Positions 1 through 64,000 of a stretch of 64,000 bases of DNA are shown here, in pieces. Each line of letters starts with the position of its first letter. Positions within the stretch are counted from its first letter, which is position 1. Origin of the DNA: Paramacrobiotus metropolitanus (Eukaryota; Tardigrada; Eutardigrada; Parachela; Macrobiotidae); contig NW_026570283.1 in NCBI RefSeq assembly GCF_019649055.1, positions 806,001-870,000 on the forward strand, written 5' to 3'. The notes beneath the pieces were generated by a model that was given only the letters and a program-made list of their open reading frames with translations, was not told the DNA's origin and ran no database searches. A program made the position numbers and the translations under genes.

Positions 1-37
1 TGTATCGAGTTTCACCTGATAGGTGAAACTCGATACA
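1..37. repeat. perfect hairpin, 17-bp arms, 3-nt loop
   Basis: The first 17 bases (beginning TGTATCGAGTTTCACCT) are the exact reverse complement of bases 21-37, with GAT as the loop. The left edge of the window cuts here, so a longer inverted repeat or a transposon end cannot be excluded. Confidence 0.9.
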
Positions 38-222
38 GTACATGTCAGGTAACAAAAGTGGCACATTAAAACATAAGAACTGCACTAAAACATTAAAAAC
101 TGCTCGAAATTGTTTAAACCTAAATTTGTAAAAGGTCAACAGGTGTTATACGGCAACAATGTTATATGAAGTTGTTCTCCAATACAACATATCCTAATAA
201 ATTTTATTTTTAACGTTACCAT

Positions 223-372
223 AACAGTACCACTGTACCAGTACCATTACGTGATGCCACTGCCACAACCAGTACCACTACCAGTAACAGTACCATTTTT
301 ACTACCAGTACCAGTACCAGTACCATTATATCGTACCACTACCAGTAACACTACCAGTACCAGTAACATTAA
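223..372. repeat. CCAGTA/ACCAGT microsatellite
   Basis: This is an imperfect run of ACCAGT and ACCATT hexamers (ACCAGTACCAGTACCATT and similar) over roughly 150 bp. It is simple-sequence DNA with no coding value. Confidence 0.85.
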
Positions 373-1141
373 TTAGTATTACCCCTTATACGCTCTCTTC
401 TTTGCGTCCGTTAGCCTGCCATTCACATCTCCGCATTTCAAATGAAACACAAGCTTGCATACCGTACATGCAATCCCTGAATCCTTGATTTCCAGCGCAA
501 GCCCACACCTAGCGCACTAAACAAACAATGCACTGGTAACACTGACACAGTGGCATGAAACAAAATGTATAAAGACTGATTTACTGACCTTTGCGACATC
601 ATCGTTCGAAACGACTCGAACCTTATGCTTACTGGCTCGTGTTGTTGGAGGAGATCCTGTGTACGAACAGAAAACCACGATGCAGCTTCAGTCAAAATTC
701 ACCATTACACAGATCAAAGGATGCGAGTGACCGCGGCATGCGTCATGATCACTTGTCCAGATTAACACACTGCCATCTGCAGGGGGTACTACAACACTAT
801 ATTACCATGCAGGCCCATGCTATTCCAAGATTTTAACTTCGGTTAACATTTGTGCGTTTATTTTGTTCGACCTCGCACACATCCGATTTTTATCGCTTAG
901 TGGTACTACCGAAAGCTGTGCACTGATCTCTAATTCCAATGCACAGCTACCGCCATGCCGTTCTCATGAAACACGTACAATTAATTTTAACAGGCTAACG
1001 TCTTACCCGTGCTGGCAAGCTTGCGCTTTTTCGCTTTGCCTTCCGGTTCAGGAATTTCTGAAACGAGAAGTAGAAATATATTTTTAAATTCAGAGCAGCT
1101 CATAAAACTTCATTGCTATCAGTTATGCTTTTATTTGTAAA

Positions 1142-1437
1142 TCAAGCAATTAACAGTTGCAGGCAATCATTGGGAAGTAGTTCGTCACCTTCAGCAGAAG
1201 ACTCGTCCTCCGAAGATTTGGGCTCGGTATGGGGACAACCAATGCTGCTACCCTTTACGGTTTCCGGCGATGCAATCCGTTCGTGCAGCGGGACACGTCC
1301 ACCCGCTGAACAGGACTGCTCCGTCACATCCGTGTTGTCTGCCAAAACGGAACTTGACGGCGCGATGTTGATGCCGATACCCAATTCAGTGATCCCTCCT
1401 GGATTGGCGCTGGTGGGCACGGCAAGACTGCTCTGCT
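1142..1437 (-). CDS. candidate terminal exon, acidic Ser-rich C terminus
   Basis: The minus-strand frame is open for about 90 codons with GC-rich third positions, and ends at a stop at 1142. The product is rich in Gly, Ser and acidic residues (a run like KSSEDESSAEGDELL near the C terminus). A pyrimidine-rich acceptor (CTCTTCCGCTAATCAG) sits just upstream, so it is more likely a last exon than a whole gene; there is no good ATG. It may belong to the minus-strand gene whose exons lie at 2.3-4.6 kb, but I could not make the intron phases agree. I do not recognise the family. Confidence 0.3.
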
Positions 1438-2299
1438 GATTAGCGGAAGAGGCCGAAGGCTTTTCGTTCGTAGGGGAGATTGGTCAGGACCGGCAGCGGC
1501 CGTGCCTGAGATACCTTAATAGCAAAATATAACTATTTTGAAGGATAACTTCATTTCACTTGACAGCATCACTTTGCAATGTACTGTTTACAGCAGCTAA
1601 TGGATTAGTAATATAGTGGAGCGAAGCGAAGGTCTTCCTAGATTTTCTGTTTTAAAAACCATTGCTCCTCAGTTTGTAAATTACGGTGTCGGGACAAACA
1701 AAACGATTTCCCAATTCGTCCTCTTTCGGAAATAGTACTTAGTTTGTTGGATTACGAGGTTTCTTACTGGCATGAGAACATGAGCGTAACTGCGCACATA
1801 TTTGAATGTTGGTTTCGAAGTAGGATACAAACAATAAGTCTAAAAAATGACTTATTGTGGACAAAGAAAATGACGCGTCAAACTAATAGTTTTACCTGAT
1901 TTTTTATACAAACTGCGCTGATCTACGTATGTCTGCTTACAAAAATTTCAGTATAAAAATCAATGAATCATTACGAGTACTGGTATGGTACACCAGGTCT
2001 TTTAGACGCAAACAATAAATTGTTTGGAAAATGCAATAAATATGTTTTAATAAAACATAAATACTACGCCACAGGGTGCACGAAAAGGTGATTACGTATA
2101 GTGTAGCACATTTTTAATTTTCTTCCCTGAATTCTTTTCTACAAAGTAATTGAATTTGTTGGTTTTACGCAAAATGTACTTATTATATTTACATATTCAT
2201 GTACGCATGATACCTTTTACATTGTATTTGTATGTGCGTCATAATTTGGCAGATGAAAGCCATTGGCTGGATGCGTAAGAAATGTCTTTTTATTACCGG

Positions 2300-4588
2300 A
2301 AGACCACCCAATACGAGCATAAAACATTGATTTTTTGCCCTTTTGCAATTTTTGTGCAGTTCCTAGAACTTGCTCCTTTCGAGTAATCTTCGAGTCGCGA
2401 AATAAGTCTTTCAGAAGCAAGGAATGAAAGCCTAAGGACTTGCATATAAAGTCCAAATGATTCTCGTATGCTCGCCAGAATTTCCAACACCCTTTAGCAC
2501 GGTATAAAATCTTACACGAAAACTACTTTGACCACATACAGAGTACGCTGAAAGTTTCCCTACCCATTTGTCCCAGCAACTCCGTAACCCTTTTCGAGAC
2601 GTAAGACAGGGGGACAATTGACGCTTTTAAAATGCGCCCATCCAAACGTACATCGTGAGAAACTTCAGCGTTGGGAATTAGACGAAGTGCAGGAACATAG
2701 CCGGCCAGGAAACGTGCATCCTTTCCTTTACTCTTCAAGTCCGCTTCAAAGGCCTCAAGTTTTAACGCCAGAAAAGCAACTTGATCTCCACTTTTGGCCT
2801 TTCCGGTATAAATCTTGACATTGCTTTTTATCTAGCAAAACGTCAATATAAGTTTTCACTGTTAAGCATTCTTTAAAAAAGCTATCTTGAAGCAAAACTG
2901 GCGTAACCCGTTTACCGAAAACCTTCTGCCTACGTAATAAGGCGCTTCATGACTGCTTTCTGTGCCTTGCAAAATACTTACCGTAACTGGTTCAGCACTC
3001 TCGATTGCTCCTTCGATTATCGTGTTAAGGTCGCTGGGAGCTGATGAAGTTTTCTGCTCTTTAGTCTTCGGCGACAGCGGTGTCTGAGGAGGCGCGTGCT
3101 TGGCTTTCGGCTGCGGTTGCGTCTGCCAGGTAGCCGCTACTTTGCACATAAACTTCAGGACAAAATCACGGAGAGCTTCCCTGTTTATACACATTTTGAC
3201 ATCCACAATATCCAGTGCCTACACAAAGCCGTTCAAGCAACGTAAACATTTTAGTTTCAATGGCTAGCAGACATTGAATACGCAGATGTATGCACCGTCA
3301 TACGCAAATATATGCACCCGTTATATTTTAGCAAGGTCTGGGACAAAACTATTGCAGAGCGAGATGTTTGCTGCGCGTGTAGGCGCGTCCGATCATTCCG
3401 GCGTGTTACACTTCGGTCACACGGTGTCAGTTTTTGCAACACCTTTTCCGATTGAGGCTCACCTTTTTTAAATTTCTTTTGCTTACATGTTGTTTTGTAT
3501 TTTTCAAGTTCCCCGGATTTACTTTGTCTTCGCGCTTGACTTTGCGCGATCTTCCCTTTTTTAAGCGATCATGCAGTTTTATAGTTTATCTACAGCAATG
3601 TGTTCCTACATGATGAAATATGTATAGGTGGTTATCACAGACATTTTTTTCAATTAGGCTTAGTTTAAAATGCAAATTTTTCTCTCGAAATTAACGTGGA
3701 ACGAAACTAATTAACACACGTGGTAATTGTTCTCTCGAAATTGATTAATTCTCATGAATCTGATTTGTAGCGAGGTCTGCATCAAATTAAAACCTTATTG
3801 CCCGTAGAACGACAGCCGAAGAGCACACAATCCGAAGTGAGAGTCAACGAAATTTACTGCGGCCGAGGTGAATGACGGCCGAAACCTTTAGCCGAAATGA
3901 AAAGGACCGAAACGATCGGTAGCTTGTGTGTAGACTAGTGGGTGTTGGGAGGTACGCAGGTGCTTACTACTTACCGTGCAAGCATATCCATAAATCAACG
4001 AAATGTTGAAACCAATTCGCTGCTTTGACTGACCCATGCCGTATTTCGTCAACATTTCAATAACTTCGGGGAAGATTGAGTCACTGTGACGTGCGACCGA
4101 CGCAATCTCACTGTCCCGGCATACGTACAGCTTCTCCGCATGTTGGGACAGAAAGCTAAACGAACTCTTGTCCTGAATTCTCAGCGACGCACTGCGTTCC
4201 GCAATTTGCTCCGAAAAGGACACCAGATTCCCGCGCGATATGCCCCGTATGCTGTGGAACAGACTCGTTAATTCTAACCGACTAACCGTATAACAAATAA
4301 GGAAAACCTGAAAGAACCCACCCGTCAAAGTTACGAAAGTCGGCCAATGCATCAGAGTTCAGCGTAATAATTGCCGAAGTCCGCGGATATCTCCGCTCTG
4401 TATAATTCGCTAATGCTTTCTTTTCGTAAGTGTCTTCGATTGTTGCCTTTACAATTTCAGGGCCGATTGGATCGTGTATCACAACCGGAAGGTTTTGCGT
4501 TGTGATAAAGTCACTCAGCGCTGCTACGGTAGTACTTTTCAGATCACACAGTTGAGATGCACCTTGAGCAAACATCTCCAACACCATA
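2300..4588 (-). CDS. unrecognised multi-exon gene (partial, minus strand)
   Basis: At least four exons can be read on the minus strand. Exon 4588-4322 starts after the acceptor TTTGTTGCCAG and ends at the donor GACGG|GTGGGT. Exon 4251-3975 begins after TTCCACAG, in matching phase 2, and ends ACG|GTAAGT. Exon 3180-2982 begins after AAACAG and also ends ACG|GTAAGT. Exon 2831-2564 begins after TTTTGCTAG in matching phase 0 and ends ATGG|GTAGGG. A further open stretch at about 2512-2300 (basic, with KITRKEQVLGTAQKLQKGKK) is probably another exon.
The product is soluble, with no signal peptide or membrane segment in view. The first exon contains VLEMFAQGAS followed 20 residues later by LPVVIHDP, which is loosely reminiscent of the segment after a P-loop in helicase-like ATPases; that is a weak guess. 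The phases of exon 2 and exon 3, and of exon 4 and the last stretch, do not agree, so small exons are missing or the gene is damaged. The 5' end must lie upstream of 4588 and was not found. Confidence 0.5.
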
Positions 4589-4606
4589 CTGGCAACAAAC
4601 GATTTC

Positions 4607-4660
4607 TATAGAGTACAGATATAGAGTACAGATACAGAGTACAGATATAGAGTACAGTAC
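4607..4660. repeat. short minisatellite, about 14-bp unit x 4
   Basis: Four near-identical copies of ATAGAGTACAGAT lie head to tail immediately upstream (on the minus strand) of the first visible exon of the gene above. Confidence 0.8.
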
Positions 4661-5063
4661 TTCTAGTCTTGAGTGACTTGGTTCACCTCTGATTTAATTT
4701 TATTTTAAAAATATGTGCAAAAAGGTGCAGCGGTTTGGTATGGACATTATAATTGGGCGCGGCTTGATTTGCCAAAATAGACGGCGATTGGGATGCTGAA
4801 GTGAATTGTTAGTAACGTCAGTTAATTACTTTTACATTTTTTCGAAAGGCTTCTGTGTTGTAATAAACAGCTAGCATAAAACGATTTAGTTTTATTGCGA
4901 AAAATACAGTATGTCAGAAATTAATCAGTAAATTAGTATTTTATCCCAATTCCCACCAATCAAATCACTTCCTGTTCACATTTCCATCACATCCCACCAC
5001 CAAAACCTTGGTGGGATGACAACCCTACATGTAAGTAAAAAATGGCTAATAAAACAAACGAGA

Positions 5064-6137
5064 TTTAAAGCAAAAACACTTCTTCAATGCTATCCTGCTC
5101 GGGGATTGTACCCATAACACATATCGCGTTTCCCCGTTGCATTTGAAATAGATAACCGCTGTCTAAAAAACTCTTTCGTCCGTTTCTGGCCTGTGGCAGC
5201 GGCGATACCGTTCCCCACCTTTTGCGCTAAAAGTTAAGTCCCGTCACTCCATGAACCATAAATTTCGAACGCTGCAGCGGTGAAATTATATCTCGATTGC
5301 ATCCAGGCATGTTTTGCTAGTTTCCTTCTTTCAGTTTGCTCGGTTGCGGCCCAAAAGTTAGCAAAGGTGCGCTCCATGGACGAAGCTGTGAGTGTATCGA
5401 CGCACGTCACGCCCACTGGGAACGGTTTCCCCGTCCCCACGGTACTAGTGTGATCACATCCGGCCTCTTGGTATCTTTCGCGGATAGACCTTTCGGTTCC
5501 ATTCTTGCTGGGAAACCGGCCGTCTTTAATCCGCGAGTGAACTCCCCACTGATGCCGTCGTGGCTTGGCAGTCTTCCGGCTTACCGCTTGCACAGGAGCT
5601 CGTGTCGTCTCAGGTCATCGCTTAACCCTCCACAAACGCACACATGGGGTTTAACAATTGGTGCTCCCAAACGCAGCGCCACACTTATACGGAAGGCATT
5701 GTTTTTCAGCAGATTACCGAGACAAGCTGCAGGCAGAGCATGGATCCATACTCCGGCTTCCGGAACGGATACCGCCTTCAGGTGAGCGACTTCCTTCTGT
5801 GTCGTCTTCAAAGCTGCTAGCTGTGAAAAGGCCTGTAGCGTTGCGGGTGTATTCCAGGCTTTTTGAACATGTCGGAGCGGTTCGGCTGGAAGTTCAACCG
5901 TGTTAGCCAGAGCTTTCTAGGCCTGCGTGGCGGCAGTTACATCCGTAGCCATCAGCGTTGGGCACAACCTGGAGATCAGTGGGCGCAGCGAAGAAGCCGA
6001 TGCAAAATAGGCAGACGGTGCTAGCTTCTCCGTACGTCTGATCCCCAAACCGCCAAAGCGAACGGGTAGGGAGGCCTGAAGCCACGACAGGTGGCCCATC
6101 CGAACGTTGGTTATGGATCCCACGGCGTCGCGAAATA
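5064..6137 (-). pseudogene. 5'-truncated non-LTR retrotransposon copy
   Basis: This is a second copy of the retrotransposon at 20.8-23.7 kb, on the same strand, holding only its last ~1.07 kb. Translated pieces match it closely: WLQASLPVRFGGLGIRRTEK, the CVCGG zinc-knuckle region and the 3' untranslated tail (TCGGGGATTGTACCCAT). Homology stops abruptly at about 6137, where the full copy continues into the thumb region of the reverse transcriptase; that is the 5' truncation typical of target-primed reverse transcription. The frame is broken by several indels, so no protein is made. The endonuclease motif is visible but altered. Confidence 0.9.
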
Positions 6138-6159
6138 CTGTACAGTTACGTAAGTACAA

Positions 6160-7900
6160 CTATGACGTCAAGCAGCAGATCGCTATGATTTTACCGCAGC
6201 CCAGGTCTATTACGTCGTCGTTAAATGCCGCGAAGAAGCGTGGATATACAGCGGTACTACAGCTTTAGGTCTCCTTCCGCTACAGAAACTCGTAACGAAA
6301 TCGCGCTATTGTATCCGCGCATTTAACCGCTATAAAGTCATTGCTCGCTGCCGTGTTATTGCGGGTCCGGCTCTTTTGAATTTAGTCCGAATTTTCGTTT
6401 TTGCGACTCTGCCGATCGCTGCAACGTCAGGAACGAAGCATATCGCGACGCTGCGGTTTTGGTGGTCCGACGCATTAAAAATAATGGCGATGGTACTGCA
6501 ACTTATACACTTCGTCCGTTACGAACGTTTATTGCAAAGTAACGCTACGTTATCGCATTTAACCATCTTGATGCCATTGCTGGCTGCCGTTTGTTGCTGG
6601 CCTTTGCAGGCTGGGTATTCAACTTCTATCCGTTTTGTAAGTTGTACCAACCAGCGGATCAGCCTGAACATCAGTATCTTCACAGACTCCTCGTGCAAAC
6701 AGAAAACCCGGGGTTTTATTAAAGAGAACTTAGAGAGGGGACTTAGTAAATAGTTCCAAATTCGGTTCAATGCACGAAAACATTTATTTTTCTGCACCTC
6801 TAGACCTGGTTGCATTGTTTCCTCACAATGTGGTAGCCAAACAAGCTGTATTCATCGGCTTAAAAACCAGTTGTGGCGCGCAAAATCCGGCCATTTGGCC
6901 GGGAGTTACGGGTGCAAAAAACAGCAAAAGTTTAAGCGCATGAAGGTGTAATAAAGGTTTCGTTATGGACCGAACTCCTTCACATTAAGCACAATGATGC
7001 ATGAAGCATGAAGTAAGCATAAAGATCGTTTTGACACAGAACCAGAATACTGCAATTTTTTTTAGTTCTAAAGCGGATTTTAAAATTTTGAATATACATT
7101 TAAAAACAGGAAGAACTTAATGGAAGTCTGATTTTGTGCTAAATCGATCTTTAGGCGTATGAACGATTCTGTGCAAAAAAAGATCGGTCCATAATGATAC
7201 TTTTGGTGTCCTTTTTGTTTTTAAAAACCTTCGATTATATTTTCGTGCACAGTCAATGTTATGTCAATTAGATCAAATCCCTTATCTGTCTGTGTAACCC
7301 TAATAAAAGTACAGGCTGAGTTGTGCTCGTTGATGTGCATTTTTAAAAATAAGTAAAATTAAGATATTTTATATCTAATTCACCAACCGAATGATGGGCG
7401 CACAAATGGTCTTCATATCATTGCAAGCAAATCATTTGATTACAGAATGCAGTAAACCGATTCAATAAGCCTTTGAGAGTGGAGAGATTGAAATTTTTTT
7501 ATTCACCCGAATTCAGCGCTCATTACCGGTTCACTTCCTTTAAGAAAACGTAAATTATTCACTACAATTAACGTTCTACTGCAAACATAGATTCTGACTC
7601 GGAACATAAGCAATAGCTTTTCGTGGACCAACCAGTTTCTTATGCCTAAATCTGCGTTACCTTTCGTTCTAGAATGTCCAAATTCCACGCTGCTCAATTA
7701 CCCCGAACGTACTTAACCTGCTTAAATGTCATAATAAAAACTACGCACGACAAAAAGAAGAAATTACAGCTATAGACCTATTTATAAAAAATTGCTAGAG
7801 CCTATAAGAAGTTGCAAAAAACCATGAAAATCCTTCAGTCACCGTCATTCGATGCAAAACAGTACAGAGCGCCGTTGCTGTGTCGCGCTTTTTAGGCTGT
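6160..7900. other. intergenic, no supported gene
   Basis: This is AT-rich sequence with only short chance ORFs. I saw no splice-flanked open frame, no inverted repeat of note and no similarity to other parts of the window. Confidence 0.6.
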
Positions 7901-7904
7901 TCCC

Positions 7905-10770
7905 ATGCCCGTAGCAACGTGTTGCGGCGTTGCAGCAGTCCAGTCTAGCATACGAGCTAGCACTGGTTGCGCCAGTTGCTGCGTGTTGCGGCTTATAAGC
8001 CGTGTTGCGCCTGTTGCGGGGTTGCGCTGGCATAGCCCGGCCAAGCACGGCAGCACTGTTGCGGCCCGTTGCTGCGTGTTGCGGCTTATAAGCTGTGTTG
8101 CGCCTGTTGCGGCGTTGCGCTGGCATAGCCCGGCCAAGCACGGCAGCACTGTTGCGGCCCGTTGCTGCGTGTTGCGGCTAATAAGCCGTGTTGCGCCTGT
8201 TGCGACGTTGCATGGCATAGCCCTCAAGCACGGCAGCACTGTTGCGGCCCGTTGCTGCGTGTTGCGGCTAAAAGCCGTGTTGCGCCTGTTGCGGCGTTGC
8301 GCTGGCATAGTCCGACCACACGGCAGCACTGTTGCGGCCCGGTTGCTGCGTGTTGCGGCTAATAAGCCGTGTTGCGCCTGTTATGACGTTGCGCTGGCAT
8401 TAGCCCAGCGGCCAGCATGCAGCACCGTTGCGGCGTTGTTGCGTGTTGCGGCTAATAAGCCGTGTTGCGCCTGTTGCGACGTTGCGCTGGCATAGCCCCG
8501 CCAAGCACGGCAGCACTGTTGCGGCCCGTTGCTGCGTGTTGCGGCTAATAAGCCGTGTTGCGCCTGTTGCGACGTTGCGCTGGCATAGCCTGCTACACGG
8601 CAGCACTGTTGCGGCCCGTTGCTGCGTGTTGCGGCTAATAAGCCGTGTTGCGCCTGTTGCGACGTTGCGCTGGCATTAGCCCACAAGCACGGCAGCACTG
8701 TTGCGGCCCGTTGCTGCGTGTTGCGGCTAATAAGCCGTGTTGCGCCTGTTGCGACGTTGCGCTGGCATAGCCCCGCCAAGCACGGCAGCACTGTTGCGGC
8801 CCGTTGCTGCGTGTTGCGGCTAATAAGCCGTGTTGCGCCTGTTGCGGCGTTGCGCTGGCATAGCCCGGCCAAGCACGGCAGCACTGTTGCGGCCCGTTGC
8901 TGCGTGTTGCGGCTAATAAGCCGTGTTGCGCCTGTTGCGACGTTGCGCTGGCATAGTCCAGCCAAGCACGGCAGTACTGTTGCGGCCCGTTGCTGCGTGT
9001 TGCGGCTTATGTCGTGTTGCGTCTGTTGCGACGTTGCGCTGGCATAGCCCAGCCGCTAACGGCAGTACTGTTGCGGCCCGTTGCTGCGTGTTGCGGCTTA
9101 TAAGTCGTGTTGCGTCTGTTGCGACGTTGCGCTGGCATAGTCTGTAAGCCACACGGCAGCACTGTTGCGGCCCGTTGCTGCGTGTTGCGGCTAATAAGCC
9201 GTGTTGCGCCTGTTGCGACGTTGCGCTGGCATATCCAGCCGCTAACGGCAGCACTGTTGCGGCCCGTTGCTGCGTGTTGCGGCTTATAAGCCGTGTTGCG
9301 CCTGTTGCGACGTTGCGCTGGCATAGCCCAGCCAAGCACGGCAGTACTGTTGCGGCCCGTTGCTGCGTGTTGCGGCTTATAAGCCGTGTTGCGCCTGTTG
9401 CGACGTTGCGCTGGCATAGCCAGCCAAGCACGGCAACTGTTGCGGCCGTTGCTGCGTGTTGCGGCTAAGCCGTGTTGCGCCTGTTGCGGCGTTGCGCTGG
9501 CATAGCCCAGCCAAGCACGGCAGCACTGTTGCGGCCCGTTGCTGCGTGTTGCGGCTAAAGTCGTTGCGCCTGTTGCGGCGTTGCGCTGGCATATAGTCTG
9601 GCCAAACACGGCAGCACTGTTGCGGCCCGTTGCTGCGTGTTGCGGCTTATAAGCCGTGTTGCGCCTGTTGCGACGTTGCGCTGGCATAGCCCAGCCGGCA
9701 CGGCAGCACTGTTGCGGCCCGTTGCTGCGTGTTGCGGCTATCAAGCCGTTGCGCCTGTTGCGACGTTGCGCTGGCATAGCCCAATAGCTACACGGCAGCA
9801 CTGTTGCGGCCCGTTGCTGCGTGTTGCGGCTTATAAGCCGTGTTGCGCCTGTTGCGACGTTGCGCTGGCATAGCCCAAAGCTACGGCAGCACTGTTGCGG
9901 CCCGTTGCTGCGTGTTGCGGCTTATAAGCCGTGTTGCGCCTGTTGCGACGTTGCGCTGGCATAGCCCAGCGCCAACGGCAGCACTGTTGCGGCCCGTTGT
10001 TGCGTGTTGCGGCTTATAAGCCGTGTTGCGCCTGTTGCGACGTTGCGCTGGCATAGCCCAAGCACGGCAAGCACTGTTGCGGCCCGTTGCTGCGTGTTGC
10101 GGCTAATAAGCCGTGTTGCGCCTGTTGCGGCGTTGCGCTGGCATAGCCAATAGCCACACGGCAGCACTGTTGCGGCCCGTTGCTGCGTGTTGCGGCTAAT
10201 AAGCCGTGTTGCGCCTGTTGCGGCGTTGCGCTGGCATAGCCCAGCCAAGCACGGCAGTACTGTTGCGGCCCGTTGCTGCGTGTTGCGGCTTATAAGCCGT
10301 GTTGCGCCTGTTGCGACGTTGCGCTGGCATAGCCCAGCCAAGCACGGCAGCACTGTTGCGGCCCGTTGCTGCGTGTTGCGGCTAATAAGCCGTGTTGCGC
10401 CTGTTGCGACGCCAGGCTGGCATAGCCCAGTCAGTTAACGGCAGCACTGTTGCGGCCCGTTGCTGCGTGTTGCGGCTTATAAGCCGTGTTGCGCCTGTTG
10501 CGACGTTAGCTGGCATAGCCCAGCCGCTAACGGCAGTACTGTTGCGGCCCGTTGCTGCGTGTTGCGGCTTATAAGCCGTGTTGCGCCTGTTGCGGCGTTG
10601 CGCTGGCATAGCCCGGCCAAGCACGGCAGCACTGTTGCGGCCCGTTGCTGCGTGTTGCGGCTAATAAGCCGTGTTGCGCCTGTTGCGGCGTTGCGCTGGC
10701 ATAGCCCAGCCAAGCACGGCAGCACTGTTGCGGCCCGTTGCTGCGTGTTGCGGCTTATAAGACCTGTTGC
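7905..10770. repeat. 93-bp satellite array, about 30 units
   Basis: About 30 head-to-tail units have a period near 93 bp. Each unit is itself built from GTTGCG-type octamers (GTTGCGGCCC, GTTGCTGCGT, GTTGCGGCTT, GTTGCGCCT, GTTGCGAC, GTTGCGCTGG). Many units carry the perfect palindrome CGGCTTATAAGCCG; others have TAATAAG instead. Because 93 is divisible by three, long chance ORFs open in several frames on both strands (up to 264 codons) and should not be annotated as genes. Variation is concentrated in one 10-14-bp window between GCTGGCATA and CGGCAG, while the rest is nearly invariant. Confidence 0.97.
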
Positions 10771-10799
10771 GCTGTGAATGTTCGCTAAAACGCGGAAAC

Positions 10800-11300
10800 T
10801 TGGTCCGCAACGCGACAGTGACGCTTAAATCCCATGTTGGTACAGATTGAGCCACTTCTGGGGAATATTGGCCGGAACTCCGTCCTGTGTTTGCCACCAT
10901 TCGCCAGCGTGTGGAAGCTGTTCTACCGGCTGCCGCCGAGGATGTGTATATCGCTTGTGATGCGGAGACTGCAAAACCAGATGATGAGATTGGAATGCCC
11001 GGGGTGACCTAGGAAAGTAAATGCCGGTTGTCGATATGGAATCAAATTAACACGGATGTCTTTTTGTTTGGGTATTTGTCCGTTGCAACGTACGGCAGTG
11101 ACGGCGTGCGGCTTTATAAAGCGCATAACCTAATAGCTCGGCTCAAATGACAACAGATGCAAGCATGTACGTACCCTGCTGCGTTTGTGGAAATACGTAA
11201 CAACACTATAAGTAAATACAGTAAGAGATGTAAGGGAGAGAAAAATGCTTCACAGTGCGAAATTAACAGAAGCTTGAGTAATATGGAAAAGGTCCATTGC
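10800..11300. other. spacer between satellite and duplicated segment
   Basis: No open frame with splice signals and no repeat structure was seen. The sequence right after the array still carries a few diverged GTTGCG-like motifs. Confidence 0.5.
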
Positions 11301-11304
11301 AAAG

Positions 11305-12490
11305 GCCTCGCTCAGGACTGCCACACAAAAATCCTAAAGTTGGGGAGCACTTGGAGAACTGCCATCTGTTCTGCATTGCTCTGCATTGCATTGTTCTGCA
11401 TTGTTTTGTTCTGCGTTGTGAAAAGCATTTTTTTCACAACGCTGCGTAGGGATTATGTATTCATTCCGTTAGTATCAAGCGTGGATCAGAAGCGAGTACT
11501 CTTTTTGTCAAGATAGGGGCGCCGAGAGACAGCTGAACGATCACTGTCATTGCTGTGCTTACCGTACAGTGTTAAAACTTAAAACGGTTTCCAAACCGAA
11601 TGCGACAGTGACATATGGCTACGAGTAAACAAAAGGAGGAGGAATAAAAGGCATCATGAAGTACGGGAATGCAACAGCCATAAGCCGCTGAGTCGCTGAC
11701 TGATAAACAAAAATATTAAAATGCCGATTGGTAGTGGCTGGAAAGTTGGAAGAGGATTAATTTCCATTCATGTAGCATGAAAGCGCTTCTGTGCTGCTCG
11801 ATTGACTGTCTACCTTGCACTCGCTAAGACTGGCCTGTTTCTACTTTCTAGAGAGTGGACGCCAGTATTTACTTTCCTGTTCAATTCGAACTTTATCATT
11901 GCTTTCACAGTATGTATATGCCGGTTGTGCTGACTTAGGTGCGTCCCGGCGCTTATTCCCAAACGGTATGCGCTTTTGATCATGTGCTCATCACTCATCA
12001 TGCTGTACGTTTGCTGTTTACTTGGTTAAATGAATGCAACCCGAGAAAACAAAAGGCAAAGCGCGCAATTGCGAAGCGCTGTAAATTGCCCGAGGACCTA
12101 AAATCCACATTAAATCCCCGGTACCTAAAGTCCACACCTGAAATCGGTACCTAAAATCCACATTAAATCCCCGTACTACAAAATAGTTTACAGATACCGC
12201 TTATTAGCTCTACGCAGAATCAAACTACAAATACATATTGTAGCGGCCTGGCAACAGCCGGTTATTGTGTTTGTGTCATAATTGATATTTTGATATCAGT
12301 CTGCGTTTGAGCAGCTCCATGGCTGCCAATAAACTATGCGCCAGCTCGTGACACATATGTACGATTGTACTCTTTACTTATGAGAATATTGTCTAAATAC
12401 ATTCCAGTGCAAATTTAAATTATAAGTGCATAGCAATTCAAGGACAATTGACAGTTAAATTCAACACGGAATGGCTTTGCCGGTTAAAAG
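11305..12490 (+). repeat. segmental duplication, copy 1
   Basis: This is colinear with 14725-15955. Shared blocks include GCTCAGGACTGCCACACAAA, the stretch TATGTATTCATTCC followed by GTATCA, AGGAGGAGGAATAAAAGGCA, TTCCCAAACGGTATG and, near the far end, CGCAGAATCAAA and CAACACGGAAT. Divergence is moderate, with many indels. No convincing gene lies inside, so it is probably a dispersed repeat or an old tandem duplication with a MITE and a minisatellite between the copies. Confidence 0.8.
12096..12172. repeat. small GGTACCTAAA minisatellite block
   Basis: Three to four units of CCTAAAATCCACATTAAATC and GGTACCTAAAGTCCACACC alternate. This is the same repeat family as the larger block at 14297-14640. 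Confidence 0.85.
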
Positions 12491-13204
12491 CAATACAAAT
12501 GGCAGCCGGTGACCTTTCTTAATCATTAATCAACTTTTCAGTTGGTGCATCTGTTCAGAATTAAAGATTTCATTTTCCGGCATGATGTGTGTCTACATTT
12601 GAAGAGCAAGCGTACTATCTGCAGCATGCAGAGCAGCCGTAATACTATGTCGCGTTACAAGCTCGGACGGCGAAACAAACGGCTTTTGGTGTGAAAAAAC
12701 AGAGCCACGTGCATCTGCTGGCTAAACTTTAAGTTTTGCGCATTCGCCTTGTGCAACTAAAGTACACTTCGACAAATAACCGCGGTTTCAAAAATTAATT
12801 ACCAAAGGCACTGCGAATAATCCAAGAAATATTATTATTACGTTTACTGTAATATTTGTTTAATAAAAAGAAAGTCCGCGCGAAACGTAAATAGATGCGA
12901 TTGCCACGAAGCCAGTTTAACATATGGAAAGGGTGTAGGACCTATTGAAAACTATAGTTGCTGCTAATATCAGCGGCACTGACATCGCATATACCCGGGA
13001 ATGGGCAAAGGATCAGTTAGAACTGCCATCCTGACTATTACGAATGGTCCGAGCACTCGACACAAAGATATTGTCTTATGCCGAACGGACCATTTTTCAA
13101 TGATCCGTTTTTTCCTCGGACGCATTTTTGGCCATCTGAGCGTGTCACTGATGTTTGTGCATGTAGCTGTTCAGCGCAAATTATATAAGATGAAGGCTCC
13201 GCAT

Positions 13205-13736
13205 CAGACTTGGGCCACCGTTTTGGTGGAGTGGGAAAAATCCCACCTTTTCCGCCCACCTCCACCTTTTTTGGAGGGCGGAGGTGGGTGGAAAGTTTGA
13301 AGGTGGTGGGCGGTGGCGGGGTGGAAAATACGAGCGCGGGCGGAGGTGGGAAAAATTCAAAAGTGGGAGGATAACGGGCCCGCCACATCAAATTATATTG
13401 TTTTTCAGCCACAAATCGGGAAAAAAATTCCGCGCTCCGCGCGGTTTTGATGACATCAGTGTCACTTTGGTGACCTGAGCACGTGAAAAATTAAATAATT
13501 TTTTGATCACGTGATTTCTGTACTATTTTTGAAGTGCAACACGAGCCAAACACGCAATAAAAACTGACGAATTTTTTTTAAAGCCAGTGGGCGGGCGGGT
13601 GGACAGTGGAAGCATTTATCGTTGGCGGGCGGAGGTGGGCCATTTTTTTAGCGTGGTGGGGTGGGGTGGAGCGGAAAATTTGTGGGGTTAGGTGGGGTGG
13701 GTGGAAGGTGGAAAACGCAAAGGTGGCCCAAGTCTG
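13205..13736. mobile_element. non-autonomous hAT element (G-rich MITE)
   Basis: The termini are perfect 15-bp inverted repeats (CAGACTTGGGCCACC at the left, its reverse complement at the right). They are flanked by an exact 8-bp direct repeat CTCCGCAT at 13197-13204 and 13737-13744. An 8-bp duplication and a CAG-starting terminus are the hallmarks of the hAT superfamily. The interior has no transposase; it is made of GGTGGG/GGAGGTGGG minisatellite-like blocks near both ends, with strong G-quadruplex potential, around an AT-rich centre. Confidence 0.9.
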
Positions 13737-14296
13737 CTCCGCATACCACCTTTTACCACCTATTATTATGAAATGATAATGATATCTGGGACAATCCGAA
13801 TGGTTTACCTATGCAGCCGCGTTTAAATCGACGCGCTGCGCTTCATATACGGTAATGCTGTATCGGAGGTTACAGTATTAAAACCTGATTTTTAATAGTT
13901 TTTCTGGCTCGTCTAGTTTTAAGTGGCAGAAGTTCTTCTTTTCGAAAATTCAACTGTCCGTTTTCGGAAACTTTGTTCAGTGTTCGCTGACATTATAGGC
14001 TGCATCCAGAAAAAGCCGTACTGTTTTCCCATAGCGTCAATTGCGATACTAAATGCCTTAAACTTGCCATCCTTTTCCAGCTAGTAGACGGAAAAATTTG
14101 GACCTCGTTTCTTGATGTCAAAAAATTCACTTTCTAAATAGAACCTACACTTCTGCTTCCAGTTTAAAAAAAATTAAATGGCGGTATGTGGAGTCAAAAG
14201 TGGTGTGCAAAAGGTGGTATTAGGAGCCAATGGTGGTAAAAAGATGGTAAAAAAAAGTCTAGCACATGTGAATGCGCTCCCGAAGATACTAGCTCT

Positions 14297-14640
14297 GTCC
14301 TCGTACCTAAAATCCACATTAAATCCCCAAAACCTAAAAGTCCACACTAAACCGGTACCTAAAATCCACATTAAATCCCGGTACCTAAGTCCACACCTAA
14401 ACCGGTACCAAAAATCCACAATAAGTCCCGGTACCTAAAGTCCACACCTATAATCGGTACCTAAAATCCACATTAAATTCCCGGTACCTAAAATCCACAG
14501 TAAATCCCCGGTACCTAAAGTCCACCCTAAACCGGTACCTAAAATCCACAATAAATCCCCGGTACCTAAAGTCCACACCTATAATCTGACCTAAAATCCA
14601 CACCTGAATCCATACCTAGAATCCACATCATTAAGGAAAG
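14297..14640. repeat. GGTACC minisatellite array
   Basis: Alternating units of about 25 bp of the types CCGGTACCTAAAATCCACAT and CCGGTACCTAAAGTCCACAC run for roughly 340 bp. The shared core CGGTACCTAAA contains a KpnI site. No coding potential. Confidence 0.9.
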
Positions 14641-14724
14641 CGCGTTGGCTTTTTTTTTATTGGCTTTTTCTTTTACACTGTCATGGCCCTTGTTTGAGCA
14701 AGACAGGTTCCTTGTACAGGCATC

Positions 14725-15955
14725 GCTCAGGACTGCCACACAAAGAAATTCGAAAACGCGGATCACTTGGTGAAATGTCAACGATTCTAAAAAGAACATT
14801 TTTCACAACACGGCATAGGAATTATGTATTCATTCCATTAGTATCAGGCGTGGATAAGAGGCAAGTACTCTTCCTGTCAAGATAAGGGCGTTCAGAAATA
14901 CCGTGACGCAGTTGAGCGATCGCCGGTGTCATTGCTGTGCTGACCGTACAGGGTTTAAACGGTTTTCAAACCGAATGCTATAGTGCCATATGACTACAAC
15001 TAAATACAAGGAGGAGGAATAAAAGGCAGGATGAAGTATCGGAATGCAACAGCCTTCAGCCGCTACCTGAAATGTTAAAAATGCCGGTTAACAGTGGCTG
15101 GAAAGTTGAAGAGGATTAAACGTCCATTCAAGCTATAAAGGAACGGTGCTGGGTTAGATAAGATGAAAGCGCTTCTGTGTTGTACAATGTAATGTTTATT
15201 TTGCACTCGTTAACACAGGCCTGTTTCATGTTTAGAGACTACGCCAGTATTCACTTTCCTCTTCATTTCGCCAGTATTTACTTTCATGTTCCTGCTCAGT
15301 GTTAAGGTACTTTCCTGTCAACGCTTTCATGGTATATGCCGGATGTGCAAACTTATGTGCGTCCCAGTGCTTGTTCCCAAACGGTATGTGCTTCTCATCA
15401 TGCGCTCATCAGTGCTGTGTTTTATGTTTACTTTGTTAAATGAATGCAACTTGAGCAAATAAGAGGCAAAGCTCGCAGTTAGGAACACTGTAAACTGCCC
15501 AAGCATGGAAATTGTGCTACAGGCGACAACGTAGATTCCTATAATTCGGTTTTTCCGCATTTCTGGCAATTTTACAATATGAATTCGAAAACCAGAGACA
15601 CTGTGCAGTATTCTTCGCGCTGATCCACACGACAAAAACTTCTTCAGAACTGATTACTTGATAATCAATGTTCTCGTACAAGTTGGTACACGAAATTTCG
15701 TAAAACTTATTAAATATTCTAATGTGGAGAAACACAGAGAATACGTTTCCTGCATCCCATTGCATATCACACTGCAGATCTGTATTACAAAATAATTTAC
15801 AGGTATCGTTTCACAGCGCTACGCAGAATCAAATAACATATATACGAAAACATTATTCAAACACAATCCAGTGCCCGTTTTTCTTATGAAATCAATACGT
15901 AGTAGCCAAGGTCAATTGGGAGATAAATCAACACGGAATTGCTGTTGATTTACAC
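14725..15955 (+). repeat. segmental duplication, copy 2
   Basis: This is colinear with 11305-12490, in the same orientation. It starts right after the minisatellite at 14297-14640, whereas in copy 1 the small block of the same minisatellite lies inside the duplicated segment. Confidence 0.8.
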
Positions 15956-16489
15956 GTCAGGAATGACTCAGCATAGACATACTGTCCATCAGTCCACAAC
16001 CCATAAGTGCCCAGCCACAAGTGAAATCGGAGCGAAATGAAAATATCATCGCATTACTCGGAAAGCTTTAGGTCAAATGTGCCTGAATATTTTACAGTAA
16101 TTTTACAGCTGCCCAGTTGCCTCATTGAGCATGAGGAACAATTTCTTTCTCGATGCATAAACAGTTAAATTCTGCGTACTGCAACAACACTGTGCAAATG
16201 ATGCAATAAGAAATTGATGAAAAATTCATTGATCGCTACGTGGATATGGTTATTACGGAAAATTCATTAAGAATCTCCTTACAAATGCAATTTGACCGCC
16301 CTCGTGCAGATCGCTTACCTAATACTGCAAATGCTCCATCACTCAATAATTCTGTATTATCATTCCCGCTGCAATTTAGTACATGCAAGTTAAGTGACCT
16401 TGGCTCGCTTAAAACGCAATTTTGTGGCTTAAGTATTCTTTTATCTAACAGATCGATCCAGGCTTACTGCATTCAACCATTTAGAATCT

Positions 16490-16690
16490 TTGCAATATTG
16501 TGCCCGGCTGACCTAACGGCTGTAACTTACAAGGGCGCCGTCACCAAACGGCTATAAATTCATCGTTTGCTGCAGGAGGGTAGAGGAACATTCGAGCAGG
16601 AATTCTGCTAACAAACTTTCAACTATCGCTGAAAGTAATTAATCGAGTTTAAAACCGCGTGCCGATCGATCCTTACAAAAAACAGTTCAA
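16490..16690 (+). repeat. dispersed repeat, copy 1 (pair with 45775-45950)
   Basis: About 180 bp matches 45775-45950 with substitutions and small indels. Shared blocks are ACAAGGGCGCCG, CGGCTATAAAT, GGGTAGAGGAACATT and GGAATT.TGCTAACAA. The CGGCTATAAAT motif looks like a TATA box, so this may be a duplicated promoter or the end of a mobile element. Confidence 0.75.
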
Positions 16691-16699
16691 CACGTATTG

Positions 16700-18900
16700 C
16701 TTCCTATTATAAACCGTTTCCGAGAAGACTATGTCATGAATACTGTACTATCAATGCATTGACCAGTATTAAGCAGCAAATATGCTCCTGCAAACCCAGT
16801 GCGAATTTACCTTTAAATTTTTCTTTGGCCATTCACTGTTGAACATGACAGATGAAAATAATTTTTTATCCCCATACTATTGTTCCTCTACATATGTTCT
16901 TGCAAAAACTTCGAAAGTAAGATTAACTTACTGAAGATTTTCTTATTTCCGTCTATATATTAGCCGTCCGACAGTCATGGTACGTACTTAATTTTCACAA
17001 AATCAGGGGGTAATTATTGTGTCCCTCTTGCAGAAGAACGTCCACCGTGCCGAAGGAGCCGTGGTACATCGGATAGGAAAACTGCTTCGTAATTTTTGTA
17101 CAAACGTATTCCAATTAAAATATGCGCTGTAATCAGATCGGAAATTGAAATAAAATCCGAAATTAGAGATAATTATAAATCTGGTGTATCAGCGACAAAT
17201 CGGATCAGAAAACTGATTCGTAATTCCGTGAAAATCCCGTTGTAGGCACAGAATACAGATAATAACTGAAGCCTCCGTATGTACAACGTTCAGGGAATTT
17301 AGTATGCATTACGTCAGGCCTTCTTGAACAATGCACAGACAACACAAACCCAATCCGATCTTGGTGCTAATAAGAGTTGGTCAGTGCTACTAACCACTGA
17401 GCAGCCTGCAGATGTAAGGGTTACAACGTTGTCCTACTAGTAACGCAGCTTACAAGCTGTTAACGACTGCCATTGTGTAATGAACAGCACTGGTGGTCGC
17501 TGTTATCCATTTTTGCGGAGGTCACACAAGTAGCATTATAATTGTGGTCTATTGATCGTATTCGTGGCTCTTCGGAACCTCAATCACAGAACGGGCTCAG
17601 AATGGACTATCTGGAATATTTTTGTCGAATCGGTTTTAAGTTCCAGAACGTTTGCCGGAAGTCCGTAGGTAAAATAGCCGTTGGTGTCTCTGGTAAATAA
17701 TTACGGTCTGTAATTATATTGCCTTGGAAGGAACAATTACAGTATCGTCCGGATCTTGCCGGTACGTTCTGGAATAATTGCATTCAGTGGGTTAATGAGG
17801 GGGGATATGAGAACCCATCAGCAGCCTCTGTACTCTGCCATATTAATTTTCACTTCATTACTTTTTTAACCTATGTCAGCGCCAGTTTAGCCGTTACAAA
17901 CATATCAGGTCTATAATACTATATATGCAATGACCATTTTCTTGATACACCATTCACGCACAGTTGCATCAAGGCATTAATTTTAAGAATGAGGATTCTA
18001 TGAAGATTTTCTAAATCTCCATATGGATGCAATCCTTATGAATTCCTGATGAATCTCCTTATGGAAAATGCATAATAAATCTCAGTACGGACGTATTTAT
18101 TGGACGGCCATCATACAATCCCGTGCAGAGCTACCAATGAGCTATCGATCGATTTCATTCTCTCTTCGATCTCGTATGCTCGAATTAAAGTGGCCTTTGC
18201 TAATTTAATCCGCATTTATTCGGCTCATTTACCGCATAATACCGCCGTTGGGCCTGCGACATTCTTTCTGGCAGACGAGGTAATTACGTCGAAAGTGGGC
18301 AACACCAACAAATGCTTAGCCGGGAGGATTCCCTAACAAAACGGTTTCTAATGCGCTGCGCTATCCCGCTCTCCTTCCGGATAATCTGACTAACCTTGTG
18401 CATATATGGTAAATATCGCACCAGACGACAATAAATTCCGCGCATAGGTGCAACGCATTCTTCGTCTTGCTTATTCACAGAGAGGCAGTGAATTATTGAA
18501 CAAAGCCCGCCAACGCCGTCATACGACGCCGTGCGGCGGGGTTTCTTTCAGCGCCCTTAATAACCTTACCATGCACGCAATTTTGTTATAATTTGAGCTT
18601 CATTAAAGTCCATCAATGTGTGGATAGTTGCCGGTTTGTTGCCAACTTGCCATATGGACATCAGTGTTGGAAAATAGAACAATCTGTTGCTTATTACAGT
18701 ATATTTTTCCCGTGCAGAGGGTACAGTTAACGATTTTAAAAACTGGTGTTTCGTTTTAACGGATATTGCGCAAACAAGCGTCCCCGTTCGAACCAGTACG
18801 AGCGATTTATGCGCGCTGTTTATGGATTTTGTTGTTAACCTTTGGAACCGTGAACTGGCCTTTTTCCAGTCTACTAATCTTACACTGTAGGTAGTTTTTC
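16700..18900. other. long intergenic region upstream of GPCR 1
   Basis: I see no gene here. The ORFs present are short, lack splice context and show AT-rich random composition. A promoter for the GPCR at 18916 is expected in the last few hundred bases, but no canonical TATA box could be picked out with confidence. Confidence 0.5.
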
Positions 18901-18915
18901 GAGCCAGTGTAAAAA

Positions 18916-20459
18916 ATGTCCCTAAATGCTACATTTTCTCCGACGAATTCCACACCGCCCAACACAACCTGGGATTTCTCTCCCATCTACAGTTTATGCA
19001 CCATCTTCCTCACTGTCATCGGCAACGGTTTCATTCTCTTCCTGTACATCCGCTCCAGCAAACTGCACGGTCCCTTCGCCGTCTACGTCATCAACCTTTT
19101 AATCGCTAATATGTTATGCAGCCTCATCCAGACCCCGCTGGATCTCTACGTCCGGTTGATCCGCCACCACTCCTTCCCGGCGCTGTTCTGCTCCTTCCAC
19201 GTCTACTTCAATTATGCCCTGACCACCACCATCCCCGTGGCGCACGTCCTTATCACCCTTAACCGGGTGTGGGCCATCGCTGCACCTTTATCCTACCGGC
19301 GGCATCACTCATATAAAATGGCAGCCGGGATTTGCGTTGGGATGTGGGTTTTCCTCAACGCCTACATTGTCCCGTGTGTCGTCATTGATGGTGTGTATTA
19401 CCGGACGGTCTTTGATAATGTCCACTGCACGGCCAATCAGGATTGGTCATACTGGGTATGTACAAAACGTGATGTTTCATAACCTGTCACGCTAGTACGC
19501 TATTTGAAAATATCTCGTACGTGCTGACATCAAAGAGCGTATCAGTTTATTTGCGCTTGTTAATTGAAAGATTTGGCAAAGGCAAACTACGGTGGCTAAA
19601 CGCACAAGCTCTTTTTGATTCCCCAAAAAGACCGATTAAGTTGTATATTTGCAAGGATGTGCTGCAAAATGACTAACCCTGATACAAATTCAATTCAACC
19701 TGTTTCAACATTTGTTTTGAATTCCAAATTCATATAATTTTTCCAGATCAAATCCACATTCATCTGATTTGCTGAAAATTAAATTTTCGTTGCATATACG
19801 TGCAAGCAATTTTAATTAATTTGTGACTTTATATGGAGCCAATGCAACTAAAACATAAGAGTAATTTTCAAAGCAGTGGTGTCCATTTAAATTAGCATTC
19901 GTTGAAAGCTGCTTTTGGAATTAATTTTCTGCATTCCTGGTAAAATCCTTTAAATCGTTCAACGCTAGGAAAAAATGAAGTTACCTAGAGCACAGCGAAA
20001 GTATCGTGTACTGATTTGCACACGGGATGAATAATATTGCAGGTGCAAGGATGCCGCGCCATGTTCTACATCGGTACCGAAGTCATCATTGTAGCTGTGT
20101 ATCCATATTTCCTGTACAAGTGGCGCCAACGCTGCCGGATACGGGGAAAGATCACGGTGGTGCAGAGCGCCAGTGAATCGGTGAAAAATGCCGGCGAGGT
20201 GTCGGAGCAGACGGCTGCCTCGCGGGCTTCGGCGCGGTCGTTCCTCGTGCTGACATTGTTGACTGCCAATGTGGTAGTATGCTGGACACCGATGAATGTG
20301 TATTTTCTATCTAATCGCTACATTGTTAATGGAGAATTCTACAAATTTGCCAAACTGATCAAGCTGACGTTTTCCGCTGTGGATCCGCTCTTGTTCGCTA
20401 TAGCAATTAAGGATCTCCGAGAGGCATGCCGGGATCTCTTTCAATGTTCTCGTTTGTAG
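18916..20459 (+). CDS. class A (rhodopsin-like) GPCR, two exons
   Basis: Exon 1 is 18916-19455 and exon 2 is 20043-20459. The donor TACTGG|GTATGT and acceptor AATATTGCAG|GTG are both in phase 0, giving about 318 residues. Exon 1 encodes an N terminus with several N-glycosylation sequons, then TM1 (VIGNGFILFLY, with the conserved GN), TM2 (NLLIANMLCSL), the TM3 cysteine (LFCSF), a TM3 end reading NRVWA where most relatives have DRY, and TM4 with its tryptophan. Exon 2 encodes TM5, a charged third intracellular loop, TM6 with CWTP and TM7 with DPLLFAI in place of NPxxY.
The intron cuts extracellular loop 2. The ligand cannot be told from sequence; peptide receptors are the usual guess for such short single-domain receptors. 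The N for D in the DRY motif is atypical and could alter constitutive activity. Confidence 0.9.
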
Positions 20460-20825
20460 GAAAATCGGGATATGCACAGAAAACCGTATCGCACATTCTG
20501 ACGGAACTGTTTTCCGCAGAATGCGCACAGCATCAAAATTTTGCAGTATTAATGCTATTTTCATTTACTTTGTATTCGTGCAGTTGGAACTTGGAACTTG
20601 AAATACAGTAATTATTCTCATGTGTCTACTGTTACAATTTATTTTGGTTGACCCTGGTCGCTTGTGCGCAAATAAGCGTAACAATGTTTTTTCGAGCCCG
20701 ATTTTTTCCCGAGTGAAGGCTAAATAAGGTTAATTAACAGATGCCACTACATATTTACGTACAAAATAGTCACCTTTAATAAGTATCATGGTACGGGTAC
20801 AAACTATGCACCAGAACAAAACGGC

Positions 20826-23800
20826 ATTTACAAAAGAAACACTTCCTCTATGCAATCCTGATCGGGGATCGTACCCATTACACAAATCGCGTTTCCCCGT
20901 TGTATTTGCACAGATATTCGCTGTTTAAAAAACTCTTTCGCCCGCTTTTGGCCAGTTGAAGTTGCTATTTATTCCGTTTCCAACCGTTTCCACTAGCTTT
21001 TTAGTACCGTCTCCATAAGGTCCGTAAATTTCGATGGCTGCAGCAACGAAATCGTATCTTGCTTGCAACCAAGCGTGTTTCGCGAGTTTCTTCCTTTCAG
21101 CGAGTTCGGCTGCTGCGCCGGCGTTCACGGAAGTGCGGTCGATATACGAAACCGCCAGCGTGTCTACGCAGGTGACGTCTATGGCCAGCGGTTTTCCGCG
21201 CGCCCACGGTATTAGTGTGATCACGTCCGGCCTTTTCCTATCCTTCACAGACAGACCTTTTGGTTCCATTCTAGAGGGAAAACCGGCTGACTTCAAGCCT
21301 CGGGCAAATTCCGCGCTGATTCCGTCATGTCTTGGTAGTCTCCCGGCAGACCGCTTACAGCGAAGTCCATGCCGACCTAACTCGTCGACCAAACCTCCAC
21401 AAACGCACACATGTGGAGTAACTATTGGTGCACCCAGACGCAACGCAACACTGATGCGGAAGGCATTGTCCTCCAGGAGATTACCAAGGCAGGCTGCGGG
21501 TAAAGCATGAATCCACACACCTGATTCCGGAACTGATACCGCCTTCAGGTGCGCGACTTCCTCCGGTAAAGTCCGTAGCGTAGTCAGCCTTGAAAACGCA
21601 TTCAAGGTCACAGGAGTGTCCCAGGCTTTCTGGACGTGTCGGATGGCTTGCGCCGGAATTTCGTCGGTGTCGGCCTCTAACTTCCAGGCGCGAGTGGCGG
21701 TAGTAACATCCGTTGCCGTCAGTTTCGGGCACAGCTTGGAAATCAGTGGATGTAACGAAGAAGCCGATGCCAAGTAGGCAGAAGGAGCTAGCTTCTCAGT
21801 TCGCCTGATTCCCAAACCCCCGAAACGAACGGGAAGGGAGGCCTGCAGCCATGTTGGATGATCCATCTTTACATTGGTGATGGTCTCAACTGATTCGCGA
21901 AATACCTGGTCCAGTCTGTACAGCTCTTGTGGAAACATCCATGCGGGGGAAGTGCGCAAGATATGTACTATTTTTGGCACCCCAAGGCAGTTCTTCAACA
22001 GGAACAGGGCTTGGTGTTTAGGAATAAGCTGCAAACGGCCGCACATAATTCCCAACTGGTTGATTTTTTCATTGATTATCGGGATTACGGCGGCTGGTAG
22101 AAGAGGGGATCCCAGCAAATTTAGCTTATCCGCTGTTACTAAAGCTATTCCAGGGAACAAGCTGGTGAACTCGTTAGCGGCCGATGAACGCTGTGCTTCG
22201 GTGCCCCCGCACAAAAACAGTTCGCACTTGGCGATGTTGACTTCCAGGCCGACTTTCTTAGCTTCCACTATCAGCAGCAAGTTACGGATCACTTCCGATG
22301 GTGTTCCTCCTAATTTCCCATCATCCATGTACCAAGCGTTCAGGTAAGCGTTTAGCTTGTCGATGACGAACTGAAGTACTAAACAAAACAAGGCCGGACC
22401 AAGAGGATCCCCTTGCTGCACGCCAGACTGCGAGGCAATTATTGTTTCACCTAAGAACAGCGAAGAGTATGAACCGTAGCACATTTTCACAAAGGCGTAA
22501 TTTTCCGGTATGACTTCAGCCGTTATCCGCAGTACTTCCTCGCGTGACACGCAGTCGAAGGCGTTAGTGAAATCGATTTTTAGAAGAGCTTTAACGCCGC
22601 CACTATATTCGAGCAGGAAATCTCTAGCTGCGTGGATAATTCCTTCGACTCCTCTCTTTACTCCGGAGCCTAGTTGATGTGGTTGTAGAATCTCCGCTGT
22701 GACTGGCCTAATTCGGATATCCACCGCCTTGGCAGCAATACGGCGGTATATATTTCCTACGGCGATCGGGCGCAAGCCACCATCCTTTTTACGCAAGGCA
22801 ACCAGTCGAGCGCCACACAAGAGTGGGACCACCTCAGGAGGAGCTTTGCCCGCTAAGATAAGGTTGAGCAGGTCCGTCAGAGCGTCGCACAAACTAGATG
22901 CGGCGTCATCCATTCTTGCCCCAATCAGGTCCAGCAAATGTTGGGGACGCAGATAATCCAGGCCTCCTGCGCTGCCACGTGGCATCGCCTCTAGGACAGA
23001 TAAAACCTCAGCGGGGGTAAGAGGGGCGAAACTAGAGGCTGGAGGATCGGGCGGCGGTGTAGGTAACGGGGCAGCTGGGTGTTTAAGCTTCATTGATTCT
23101 ATTACAATCGGGGTACTGTCAGCTACAGAGTCCGACGAGAGCAGAGTGCGTACCGCTCCACTGACGTTAAAATCATCAATCTGAATACCCACTCGACGGG
23201 CGATCTCGTCCTCGGGAGTAGCGCGCCGAGGCTTACCGGGTGCGGCTTTGGTTTCTTCATCGTCAAGTTCGCCGCTCTCAAATTTAGCGATCTGGTCCCG
23301 GATGTGCGATGTGATGGAGGTTTTCCGAGACTTTTTACTGGCGCCTGGGAGAGAGAGGATCGCTGAGGGAGCGGAAAGCAGCTTTAGCCACGAAGATGAG
23401 TCGTTGGCAGATACAGCGCTCCGCATAAGCTTGGCCAAGGCTATCGCAACGGAGGCACGTGCTGCTTTCGGTATCCGTCGCATAAGTTTTCTCCTAGCCG
23501 AAATGAAAGGAGGAGGCAACGCCCCGGTTGCGGTCGGAGGAGAACGGCGCGTTTGGCCCTGGGATTGCGGAGGATCGACGGGGCGCCCGAGTCGTTGTGC
23601 TTGGCGCTCGAGACAGTTCCCACTGCCTAAATGACTGCCCTGGCGCTTGCAGATTAACTGACAGTCGGGGCAGGTCCACGTCATCGCAGCTATGGACAGA
23701 AATCTCACGGCAGAATGGGGAGTACGGAAGCCAGAGGAAAGAAACTACAGAGTACGGCACGGTGGGGGCCTGATAACTACGGGACAAGCTGCCACGACAG

Positions 23801-23935
23801 CCTCCGAAGGGATTCCGAAGAAATCCTTCGGACTAGGTCTCGTAGACACCCATCGTACACGGATGAGGGAAATTAATCATCCGAGGGCAATAGATGAACC
23901 CAGCATAGTCAAATCAAATCCGTTATATAACTTTT
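20826..23935 (-). mobile_element. non-LTR retrotransposon with restriction-like endonuclease
   Basis: This is the span of the complete-looking element on the minus strand. The 3' boundary near 20826 is where similarity with the truncated copy at 5064 ends. The 5' boundary is uncertain: beyond the ORF start there is about 220 bp that includes the imperfect hairpin CCGAAGGGATT...AAATCCTTCGG at 23803-23830, which could be 5' UTR structure. No poly-A or simple tail is obvious at the 3' end in either copy, unlike L1-type elements. Confidence 0.75.
20925..23708 (-). CDS. retrotransposon ORF: zinc finger, reverse transcriptase, RLE endonuclease
   Basis: This is an uninterrupted 927-codon ORF. An N-terminal CPDC...H...C zinc finger (residues 13-32) probably binds target DNA. 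Reverse-transcriptase motifs follow: PRGSAGGLDYLRPQHL (about residue 245), motif A LLKIDFTNAFDCVSRE, motif B SGVQQGDPLGPALF, and motif C AWYMDDG near residue 460, with both catalytic aspartates. The C-terminal third has a CVCGG...H...C knuckle (about 770), then KRPDVITLIPW and LAIDVTC (about 825), the PD...D core of a restriction-like endonuclease.
This order (one ORF, C-terminal RLE) is that of R2/R4/NeSL-type elements, which often insert at specific sites. The target here is not rDNA. All catalytic residues I could check are present, so it may be recently active. Confidence 0.92.
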   Translation of the reverse strand: MRFLSIAAMTWTCPDCQLICKRQGSHLGSGNCLERQAQRLGRPVDPPQSQGQTRRSPPTATGALPPPFISARRKLMRRIPKAARASVAIALAKLMRSAVSANDSSSWLKLLSAPSAILSLPGASKKSRKTSITSHIRDQIAKFESGELDDEETKAAPGKPRRATPEDEIARRVGIQIDDFNVSGAVRTLLSSDSVADSTPIVIESMKLKHPAAPLPTPPPDPPASSFAPLTPAEVLSVLEAMPRGSAGGLDYLRPQHLLDLIGARMDDAASSLCDALTDLLNLILAGKAPPEVVPLLCGARLVALRKKDGGLRPIAVGNIYRRIAAKAVDIRIRPVTAEILQPHQLGSGVKRGVEGIIHAARDFLLEYSGGVKALLKIDFTNAFDCVSREEVLRITAEVIPENYAFVKMCYGSYSSLFLGETIIASQSGVQQGDPLGPALFCLVLQFVIDKLNAYLNAWYMDDGKLGGTPSEVIRNLLLIVEAKKVGLEVNIAKCELFLCGGTEAQRSSAANEFTSLFPGIALVTADKLNLLGSPLLPAAVIPIINEKINQLGIMCGRLQLIPKHQALFLLKNCLGVPKIVHILRTSPAWMFPQELYRLDQVFRESVETITNVKMDHPTWLQASLPVRFGGLGIRRTEKLAPSAYLASASSLHPLISKLCPKLTATDVTTATRAWKLEADTDEIPAQAIRHVQKAWDTPVTLNAFSRLTTLRTLPEEVAHLKAVSVPESGVWIHALPAACLGNLLEDNAFRISVALRLGAPIVTPHVCVCGGLVDELGRHGLRCKRSAGRLPRHDGISAEFARGLKSAGFPSRMEPKGLSVKDRKRPDVITLIPWARGKPLAIDVTCVDTLAVSYIDRTSVNAGAAAELAERKKLAKHAWLQARYDFVAAAIEIYGPYGDGTKKLVETVGNGINSNFNWPKAGERVF

Positions 23936-24461
23936 TTATAGATCACGATTTTCGCACCAAAAAAATTTTTTTTTTTTTGTACGTACATGTTCACAACGCT
24001 CAATTTAAAACAGCACAGATGTCAACGTTGTGGCACGTATTACGCAAACATGCTTATGCTTTTTTATTCGAACCCGTTGTTCGGTGTAATAAAACAATTA
24101 TACTGATTTATCCATCTTCGAAGCCTTCTCATCACACAAACTGATAGTGAATCATAAATTTTTATTAAGTAATACATTCTTGAGCCGAAAATCAGATGGC
24201 AGTAATCGTTTTAGTGCGTTAGCGCTTTGTACGGCTTTCAGCGTCAATATGCTTAAAGAACTAGGAGCAACTCGTAACTGTGGAAAGAAGTCTTAAAAGT
24301 ACTTCAGTATGATTTTTCACGAAATGAAAGGTAAAATCCAATTCATTGGTAGTGAGGCATTGTACAATACCGAATGTAAACCAAGCGGGCAAGTAATCGA
24401 AACACGGTAAAAGTAATATCTGAACAGAAATACAGCGGAAATCATACACAGGAGTGTCTAA

Positions 24462-27400
24462 TTAAGCAGTGCCAATAACATCAGTTTTGATGCTGTTCTG
24501 GTGCATATACAGATAACCGCAAATGAACACCGACACCGATATGCTAGTGGCAGTGCTTATGGGCACTTGAGGTGCCGGTGCGGCCAACCCTGGACTAGCG
24601 GGTGTATTTGGAGCCGGTGCAGCCAATCCTGGAGCGGGTGTATTTGGAGCCGGTGCAGCCAGTCCTGGAGCGGGTGTATTTGGAGCCGGTGCAGCCAGTC
24701 CTGGAGCGGGTGTATTTGGAGCCGGTGCAGCCAGCCCTGGAGCGGGTGTATTTGGAGCCGGTGCAGCCAGTCCTGGAGCGGGTGTATTTGGAGCCGGTGC
24801 AGCCAGTCCTGGAGCGGGTGTATTTGGAGCCGGTGCAGCCAGTCCTGCAGCGGGTGTATTTGGAGCCGGTGCAGCCAATCCTGGAGCGGGTGTATTTGGA
24901 GCCGGTGCAGCCAATCCTGGAGCGGGTGTATTTGGAGCCGGTGCAGCCAGACCTGGAGCGGGTGTATTTGGAGCCGATGCAGCCGGTCCTAGAGCGGGTG
25001 TATTTGGAGCCGGTGCAGCCAGTCCTGGAGCGGGTGTATTTGGAGCCGGTGCAGCCAGTCCTGGAGCGGGTGTATTTGAAGCCGGTGCAGCCAGTCCTGG
25101 AGCGGGTGTATTTGGAGCCGGTGCAGCCAATCCTGGAGCGGGTGTATTTGGAGCCGGTGCAGCCAATCCAGGAGCGGGTGTATTTGGAGCCGGTGCAGCC
25201 AGTCCTGGAGCGGGTGTATTTGGAGCCGATGCAGCCGGTCCTAGAGCGGGTGTATTTGGAACCGGTGCAGCCAATCCTCGAGCGGGTGCATTTGGAGCCG
25301 GTGCAGCCAGTCCTGGAGCGGGTGTATTTGGAGCCGGTGCAGCCAGTCCTGGAGCGGGTGTATTTGGAGCCGGTGCAGCCAATCCTGGAGCGGGTGTATT
25401 TGGATCCGGTGCAGCCAGTCCTGGAGCGGGTGTATTTGGAGCCGGTGCAGCCAATCCAGGAGCGGGTGTATTTGGAGCCGGTGCAGCCAATCCAGGAGCG
25501 GGTGTATTTGGAGCCGGTGCAGCCAATCCTGGAGCGGGTGTATTTGGAGCCGGTGCAGCCAATCCAGGAGCGGGTGTATTTGGAGCCGGTGCAGCCAATC
25601 CTGGAGCGGGTGTATTTGGAGCCGGTGCAGCCAATCCAGGAGCGGGTGTATTTGGAGCCGGTGCAGCCAATCCTGGAACGGGTGCATTTGGAGCCGGTGC
25701 AGCCAATCCAGGAGCGGGTGTATTTGGAGCCGGTGCAGCCAATCCTGGAGCGGGTGTATTTGGAGCCGGTGCAGCCAATCCTGGAGCGGGTGTATTTGGA
25801 GCCGGTGCAGCCAATCCAGGAGCGAGTGTATTTGGAGCCGGTGCAGCCAATCCTGGAGCGGGTGTATTTGGAGCCGGTGCAGCCAATCCAGGAGCGGGTG
25901 TATTTGGAGCCGGTGCAGCCAATCCTGGAACGGGTGCATTTGGAGCCGGTGCAGCCAATCCAGGAGCGGGTGTATTTGGAGCCGGTGCAGCCAATCCTGG
26001 AGCGGGTGTATTTGGAGCCGGTGCAGCCAATCCTGGAGCGGGTGTATTTGGAGCCGGTGCAGCCAATCCAGGAGCGAGTGTATTTGGAGCCGGTGCAGCC
26101 AATCCTGGAGCGAGTGTATTTGGAGCCGGTGCAGCCAATCCAGGAGCGGGTGTATTTGGAGCCGGTGCAGCCAATCCAGGAGCGGGTGTATTTGGAGCCG
26201 GTGCAGCCAATCCTGGAGCGGGTGTATTTGGAGCCGGTGCAGCCAATCCAGGAGCGGGTGTATTTGGAGCCGGTGCAGCCAATCCTGGAGCGGGTGTATT
26301 TGGAGCCGGTGCAGCCAATCCAGGAGCGGGTGTATTTGGAGCCGGTGCAGCCAATCCTGGAGCGGGTGTATTTGGAACCGGTGCAGCCAATCCAGGAGCG
26401 GGTGTATTTGGAGCCGGTGCAGCCAATCCTGGAACGGGTGCATTTGGAGCCGGTGCAGCCAATCCAGGAGCGGGTGTATTTGGAGCCGGTGCAGCCAATC
26501 CTGGAGCGGGTGTATTTGGAGCCGGTGCAGCCAATCCTGGAGCGGGTGTATTTGGAGCCGGTGCAGCCAATCCAGGAGCGAGTGTATTTGGAGCCGGTGC
26601 AGCCAATCCTGGAGCGGGTGTATTTGGAGCCGGTGCAGCCAATCCAGGAGCGGGTGTATTTGGAGCCGGTGCAGCCAATCCTGGAACGGGTGCATTTGGA
26701 GCCGGTGCAGCCAATCCAGGAGCGGGTGTATTTGGAGCCGGTGCAGCCAATCCTGGAGCGGGTGTATTTGGAGCCGGTGCAGCCAATCCTGGAGCGGGTG
26801 TATTTGGAGCCGGTGCAGCCAATCCAGGAGCGAGTGTATTTGGAGCCGGTGCAGCCAATCCTGGAGCGAGTGTATTTGGAGCCGGTGCAGCCAATCCAGG
26901 AGCGGGTGTATTTGGAGCCGGTGCAGCCAATCCAGGAGCGGGTGTATTTGGAGCCGGTGCAGCCAATCCTGGAGCGGGTGTATTTGGAGCCGGTGCAGCC
27001 AGTCCTGGAGCGGGTGTATTTGGAGCCGATGCAGCCGGTCCTAGAGCGGGTGTATTTGGAGCCGGTGCAGCCAGTCCTGGAGCGGGTGTATTTGGAGCCG
27101 GTGCAGCCAGTCCTGGAGCGGGTGTATTTGAAGCCGGTGCAGCCAGTCCTGGAGCGGGTGTATTTGGAGCCGGTGCAGCCAATCCTGGAGCGGGTGTATT
27201 TGGAGCCGGTGCAGCCAATCCAGGAGCGGGTGTATTTGGAGCCGGTGCAGCCAGTCCTGGAGCGGGTGTATTTGGAGCCGATGCAGCCGGTCCTAGAGCG
27301 GGTGTATTTGGAACCGGTGCAGCCAATCCTCGAGCGGGTGCATTTGGAGCCGGTGCAGCCAGTCCTGGAGCGGGTGTATTTGGAGCCGGTGCAGCCAGTC

Positions 27401-28579
27401 CTGGAGCGGGTGTATTTGAAGCCGGTGCAGCCAGTCCTGGAGCGGGTGTATTTGGAGCCGGTGCAGCCAATCCAGGAGCGGGTGTATTTGGAGCCGGTGC
27501 AGCCAATCCTGGAGCGGGTGTATTTGGAGCCGGTGCAGCCAATCCAGGAGCGGGTGTATTTGGAGCCGGTGCAGCCAATCCTGGAACGGGTGCATTTGGA
27601 GCCGGTGCAGCCAATCCTGGAGCGGGTGTATTTGGAGCCGGTGCAGCCAATCCAGGAGCGAGTGTATTTGGAGCCGGTGCAGCCAATCCTGGAGCGGGTG
27701 TATTTGGAGCCGGTGCAGCCAATCCAGGAGCGGGTGTATTTGGAGCCGGTGCAGCCAATCCTGGAGCGGGTGTATTTGGAGCCGGTGCAGCCAATCCAGG
27801 AGCGAGTGTATTTGGAGCCGGTGCAGCCAATCCTGGAGCGGGTGTATTTGGAGCCGGTGCAGCCAATCCAGGAGCGGGTTTATTTGGAGCCGGTGCAGCC
27901 AATCCTGGAGCGGGTGTATTTGGAGCCGGTGCAGCCAATCCAGGAGCGGGTGTATTTGGAGCCGGTGCAGCCAATCCAGGAGCGGGTGTATTTGGAGCCG
28001 GTGCAGCCAATCCTGGAGCGGGTGTATTTGGAGCCGGTGCAGCCAATCCTGGACTAGCGGGTTTCTGTCGTGCAGGAGCAAATGGTAGTTGTTTGGATAC
28101 GTTGTCGATCGGTAGAATTTCGGCATGTGTCGCTGCCCAGTCATTTGTGCCTGCCCAGTAGTTTTTTCCTAGAAAGCACGGCTTACTTGGGTTTCTCGAA
28201 TTTACTAACCAAGACTTGGTAGCCAAGCATAGGTAAAGTGCCAAAGTTTAAAAAGAAATTATTTGAATTGATTTCATATCTTATGGGTTGTTATGCAGCA
28301 GCAACGGTCACATGTAACGCGCCATCATTGTATACTTCTACTCCTGTATGGTACGAGATAAGTAGTATTATCTACTTGCTCGCATTGTGTACTAGTACTA
28401 TTGAAATTTCTTTATTTACCTGATCCCTGTGTGCTGCCAAATGGACGTGTCACTTCGATGGCCATTTGGACGTCGATTGGTTTGGCGAGCGGCAACGCTA
28501 CGAGTGCAAAAAGAAGAAATTGCGTTGTGGACTTGGATAAGCCACGAAATGCAAGCAAGTGTTCTAACGTTTTATCCAT
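24462..28579 (-). CDS. secreted Pro/Ala-rich 12-residue-repeat protein, two exons
   Basis: Exon 1 is 28579-28420 and starts MDKTLEHLLAF. A hydrophobic stretch (FLLFALVALPLA) forms a signal peptide. It ends at the donor GGATCAG|GTAAAT in phase 1. Exon 2 starts at 28168 after the acceptor CTTTCTAG, also phase 1, and runs to the stop at 24462, giving about 1,288 residues. After a unique ~45-residue segment there are about 96 copies of the dodecamer TPAPGLAAPAPN, then a short unique tail ending SISVSVFICGYLYMHQNS and about ten more residues, which could be a weak membrane segment.
The minus-strand frame is chosen because the commonest unit differences (CCA/CCT and TTG/CTG) are silent in it, whereas in the two other long open frames they change residues. 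Such a Pro/Ala/Gly repeat suggests an extended secreted structural, coat or mucous protein; that function is inferred. An alternative acceptor (TACTGGGCAG) would shorten exon 2 by a few codons in the same phase. Confidence 0.75.
24590..28060. repeat. 36-bp tandem repeat array, about 96 units
   Basis: Near-perfect units on the plus strand read GGTGTATTTGGAGCCGGTGC followed by AGCCAATCCTGGAGCG. Variants mark higher-order structure: the block carrying GCCGATGCAGCCGGTCCTAGA, TTTGAAGCC and GGAACCGGTGCAGCC occurs at about 24.97-25.36 kb and again at 27.03-27.43 kb. A run alternating CCTGG and CCAGG units is copied several times between them. The array therefore grew by duplication of multi-unit blocks. 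Confidence 0.98.
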
Positions 28580-28645
28580 GTTTAAGAAATCAATAGTCTT
28601 TTGAATTACCGGCGACTTGGTTTCTTGCCTTGACATTGCTTTGCA

Positions 28646-28654
28646 TTTATATAT
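28646..28654 (-). promoter_or_regulatory. TATA box of the repeat-protein gene
   Basis: TATATAAAT on the minus strand lies about 70 bp upstream of the ATG at 28579. A start of transcription ~30 bp downstream would fall near 28624. That is past an in-frame upstream ATG at 28636, so the MDKTLEH start is preferred. Confidence 0.6.
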
Positions 28655-28679
28655 GAGATTATTTAGTCACGCCGTAGAT

Positions 28680-30170
28680 ACCCGCCAGGAGGAATGTCAG
28701 TTATGCGCTTGAATTCCGGTTAGAGCGGTGCTAACTTAAGTACGTATATACCATTGTTGGTTGTGTGACGTGCCTTACTCTGTTCACTTTGTATTTCTTC
28801 TAGCATTTGGCAAATCACTTTGAAACTATCGCGAGAAACGCTTTGCAACATTTCCGGAATGGTGTCGAATTTATTCATGACATGCTGTTGTTATCCTGTA
28901 GCACATTTCCAGAATCCCGATCAGTTTCCGTTGAGTAATAAGGCAAATGCACGTTGGCATGCATTGCAGACCGGAGGGAAAATATTGTTAAGCAAAAGTT
29001 CCGCTATGCTCATGTGTGCCGCTTCAGGCGTAAACGGTTAAAATTGTAATTTCTTGATTTCTTCAGCTTACCATCTCTTGGATATTGGTAAACGGCAACT
29101 TGCGGAAGCTGAAGAATTCTTCGGTCACATCCTGACAGCGTATCTTCAGTTTCTTAAACCATAGTGTATTTAAATGCTGCCTCTGGCTCTGGGCAACAAG
29201 AGGTCATGTGAGACTCTAATATTTTAAAGTTTCTATCTTTGGATGCGCGGCTGCTTAATACAGTACAGATCTGTACGTAATAGCATTTGTCGGCCTACAA
29301 AGTGTTAAAGATTATTACAATAACGACCTACGGAGCGGCTCCGCATTGTCGTTTTACAGCAGCGGACATTGTCAGTGATGATAGGGAACGTACGGAAGGA
29401 TGGTATGGAGTGCTTTCGTGAAAGTTATAAACTGGTTATCGACTGAATCGACGAAAAACCGCTGAAGGAACTTTCATTGAAGTAGGCTAGATCGAGCGAT
29501 CATTGCCCATTCACTTACTATAAGTATAGGCGGTCAACCGAACTTACGAGTAGTAGCCAGCGAGCGTCCCCATGCTACCACAGTTCTTTGCAGTATTTAT
29601 CGGAGTGTAGTTCTTTATGTTCAGCGCGTAGACCTTTCCCAGCTGTGACATACTGTTATATACTTATTTCACAATTTAATGAGCGAGGTGAAGCTGATTC
29701 CGGGTTCTTCCCGCAGTGTCACGTGCCAACCGGCAATTAAAGGTCACGGGGACTATGCGTTCTGTTAGCTGAATACAATATTTGGTCGTGCACATTATTT
29801 GATAGTTTTCTATGGATTTGCAGTTGCTGCTGACGGAAAAAGTTGCCAGTTCAGATATCTTTCGATACGGTGAAACCGCCTCAACCTGTAGTGACGACAC
29901 GACTTTCATCGAAAATAATGTGCTATTTTAAATGAGCGGATTTGTTGACATACCAAAGCTTACAAAGGGATCACTTCTGCATAAAAATTAAACGCAGGTA
30001 ATCTGATAGGTGCACATCCTGCGAAACACGCAATGATATGCAGTTTGGGGCGCACGGCATGTTTTGATATCAGTGCCAGTATGCTCAAGAAGTGTCGGGT
30101 GACCCGTGAGCAAGCAGACAACCTGTCAGCAGCCAGCTTGCAGATTTTCTGCCAGCTCTGCGTTTCTCAC
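28680..30170. other. intergenic, no supported gene
   Basis: Short ORFs only, with no repeat structure that I could see. Sequence complexity looks ordinary. Confidence 0.5.
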
Positions 30171-30275
30171 GCGGATGTAAAAAACGATTACAGCAATCGT
30201 ACAGTACAGTAGCGATTAGGATTACAAGACATACACGGCGTTGTTCGCGTGATAGAAATAATTTTCAGATTCACA

Positions 30276-31805
30276 CAGCGGCGTAACGACCTTTTTTGTT
30301 TGGGGTGGGCCAGGCGCGCCGAAGTTAACCCCTTAGGGGTGTCGCCCCCGAATTGACGGGGGGTTGGGGCTCGGCTACTCAGGGGCATAACGACGATTTC
30401 GTTACACTTGGGCAGCGTTCTTACGTGCCCGGGGGGTGGGGGTGCAGTAGGGAAACCAAGCTCGTAGACAAACTAAAGGGTATCTGCTTATCTGCTTACC
30501 GGAGAACGGCAGCCAGTTATTCATCATTTACCGTTTATCGAAAATCGACAGGGCACTCGGTTATTTCTCATTAATAATTCTTTTTTTTATTGCTAATACC
30601 CGTTTAAATCAAATAATTATTCCAATAAATAATGAAAGGAATCAACAGAAATGGCAAACCAGTGCATTTATTGCAGTGTTTATGAGTGTTTACTTTGAGC
30701 AACTTTCTTTATGCACTAAGTTATGCAGAGATATCAGATTAATATTTTGATTTGCCATGAAAAGCAATAGGCAAGGCTAGACCAATTATACTCGTAGCAC
30801 CTGCTTCAAATGCTTGCGAGTGGCATGACCAAACTGAAGAGGCGAATTTAACCCGCTTGGGTGGGAAGGCACTAAGAATCCGGAAACCCAAAAGATGGTG
30901 AATTAATCTCCTGTAGAAATTACTTCAAAATTCTTGAAGTAATTAAACTGTTTTGGTTTTTTCGTGGAACACAAAGTTTCGTGTCACAAATTACTACAAC
31001 AATTCGCGCGAAGCGCGAAGCCAGCGAACGATTTGGTGCTAAAATTGCTAGAAATTCCATTAAGCCATAATTCCAAATATTTTTACAGCGAAAGCTAAAG
31101 GGCATGAAGACTCAAAAAAATTTAGTGAACTTTCGCGCGAAGCTGACGCACATTTTTGCAACGAAAATTACGAGAAATTCGATGAAAAATATTAAATTAT
31201 CATGAATTTCATACAAACCTCTCCTTGGAGTATGGTTTACTATTTTAAATAGGTAAATAATAAATATACTTCGTAAACATGTGTGATTGTAAAACATGAT
31301 GAACTCAATGCCTATATTTCGCTCGGGGATTTGAAGTTCATTTATAGAAGTACTGTAGTTTCACTAAGGGGCTAGTTTCGCGCGGAGCGCGAAGGTAACG
31401 GCCGGTTTTACTGTGAAAATCGTTAGAAATTTAAAAAATGCATTCAAACCAAATTATTTGTATGTTGTACGGCGGCTTTTGTGCGATTTTAAACATGGAA
31501 GCGACAGGACCGAAAGTTATTTTTAGAAAATATCGAAAAAATCATCACCTTATCGTTGTCAACTAACTTTTTCATTTCCGGACTGCCACCGGTTTCACTG
31601 CTCAAGTTTACATATAAATTGTTACGTAGATCACCCTAAAGGCAAGCGGGGGGGCCCTTCTGCCTTGACCGTGGCCCACCCCAAAGCCCGCGGGCCTTCG
31701 GCCCCCGCGGTTGGCTTTGGGGTGGGCCTCCCATTATAATTTTCGGCGCCGCCGAGCTTTGGGGTGGGCCATGGCCCCCGTTTTATTAGGCTCGTCACGC
31801 CTCTG
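30276..31805. mobile_element. non-autonomous hAT element, 1.53 kb, nested
   Basis: The termini are CAGCGGCGTAACGACC at the left and, as reverse complement, CAGAGGCGTGACGAGC at the right. They are flanked by the exact 8-bp target duplication GATTCACA (30268-30275 and 31806-31813). The duplicated octamer occurs once, uninterrupted, in the other arm of the host inverted repeat, which confirms the insertion. There is no transposase ORF. Subterminal GGGGTGGGCC motifs occur at both ends, a GC-rich hairpin lies at about 31671-31727, and TTCGCGCGAAGCGCGAAG-type motifs recur in the interior. Confidence 0.95.
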
Positions 31806-31849
31806 GATTCACATGTTAACCGACTAATTTCTTAAGAGGTCCAATAACT

Positions 31850-31930
31850 CTCTACACCACTACTCAGCCAACCACTCCAAACACGCCAATTTGGCGTGTT
31901 TGGAGTGGTTGGCTGAGTAGTGGTGTAGAG
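31850..31930. repeat. 81-bp hairpin, 40-bp perfect arms, 1-nt loop
   Basis: The left arm starts CTCTACACCACTACTC and ends ACACGCCAA; a single T separates it from the exact reverse complement. It lies about 155 bp upstream of the TATA box of the TIL gene, inside the 131-bp-TIR element. Confidence 0.97.
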
Positions 31931-32085
31931 CCAGTTGTGAATAAAAGCGCAAATTCTTACCGATATATTGTATAAGGCAAGAAGCGCAAAAAGCAAAGCT
32001 GCTTTTTTGAAAATTCAACACTGTATTGTTAAATGGTTCTTATCAAAAGACATACAACCGAAGACATAGTTCCTAGACAGCCCAA

Positions 32086-32093
32086 TATAAAAG
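32086..32093 (+). promoter_or_regulatory. TATA box of the TIL-domain gene
   Basis: TATAAAAG, with a TCAGTTC initiator-like motif about 20 bp downstream. The 5' UTR that follows contains a minimal upstream ORF, ATGTGA, at 32134-32139 (start codon directly followed by stop), which may lower translation from the main ATG. Confidence 0.65.
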
Positions 32094-32183
32094 TCTGTCT
32101 GTCAGTTCAGCCCGTTTTAATAGTCGACGCTTAATGTGAGCTTAGTTCGCGCATCGGTTCTTCGCCCAGTTCACTTGTACACG

Positions 32184-33206
32184 ATGAAGTCCGCCGCTGC
32201 TCTCACCATGCTGTGGGCCACCGTCTCGCTGCTACTGTATTACAGCACCGCGCAGTCTGCTAACACACCGTGGAACCTGGGCATGCCACAATCAACACTG
32301 GAAACGGCACAATCTGGAAGAGACACCGTCAAGAACCTAGCGAAAAGAAGGTAAGGCAGCATCAACATTTTAACGGTTTACGTTAAGACGGGGAAGCAGG
32401 TTTTACTTTATTGGACCTCTTAAGAAATTAGTCGGTTAACATGTGAATCTGAGAATTATTTCTATCACGCGAACAACGCCGTGTATGTCTTGTAATCCTA
32501 ATCGCTACTGTACTGTACGATTGCTGTAATCGTTTTTTAATTCCGACTTTTGCAGTTGCACTTTTGCAGCATGAACTTAAACAGGGCTATGCCAGATTTA
32601 ACAGTGTTTACGACAGTGTCATTTGCTATAAACACATTTCAGAGAAACTATTTAACTGTTAAGGTAAAGTGAACATAATTTGCTATAAACACATTTCAGA
32701 GAAACTATTTAACTGTTAAGGTAAAGTGAACCACAACCTTCAGCCGAGCAAGCGGTTAACAGCAAATACACAACGGAACCTGTTGGTTGCGTTTTTGGAC
32801 TCATGTGGCCGCAAGGGGCGGACCGTAAATGCATTAACCGAGCGTTTCTCATAGAGTAATCGATTGGCCTAAATGTTGCCCCTAATAATAAGACGCCTAA
32901 AGACGGCCCCCGAAAGCACAGCAAAATTAGCAGACCCATAGCGATGCCTTGAAATTTTTTTGCAGTTCCTCATTAACCGACTTCCTACTTTGGTGTGACG
33001 ACCCATTAATGACTTATGGCTGTCGCGAGTGTGAGAGGTCCTGCAAAAACCCCAATCCGTCGGCTTTATGCGTCTATAATTGCCACTCCTCCTGCGTCTG
33101 CAAACCAGGTCTATATCGTACCTTCATTCGCTCGCCAACATGCGCGCCGCCCAAGGGACCCCTGATCAACAACTGCATTGCAGGCCCCATTAAAGGTTCA
33201 ATGTAG
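32184..33206 (+). CDS. secreted TIL-domain (trypsin inhibitor-like) protein, two exons
   Basis: Exon 1 is 32184-32350 and exon 2 is 32966-33206. The donor AGAAG|GTAAGG and acceptor TTTTTTTGCAG are both phase 2, giving about 135 residues. Exon 1 encodes a signal peptide (MKSAAALTMLWATVSLLLYY, cleaved near AQSA) and a short linker. The junction creates LAKRSS, a possible dibasic cleavage site. Exon 2 encodes a domain with exactly ten cysteines in TIL order (CDDPLMTYGCRECERSC, ALCVYNC, SSCVC, PTC, NNC), the family of small serine-protease inhibitors such as the Ascaris and bee types.
The likely role is inhibition of an extracellular protease or defence; the reactive-site residues cannot be assigned. 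The promoter and exon 1 lie inside an inverted-repeat element. Confidence 0.85.
32621..32731. repeat. 57-bp tandem duplication in the TIL intron
   Basis: ATTTGCTATAAACACATTTC and the following ~37 bases occur twice in a row, nearly identical. The duplication lies in intron 1 of the TIL gene, so it is recent and non-coding. Confidence 0.95.
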
Positions 33207-33319
33207 CCAACACCAGATGACCCCGGCGCTAAAGACTTTGTAGAATGGTGAATGTTTTTTCATTAAATTTTGGGGTGAATTAAAAATCCCTTCTTCTGAT
33301 GCTGATTTCACTGTGCTTT

Positions 33320-33361
33320 GTACTGCGATCACTAGTATATGTACTGCGATCACTAGTATAT
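33320..33361. repeat. 21-bp perfect tandem duplication
   Basis: GTACTGCGATCACTAGTATA plus one base is repeated exactly twice, just downstream of the TIL gene's coding end. Confidence 0.95.
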
Positions 33362-34216
33362 GTACTTTGTAAGCTAACTGGAGACTATACCGCCAAGGAG
33401 GAACGTTGACAATGATCATTTTACCTGGCAGCTTCATGCTTTAACTGTGTCCACTTTGCCAATTTGTTGAAACCACTGTGCCACGATAATACTCTACATT
33501 AGTCACCGACTTTCATTACTTTGCCGCTTACACGCATTGGCTTTTTCTGATGCTCGGCAGCCAGGGCTTGTAAAATTTATTACTCGCACAATATGTAACT
33601 GAATACCAATGTTTTGTACGTTAAATGCTCGGGTTAAGCAAAGCGCGTTTTTAAAATTCACTCCAGTTCCCAAGCAAACGAGGGATTTCTCTTTACAAAT
33701 TTGCTAAAAAATGATTTAAAAAAGAGCAACAATAAATCCAAATTTTGGCAATGAAAATTAAAGGGCAAGATGGAAAGACAGTAACCCAACCATTATAAAA
33801 GTGGTAGATAAAAAATTAAGGCAAGTGTATCGCTACATGTACAGAAAAATGACAAGACATACTTGAGAAATTCGTTAATCGAACTAGATCACATACGAAC
33901 TACGTACTATTACTACTATACGAGGAAGCACAAAATTACTGAGTGAATTTTATTCGGTTGCGCTGACTATCGCATATATCGCCGAAATCTGAGCTGAACA
34001 CCAAATCTTCTAGCAGTTGACTTACCGGCCAAACATGGATATAACTAGCCAACATGGGTTACAATCAACCGTGTATGTCTAGTGTGCAATAACCAATTAC
34101 GGGTACAGGCCAGTTGCATTTTGGTAACCGATGCAGCCATCTTTTATTCCCTGACCCACCGAAGCAGCATTTTGCAATGAGATTACTAGCGATCTCATGC
34201 CGAATGCCTTTTGCAG

Positions 34217-34470
34217 TTCATTGGCAAGCTACATCATACAATTCATTTGACATGTCCCCATCAAATACTTACTTGGGGATGTCAGGAGCGTAAGAAGTCC
34301 AGCTTTAACCCCAACCGCCGCTGAGTTGCAATGATTGCTGGAACCTGTCAATGGACGGCATCTGCAAACTAGGTACATATCGCACGTTCCGGCAGTCGCC
34401 AAAATGCGCGCCGCCCAATGGGCCTTACATCAACAACTGTAAAGAGCGCCCCGTCAACGGCTACTCGTAG
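34217..34470 (+). pseudogene. decayed TIL-domain exon (paralog of 32966-33206)
   Basis: The acceptor TTTTGCAG and the whole second exon of the TIL gene are recognisable about 1.25 kb downstream, followed by matching 3' flank (CCCCGGCGCTAAAG, and a second block ending TGCACTGTGCTTT). The C-terminal part is still in frame (YRTFRQSPKCAPP, INNC, stop at 34470). The N-terminal part has an in-frame TGA, a single-base frameshift around 34316 and loss of several of the ten cysteines. No matching first exon or signal peptide was found upstream. It is a tandem duplicate of the 3' half only, and is unlikely to make an inhibitor. Confidence 0.8.
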
Positions 34471-35410
34471 ACGTCGCCCACGCCAGATGTCCCCGGCGCT
34501 AAAGCATTTTTTGAATGGTAAATGCTTTTCATTAGATTCTGTGGTGAATTCGAATTAAAATTCCATCACTGGATGCTGATTGCACTGTGCTTTAAACACA
34601 TAATGGTCACTGACCCGGCACATAGCACAAAATTCGTGTATATCCACAGGAACTTTCGCTTTCGCGCACTTCCAAACAATTTTCAAGATTGCTTTTTGAC
34701 TTTCTATAACCAAATGATTTGGGTGCAGAGGCGTGAAATCGGTTTTCGCGCGCAACTTCCGGATGCGGAGTTATTAGGGTAACAAAATTCCAAAAAGTTT
34801 AAATGCATTCAGGTGCACCACAGATCGAATTGTGGATTAATCTCCTTCAAATTTTCTCAAATTTTGCATATACTTTGCAACCACGAAGATCGTTCTCACA
34901 CGGCTCCAGACTCCCCCGATTTGTTTTAAATTTTAAAATAAATTTTAAAATTCTTGAAATTTATTTTAAAATTTGAAAAACATACCAAACAAGCAGTGAA
35001 TCGGCGTAAGAACAATCTTCACGGTCCTGGGCATTTACACGCAGAATTTGAAGGTCGGTGCATAATGAGATTTGGAACACCTGAATGTATTTAAATTTTT
35101 TTGGATTATAAATGATTTGTATATCCATAGGCGCGAAACCCGTTTTGGGGAGCCCGCCACAATGGATTGCGGAGTTATCAAAGTAATTAATACTTCTATT
35201 CATAGTACATAATACACATGTGTATGCATTGATTATAATTATCGTGTTCGTATAACGCAGTAATGACATAATTATATGCAATGGCAGGGTGGAAATAGTT
35301 ACACAGATGCACTATGTGAACTGTTTAGTGAACTTTTACGATTACACTAGTACTTGTATTTTAAAAATACGTCTTATTTTCAGTGTAATTAATGTAAGTA
35401 CTACTAACAG

Positions 35411-35566
35411 GCGGAAAACAAAGCCGGTAATCCAGCAATGCAAACGAATTGCAGCGCTTTCTTCGGTCAATGCGAATTGACGGACGGCGATATTACTTCC
35501 GGCGGATGCTTTGTAGCTCACCAAAGAACCGGTGAGAACGGCCTTAAGGTCAACGTTAACCATTAA
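35411..35566 (+). CDS. candidate terminal exon, small cysteine-containing domain
   Basis: After the acceptor TACTACTAACAG there is a 51-codon open frame with good codon character, ending in a stop at 35566. It contains three cysteines (TNCSAFFGQCELTDGD and, nine residues on, GGCFVAHQR). It looks like the last exon of a secreted cysteine-bearing protein. I did not find the upstream exon. It could belong to a gene starting between the TIL pseudogene and here, or be an orphaned exon. Confidence 0.4.
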   Translation, partial: AENKAGNPAMQTNCSAFFGQCELTDGDITSGGCFVAHQRTGENGLKVNVNH

Positions 35567-36351
35567 TTATCGCTACTTACTAAATCTGTACGGTACTTAT
35601 TATTGCACTACTTAATTGTAACACAACACATATGCCAGCTGTATTTTTGCGATAAAATTATGTCAATTTGCTTTCACACAATTTTTTCACAAATTCTAAT
35701 ATTACACTCTCGTATTTATTGCCTTTTTAAAAAATAACTGTATATGCACAATAGCGTACGTACTTACAGATAATAAAATAATAGGAAAATGTTATTCTGC
35801 AAAGACAGTATATGTACAAGCTTGTCCGGTAATTTCCTACGTAAAGGTACAGCTAGCGCGAATTTTGCGCTTATAACGATGGCCACTTCACTACGTTTAT
35901 CAAATTCCTTAAGTGCGCTCCGCAGTCAGATTGTCGCTTACTGCACCGACCATTTTCTAGCCACCTTCTGCCAGGCAGTTACTATTATTCTTATTAAATT
36001 ATATGGCGTGTACCAAGCCACCAGCCAGCCACATTCAAGTTACGTGTTTAAAAAGTGTGGCGTGGCGCGCCGTAGTGTGAAGTTTGGCGTAACACGCAAA
36101 TTTGTGTAAATCGCTGTACTGAATCGTCAGAAATTACCGGACAAGCTTGTATATGCATCGAAACGCCTATCGCAGTATTACTAATTTATCATTAATAATG
36201 GCGTTGTTATTACCAGATAACGCTGAAAATCGACGAATTGGACAGGTCAGCTGGTACTGCATTACTCCACCGTATGCACAGTACAAGACTGTATATATCC
36301 GCATATTGCACAGGCCAATCTTTGGTTCTGGGAAAATGGACATTAGGTCAG

Positions 36352-36358
36352 TATAAAG
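36352..36358 (+). promoter_or_regulatory. TATA box upstream of the Gln/Gly/Tyr-rich secreted gene
   Basis: TATAAAG lies about 150 bp upstream of the ATG at 36503, leaving a 5' UTR of roughly 120 bp. Confidence 0.45.
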
Positions 36359-36502
36359 ATGTTCCCACCGTGACCAGCATCTTCATTTACTAAATATACA
36401 TTTCGTCGCCGGCAACCACTTTTCATTAATAGTACATACAGTTCGTCTAGAACCGCTGGTCGGTTCTTTCTAATCTATCCCGAAACTTTTTCCTTATTTG
36501 CC

Positions 36503-38716
36503 ATGCAGCGCTTAATAGCGGCGATCGTGGCGCTGTTGGCCGTGGTGCAGTGTGCTAAAGGTCAATCAGCGAACAACTCCGCCAGTCCGCTGTCGGCGAC
36601 GCAGCAGGAGCGAACACGCGAGGACGTTCCAAGGGAAGTGATGAAGGAGCTGCTGCGGCAGCGCCAGTGCGATTTCACGCAGCCGCCCAGCGGGAATACC
36701 CACACCGCTTTTCCCTTCGCGGTTGCCGGCTATCCCGGCAACTATAATATGTATCATAGGCAACAGGTATAACTACACATTAAAAAACTATTATTATCTT
36801 TTATACTGGGGTTACATAATTTATTTTACAGTTCGATTTTGTATGATATTCGTACAATTATTGTATTTCCTCGCGTGTTTTGAAATAACTGCCAAAAAAG
36901 TTTTCATAAAATGTTACAAATTTATAGAAAATAAAACTGCGTTTAATATATAGGTATGTACAAGCCCATCCAACAATTCTTTGACCGCTGTAAGCGCAGC
37001 GCATATAAATCGCGCACAGTAATGCACATACGCATCGTAGTGTAGTGGCAGATATATTTATAAAATAATATTCAACCAATAATAATATATCAGATCACAA
37101 TTAATCACCGATAAAGCCATCATCACAGTTAAAATTATCAGGTTAATCAACAAAAGCATAAAATTAATATCAATTATGATGGCAATAAACAATGCTAAAC
37201 ATATTACAATGTATATCACAGATACAGTACATAACTGCAACACATGCAGATTTGTTGATTATTTACGCTGAATGCGCAGACCCATGTGGCGTGACGTGTC
37301 GAAGCACATTAAATGGCTCAAGCCCACGTTTCTTTGAATTCCCGCTTACAGCGGTCAAAGAATTGTTGGATGGGCTTGTACATGTTTAGTGCATACGTAC
37401 GGACTACCCTGTACGTATACACTACATTAATGTAGTGTATACGTACAGGGTAGTCCGTACGTATGCACTACACATGTAACAAATTTATATAATAAATATA
37501 CGAGTATAACCAAATTTAATTTAATTTTTTTTCTTCTCTGAATTTTTTTTATAATTCAAAAATATAGTATCAAAGCTAATTATTGATATAATCTGGTTCC
37601 TCTGCAACCTGCTTAGATGATGGCGGGAATTAGCAGCCCGGTGGCAGCGGTGATGCCGGTCGGTCAGCAGCAGCAGCGATCAATTGACCCGGTCAGCTTC
37701 CTTACTTCCGGAGGTACGTCAATTTTAATAATTCTCGCGAATTTCTACAATGAGGGTAAGTAAACATAATTATAGAGATACAGCGTGATACCGCGGTTTT
37801 TGTTTTGGGCACGGAGGGGAAAGCGGAAATGTTTAACGAGTTGTGGTTTTTTAACGGTTTCTTCAACACGTGTTTAAGTGATGGTTTGAAATAAAAGTAT
37901 AAGCACACATTAAACAATGTTGCACCGTTTTTCAGATCCTGTTCATGTTACGTGTACAATCTTTAACTTTAATAACAGAAAATAAACGGATATGTATCGC
38001 AACCATTCGATTCTAAGAACTCTGTATATAGGAGTACACGCGTAATACATCCTAATTTTATGCCGCACGTTGTGCTTTGGAGAAACCAAGTATTCGGTAT
38101 CAATATTAGGTTATGCAGCAAGCATAAGCTGCACATAATTATTACAGTGCTATTTTTTCTAGTGTCCAGTTGAAGGAAAGGTTTTGTAGATTTTAATTAC
38201 ATAACAAACATATTGTGGACTTAACAATAATCAATGTAAAGATGTGGAATCTGTAATTTGTTTTGGTGAAATTACAAATTTATTTAAAAAGCGATGTATA
38301 TTGTTTTGTATATAACGCACAAATAAAATGTTCAAATGTGTGCAGATATTACGGAAATTATTTAAAATATTCAAAAATAAACTATTAGACCGATATTTTC
38401 AAAATAAGTTTAAAAAATCATTTACAGCGGTGGGCGCCCAAGACGTTGGCGGTTGGCTCCGAAGACGTTGGCCCCGGAAGGAGAGCTAGTCGGTACCCGA
38501 CTGCAACAGCAACAACAGCGCAGTCTGAAGGCCGTGCGCCAACAGCAGCAGCTAGAGCAGCAGAACTACCTTGGCCCGAACCTTCGCCAGCTGGGCCTCA
38601 GCTTGCCCGAATTTAACGCCCCCGTCATCGGCGGCTTCCAAACAGCCCGGTGGCAGACTGACGCCATCGTCCCGCTGGCTAGTCTGGGCGGTTATCCCAC
38701 GGTCGGCTTCGGTTAG
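36503..38716 (+). CDS. secreted Gln- and Gly/Tyr-rich protein, probably three exons
   Basis: Exon 1 (36503-36766) encodes a clear signal peptide (MQRLIAAIVALLAVVQCAKG) and ends with PFAVAGYPGNYNMYHRQQ at the donor CAACAG|GTATAA, phase 0. Exon 2 (37617-37713) starts after CCTGCTTAG, encodes a run of four glutamines, and ends CCGGAG|GTACGT in phase 1. Exon 3 (38428-38716) starts after CATTTACAG and encodes two more Gln runs and a C terminus with VPLASLGGYPTVGFG. Its best frame needs phase 2, so the exon 2 to exon 3 join is off by one; read in phase 1 the protein would stop after about 20 residues.
A small missing exon, another splice site or a damaging indel would explain this. GYP motifs in exons 1 and 3 support one gene. 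The function is unknown; it looks like a structural or matrix protein. Confidence 0.6.
36956..37383. mobile_element. 428-bp foldback element with 41-bp perfect arms
   Basis: The left arm 36956-36996 (starting ATGTACAAGCCCATCC) is the exact reverse complement of 37343-37383. The interior is AT-rich and non-coding. It lies in intron 1 of the Gln-rich secreted gene. No target duplication was obvious, so it is called a foldback or MITE without a superfamily. Confidence 0.9.
37387..37470. repeat. 84-bp perfect palindrome
   Basis: Starting TAGTGCATACGTACGG, the 42-bp half is followed with no spacer by its exact reverse complement, centred on TTAA. It begins three bases after the right arm of the foldback at 36956-37383. 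It contains several CGTAC/GTAC steps and can extrude as a long cruciform. Confidence 0.98.
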
Positions 38717-39199
38717 ACCGGCCGCTAAATACTCTTTAATAGTTCTTTTCGTGTTCTCCCGCGTTGCGGAGTCAACTTTAAACATGTAACCTCGAAATCA
38801 GATCGGAAAGTGCGATTACCTGGATTCTTTGTACTAGTACTATAAAGTACACAGCGTATCGTATGTACCATGCCAAGTTGCCAGCGGCTTTCATCACGCA
38901 GTTTTACAGCAAGTCTTGCCTGTTTACGTGGTCACTGTGGTGGCTGGTGTTGAAATAACAAAGGCGGAAGTTGACTGCCTCATCTACACCATTGGTTGTG
39001 CTCATACTTTTTCCATCTGTGTTCCTGTTTTGGCTGTTTTGGTGGAAACAGCAAAGTATCTGTATGAACGCGCTAATAACCAAAACAGATTTTCTGCGAG
39101 CGACCACACAGAAATTATGAAAGCACGTTTACATTCCCATTCTAGATTTCCGACCTAGCAGGTAATGGATTACCTGCCTCCTTTTACTATAAACAACAA

Positions 39200-41200
39200 T
39201 AATAAACGACATTTTTCGGGAACAGTTTTCTTTTTTGGGTAATAGTTTTGGAAATCAAAATGATTTACAAAACAAAAGGTGTTTTGTCGCTGACCAATGG
39301 ACGTCGATTTTCCCAGCGCCATGCGGTCTTTTAAGAAAACATATACCGCATACTGGACGCCAGAGCCAAAGCGTGCCTATCTCAACTGAAAATGTGCGGA
39401 CTCGTCCATTGTTGGGTACCAAAAACTACTTCGTGCCATTATTTCATTAACTGCGTGGTAACTCAGTTGTTGCAGAAATCCAAATTGTATATTTTCACTC
39501 CCGATAACGAAAAATTAAGTGTCTGCTGTACAGTACAATATACGGCAAACAGGATGTCATTATGCAATAAAACTGATATTTCATAAAAAACGTGTCATTT
39601 TGGGAAACAGACAAATTGTGTGCGCATTTGAAGCAGACAAAAACGCTGTAAATCTATTCTGTTTTGAAAAAAACTGTAAAATGTTTTATGTGCCGAGAAA
39701 AACAAGAAGTATGCTGTAGTAAAACCAGAAAAACAGAAACGTCTTGCTGTCCGTTTTTGCATTCAGTGCCGCAGTCAATCGAGTGACTTTTATCTGTCTA
39801 ATCATTGTGGTGTTCCCCAACGGAGTTATAAGTAGAGGACATCAGACATAGCATCTCTTGTCACGAGTCGACTCAATAATAATACTTAATTATACACTTA
39901 TATTTTATCGCAATTCGGGCGTCGCTGTGACTGAGCTGGGCGGCCTGGGAAAGTTTACACAAGTGGCAAGTGGCCACTGCTGCTTCGCGATGTACGATGC
40001 AGATTGTCACAATCAGTGCGGCATCGTCGTGGTCTGAAAGTGGTTGGTCGGTGGTGATACAAGATTTTGTATATGTATACAATCGACTGTGTTAAACACC
40101 GCAACGCCGCCATCCAGGCACGCGCACCGGCAATCACTCTAAAGAAACGATGAAATAATCCAACTACCAGTTTCTGAAAGCGCAGTAGTTTTTGTCAATT
40201 TACGCCCGCTAAAATTGTTGCGCACGCTGTGAATCAACGGGATGTTAGGAAGTTGTGACCTTTGCGATATCCCTTCGATTGTGCGCTCGGCGGATTAAGA
40301 GGAACTATTAATCATCATCTGGTTTACAAAACCAAGAGCTTGCATTCTATTTATCTTTGTCTCAAATTATTTATCTCATTCTGTATGGTTCTGTCCTTCG
40401 ATTTATTTTGATCTCAAATCGTCATCCAGGTAATGCACGGGTACATTACATTTTATGAAGCAGCTTTATAAGGACAACAAAAACCATGTTGATCTTATGC
40501 GTGGTTCCAGTTAAAATTGCAAGCATTGCTGGTGAAATCTGCAGCATTATTAAGATGATGATTTATTTTTTATTACACTAACAGTAGTTATTTTCTGCCA
40601 GAGAAATGCCGCACTTGGCAATATACACAGTGTATGTTACTACTGGTACAGTGGTACTTTATAAATTACGTATTTTATTCAACATTAATCGCCTACTTTT
40701 AATATGTTTTTATTTATTTCTGTACAGTAACAAGTTAACAACAAATATATTCGGCCCCAAAGATGCTGTTTCGAGCGACATATAAATACAGTGTGCGATA
40801 TTTATAAATACGTGTTTGCATTAACTGCTTGCTGCTTAATGACATTAAGCAGCAAGCAGGTCTAGCGAATGGTCTTTTCTGCTCAATACCGAGATCGACC
40901 AGGAGCGATTGCAGCCGGCTGGTACAGCGATCATGTACGCAAAATCGCAACGTAAAATAATAGAACAAAGTAAATAGAATAAAATGGAACAGTTTTTGCC
41001 AGACGAATGAATTAGGCTATTTCTACATTGCGTTATAATAAAACGAACACGTTGAAACTACAGTTAACAGGTGCATAATAAAAAAAATGTGCAAGCCGCT
41101 GCTTTGCCAGATTTAGGCAACGATAAATGTAATACGGCAATGAAGGCAGCTAGTGTTTATTAAAGGCGCCCAAAGTGTGCTGTGGCCAATGTGTAAAGTG
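39200..41200. other. intergenic, hairpin and a dispersed repeat only
   Basis: No convincing gene. It holds a hairpin at 40825-40859 and a diverged dispersed segment at about 39945-40045 that resembles 44795-44885 (shared GATGCAGATTG, AATCAGTGCG and CGTCGTGGTCT-like words). Confidence 0.5.
40825..40859. repeat. hairpin, 17-bp perfect arms, 1-nt loop
   Basis: CTGCTTGCTGCTTAATG, one A, then the exact reverse complement. Confidence 0.95.
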
Positions 41201-41248
41201 CTGTGTGCATACACACGTAGTCAGCTAATACGCAGTTACACACCGCAA

Positions 41249-43435
41249 TTACCACGCGGTCGTCATCAGCGCCACCACACTCAAAACGATAGCGGCCGTG
41301 ATGGAGGATGTTGCGGTGACGGAGGATGTTGCGGAGACCGCGGCAGCGGACTTCGGGCTGCTCGTGGTGGTAGTTGAACTTGCACTGCCGCTGGCGGACG
41401 GCATTTGGTTGTGGCTGGTTGCATTCGGTGCAGCTGCATCGATCGTCGAGGTTCCGTTCACGACCGGTAACGGGCTGATCCACGACGAAGCAGCGGCCGC
41501 TGATGCTGACGAGTTTAGCAGCGCCGCCGCTGCGACACTGTGGTTGGATCCCGACATACGCGGCGGTATCGCGAGCGATGCGTTGGCGGCCGTGGCTGCG
41601 GAAGTATTTACCGCCAAACCGGCTGAGAGCCCGCTAGTATTCGTTTGGTTGTTTGTGCTTGACATTGGCTCGGTCGTGGTGGAATTATCTACAAAGAACT
41701 TCTATTCTCATTACAGTACTTTAAAAAAATAAATCCCAAAAACATATGTTTTCTTCGGGGATCGGTCGAAATATTCGCAGGCGTGAATTTAATTTTTGTT
41801 ATTTTTCAGACACAATAAAAACTGCACGTACTCCTTTAGGTTTTATGTAAATACAGCCTACAGGTATACAGACTTACTTAACTACAATACAGAGATGCAT
41901 GCGTGTAAGTAGTTAAATTTTTAATTTAATGCAGTTTTTTTGTGCAGTATAATAATGTTCTCGTACTGTAGATGGCTGTATGGAAGTTAGTTTAAACACC
42001 TATCGGTTTCGTTAACTGCACTGCGACGGAATCGCAGAACTAACGACGGAGTTTGTAGTGCACTGGCTGCCGTTTCAATGAATGCGTAGCTGCTGTTGTA
42101 AAGGTCGTCCGCACAATCCAAAATTAAGTTAATGGCCTTCGCCACTGGTTTTGAGAGTAAGTGGCATCCCCGATGCGTGTTTCCTAATGTGCAATGGAAG
42201 CGTCTCAGGTTAAATATCAAAAATTAGAGAACAGATTCGTTGTGTTAAGAAGCTGAACGGTGAAGGAACAGTGGTGGCAGTGTGGCACTAACCTTGGGCA
42301 ACGGCAAGGACAAGCGGAGCCGTAATACCATCCCGTTGCCGCCGCGGCCAGGACTGCCCGCGTAGAACGGTGCCGTTTTCGAAAACCAAGAAACTGAAAA
42401 AAAGAATAATAGCACTAACGAATAACAGTAATCAATACTAAAAATAAAAATAGTTAAGTATATAAAATTATAATTGGCTAATAATAGTACTAACAATAAG
42501 AAAGTACGCAGTCATTCATGGATTACTAGCAGTAAATGTATAAATGATACTGTAGCGGCGTTAACAAGTTAGACCACAGAGTTGGTTTAACGGAAAAATG
42601 TACACTGAATATACCCACGCTGCACGGGCAAAATTCACGACGCAAAAATTCGGAGTTCCTTGGGCACCATTCATGTTCTGGAGTAACTAAACATTTTATA
42701 ACTAATTAATAATATCTAAAATTAAAAATTAGTTAAAAACTGTACTACAGAAGGCTAAAAGTAATGCATACAAATTAGAGCTTTGATTTTACCATGTAGG
42801 TTTGTTGTGGTTTTTGGGGTAGCCCCTACGCTGGGGGGACGGTTTTTGTTTAGCATTTGAAGGCAGAAAGTGGCGTTTTTTGATGATACAAAAAATATTG
42901 GTGGAAAAATAGTCGGAATTAAGCAAACATCTGCTATCTGAAGATCGGTAAATGTAAACGCGATTGGAGCCGTGAATTTTGCCCGTGCAGCGTGGGTATA
43001 TCAGTGCGCATTTTTCCGGTAAACGAACTCTGTGGTCTAACTTGTTAACGCCGCTACAGTACTTAATAAATAACATTATTTGACAGCGAGTTATTTTGCT
43101 ATGGATACCATAAAATGAAAACTCAAAAAAAAGGTTTGAACGTTGGCAAAATAACCGTTTCGAGAAACTTATACGCATGCCGTAGAATTTTTAAAATATT
43201 TTCATTAGAAGAACCGCAGTAACTTGACCTACTTGTACGGGTGCTGCAGACGCGCCATTTCGCGGGGCGGATGGCTGAAGAACCTCCCGCAATCAATCCT
43301 GTCTGGACAGACATCCTCAATGGGATAGGTCACCACCATAAATGTCATTAAAGCCGAGGCGAGAAAGTTGTTATTGGGCATGGTATTCAGACTGTAAAGG
43401 TCAAGACCGGCGGCTGAACATGCTGACGACGCCAT
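41249..43435 (-). CDS. cell-surface glycoprotein paralog A, four exons, GPI-like tail
   Basis: Exon 1 is 43435-43233 (signal-like core FLASALMTFMVVTYP, then VCPDRIDCGRFF), with donor |GTAGGT in phase 2. Exon 2 is 42393-42293 (FLVFENGTVLRGQSWP), phases 2 and 1, 101 nt. Exon 3 starts at 42183 (with ILDCADDLYNSSY and LQTPSLVLRFRR). Exon 4 is 41688-41249, a Ser/Thr/Ala/Asn stalk with many N-glycosylation sequons that ends in a short hydrophobic tail (ITAAIVLSVVALMTTAW) like a GPI-anchor signal.
Gene B at 46964-48232 is its paralog, with identical exon 2 length and matching phases at the first two introns. The exon 3 donor here (GATAG|GTGTTT, at 42000) leaves phase 2, whereas exon 4 needs phase 1; this is a real inconsistency that may mean decay or another donor. 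Intron 1 carries a MITE. I do not recognise the family. Confidence 0.65.
42548..43061. mobile_element. 514-bp MITE with ~95-bp inverted repeats, TA-flanked
   Basis: The left end TACTGTAGCGGCGTTAACAA and about 75 further bases recur as reverse complement at the right end (ending GCCGCTACAGTA), with a few mismatches. Terminal TA on both sides fits a Tc1/mariner-type target duplication. It lies wholly in intron 1 of paralog A and is absent from the corresponding intron of paralog B, which is only about 100 bp long. Confidence 0.88.
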
Positions 43436-43574
43436 AGCTGAATGATTAAAAATTATTATCCAGAAAAGGCTCTTTTTTGAAAAATATGAAGAGGTCTTGA
43501 AGGTATAAAAATCGCTTGCGAGCAAATGAGGTTTATATTCGTCTGTGCCTTCGATTGAGTCACGATAGCCAGAG

Positions 43575-43735
43575 TGCCAGACCAACCTATGACGTCGTAT
43601 TGGCACGTCTTAAAACACACCGTTTGCTGCATAATGCCAGTGATTAGGATACGATAAAACCCATTAGACCGTGGTCGGTGCGTTGTTGGCAAGGGTTCCC
43701 AGCTGTCGTACCGGAAGTGACGTCATGCTAGACGG
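43575..43735 (-). promoter_or_regulatory. conserved upstream block of paralog A
   Basis: This region matches 48455-48600 upstream of paralog B while the sequence around it does not. Shared words on the plus strand include ATGACGTCG, TTGGCACGTC/TCGGCACATC, AGTGATTAGGATACGATAA against AGCGATCAGGATTCGATAA, TTGGCAAGGG, and GAAGTGACGT. The TGACGTC/TGACGT words are CREB/ATF-type half or full sites. A TATA-like TTTTTATACC lies nearer the gene at about 43503-43510. Confidence 0.6.
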
Positions 43736-43739
43736 CGAA

Positions 43740-45200
43740 AGTTGCAGGCACGCACCTCGTCAGCGGCATGTAGCGCAGGAAAAAAACGGCTTTCGGTGAT
43801 TCAGGCAATTTAACGGTGCGCAAGGATGGCATCAGGTGGCAGGCGCGTTCGTTCCACTCTGCAGACACGTTCATAGTCAAAAGCTCCTTTTTTTTTCAAA
43901 AATGATATTTTCAGAAATTTGTTTTTGCGTAAAGATAATCAATTAGAGAATGTTAAGTTTTCTGTATCTTAATTAGCGCTTACATGGCTCAACAAATTAA
44001 TATTAATTTTTTGTAAAATACTATATAGTATAAACAAATAAAACAATACTCTATAAACTGTTACTATTCTCTCCTTTGTGATAGTTTTCGTTGACCATGG
44101 GAAGAACAAGGAAACGATAGTTTAGTATATGACAAAATATGCTTTAAGATACACAACATACTGACCTTTGTCAGCCGTGTCTATATGATATTATAGGAAT
44201 GTTAGCACATTAGTACAGGGTCTAACATTACGATTTAGAGTGACACTACGCGAGTTAGAGTGATACAATACGAGTACTGATCTTGTTGTTCTGGGCTTAG
44301 TGCTTGTGCATGCCGTTGCCGCGCTTTGCTCCCGTATTAGCCTGCAGCAATTCTGCGGCGTGTGCTTCTCTTGTGTGCGTATTTGTGGTGTTTTTTACGA
44401 GTTGTGGTGACTTTACAAGCCCAGCAGATTATTTTTGATATTCTTCTACGGATAGGGATACGTGAAAGTCCCCTTTACCGGCTTGCAGCTGCTCGATACC
44501 AAATTATTAACACAACAAGTCAAACTGCATCTGCGAGTGGCACCACACTCATAACGTATTTAATAAATTAATGATCTTTCCCGGCGTCCCCTCTCTACAA
44601 ACCCATCGCGAGCTGTACTGTATGTTACTGAACATTTAACAGGGTCGTTCCTGCCATTCAGGACTCTAAAAAAGCATTTTTATAAAAGAACATCACACCC
44701 ACAACCTTTTAAAATATAGTAACGTTTAAAATAAAATACGCTGATAAAATTGATAAAATACGCTGTGCGTCGTCGTGGTCTTTCCTTTCAGCGGTGAGAA
44801 TGTTTATACAAGCCGACAGCCACTTTGTGGTGATGTGCGATGCAGATTGACTAATCAGTGCGCCAGATCGGCGTAGTGGAAAACGGTTAGCATGGCCGCT
44901 ACTTCGATAATTATGTAACTCTCAGTCACCCAAACGAATCGATCTCTACTTTGACATTTATCGCATTCCAGACACTTTCATAACACAAATTCGCGCTTCG
45001 GATACCAGAGACAGAAATTCTCTGCGTTGTTCCATAATTGAAAATCTAATATTTCTTTCTGAATCCCATGTACAAGCTTGTGTGAAAGCAGTGCTTTCAA
45101 ACCACTAAGTACGTCCACGTAAACAATTTATGAAAAGTTTTTATCCTGTGGAACAGCGCCAAAAATATATAACCTGTTTCAGGTGCTCATACGCAAATCT
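43740..45200. other. intergenic, AT-rich
   Basis: I see no gene. A diverged dispersed segment at 44795-44885 is related to 39945-40045. Confidence 0.5.
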
Positions 45201-45252
45201 ATATTGTGAAATTATGCGAAATGCAAAAAAAACGTCGAAACATGTACTACAC

Positions 45253-45340
45253 AGTCCCAACAACCGTTCACCGACGACCACAAAACTAACAAACCCAGTC
45301 CCAACAACCGTTCACCGACGACCACAAAACTAACAAACCA
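45253..45340. repeat. 44-bp tandem duplication
   Basis: AGTCCCAACAACCGTTCACC and the next 24 bases are repeated exactly twice. Confidence 0.95.
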
Positions 45341-45659
45341 GAATGAGGTAAGGAAATACTATCAGAATAATTTTATTTTCAATAGTTATCAGTAATATCG
45401 TTTCCAGTTGCGCAGCTGTCACAAGTGCAGTAAATCGATGGAGAAACTGGGACCTTCAGGTCAAATGATTGACTGCATGTCGTACTTTGTACTTACGCCT
45501 TTAGTGGATAACCAGGAATTTGTTATCCTGCAGTGCCGGAAATCGAATTCAATTTTCTGCCTATGTAAGGGGAGCCCATATAAGGCAGTATTCGAAGTAC
45601 ACATTCAGATGTTTCCGTTTCAACCAGCACCAATGAAATGCTCATCATCATTACTGTAA
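45253..45659 (+). CDS. candidate small cysteine-rich protein, two exons
   Basis: A donor AATGAG|GTAAGG at 45347/45348 and an acceptor CGTTTCCAG near 45408 bound a ~60-bp intron. The reading frame is open through both exons in phase 0. The upstream exon is Thr/Asn/Pro-rich and contains two copies of a 44-bp direct repeat (45253-45296, 45297-45340); since 44 is not a multiple of three, the two copies are read in different frames. The downstream exon encodes a cysteine-rich stretch (SCHKCSKS, IDCMSY, LQCRKSNSIFCLC), ending at 45659. The true start was not located, and the family is not recognised. Confidence 0.35.
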
Positions 45660-45774
45660 CACTGCAAATATTATTTGTACGGCTACAGTATTCATAATTC
45701 AGCCTTCTATGAAACGAGTTTATCAATAGTAAGCAGTACGCGTTTTAATTCAGAATCTTCGCAGCATGATGGCC

Positions 45775-45950
45775 GGCTCATCTAACGGCTCTAACATACA
45801 AGGGCGCCGCCACCGGCTATAAATCTTAAAAAAATTCGTTTCTCTGCAGAAGGGTAGAGGAACATTAGCGTAGGAATTTTGCTAACAATTTTTCAACCAT
45901 CGCTAAAAGTACGAGTTAAAAAGGCGCGTACCGATCAATCTCTATTAAAC
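45775..45950 (+). repeat. dispersed repeat, copy 2 (pair with 16490-16690)
   Basis: About 170 bp shares ACAAGGGCGCCG, CGGCTATAAAT and GGGTAGAGGAACATT with 16490-16690. There is no coding frame in either copy. Confidence 0.75.
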
Positions 45951-46963
45951 ATAATTTATTTTCCATATTTTTCACTTCTGTTTTTGACAATCAGCCAATT
46001 GAAATGATATACCTATGTATTATTATGTTCAAAGTCCAGCAAATGCCGAGACGAAAAAAACTGGTGGGCACTTGGCAGAGTAACAAGAATAATGAAACTG
46101 CAGTTGAAGTGTGCACCGTGGATAGCATGGGGTCATATTAGCTTCGGGGTCAGAATTTTACTGTATTTACTCCTAAATTAAAGGTTCCGTGCGTCCTGTT
46201 GATTCGATCGCCCTCGTTCAGCAAAGCGATTTTCCTCTGCATCGCAAAAGTATGTAACATTATTTTGCGCTATACATACTTCCTGTGTGCTATATTACAT
46301 GTATATAGCTCAAGAATACCATTTTTGAATTACGTATTCTTATTCTAGAATTCACAGAACAATTCCACTGCTGATATAAATAACGCAAAAAATTTGGCTT
46401 TTGGAAATTTAGGAAGTTGACCTTTCCTTGTCTTACCGAGGTCCACCTCCAGCGATCGCGGCCGGTGGGCATTGCGCGGTTGCATATTATGTATTCCCTA
46501 AAAACACATAAGCAAACTGATGAAAAACAAATTAGTAAATAAATTCTTAAGTAAATTGATGCAACCTTGAAAAATTTGGTTCACGTTTTTCAGAATTTCA
46601 AATTAAACTGAAAAATGTATTTTTACAATTTGATTTTTGTTTTAAATTGTTCGTTCGTTTGTACATCTCAGTGTCTCACAAGCTGCAGTTTTGCGCAATA
46701 ATTTTGCGCTCTGTTAACATTACAGTAAACACTTGGAACAAAACTAAAAAATGGGAATTTTGTATTACTTCTACAGCGATTTTATTGCTTCGCAGTTGCA
46801 TTCGACTTTATAGAATACCAAATGTTATAAATAACAATTCAATGTCATATATTTTTAAGAAGATACTTAACGGAAAAAAGTAACGAGCGTCTGATCATTA
46901 ACAAAACAATTAACAGTGCATTGCATTTAAAACGGCACGCAACGCGTGCACAGCAGCAAAACA

Positions 46964-48232
46964 TTACACGCGGCCCATTACCCGTGTCTCGGTGCGTCGG
47001 TGCTGCACGTACAGATAACCGACCAGCAGCGCCGACGTTATCAAGGCCAGCACGCCCAGTGCAATACCGGCATCCGCCGCTGCTTTCGTCGCCACGTGCA
47101 CGACAGCCGAAGCTTTTGTCGCTGGAGTGGTTACCGCTGCGGTTGATGTGGTCTTGGCGGTGCTCTCCGCACCCAACGCTGGTTTATCTATACGTGTAGT
47201 GTTGCCTGAAGAATGTGTGTCGTTGTCCGTTATATTGAACGATGCTGTGCTGTCGGTGTTCGTCGAAGCGTTGCCCGTTGCGTTGCTATTAAACAGCGGC
47301 AGCGTGTTGGTGTTATTCGTTGAGCTGGATGCGTTGAGTGGCGTTTGGCCAGTTAAATTCTGGGTATCTACGAAACATTAGAATGTTTTTATATAATTTT
47401 TGTTTTTGTAAGCAAGCACTTGATATACTCCTGTGTAACTATACTGCAGCAAGGTTGATATAATTAGAATTTGATACATTCCCGGATTTATTTACATACA
47501 GCGGAGTTTAATAATTTTTCTATGGGTGGTATTATCATGGCAGAAAAAGCAAAATTATTAGCCGCAGTAAAATTTTACCGTTTAAATCAGCTCCGCGGCG
47601 GAATCGCAGAACAGACATCGGCGTTTGCAGTGCAGTAACGGCCGTGCGGATGGACTGGTAGTTGCCGGGGACGTACTCCTCAGAGCAGTCCAAGATGCTG
47701 TTGATGACCTTTACAGCGGCCTGTGAAAGCGGTCGGTATCCACCATCTCGTGTGCCTATTTAAATCGAAAACAGAAGATTGGTTTATTCTTAATGAAAGA
47801 TGCAGTTTTTTAGTGTCGGTAAAACAAACCTCGGACAATCGCGATAACGAGCGGCGTTGGAGTGCCGTCACTCCGTATCTGCGGCCAGGCTTGTCCGAGT
47901 AGAATGGTGCCGTTTTCAAAAAGCAGAAAACTAAACAAAGATTTTATATGCCAGCAGTATAAATATGACTGTTCAATATTATTGCTATTACTATATTATA
48001 TAGAAATAAATTTTTCAAATTATTCGAAGCCTTACTTATAAGGATGCCGGAGATGGGCCATTTCCGTGGGCGGCTCCGTGTAAAACAGCCGGCAATTTTG
48101 GAAATCGGAGCAGACATTAATGTCGGGAACAGGATAGGTTACCACCATAAATGCCATCAAAGCAGAAGTAAGAAAATTGCTACTGGACAAAGTATTCAAA
48201 TTATAAAGAACTGCACACGCGGAAAACGCCAT
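46964..48232 (-). CDS. cell-surface glycoprotein paralog B, four exons, single-pass TM
   Basis: The exons are 48232-48036, 47930-47830, 47755-47579 and 47367-46964. All junctions are GT-AG, with agreeing phases 2, 1, 1; the total is 879 nt, 292 residues. Exon 1 has a signal-like core (FLTSALMAFMVVTYP) and VCSDFQNCRLFY. Exon 2 has FLLFENGTILLGQAWP. Exon 3 has ILDCSEEY and LQTPMSVLRFRR. Exon 4 is an Asn/Ser/Thr-rich stalk with about ten N-glycosylation sequons (such as NASSSTNNTNT), a membrane helix (AGIALGVLALITSALLVGYL) and a 13-residue basic tail.
The predicted topology is outside/TM/inside. Paralog A differs mainly in the tail, where a short GPI-like end replaces the TM segment. The conserved ectodomain (three or four Cys) matches no family I know. 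Confidence 0.78.
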
Positions 48233-48328
48233 TTCATTATGAAGCGTGTAGTATTAATACTAAGTGGCGAAAAAGGAAGTCACAATTATTGTGGAAAGAT
48301 TAAGTTGAGTACGTTGAGAAAGGAAGGG

Positions 48329-48334
48329 TTTATA
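48329..48334 (-). promoter_or_regulatory. TATA box of paralog B
   Basis: CCTTTTTATAAACCC on the minus strand lies about 100 bp upstream of the ATG at 48232, at the same distance class as the TATA-like motif of paralog A. The conserved upstream block lies at 48455-48600. Confidence 0.6.
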
Positions 48335-48454
48335 AAAAGGTCAAATTGTAGAATAGTTGAGGAACAAACGAAAGTGAATATTATTCTGAACAAAGTTGGC
48401 TGAATTTATACCTCGTACGTTTGCGTTAAAGAGAAAATCGCCGTCAAGCACAAT

Positions 48455-48600
48455 TGTGACGCCCGACTAATGACGTCGCATCGGCACATCCCGTATTACA
48501 AACGTACACGTCTAGTATCAGCGATCAGGATTCGATAAGGCCGGCGCGTCACATTTGGCAAAGGTCACCAAGCTGCCCCACCCAGAAGTGACGTTTTTCC
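48455..48600 (-). promoter_or_regulatory. conserved upstream block of paralog B
   Basis: This is the counterpart of 43575-43735. It holds two TGACGT-type sites about 115 bp apart, with the AGGATTCGATAA and TTGGCAAAGGTCACC words between them. Conservation against a background of diverged flanks suggests shared regulation of the two genes. Confidence 0.6.
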
Positions 48601-49479
48601 GGCAAGAAATTTGCCGATTAAACTGCCAGCGAACCAAGATGAGGAAAAAAGTTCGCTTGATGACCCTGATACAGCATTAGCAGTACTAACTGCATTGCAC
48701 GCATTGCGGCGTCACATGCGCAATCAAGGGCAGCGTTGTGTCGATACGGTGTGTAATCTGTGTATTTGGCATTTTTTGGCTAAAAGGAAGTGAGACAATT
48801 CAGATTAATTATTATTCTAATGCTACACCCCAAATCTTCTTCCGGTATTTTGGTGGTCCGGTAGTCCGGTAAAATACGACATCATTATGAAGTTGCATCT
48901 TTTTAGAAACAAGTGCGAACGTTTGTTTTACCAGGCAATTGAAAGTAAACTGTTCAGTATTTTCAACCTGCTTGAGGAGATTAAGGGATCTCAAAATCCA
49001 AAAATAATCCATTTTTGATACGTTATAATTTGACAAGAAGTTGAAAAAAATTTCGTACGTACCGCAAAACTTGCGCCGGCGTTATTTACATTGCCTCGGA
49101 TGGCCGATTAATTTCCCCTTTTTTGCGTTACCTGAGTTACCTCGTATGTGCAATGAGATAGTGCGCAACACTCAAGCGTTCCGGGATGCGATCTCCCTTT
49201 TCTGGGCGGCTGGCATTATTTCGTTGTGCGGCCGTATTTTTTGGACGTTCAGCTTATTGCCGCCTTTCTCCATGCAAGATAACTATAATTAACCATCTTT
49301 GGAGAAAATTTCAAAAAATATTCATCGCTCCTCTAGTAAACCATACTGGTTTCCGCACTGTGTCCTCTGATTTTTCAATGCAAATTTTATTTCACATGAC
49401 AAAGAAAACGCACATGGGCTACAGATGACTGGTGATCAAAGGAGAAACCGGCAAGCGAACAGCAATATAGTCACTTGCG

Positions 49480-49895
49480 CTGTACTTCATCATAACCTGT
49501 GGTATATTTTTGCAGTCGCTGCCGAATGCCGACATCAGCCGCATGCACCTTTCTAAAAACGCGAGACCGGGCGTTGCTCTCCGTTTTGGACGCCCAGTAG
49601 CGGAGGAACCCGACTGTGTGCACTGCGAAAGGCGAAAACGGCTTGTCATGCCCTAGCAAAAAAGAACAAAGGCAATATGGCCGCAACACCACCGGCGCTC
49701 GACACCGAAAACAAAACGGGCGTAGTAGAAAGCGGATTATCACTGCTAAAACAAACCTAACACTGAAATTTCCAAGCAAAGATAATAAGCGACCGGAAGG
49801 AATGACGTCAATCCCAGTGCTCGACGGAACCGTGCTGGCATGGGATGCCACGTGCTGGGACACTGTGGATGACTCCCACGATCGGACTAGCTAAA
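49480..49895 (+). pseudogene. relic of a second RLE-type non-LTR retrotransposon
   Basis: On the plus strand, pieces translate to RFGRPVAEEPDCVHC (cf. RLGAPIVTPHVCVC of the intact element) and KDNKRPEGMTSIPVLDG...LAWDATCWDTVDDSH (cf. KDRKRPDVITLIPW...LAIDVTCVDTL). The RPDGMT...WDATC arrangement is a recurrent form of this endonuclease in animals. Stops and frameshifts separate the pieces, and the first catalytic aspartate reads Glu. Orientation and sequence differ from the 20.8-kb element, so this is an independent, older family member. Confidence 0.65.
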
Positions 49896-50319
49896 CGACT
49901 TCCGGCATCGGGCGCAGTTGGCTGAGGATAGCAGGCTTAAGAAGTAAACTGCAGTTTTGGAGGACAGGGGCCATTTGTTTTATCCCCTGGTAATGGATGC
50001 ATTCGGTATATTCTGATACGATTTGCTGGCAGAGAGATTCGTTGACGCCACCGACACTATGCAGGTTTTGAACATGTCTGACTTTCAACGCTTTGCATTT
50101 AACCAGCATTATTTCTGCTTTGATATACATTTTCAAATTCAGTTTCTTTCGATCTTGTCGCTTATATTCATGAGATGCACGTATTTGATGGCTTAGAGAG
50201 ATAGCAGCTTGACTGCACCAAAATAATCGGAAGCTAATCGTGTTGGTTCTCCCCTTAAATTTAGTATCATCCAGTTCTTCTTCCTTACCGAGGGAACAAC
50301 TGGCCTGCAGTCGTGGCAC
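49891..50319 (-). CDS. 142-codon ORF of unknown nature
   Basis: This is an open minus-strand frame directly abutting the retrotransposon relic, with no signal peptide, membrane helix or motif I recognise. The middle is basic (KRQDRKKLNLKMYIKAE). It may be a chance ORF or a piece of an element. No splice sites or promoter support it. Confidence 0.2.
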   Translation of the reverse strand: MPRLQASCSLGKEEELDDTKFKGRTNTISFRLFWCSQAAISLSHQIRASHEYKRQDRKKLNLKMYIKAEIMLVKCKALKVRHVQNLHSVGGVNESLCQQIVSEYTECIHYQGIKQMAPVLQNCSLLLKPAILSQLRPMPEVV

Positions 50320-51194
50320 ACCTATTCACTGTTTTTTTTTTATTATGGTAATCGTTATCATTCTCGTAGCTAATATGGTTGGCCTGTATCCTTTTCCAAC
50401 ATTCACAGCGGGATTACTTTTGAAGTACCGTATAAGCGATACAATTTGAAATGCCCTAGTAGCATTATTTACATGAACGCAAAAGCAGCGTATGTGACTT
50501 GTCAGGTTCTAAGGCAAAGCCCCTATGGCACCATCAAGCAGGAGAAATATTTTTAAAGAAAACTGTCGACCTTATGTGTAGCAGGCAGTAGTTGGCTTGA
50601 ACAGGTTACAGATATAATATCAGTCTAACAACTGGAGAGTTACGCCACGCAGATGACAAATCCAGACCTTTCTGGTTTACTTGCACAGATGCATGGCCGG
50701 AAGTGAAGAATTATGTGCAAAGTGCAAGATTCACCTCACCCGCATAATTCACCGGTAATTTTTAACTGGCGTACACATACACCTTGTAACAATTAAATTA
50801 CTGTTTATCACTTATATAAACATGCTAGCACAATGAACAATATCCTATTGCCACGAATGGGATACACCAGAGCCGTCAAACCAGCAACGACTGACCAAAA
50901 CCAATATTATATTCTGAAAGCCCGTACCTGAAAACCCGGCCAGATAGTATTCATTTCTTTCAAAACCTCTCCCGCTTCGAACGCCAAAGCGGAAGAGTTT
51001 TGACTACCTTCACCAAATGCAACTAAATTATTGTTGTAATAATAATTATTATCATCGTGGTTTTTTTAACCAGGCAATGTTGCCACGTAAACCAACTAAA
51101 ATATGGCTAAAAAATGAAAGTCATTTTTACTATCTAAATTATCAGAATGAAATTAATTAGCAGACCGTTATTACGAAAACAACGACTACATATG

Positions 51195-51830
51195 CAATGT
51201 GCGGGACCCGTTAGATGAGCAGGTGACCCAGCCCTCGGTACTGTCCAGTGTGCGGGATCGCTCTAGGTGAGCGGGAGACCAGGCTACCGGCACTGTCCAT
51301 TGTACGAGGCTCGTTCGGTAAACGGGTGACCAAGCTCTCGGTACTTTTCAGTGCACAGAGTCCGTTAGGCGAACGAGTGACCAAGCTACCGGTACTGTCC
51401 AGTGTACGGGACCCGTTAGGAGAGCGGCTGGATCATTAGGTGAGAGAGCGACTGGATCATTAAGTGAGCGGGTGACCCAGCTCTCGGTACTGTCCAGTGC
51501 ACAGAGCTCGTTAGGCGAACGGGTGACCAAGTTACCAGTACCGTCCAGTGTACGGGCCCGTTACGCGAACGAGTGACGAAGCTACCGGTACTGTCCAGTG
51601 TACGGGTATCGTTAGGTGAGCGGATGACCCGTCACTCGGTACTGTCCAGTGGGCGGGACGCGTTAGGTGAGCGGGTGACCGAGCAACCGGTACTGTCCAA
51701 CGCAAATAGCTGACCGAACTGCCGGTACTGTCCAGTGTACGGAGACTGTTAGCTGAACGGGGGACCAAGCTGGCACTACTGTACAATGCACAGATCCCGT
51801 CAAAGGAACGAGTGACCGAGCTTCCACTAC
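51195..51830. repeat. ~54-bp degenerate tandem array, about 11 units
   Basis: Units are built on GGTACTGTCCAGTGTACGG, CCGTTAGGTGAGCGGGTGAC and CAAGCTACC. They diverge by 15-25 percent by eye, so the array is old. A related, more decayed array is at 54180-54640. Confidence 0.9.
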
Positions 51831-52057
51831 CCAAATTCATCAGGTTGGGGTCCATAGAATCATGAATTCAGTTGTGAGAATTTATGGTGATTTGAGAGAA
51901 TCACGAACTGATTAAACAAATCATATAAAATTAAAATCTGTGCTTTTATATAAAATCCGTTTTTTTGCTCTAATACGATGTACCGATTAAATTTCGACGA
52001 AATATGTTATTATTCTAATAGTTATTCATTGGAAACTAAATAAAGTGGCCGTTGACC

Positions 52058-52095
52058 ACAAGAAACGCGGAGGCGAAGCCGAGGCTGTTTCTTGT
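52058..52095. repeat. terminal hairpin shared by two arrays (copy 1)
   Basis: ACAAGAAAC...GTTTCTTGT brackets a GC-rich core (GCGGAGGCGAAGCCGAGGCT). The same 38-bp hairpin occurs at 54772-54809, in each case about 130-230 bp after one of the two related tandem arrays. Confidence 0.85.
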
Positions 52096-52553
52096 AATGT
52101 GTAATTCCCCACATTATAATTATATTTTGATTCTTAGATCGTTTTACTTTTACATCGACGCAGTAAAACAGCAGATTTTTAATATTTGGCTAATGGAACA
52201 ACTAATTACCTATGCTCGATCGGTAGACTGTCTGGTTCGTATACTTCGCTTTGCCCATTATTTTAATCAGTACCGCTTTAGGGATCAATATATTAATCAC
52301 TTTACCGAACTGACAGCCTTTTGGGGCGGGCGGCTACATGAACATTTACAGCTGACTGTAATGCAGTCTTCGCACTGACTGAGTCGAACGATATGCAATA
52401 TTGTGTTGAAATCCGCATAACGAATTTTATTAATAATTATCAAAAACCGCCGAGCTTTCATGCATAATTTAGTATTTTACTCCTTCTCTGCGTGCAAGTT
52501 TTTTATATTAATAATATTATCTGCTTTGTTGTACTACATATTAATTTCGATTT

Positions 52554-53075
52554 ATGGACAAGCAAGGCCGTCTTAATCTCGCTGTCAAACAAGTTCAGGA
52601 TGGAGTCTTTTCTCTGCGTGGTGCATCGAAGTTGCATAAAATTCCCTTCTCTACACTGCATGATAAGGTGCGTGGGACGCAACGCGAAGCTGTGGGATCT
52701 TGGAAAAGGAAGTTTAACGATGCAGAAGGAACGTATCTGGCGGAATTTTTGCTGAAGTGTGCAGATGTTGGAGTCCCCATGAACAAGACGTTTTTACGAA
52801 GGTTGGTGATAAAGAACGCGGAGCAAAAGGACTGGAGCCAACGTTTAGCAGGAACTGGTTAAAGGGTTTTCTTAAGAGACATCCCGCTTCGCTACCGCGT
52901 TTCACACGGAGTGAATAGGAAGAAGGCCCGCGAATGGACGGCAGAAAACTGTGAGGGCTGGGTTACGCTCCTGAGTGAACTGCACATGGAAGGATGGCTG
53001 GATAATCCCAACGGATTTGGAATGAATTTAGATAAGAGCGCCTTCTCTACGGCTGGGGCTGTTTCTGACGTTCTG
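52554..53075 (+). pseudogene. pogo/Tigger-like transposase relic
   Basis: The first ~100 codons (from ATG 52554) give a pipsqueak-type helix-turn-helix (LNLAVKQVQDGVFSLRGASK, then FSTLHDKVRG), followed by a CENP-B/Tc5-type DNA-binding segment (LAEFLLKCADVGVPMNKTFL). After a frameshift near 52853 the expected WLKGFLKRHP follows, and after another near 52910 comes GFGMNLDKSAFSTAG, where families normally have NxDET around the first catalytic aspartate. The rest of the DDE domain is missing. The domain order is that of pogo-type transposases of the Tc1/mariner superfamily. It is inactive. Confidence 0.75.
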
Positions 53076-53119
53076 TTTTTCTTAATAAATGTTCTTAGGA
53101 ATTGTAATATCTGTTTATG

Positions 53120-54170
53120 AAAATCTAAAAAATTATTTTTTTAAAAAGGCCTGCACGTCAAAAGTTAAGTTTCGGGTGATTAATATATTGGTCCGTACAA
53201 GGGAAGTGATTGAAATAATGGGCAAAGCGAAGTACTTGTACACATTAGAAATTTTCTTTGGTGACTACGTAACTAGCGTTCTGTCGCTCCCAGCCCCAGG
53301 TCAAATAACAAGTGAAATAAAACCGAAAATTAATTTATTTTTAAATTTAAAGAGGCGTGAACATACTCTGACGGTCTGACCAACCCCGGAAGCAAATGAT
53401 TGATGTACCCAGCTACATAAGGAAACATGCAGTTATATTTCGAAGCAAGAGAGAAGCGCTACGTATTAGTAAGCAGTACGCAAAGCGAGCTCAGCCTGTA
53501 TAACTCAAATTGTAACATGTATTCTACCGTTTTACTGTCATATCAAGGAAAAGATCTATATTACAACGGAAAACCCCATACGATCTGGTCAGAACAAACC
53601 GAAAAATTAATCAAAAAACTGCTAACGCCATTCGCTTCAGCATGTCTGGAAACTGTGTCACATGCATTTTGTTTTGGTAATTATCCGCTCCGGCTCCCGA
53701 GCAAAGACGCCGGTGCCGGTAGAACTGAAAGCTCAAGGTGACCTTGAAAACAATTTCAGAGCCCGGTTGCATGGAGCAAAAAATCAGTAAATTTAAACTG
53801 GCACCTTTTTATACGGTCCGTAAATTATTCCGTATAGTACGGAATAATTTCGTTTCTTTAGATCAGAAAATGTCAAACCGAAAATGCCAAACTGTTAAGA
53901 TCTTTACAAAAAACACCATAAAAATAAACGACATCCTCGTCGGCAATGAATTATTAAGGCTGATTTTATAATATTAAAGATCACGATCAATGCAAAAAGG
54001 GCTGTCAGTGGCGTTCACATTGGAAATAACGATACACAGCAAAAAATTATTTATTACATAAATTACAAAGTATTATCGCTGCCACGTACATCGACTCAAA
54101 GAAGAGTTTAGAAAAATAAAAATTGCTTCATAAACAACTAAGTATCATTCCTAAGAAAACGGGTATTAAT
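53120..54170. other. AT-rich spacer without supported gene
   Basis: It holds several short ORFs with low-complexity AT-rich translation and no splice context. A real small gene cannot be excluded, but nothing supports one. Confidence 0.4.
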
Positions 54171-54179
54171 TTGGAGACT

Positions 54180-54640
54180 ACGGTCACGGGGGTACGGTCA
54201 CACGGGTTCGGATCAACGAATTACCGAACTATCACTACTATTTAGTGTACAGTGATCAAATTACTAGCCCGATAGATGGTTGAGTAACCGCACTACCGCT
54301 ACTCTCCATTGCACAGAGCTCGCTAGGTGATGAGTAACCAAATGAGTGGTGACGAACGAGTAACGCTACCACTACTGGAATTGCACACAGTGAGTGACCG
54401 AAGCACCACTATTCTCGTGTACAGAAACCGGTAGCGAGTGGGTGACCGACCTACTGAAAATAACCATTGCGCACCGCTCGCTAGTTGGGCACATAACGAA
54501 ACGAGTGGTGGTGAGTAACTGCAGTACCACAAATGTTCACTGCATATAGTGAGTGACCAATTTCTATCACTGTCTAATGAGCAGAGCCGCCTGAAAGAGT
54601 GAGTAACAAAATGAAAAAAAACCCGTTATTTTCTTGAGCG
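54180..54640. repeat. decayed tandem array related to 51195-51830
   Basis: Motifs such as GAGTAACC, TAGTGTACAG, CAGAGCTCGCTAGG and GTGAGTGACC recur at roughly 50-60 bp spacing, matching the unit of the earlier array at reduced identity. Confidence 0.65.
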
Positions 54641-54771
54641 CAAATCGTGATATGTGGTAAAGAACTGCAGTAACACCACTGTTTAGTCATTTTAGTGCAT
54701 AAAATGATCGCAAATAGTACACGCAGTAAGACTAAATTAGACAAAACCATTCGAGAAACTGACCGCAGACC

Positions 54772-54809
54772 ACAAGAAACGCGGAGGCAAAGCCGAAGCC
54801 GTTTCTTGT
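54772..54809. repeat. terminal hairpin shared by two arrays (copy 2)
   Basis: Near-identical to 52058-52095 (two or three substitutions). The flanking GACC.C.GACCACAAG word is also shared, while sequence after TTTCTTGTAA diverges at once, so this looks like an element end. Confidence 0.85.
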
Positions 54810-54828
54810 AACTCATATTGTAGCCCAA

Positions 54829-55128
54829 TTATATAAAAGGATTAATACCGTTTCTACCGTTTAAACTGGCCATGGGAATATTGGGCGCGCCAACGTTACG
54901 ACGAATTGCCGGTGTAATGCGGCACTTTGGACATTTCGCGGTGGCTGCGAGAAAAATTTCGTTGATCCTTTTCCGAATCTTGGGCATCCATACAAACAAG
55001 ACCACTGGGAAAACAGTAGACGGTGCGTAGTAGGCACATGTTGCCACGTGAGTAGGACTGGCCCAATCCGTACCAAACTGGGTTTCGGCGCGGTCGCGCC
55101 GCATATACAGCGACAATAGGCGGCAGTG
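54829..55128 (-). pseudogene. GPCR C-terminal fragment (TM7 and helix 8)
   Basis: The minus-strand frame contains YYAPSTVFPVVLFVWMPKIR followed by KRINEIFL and cysteines (CPKC). This resembles a seventh transmembrane helix running into helix 8 with palmitoylation-type cysteines, and it ends at a stop at 54829. Upstream, TM6-like hydrophobic sequence appears only in a different frame, and the frame here is blocked by a stop with no acceptor in between. It is therefore probably a broken receptor gene, or a last exon whose partner I could not find. The canonical NPxxY is absent. Confidence 0.35.
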
Positions 55129-55252
55129 TTAAAGTCAGCCTGAGATCGAAAAGAATGCATGTGGTGTAAACTTGTAAACCATTAAACACGGCGCGACGAC
55201 AGCGACATGGTATATAAGCGCGACAGTGCCGCTACTGCAGCGACCGTGCTAG

Positions 55253-55285
55253 CATTCGGTAATGCTGTGTCAGCATTACCGAATG
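55253..55285. repeat. hairpin, 15-bp perfect arms, 3-nt loop
   Basis: CATTCGGTAATGCTG, loop TGT, then the exact reverse complement. Confidence 0.95.
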
Positions 55286-55803
55286 ACCAGAATTATCACA
55301 GAAATTTCAAACAGTACTTTATGTGGAATAAGAACTAGCTGGATGATTGACATTTGAATGCAGAACTCAGCGGGCACTCGTATGCTTTATAGAAAACTGA
55401 GATCGGTGTTGCCGTTGTTCCCGGTACCTTATTCCTAATACTCATAACGGTCCGATCATACTCATAATCCTACTCCTAATTCAGCATTCATACCCATAAT
55501 GGCTCTCATTATCATAATCATACTTTGGTCCTACCGGTCATCATATTTTTGTTCATAATCATAACTCATACCTTTGCCGCTTCTCATACCAGTGCGCCCC
55601 TGCGCTTGCAATTAATATTATTAAGTAGTTAATGCATTGCATTATTTATTAAATACCGTATTATTAATAGCAGTAGCCCGTGTTAAGCGTGTTTCGCAAA
55701 ATATTAAATCTTTATTTTAATATCTGATGTTGCCGTGACTATTAACGATCCAACCAACTACGTTATTACTGTTCCATTTTTTTGTGTATGTTTTACTTTA
55801 GGT

Positions 55804-56113
55804 GACCACTCCGTACACACCCTTTCACGCCCTTTCACTCCGTACACAACCTTCTGCACTCCCTTTCATTCCCTGCACAACCTTTTTGCGCTACATTTCG
55901 TTTCGTACACAACCTTTTAATTTTTTTAATTTTTCACAGCAGAGTTATTTCTGGAACTGCCGTTTTTTCGTTAACAGCAGTTATTGTTGTATATTTCAAA
56001 GCATCATAGGCAGTTACAAAATCGAATTCCAGGGAGAGAATAATTCCAGGCGCCCTTGTGCCGGTTTTTCTTCGCGGTTCACACCCTTTCACTCCGGTGT
56101 GTACGGAGTGGTC
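55804..56113. mobile_element. 310-bp element with 18-bp inverted repeats and flanking direct repeat
   Basis: The ends are GACCACTCCGTACACACC and its exact reverse complement. The sequence TTTACTTTA occurs at 55792-55800 and at 56114-56122, so a 9-bp (or 8-bp) target duplication is likely, although three bases (GGT) intervene on the left. The interior repeats the words CCCTTTCACTCC and GTACACAACC. No ORF of interest. The superfamily is uncertain. Confidence 0.75.
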
Positions 56114-56439
56114 TTTACTTTATTATCAAAAACGCGATAACAATATGAAGAACCACGAACAAAGAAAACAACATTTCCACCATACCGATAGCAGAAGCGG
56201 CATTACCTTCTTGAATTGCTAAAGAAATATTCTACCTTTAAAACTCGTGGCTTCGAATCTCGCCGGTTTGGAACTCGATCCCCTTCCCGACTTCTTTGAC
56301 CAGTTTCTTGGTCGATGCACTGTTCCAATGCTGTACACACAGGTTTTGTCAAAAGTCATCGTTAGTTTTGTGGAAATCAATGGTGAACGGGCATTGTTTG
56401 GTGGAATCCATGTAGTCAGCCCATTTACATTTTAGTTAT

Positions 56440-57270
56440 TTGCATCATTAGCACCAGTTTAAAAAATGGACGAAAGTGGACAATGGTAGGTTTTCTTACA
56501 TAGTCCTTAACTCCTTATACGCAGATTTTATTACTTAGCTTTCATTACTCCGTTCAAGTTTACTGAAGTCATTTTCTGAAAAATATTTTTTCGCTTCAAG
56601 TTCAGACGAAATAATTTTGACGAGTGGACGGTTGAGAATACTAACGTAGTACTATTGAACATTCCATTTTTAAAATTTTATTTGGCAATAGCCACCACAC
56701 ATAAAAGTGCCTGGGAGCTGGACACTAATCAAAATGACTCATTTAAGCATTGAAAAAAACAAAATCGTTAGTATACTTTCTCGTACTCGTCCTCTTAGGA
56801 TGCGTGTTCCATTTTTGACACGCTAGTATGAGTAATGGTTAATGGAAGTTAGCGTGGTTACGCTAACTTGGTTTAACGCGGTGAGAGAAACGCCGGCCAG
56901 ACATAATTTCTTGTTATTTAGAACAGCATTGAATAGTGGAAATCAGCATCCTTCAACTTGACCTGCTGGACAATCATATCCTCATCGGACTTCGCCGAAT
57001 TCATTATGCTCGCCAGCGTACTGCCTGTCTGCTCCTATCTCGTACCACCAGCCCGCTTGCCACGGATCCGGCTAGAGTTGGCCTGATTTTTAGTTTGCAT
57101 TGGAATTTCTCGATGTTACCTTGTCATTTTAATTTCGTGATGCGCAGCGAATTATACAAGTGGGAATTGTATTGCGATTAGCGTTGCATGTGACCTTTAC
57201 GAATTTAAGATCATTTAATTATTGTGAGATATTGATTTAAGATACTAAGATACTAAGATCAGTTCACTTG
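56440..57270. other. intergenic, no supported gene
   Basis: AT-rich sequence with one 81-codon chance ORF (56936-57181) and a palindrome-like AGCGTGGTTACGCTAAC word. Nothing else seen. Confidence 0.4.
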
Positions 57271-57277
57271 CGTGGAA

Positions 57278-58086
57278 ATGACAGGACGCCGGGGCCGGGG
57301 AGGAAGGAAGAGACCGTCCGGCGCCCGGGAGTTGCCAGCGAAACGTACGACCCGCGCCGGCGCGAGTTCTCGTGGCATCCCCGCCGCGGCACTCGAGATC
57401 TCACCAGTTGGGAGCGGCTGCTCAGCGCAGGCCAAAAGCAGCATCGACGAGCAGATTGCTCAAGCCCAGCGAAACCTGCAGCTGCTGCAGGCGCAGAAGC
57501 AGTCGGCCTCCAGTGGACGCGCCGCGGAGCCGGATGTTATTCCCCTCGAATCAGTGCCGCCACCAATTGTTCAGCCATCCGAGACCAACATGATTCTCCA
57601 ACTGATGATGAACCAGATCAACCAACTCACCCAGCGAATTAACGACAGCCAGCCGGCGTCATCGTCAAACAGCGCATCCGCTAACAGTAAGAAGGCACCG
57701 CCGCTACCGGCAGGGTTTCCATTTGTAAATGAAAGTGCTTGGAAGAACTCTACGATCTAACTGTAAACGTAGACTTAGACAAGTTGCTCAGAGCTAACAG
57801 CATAATGTCGCCAATCCACGGTGAAGCAAAAATTGAGATCAGAGACGGTAGCTATGTTCTGTCAGATTCTAAACCAAGAAAGGTCACGATTACTTCGTTT
57901 ACTCAATGGACGGAAGCATTCATGGTTTTCCGACGGGTACGCGGCTACTACCATCCGGCACTGGAGCATCCGCTGAATAATTACCAGGCCATTATAACGG
58001 ACTTAGAGGGTATCTACGCGCCAGTCGTATGGTTAATTTCTATTGTCACACCCGAGCCACACCCCATTGTTAATCGCTTTGGTTAA
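57278..58086 (+). pseudogene. gag-like retroelement ORF split by a frameshift
   Basis: The first ORF (57278-57760) has a basic RGRGGRKRPS start, a coiled-coil-like stretch (IDEQIAQAQRNLQLLQAQKQ) and a Pro/Ser-rich linker ending near GFPFVNES. At about 57738 the sense continues in another frame to 58086 with LDKLLRANSIMSP, VTITSFTQWTEAFMVFRRV and a YHPALEHPLNNYQAII-type segment. The W..AF..F......P pattern is like the gag-like protein of animal retroelements, often those of the tyrosine-recombinase (DIRS) type; I infer this from memory of the pattern only. No reverse transcriptase follows. A single-base change separates the two frames, so it is a damaged copy or uses frameshifting. Confidence 0.45.
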
Positions 58087-58881
58087 TGTTATATTGTTCT
58101 GCTCTTATTAATGCAAACTTCTGTCGCCGACGATCACTGTATAAGCAGCACTGCGATGCTGCCAGAAAATACGCTCTGTTCACTTGGACTTTTTCATCAG
58201 TAAAGAGTTGCCACTAGCTGCTGTTTTGTTGCGAGTATAGTTGGTTAGTGTCATTGCCATCTTCCACTACTCCCTACCATCCCGGATAGTTATATAGCCA
58301 CACTTATACTCGTAACAGTGTCGCATGCACATTAATTTAATTTTAATAATAGAAATTTTTTTAATTTTATCTGTTTAAATCCATTATAAAGTGCAAAAGC
58401 TGAAAGGAAATTCTTAGGTTCTGACGCTTGCTTGCTCTGCAGTAGTAGCACGGAGGAATCGTCCTTAATTTTAGCGAAAGTGTTTCCAGTAAAAAATCAT
58501 GCTTGCCGAATTACTCTACGTGGCAAAGAACGTGGACTAAGCCTTTAAATTTGAATTTGACATCGGTAGGTGGACGATGGTATGACTATGACAAAATGTA
58601 ATGTGACTGATGTATTGTATATACAAGTACTTGAACGCAGCTATGCCTTTATGTAACGCGGCGGCGTCTTGCCATTATGTCACGTAGCTCAGGAGAATCA
58701 GCAGCCTGGAGCGTTAGTAGAGTCTGAACTAAACTGAGTCTGTCTGATTTATAAATGCTGTGCTTATGTTCTTAGTGTCAGGCTCAATAATCTCAGTTTA
58801 CCGTACACCACACAACAGTAAATTTTGTGTCAGTTGATAGTGTATCTGCTACCTGTGCGCGCGCAACTGGACGGAAGTAGA

Positions 58882-59130
58882 ATGCAGCGTTTAATTTCTC
58901 TGTCTTGCCTGATGTGTGGACTGGTTCTGTTCTCATCGATCGACAATGGAGCGTGTATACGGGGAAGCAGGGTAAAATCGGTGTTGGACCCTAATTTTGT
59001 ACCGATACCCATTGCAAATGGTACATCTGTGGCGGCTAAGGGGAATTCGACTATCACATCAACTGTCGCCGGAGCTGCCGCTGCAGGCGAAAAGACAAGG
59101 AATTCCGAAGCCATTGTTTCCCATAGTTAA
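58882..59130 (+). CDS. small secreted protein, possibly first exon of a longer gene
   Basis: From ATG 58882 an 82-codon frame starts with a signal peptide (MQRLISLSCLMCGLVLFSSI, cleavage near NGAC). It is followed by a Ser/Thr/Ala/Gly-rich segment with N-glycosylation sites (NGTS, NSTI) and a stop at 59130. A TATAAAT at 58751 is suitably placed upstream. No domain is recognised, and the downstream splice partner, if any, is not evident. Confidence 0.45.
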   Translation: MQRLISLSCLMCGLVLFSSIDNGACIRGSRVKSVLDPNFVPIPIANGTSVAAKGNSTITSTVAGAAAAGEKTRNSEAIVSHS

Positions 59131-59419
59131 CAACTTTGCTGTTACTGGTTGTTGTCAAGCGATTTTCGAACGAATTCCTTCGAAAATTCTTCATCTGGTG
59201 TATAATCAATTGCTATTAAACTTCTATCGAATGCTGCTGGCACGAGGAAATTCACTTCGGTATACCCACAACCAATACTTTCACCGAACGGCTAATGGGC
59301 GACCACAAGGACCATTGATTACTCAAGGGATTAGGGCAGTTTGTGAACAATACAGTGTCAATAATAATCATATCAAGAGCAATTACGCGGCGTACATAGT
59401 AAAGCTAAATAGTACATAA

Positions 59420-60980
59420 ATCCCAGCCACTATGTAAAACGTCGCTCTTTTTAAAAATTAATGACAAACTGCTTTTTTGTACTTTTTTCCAAATTCAGCA
59501 AATTATCAGTAAAATCCGGACTACATATAACCAAGTTCAATGGACCACTGTTTCAGCTACCAAGAAAGTCGAAACTTCTTCATAACTATTCACTACGATT
59601 TACATAGTACAGCAGCGGGGAAATTTTCTCTCGTGCGCTGGTTTGCGCGGCCTAAACTTCCCTTTTAATACTACTGGCTGTCTTTTAGCGCTCAAATTTT
59701 ATTATGTTATTGTACGTCGTGCATCGCGAAGGCCTCTTTGTTGCTCAGACGCTTATTGACGATTGTCGGACAAGATTTTTATACAAGCAACGGATGCTTG
59801 TCTGCAAAAATCTCGGTCAATGAATTCGAAGCATAAGTAACAATAAATCATTTTAAAAAACGGGCGCCATACAGACTTCTTCTATACGCCGCCGTATACG
59901 TACACTACGTAAATTCATAATTATTATAAGGGTAAGAATATCAATATGCGTCAGTCGTATCAAATATAAGATATAACGATTTAGGGTGTGCTTCTCGGAA
60001 AACCAGTACGTACATTTTTGCTGCACGAGCATTGCTTTTTAGGCAAGCACAGAGTGCGTACTTTATCTACCTACAGCAAAAAGTGCCGGTTGACGGTGGC
60101 TTGATCCATGTATGACTACTTCAATTGCATATAATTCGCTGCGTTGGTCGGTGCCGACGTTGCGCCATGTTCGACCTCGTGCAATTTACAAGAAACAACA
60201 TAGCAAACAAGATTTTCAGAAAGTTAAAAAAATCAAAAGCGATAATCTGTAGTAATGAGTCTAATGGCTTATAAATCGGTCGTATATGTACGAGGTACAT
60301 GACGAGTTGGCGAGAAACGCTCTATAGCCACTTTCAGGCCTCCCAAACATTTCGTGCTTGGATGTTGTTCGCATTCTGTTTGCCCACTTGATAACTTAAC
60401 GCTCTACAGTACGGAGTAGATCCCGTTGCCATGTTCGCTCCCGTTGCTGTCTATATATGCTGTTTTCATGTTCGCTCGAGTGAACTTCTGAATTTTTCAA
60501 GAACTTATGTAACTGTTGTGGAGTTTCGTACGGTATACTGCCGAAAGTGTACTGAGTAATTACAGTACACACAGTATATCGGCTACAATAATGTTATGCA
60601 GAGTGTGAAACGTGAAATTTGCAGAGTTTCGGGCTTTAATTTTCTGGAAGGGTTAATTGAGATTGGAAATGTGCAAGTCCACTGGTGGGGTCGCCGTTAA
60701 AAAATTTAATAATAAACCAACAATTGATGTGCAACAGAAATATCAAACGCACTGGCAAAACCTGCCAGCGCTGTCGAACGAAGCAGCGGTCGTTTACGCA
60801 ATAAAGCAGGCTTTAAGCAGCATGCAATTAAGCGAAGCGCCTGCTTTTTTTTGGTTGTACTCGTATATTGCATTGTGCCAGACTGCCAGTCTATACAATA
60901 TCAAGCGGAAAAACATTGAGGTAGGTACACTTTGAATACAAAAGTGGTCATTTCTAATCAATAAATGCGGTAGTTTCTGG
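59420..60980. other. intergenic, no supported gene
   Basis: Only short ORFs; no clear repeats. It ends near the 3' side of the minus-strand GPCR. Confidence 0.45.
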
Positions 60981-61093
60981 TTGTTCTGGTCCGTGATCAT
61001 AACGCCGTTGCTTCTTGTTTTCTCCTTGAACAGGGTAACAAACCGGCGGAAAAGGTTGCCACGCGCCACACAACCAGTAACCGACACTAGTTT

Positions 61094-62142
61094 CTACACT
61101 CTCTCGAATGGGTGTTCTCGCACGCGGTCTTCTGCTTGCGGTGCTACTGAGTTCTCCATGGGGGAAAGCTCCATCTGGGGAGCGACCTGGCGGTTAAGCG
61201 GACAACATGATAAATTAATACTGGGTAAACAGCATCGTATTGGAGTGCATATTTCTCCCCAAACCGCACGTAGCTGGGGCATGGTTAGGGAGATAAACAG
61301 CGGTTGGATTATAATGGGAACAAAATAAAGATATCCGCCGTACGTGTCCAAAATAAAGATATCTCGCTCTGGTAACAACAGCAGTATTCGCTTAAAACAA
61401 GGCCTATTTTGCTAGGAAGCCAGCAAACTATTTCAATTGCTGTTAAGGCGGTATAGGTCCAGAATTGTCGACTCCTGCCCCGAGAACGTCGCCACCGTCT
61501 GTAATGCGCACAGGCGATATAAATGTATGTTAGAATATTAAAGCCGAGTGGTGCTAAATGAGCCGCTATGGGTAGATAGGTCGCATATAACGATGGGTGA
61601 TCCGGATCTATGCATTCAACGGTAGAATGGGGAAGTTTCGATACGTCCAAGATAATTTGGGGTAAATACATTGCGTGCACGATACAGAATAAGACACCGG
61701 AAATGCCAACGGCCATCCGTGTTGTGTAGCGATTTTTATATGGGATTGGAAACAAACTGGCCATGGCCCGGTTAAATGATACGGTCCAATGAATCCACAG
61801 CAACACCGACGTGGTCACGGAATCGGCATAAAAGACTATAGCACAATAAATCTTTGTCACGGGATTCTCAGTGCCGTACAGTGGATCGACGATATAGTAC
61901 ATGGTGCCCAGAGTGACCGCGCAAAAGATATTCGCCATTAGTAGGAGCAGGACATGCATCTTGAACGAAGATTGTGGAACCCGCTTCTTGACTCCATAAA
62001 ATACGAGGGCGTTTATTGCGACTGCCACGCAAAGACCACCGGCCACTAGCAAAATCTCGTACCATGTTGCCGATTTTGACGTTGACGATGTTGTCGCGTT
62101 ATTGTAAGCCCCGATGGACTGGTTGTCGGATGAATTATCCAT
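61094..62142 (-). CDS. rhodopsin-like GPCR with TM7 in a different frame
   Basis: The start is taken as MDNSSDNQSIGAYNN, with N-glycosylation sequons; an upstream in-frame ATG at 62184 lies in an inverted repeat. TM1 is GGLCVAVAINALVFYGV, TM2 LLLLMANIFCAV, TM3 ends FNRAMA (the DRY position), TM4 is VGISGVLFCIVHAMYLP, TM5 YIYIACAHY, and TM6 IEIVCWLPS. This frame stops at 61309.
The expected TM7 and helix 8 are nevertheless there in the adjacent frame: YLYFVPIIIQPLFISLTMPQ then LRAVWGE (cf. NPxxY...F), followed by a cysteine-rich tail (CTPIRCC) that ends at 61094. A 15-bp direct repeat, offset by 28 bp, lies exactly at the junction, but removing one copy does not restore the TM7 frame. An intron would have to be about 30 nt. 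A frameshifted pseudogene or a sequence error is the simplest reading. Confidence 0.75.
61321..61363. repeat. 15-bp direct repeat at the GPCR frame break
   Basis: CAAAATAAAGATATC occurs at 61321-61335 and 61349-61363, an offset of 28 bp (not a multiple of three), inside the TM6-TM7 loop of the receptor. Confidence 0.97.
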
Positions 62143-62170
62143 AGTGGCGTCTGAATAAAAAACAGGTACA

Positions 62171-62587
62171 TCGCTTTTTCTCATATTCCGGTCACTTTGA
62201 GTGTATGGTTTTATATTTCGGTCACCAAGTATTAAAATTTCCTGACAAAACGAAGGTCACATAGATCATTAATTTTTACAAAAACGACTTCTTTCATTAA
62301 ATCTGAACGAAAACATCAATAAATTTTTAAGAAAAACAAACAAATAACAGAAACTCAGAACCAAGTGAGACGCAAAACACTGGGCCTTTCCGTCTATGAA
62401 CTTCAACAAAGGAAATTTAATGGACCCCTGAAGAGTGTGCGGGTGGGCTTGCTCAGGGAACTGCACATTTGACGGTTGGCTACAGGCGCATATTCATGTA
62501 ATGCGCCACATGTGCGGTCGCACCAGTGACCGGTGACCGAAATATGAAACCATACACTCAAAGTGACCGGAATATGAGAAAAAGCGA
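62171..62587. mobile_element. 417-bp inverted-repeat element, 56-bp arms
   Basis: 62171-62226 and 62532-62587 are reverse complements with a single mismatch. The arms contain CATATTCCGGTCACTTTGAG. Each arm also contains ATGAGAAAAAGCGA reading outward, so ORFs seem to start with MRKS on both sides; that is a by-product of the repeat. The interior is non-coding. Confidence 0.92.
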
Positions 62588-63575
62588 AGTAGCGTCAAAT
62601 GCAGCAGTGGTCAGTATGAAGCGGAAACGGATTTCTGTAGATTTCGTTTATGAGCAGCGTATTATAAAAGCCGTGGGTATATCATTGTTTAGCGGCATGT
62701 CAGCCGCTGTTTTCTCATTACTCAATAATCATCCAGAAAGTTCGGTGTTTGTTGGATGCCAGGTGTTATATTAGAGAAAAGCGATTTTCTGCCGTTTTCT
62801 CCGTATGGCTCGCGCTCGCGCTCACCCAAAGTAATCTAATACGATGGAAGGCGGACAGATGCCATCGCTGCTGTTGCCAAAGGCCCGTGATATTTGCGGT
62901 GCAATAAATATACATACTAGTCTTCTCATAATAATCGGAAAGCGAGGCAGGCATTTGGCGTTTCCTGGACTGAACAGGCCGGTTAACTACGAGTAATATG
63001 ACACCGATCGTTACCTTGCGGGTCGATATGGCGGTGGAGAAAGATTTGTCTTCCTGTTGCACTCGCGATCTACACATCCTGTACCGACAGATTGACCATT
63101 TGCAGGCAAACTGCTACAAATACAGTATTATTGTGCAATCTGCGTTGTAAATGCCCACTGCTTGCGTTTGCTTCCAGTTATTTTGACCAAGGCACAATCT
63201 GTAGGCCGGATCCAAATTTGTAAAAAAAAGATGTTTTTGCAGAAACGTAGTATAAGCAAATGCAATGGCCCTGCTACCGCAGTCAAATGCAAATTTTCGA
63301 AATTCGTTGTTTTCTGATTTGCTTATTAGTAAAAGAAAAAGTTTTTCACGGTGTGCAAAAATGCACAGAACAATAACATTTTTGAAAGCTGGCAATTTAA
63401 CAGCGGCGGCAGGGACCACCGCACGCGGGTTTCGCTTGCCTTGGTACTCGGCAGCTGCCAGAGTTCACGGCTAATGGCCTAATGTGACGCCCGCAAAATG
63501 ACTTCTACCATAATATTACTAAATTAAGTTTAGTAATTTATACTTCTACGCATAAAGCCTGTGCAGTGTGCAGTG

Positions 63576-63689
63576 CCGCTCTATATTTCTGCAGTCTACT
63601 GGCGCAGCTTACCAGCTTTACAATTCAAAAAAATAGTACAAGTGGTAAAGCTTCGCCAGTAGACTGCAGTGTTGTAGACTGTAGAGCGG
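63576..63689. repeat. inverted repeat (16-bp perfect core arms)
   Basis: CTGCAGTCTACTGGCG at 63589-63604 pairs with 63654-63669. An outer CCGCTCTA pairs with TAGAGCGG at the edges. It is a probable small foldback. Confidence 0.85.
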
Positions 63690-63835
63690 AAACAGGAGCC
63701 GGCATACCGCTAAGTTGGTCATGCCGATATGTATAATAATAATTTATTTCCGCCGTAATTTTCGTTAATCTTGCGCTCTGGTTTTGCGGTGGCAGAAGGC
63801 TGAGCAAAATAATTTCAATACGTTTTGAAGTTATG

Positions 63836-63981
63836 TACTGTATTTTCACAAGTTTAAGGAACGCTCCAGGGGCCGGGCCGCGCACACGAGTTGTCGGCCC
63901 CTTTGAGATCAAAGCCGACCGACGGTCCGGCTACGCTGGCCACGCCCCCACCCTGTTCCTTAAACTTGTGAAAATACAGTA
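63836..63981. mobile_element. 146-bp MITE, 27-bp perfect TIRs, GC-rich core
   Basis: The left arm 63836-63862 starts TACTGTATTTTCACAAG and is the exact reverse complement of 63955-63981. The outermost TA on each side fits a TA target site. The core is strikingly GC-rich (GGGGCCGGGCCGCGC) compared with its AT-rich arms and surroundings. Confidence 0.93.
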
Positions 63982-64000
63982 CTTGTAAACTTTCTATCTG

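Follow-up and report, generated by a model that had tools for sequence, protein, structure and literature searches.

Organization of the locus

The minus strand of the window, the whole 64-kb stretch of DNA that was analysed, carries a predicted two-exon gene containing a long tandem array; every feature given coordinates below lies on that strand. Exon 1 (28420..28579, 160 nt), which begins MDKTLEHLLAFRGLSKSTTQFLLFALVALPLAKP, ends in phase 1 and, judged by its translation, hydropathy and genomic matches, encodes a probable signal peptide, the hydrophobic N-terminus having a hydropathy of 1.62 over 19 residues. The TATA element TATATAAATG (28644..28653) is located 74 bp upstream of the ATG. 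A 251-bp intron with GT...AG splice sites (28169..28419) separates exon 1 from exon 2 (24462..28168). Joined in phase 1, the two exons encode 1,288 amino acids with no internal stop; retention of the intron would lead to a stop within a few codons. The upstream exon with a signal peptide, TATA box and matched splice phases that an earlier note on this DNA had described is thus consistent with the hydrophobic N-terminus, TATA element and phase-1 join found here. A scan for bacterial promoters and terminators near the gene start, which is unsuited to a eukaryote, returned nothing.

The 5' part of exon 2 (28065..28168; TNDWAATHAEILPIDN) is homologous to exon 3 of a gene family described below, as seen in a DNA match to family locus L025, and carries an in-frame 18-bp duplication. 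At its 3' end exon 2 encodes the C-terminal segment VPISTATSISVSVFICGYLYMHQNSIKTDVIGTA and the stop codon (24462..24566), a weakly hydrophobic stretch with likeness to the C-terminus of a neighbouring gene, gene B. Possible polyadenylation signals, each a pattern match only, occur at 24161..24166, 295 bp past the stop, and at 24068. Outside the repeat, the three retained parts (exon 1, the 5' part of exon 2 and the C-terminal segment) share a single open frame with matching splice phases. All indels recognised in them preserve this frame; these are the 18-bp duplication and a 3-bp difference at the array edges, and the 95 repeat units are all 36 bp. Within the intron the 3' end of family exon 2 survives as a relic (28208..28234), with fainter similarity continuing to ∼28355, and this relic, unlike the retained parts, contains stops.

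The array itself (24606..28025) consists of 95 units of exactly 36 bp, of 15 types, with the consensus TPAPGLAAPAPN. In-register alignment places a 39-bp unit at either edge, KPASPGLAAPAPN at the 5' side (28026..28064) and TPASPGLAAPAPQ at the 3' side (24567..24605). TRF reports a 36-bp repeat at 24574-28053 with 96.6 copies (score 6205), in good agreement with the ∼96 copies counted previously. Block duplications are evident within the array at shifts of 21, 57, 28 and 7 units, with 16 consecutive units being identical at the 21-unit shift. When 701 bases of the array locus were searched against the genome, at least 52 matches were returned, all within the same locus; array DNA was not found elsewhere in this search, which skips simple repeats so that its counts are lower bounds.

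In the Pro/Ala frame, Ala accounts for 33% and Pro for 32% of the array, and Lys, Arg and Asp are scarce; Lys and Arg together number about three, so that proteomic surveys based on trypsin would overlook the array. The PTS domains of mucins contain ∼40% Ser plus Thr, and the array, with 7.6% Thr and 0.7% Ser, lacks Ser/Thr-dense repeats of this type. O-glycosylation shows a motif preference for TPxP, and the 74 such sites in the whole predicted protein could carry O-glycans.

Reading frame of the array

Although the array had been thought to hold three long open frames, four exceed 1,000 codons, namely the Pro/Ala frame (1,261), GAGAANPG (1,196), VYLEPVQPILER (1,152) and TRSRIGCTGSKY (1,094). 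The frame previously listed third (HRLQIHPLLDWL) is broken by stops into pieces that, at or above 120 amino acids, measure 291, 599 and 143. As four frames are open beyond 1,000 codons, the openness of the array is little proof of coding.

The Pro/Ala frame had been favoured because differences between units appeared mostly silent. This holds when changes are weighted by copies, the Pro/Ala frame displaying 59 silent and 43 replacement differences compared with 27–37 and 65–75, respectively, in the other five frames. It does not hold for distinct kinds of change: of the 16 kinds, only 4 are silent in the Pro/Ala frame, whereas two rival frames have 7 each. With each variant counted once 32% silent changes are expected in the Pro/Ala frame, and the probability of seeing four or more among 16 is 0.80. 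The copy-weighted excess arose because two variants were copied many times, illustrating that unit-copy counts overstate selection where variants spread by duplication. The comparison of silent with replacement differences suggested in the earlier note therefore singles out the Pro/Ala frame in copy-weighted counts but not by kinds of change. The argument that silent variation fixes the frame fails when each variant is counted once, and such counting was dropped as proof of frame. A small piece of codon evidence in favour of the Pro/Ala frame remains in the 3' edge unit, whose first 12 codons differ from the consensus by four silent and no replacement changes (chance ∼0.01 by our own arithmetic). 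The 13th codon of this unit, however, carries a replacement (N to Q), and over the first 36 bases no replacement is seen in the antisense GAGAANPG frame either.

Homology with a multi-exon gene family

Exon 1 matches nine further places in the genome (L019-L027), with E values of 0.010–0.18 and alignments that start at query residue 1, 2 or 4. Individually these matches are weak and convince only in combination with other exons; all nine loci also carry family exons 2, 4, 5 and 6. An RFRG(V/L)-type stretch followed by a hydrophobic, signal-like exon 1 is a family trait present in the array gene, the stretch varying in some members. The exon 1 donor is in phase 1 at five of the nine loci, while donor scans gave other candidates at the remaining four, in phase 0 in L021 and L026 and in phase 2 in L019 and L024. 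Comparison of exon 1 of the array gene with the nine family sequences gave pN/pS ratios of 0.49–0.77, the family's own range being 0.43–0.94; these pairwise rates mix the history of the whole family and are thus not specific to the array gene.

Family exon 3 (NWTATHAEIL) is present at the start of exon 2 of the array gene, where 26 of 28 bases are identical to L025. It occurs at six of the nine loci (L020, L021, L023, L024, L025 and L027, the DNA match to L024 being weak at E 4.4) and was not found at L019, L022 or L026. A genome search restricted to the 5' part of exon 2 returned a self-match only. Intact family exon 2 (GENETFPGTFSLCP...TYAWLPSLG) is missing from the array gene, leaving just the decayed relic in the intron, which is identical at 26 of 27 bases to exon 2 of the second gene in L022. 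For nine of the 10 family exon-2 copies the relic score was reached by none of 300 shuffles (97 of 300 for the tenth), and when six family exons were compared with the whole window, the relic was the sole match with an E value of 1 or below (8 of 10 residues, E 0.07). Exons 4-8 of L020 (for example RAEVRVWNFDPDGWVVNFFVIL) have no match in the window at that threshold, and none of the 35 genomic matches to family exon 6 falls on contig C63. The array gene thus derives from the family yet is not a standard member.

A TATATA, TATAAA or TATATT element lies 70–95 bp upstream of the ATG in seven of the 10 other family genes, with one at 113 bp and two genes without; as background, 116 of 3,300 stretches of 40 bp drawn at random from the loci contain one, and the range of positions was picked after looking. 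TRF detected no comparable coding array at the nine family loci. In Pfam, neither half of a family member, nor gene B or the start of the array gene, scored above a curated cut-off, and two family stretches had no match in the PDB at E 1 or better.

The shared exon 1, exon 3, exon-2 relic and TATA position support, at the level of sequence, the homology of the array gene with this family. The protein had not been placed in a known family by the earlier note; this is still so in that the family is unnamed and lacks Pfam or PDB matches, but the parent family is present in the genome. Similarly, the earlier proposal of a spliced gene with a signal peptide in the Pro/Ala frame gains support from family homology, but not from the silent-variation argument.

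Alternative explanations

The array could instead be a minisatellite within a pseudogene, formed when a GC-rich 36-bp repeat expanded in a decaying copy of the family; its frame would then be open only because 36 is a multiple of three and the unit lacks a stop. The decay of exon 2, the lack of detectable exons 4-8 in the window, the four long open frames and the lack of a silent excess among inner array variants are all consistent with this view. There is also a precedent, as an icefish chimeric afgp/tlp copy with a long uninterrupted repeat is called a pseudogene (PMC10256766). We nevertheless regard this explanation as less likely, as exon 1, the 5' part of exon 2 and the C-terminal segment have a common open frame and matching splice phase while the relic holds stops, the recognised indels of the retained parts are multiples of three and the TATA element is at the family position. 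A satellite or minisatellite flanked by chance ORFs, with no gene history at all, would explain the high regularity of the array and its block duplications but not why exon 1, the relic of exon 2, exon 3 and the position of the TATA element are colinear with the gene family, and is highly improbable. Coding in another frame, either VYLEPVQPILER on the plus strand or the antisense GAGAANPG, appears just as improbable. Both frames are open for more than 1,150 codons, 7 of 16 kinds of change are silent in the VYLEPV frame (P = 0.16) and the GAGAANPG frame lacks replacements in the opening 36 bases of the 3' edge unit. It is in the Pro/Ala frame, however, that family exons 1 and 3 lead into the array, the VYLEPV frame has three replacements in the 3' edge unit and only 2 of 16 kinds of change are silent in the GAGAANPG frame.

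A further proposal concerns the C-terminus only and is compatible with a rebuilt family gene. The product may be a membrane-anchored cell-surface stalk, in which the 5' part of a family gene was fused to the terminal exon of the gene A/B pair, supplying a transmembrane segment and a short tail. Both genes share the strand of the array gene, at distances of ∼13 and ∼18 kb, and a genome search with the first exon of gene B recovered no genes apart from this pair. The C-terminus aligns with gene B over 25 residues with a BLOSUM62 score of 44, reached by none of 20,000 shuffles, although gene B was chosen for comparison after inspection. The hydropathy maximum of the C-terminal segment, in contrast, is 1.53 over 19 residues compared with 2.19 in gene B, and the DNA match is just 18 of 21 bases (E 0.76). 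Genome searches returned the C-terminus itself plus one weak, stop-bearing match (E 0.35), and for the terminal exon of gene B a self-match only. Anchoring of this kind is possible but doubtful.

Discussion

The spliced minus-strand gene is probably a paralog whose structure was rebuilt from that of a multi-exon tardigrade family, and the products of this family are themselves likely secreted. A cluster of SAHS genes identifies the genome as that of a tardigrade, while a lipocalin search turned up an ordinary fatty-acid-binding protein, which says nothing about the organism. From the anatomy of the locus we infer the following order of events. A family copy would have kept its promoter, signal-peptide exon and family exon 3, while family exon 2 decayed and remains within the present intron. 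In our reading of L020 exons 1 and 2 both end in phase 1, and skipping of exon 2 thus preserves the frame. Exons 4-8 would have been lost and their space taken by the Pro/Ala repeat, which began as a 39-bp unit, shrank by 3 bp and multiplied to ∼95 copies, with block duplications following later. If transcribed, the gene would encode a protein that the signal peptide exports from the cell. Its Pro/Ala region of ∼1,160 residues would stay disordered, strongly hydrated and almost uncharged, possibly acting as a spacer, brush or hydrophilic coat, and the hydrophobic C-terminal segment may tether the protein loosely.

Should the gene be expressed, one locus still displays the steps from an old gene to a new protein: a kept promoter and signal exon and an old exon decaying in an intron. 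The 39-bp edge units look like the ancestral form of the repeat, and the inner block duplications appear fresh. The expressed product would offer a natural parallel to the Pro/Ala polymers devised to replace PEG, in a group, the tardigrades, that is studied for desiccation tolerance. The exact repeat peptide was not found in the literature searched, and no such Pro/Ala array protein was among the matches listed in the tardigrade literature.

Compared with its parent family, the array gene shares TATA position, exon 1, exon 3 and, for five of nine loci, exon-1 phase, whereas all nine loci keep exons 2, 4, 5 and 6 and have no comparable coding array. Engineered Pro/Ala/Ser (PAS) chains are described as random coils more hydrophilic than PEG (PMC5813227). 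The array protein, a long repetitive chain of almost no charge in which Pro and Ala make up about two-thirds of the residues, resembles PAS and P-A polypeptides, and by analogy may form a hydrated random coil. PAS, however, is designed, whereas the array protein is natural and each of its units includes Leu, Gly, Asn and Thr. The Rlec lectins of the prawn Macrobrachium nipponense form a multigene family with 1–9 copies of a 30/33-bp tandem repeat in exon 2 (PMC7536079). The array gene likewise has a multigene family background and coding tandem repeats in exon 2, but with ∼95 copies and the original body gone.

The ancestor of the fish antifreeze glycoprotein (AFGP) genes had many exons, some of which were kept. 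Antarctic notothenioid AFGP genes derive from a trypsinogen-like protease gene and have two exons, the first encoding a signal peptide and the second a highly repetitive array (PMC10256766). We propose that the rebuilding of the array gene resembles that of the AFGP genes, as it also has two exons, a signal-peptide exon 1, a repeat array in exon 2 and an origin from another gene. It is not an AFGP gene, as these have Thr-Ala-Ala arrays with spacers, while the array unit is TPAPGLAAPAPN, 12 residues with one Thr; no cleavage spacers were seen, the ancestor is unrelated and the likeness does not imply ice binding. An AFGP-like route starts from a duplicated gene for a secreted protein, of which the promoter and signal peptide are retained while the body is lost and a short Thr/Pro/Ala repeat is amplified. 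It would be a long shot, on this analogy, that such a route gave the tardigrade a natural hydration polymer of the PAS type, forming a coat on cells or cuticle that protects them when they dry or freeze.

Organization of the array gene and its surroundings

The array gene, a putative two-exon gene on the minus strand, comprises exon 1 (28579–28420; 160 nt, ending in phase 1), an intron (28419–28169) and exon 2 (28168–24462), which holds the array. Joined, the exons translate into 1,288 aa without an internal stop. The tandem array described in the earlier note is sound: 95 units, each of exactly 36 bp, occupy 28025–24606 within exon 2, and both array edges carry a 39-bp unit containing an extra AGT codon. 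The units fall into 15 types, and self-comparison of their order revealed block duplications, with 16 identical units in a row at a 21-unit shift and 11 at a 57-unit shift. When 701 bases of the locus were searched against the genome (169.8 Mb, 533 contigs; simple repeats are skipped), all 52 matches fell in the array locus itself.

About 700 bp downstream lies a 939-aa ORF carrying a reverse transcriptase domain (20925–23744, minus; PF00078, E 5.4e-19), to which broken pieces at about 5068–6159 (minus) are related, with a weaker match at 49601–49891. The window also contains two rhodopsin-type GPCR gene pieces (PF00001; 18913–19482, plus, and 61309–62256, minus) and, at 7959–10772, a second large tandem array of about 30 copies with a 93-bp period and 90% matches, in which both strands carry several shorter open frames.

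Reading frame of the array

The earlier note held that the proline/alanine (Pro/Ala) frame was fixed by mostly silent differences between units. Weighted by copy, this frame displays 59 silent and 43 replacement differences, compared with 27–37 and 65–75, respectively, in the other frames; two variants spread by duplication supply 57 of the 59 silent copies. Counting each kind of change once leaves 4 silent out of 16 in the Pro/Ala frame, where 32% would be expected (P of 4 or more, 0.80); the TRSRIGCTGSKY and VYLEPVQPILER frames have 7 each (P 0.13 and 0.16, respectively), and significant constraint was evident in no frame across these 16 kinds. Variation is more silent in the Pro/Ala frame by copies but not by kinds, and the frame argument fails. 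Four frames, rather than the three proposed, are open for >1,000 codons, and the proposed HRLQIHPLLDWL frame is not among them.

The 3′ edge unit provides some codon evidence for the Pro/Ala frame. Over its first 12 codons it differs from the consensus by four silent changes and no replacement; in the other five frames the corresponding number of replacements is 3 or 4, except in the antisense GAGAANPG frame, which likewise has none. Codon 13 is replaced (N to Q), and the 5′ edge unit equals the consensus except for its first codon, K for T.

A related multi-exon gene family

Searching the genome with the 54-aa exon 1 as query returned the gene itself and nine other places (L019–L027; E 0.010 to 0.18), all matches beginning at query residue 1, 2 or 4. 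Six exons read from L020 were compared with these loci at E 0.001 or better: exons 2, 4, 5 and 6 matched in all nine, exon 7 in eight and exon 8 in seven. By our reading, the predicted family gene consists of a signal peptide (exon 1), LGENETFPGTFSLCP...TYAWLPRLG (exon 2), NWTATRAEILRIENG (exon 3), RSALMLIRYMLPVSD... (exon 4), exons 5–7, which include RAEVRVWNFDPDGWVVNFFVIL, and FALSYPKMKSGLYWKLWRYPS... (exon 8). Predicted exon 8 stops soon after the last of these, without a hydrophobic segment, in L020, L021, L026 and L027; L019 and L025 read differently there.

L020 and L027 are neighbouring copies on contig C36 whose RAEVRVW exons are identical (100% over 126 aa), with small indels elsewhere. 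Exon 3 of L027 carries single-base deletions relative to L020, and this copy may be a pseudogene or contain assembly errors; L025, with an in-frame stop codon in exon 3, is possibly a pseudogene. Exon 6 has at least 35 genomic matches at E 0.01 or better, grouped on C36, C19, C58, C52, C38 and C6 and single on six other contigs, with none on C63, the array gene's contig. Pfam, searched with two halves of a family member, gave nothing over a curated cut-off, and PDB, searched with two stretches of one member, gave no match at E 1 or better. The grouped family merits separate description. Elsewhere, an approximate SAHS1-like probe matched six places within about 20 kb (C3:446923–467157) and one on C78, and an exon read from the C3 cluster matches PDB SAHS1 (5xn9, E 4.8e-19); SAHS proteins are described in PMC5531438 as a tardigrade-specific family forming local clusters.

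Origin of the array gene

The array gene is probably a rebuilt member of the L019–L027 family. At the DNA level its exon 1 aligns with that of the family, at some loci into the 5′ leader. Its intron preserves, at 28234–28208, the 3′ terminus of family exon 2, agreeing with the second L022 gene at 26 of 27 bases. Shuffling the intron 300 times never reached the score for nine of ten exon-2 copies and did so 97 times for the tenth, although the copies are related and the tests therefore not independent; an additional sequence compared, L021_2564, is no exon 2 and lies outside these ten. Searching the window with the six family exons at E 1 or better also counts for this reading: the sole match was exon 2 at 28237–28208 (8 of 10 residues, E 0.07), with none to exons 4–8 across the 64 kb. 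Exon 2 of the array gene begins where the family's exon-3 acceptor sits, with TNDWAATHAEIL in place of SNWTATHAEIL (26 of 28 bases match L025). Family exon 3 is present in L020, L021, L023, L024 (weak), L025 and L027, and was not found in L019, L022 and L026. A TATA-like element lies 74 bp upstream of the array gene's ATG. Seven of ten family genes have one at 70–95 bp, a count that includes two near-identical tandem copies; that of L022 is at 113, and L024 and the second L022 gene lack one. Such elements occur in 116 of 3,300 random 40-bp windows.

The main rival is that the array gene could be a decaying family copy with a minisatellite; a chimeric icefish afgp copy with a long uninterrupted repeat is described as a pseudogene in PMC10256766. 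On the side of a rebuilt member, those indels that could be recognised in the parts it has kept, namely an exon-2 duplication of 18 bp and a difference of 3 bp between edge and inner units, are in frame. Splicing in the exon-2 relic via the acceptor before 28343 would introduce a stop 16 residues after exon 1, and retaining the intron would bring one in after no more than a few codons. In the array gene, as in L020, L022, L023, L025 and L027, exon 1 has a phase-1 end, and family exon 2, as read from L020, appears to do likewise, so that its loss would preserve the frame. Donor scanning assigned phase 0 to L021 and L026 and phase 2 to L019 and L024; these deviating phases, together with the replaced codon of the edge unit, weigh against a rebuilt gene. 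Pairwise exon-1 pN/pS between the array gene and nine family sequences (L026 omitted, the second L022 gene added) is 0.49–0.77, compared with 0.43–0.94 within the family, values that do not isolate the array gene's branch. Family homology, rather than silent variation, suggests that the earlier conclusion of a spliced, secreted gene product is probably right.

It is also possible that the array gene is a chimera with genes A and B (41249–43609 and 46967–48253, minus), two related multi-exon neighbours. Its last residues, SISVSVFICGYLYMHQNSIKTDVIG, align with the gene B C-terminus (46967–47377, minus; score 44, 0 of 20,000 shuffles), a comparison picked after inspection; taken by itself, the C-terminal DNA match to gene B falls short of significance (E 0.76), and the hydrophobicity of the segment is weak (1.53 vs 2.19 in gene B). 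Genes A and B have Ser/Thr/Ala-rich C-terminal exons with hydrophobic ends; their exon 1 matches the genome at these two places only, and gene B has no Pfam match above family cut-off.

Predicted protein and comparison with known systems

Residues 93–1252 comprise 33% Ala, 32% Pro, 9% Leu and 8% each of Gly, Asn and Thr; charged residues are few, and no N-glycosylation sequon occurs. O-glycosylation favours TPxP-type sites, and the 74 in the whole array protein could carry O-glycans; with 7.6% Thr and 0.7% Ser, the array does not have the density of a mucin. Engineered chains of Pro, Ala and Ser form random coils that surpass PEG in hydrophilicity (PMC5813227). The predicted protein would be secreted, its chain of about 1,160 residues disordered and hydrated, and such a chain would serve as a coat, brush or spacer. 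Coding repeats of 30/33 bp, in 1–9 copies, occur in a prawn lectin family (PMC7536079). Notothenioid afgp genes, as presented in PMC10256766, have a signal peptide in exon 1, a very repetitive exon 2 and descent from another protein's gene; the array gene resembles them in its predicted exon 1 signal peptide, its repetitive exon 2 and its probable ancestry in another gene.
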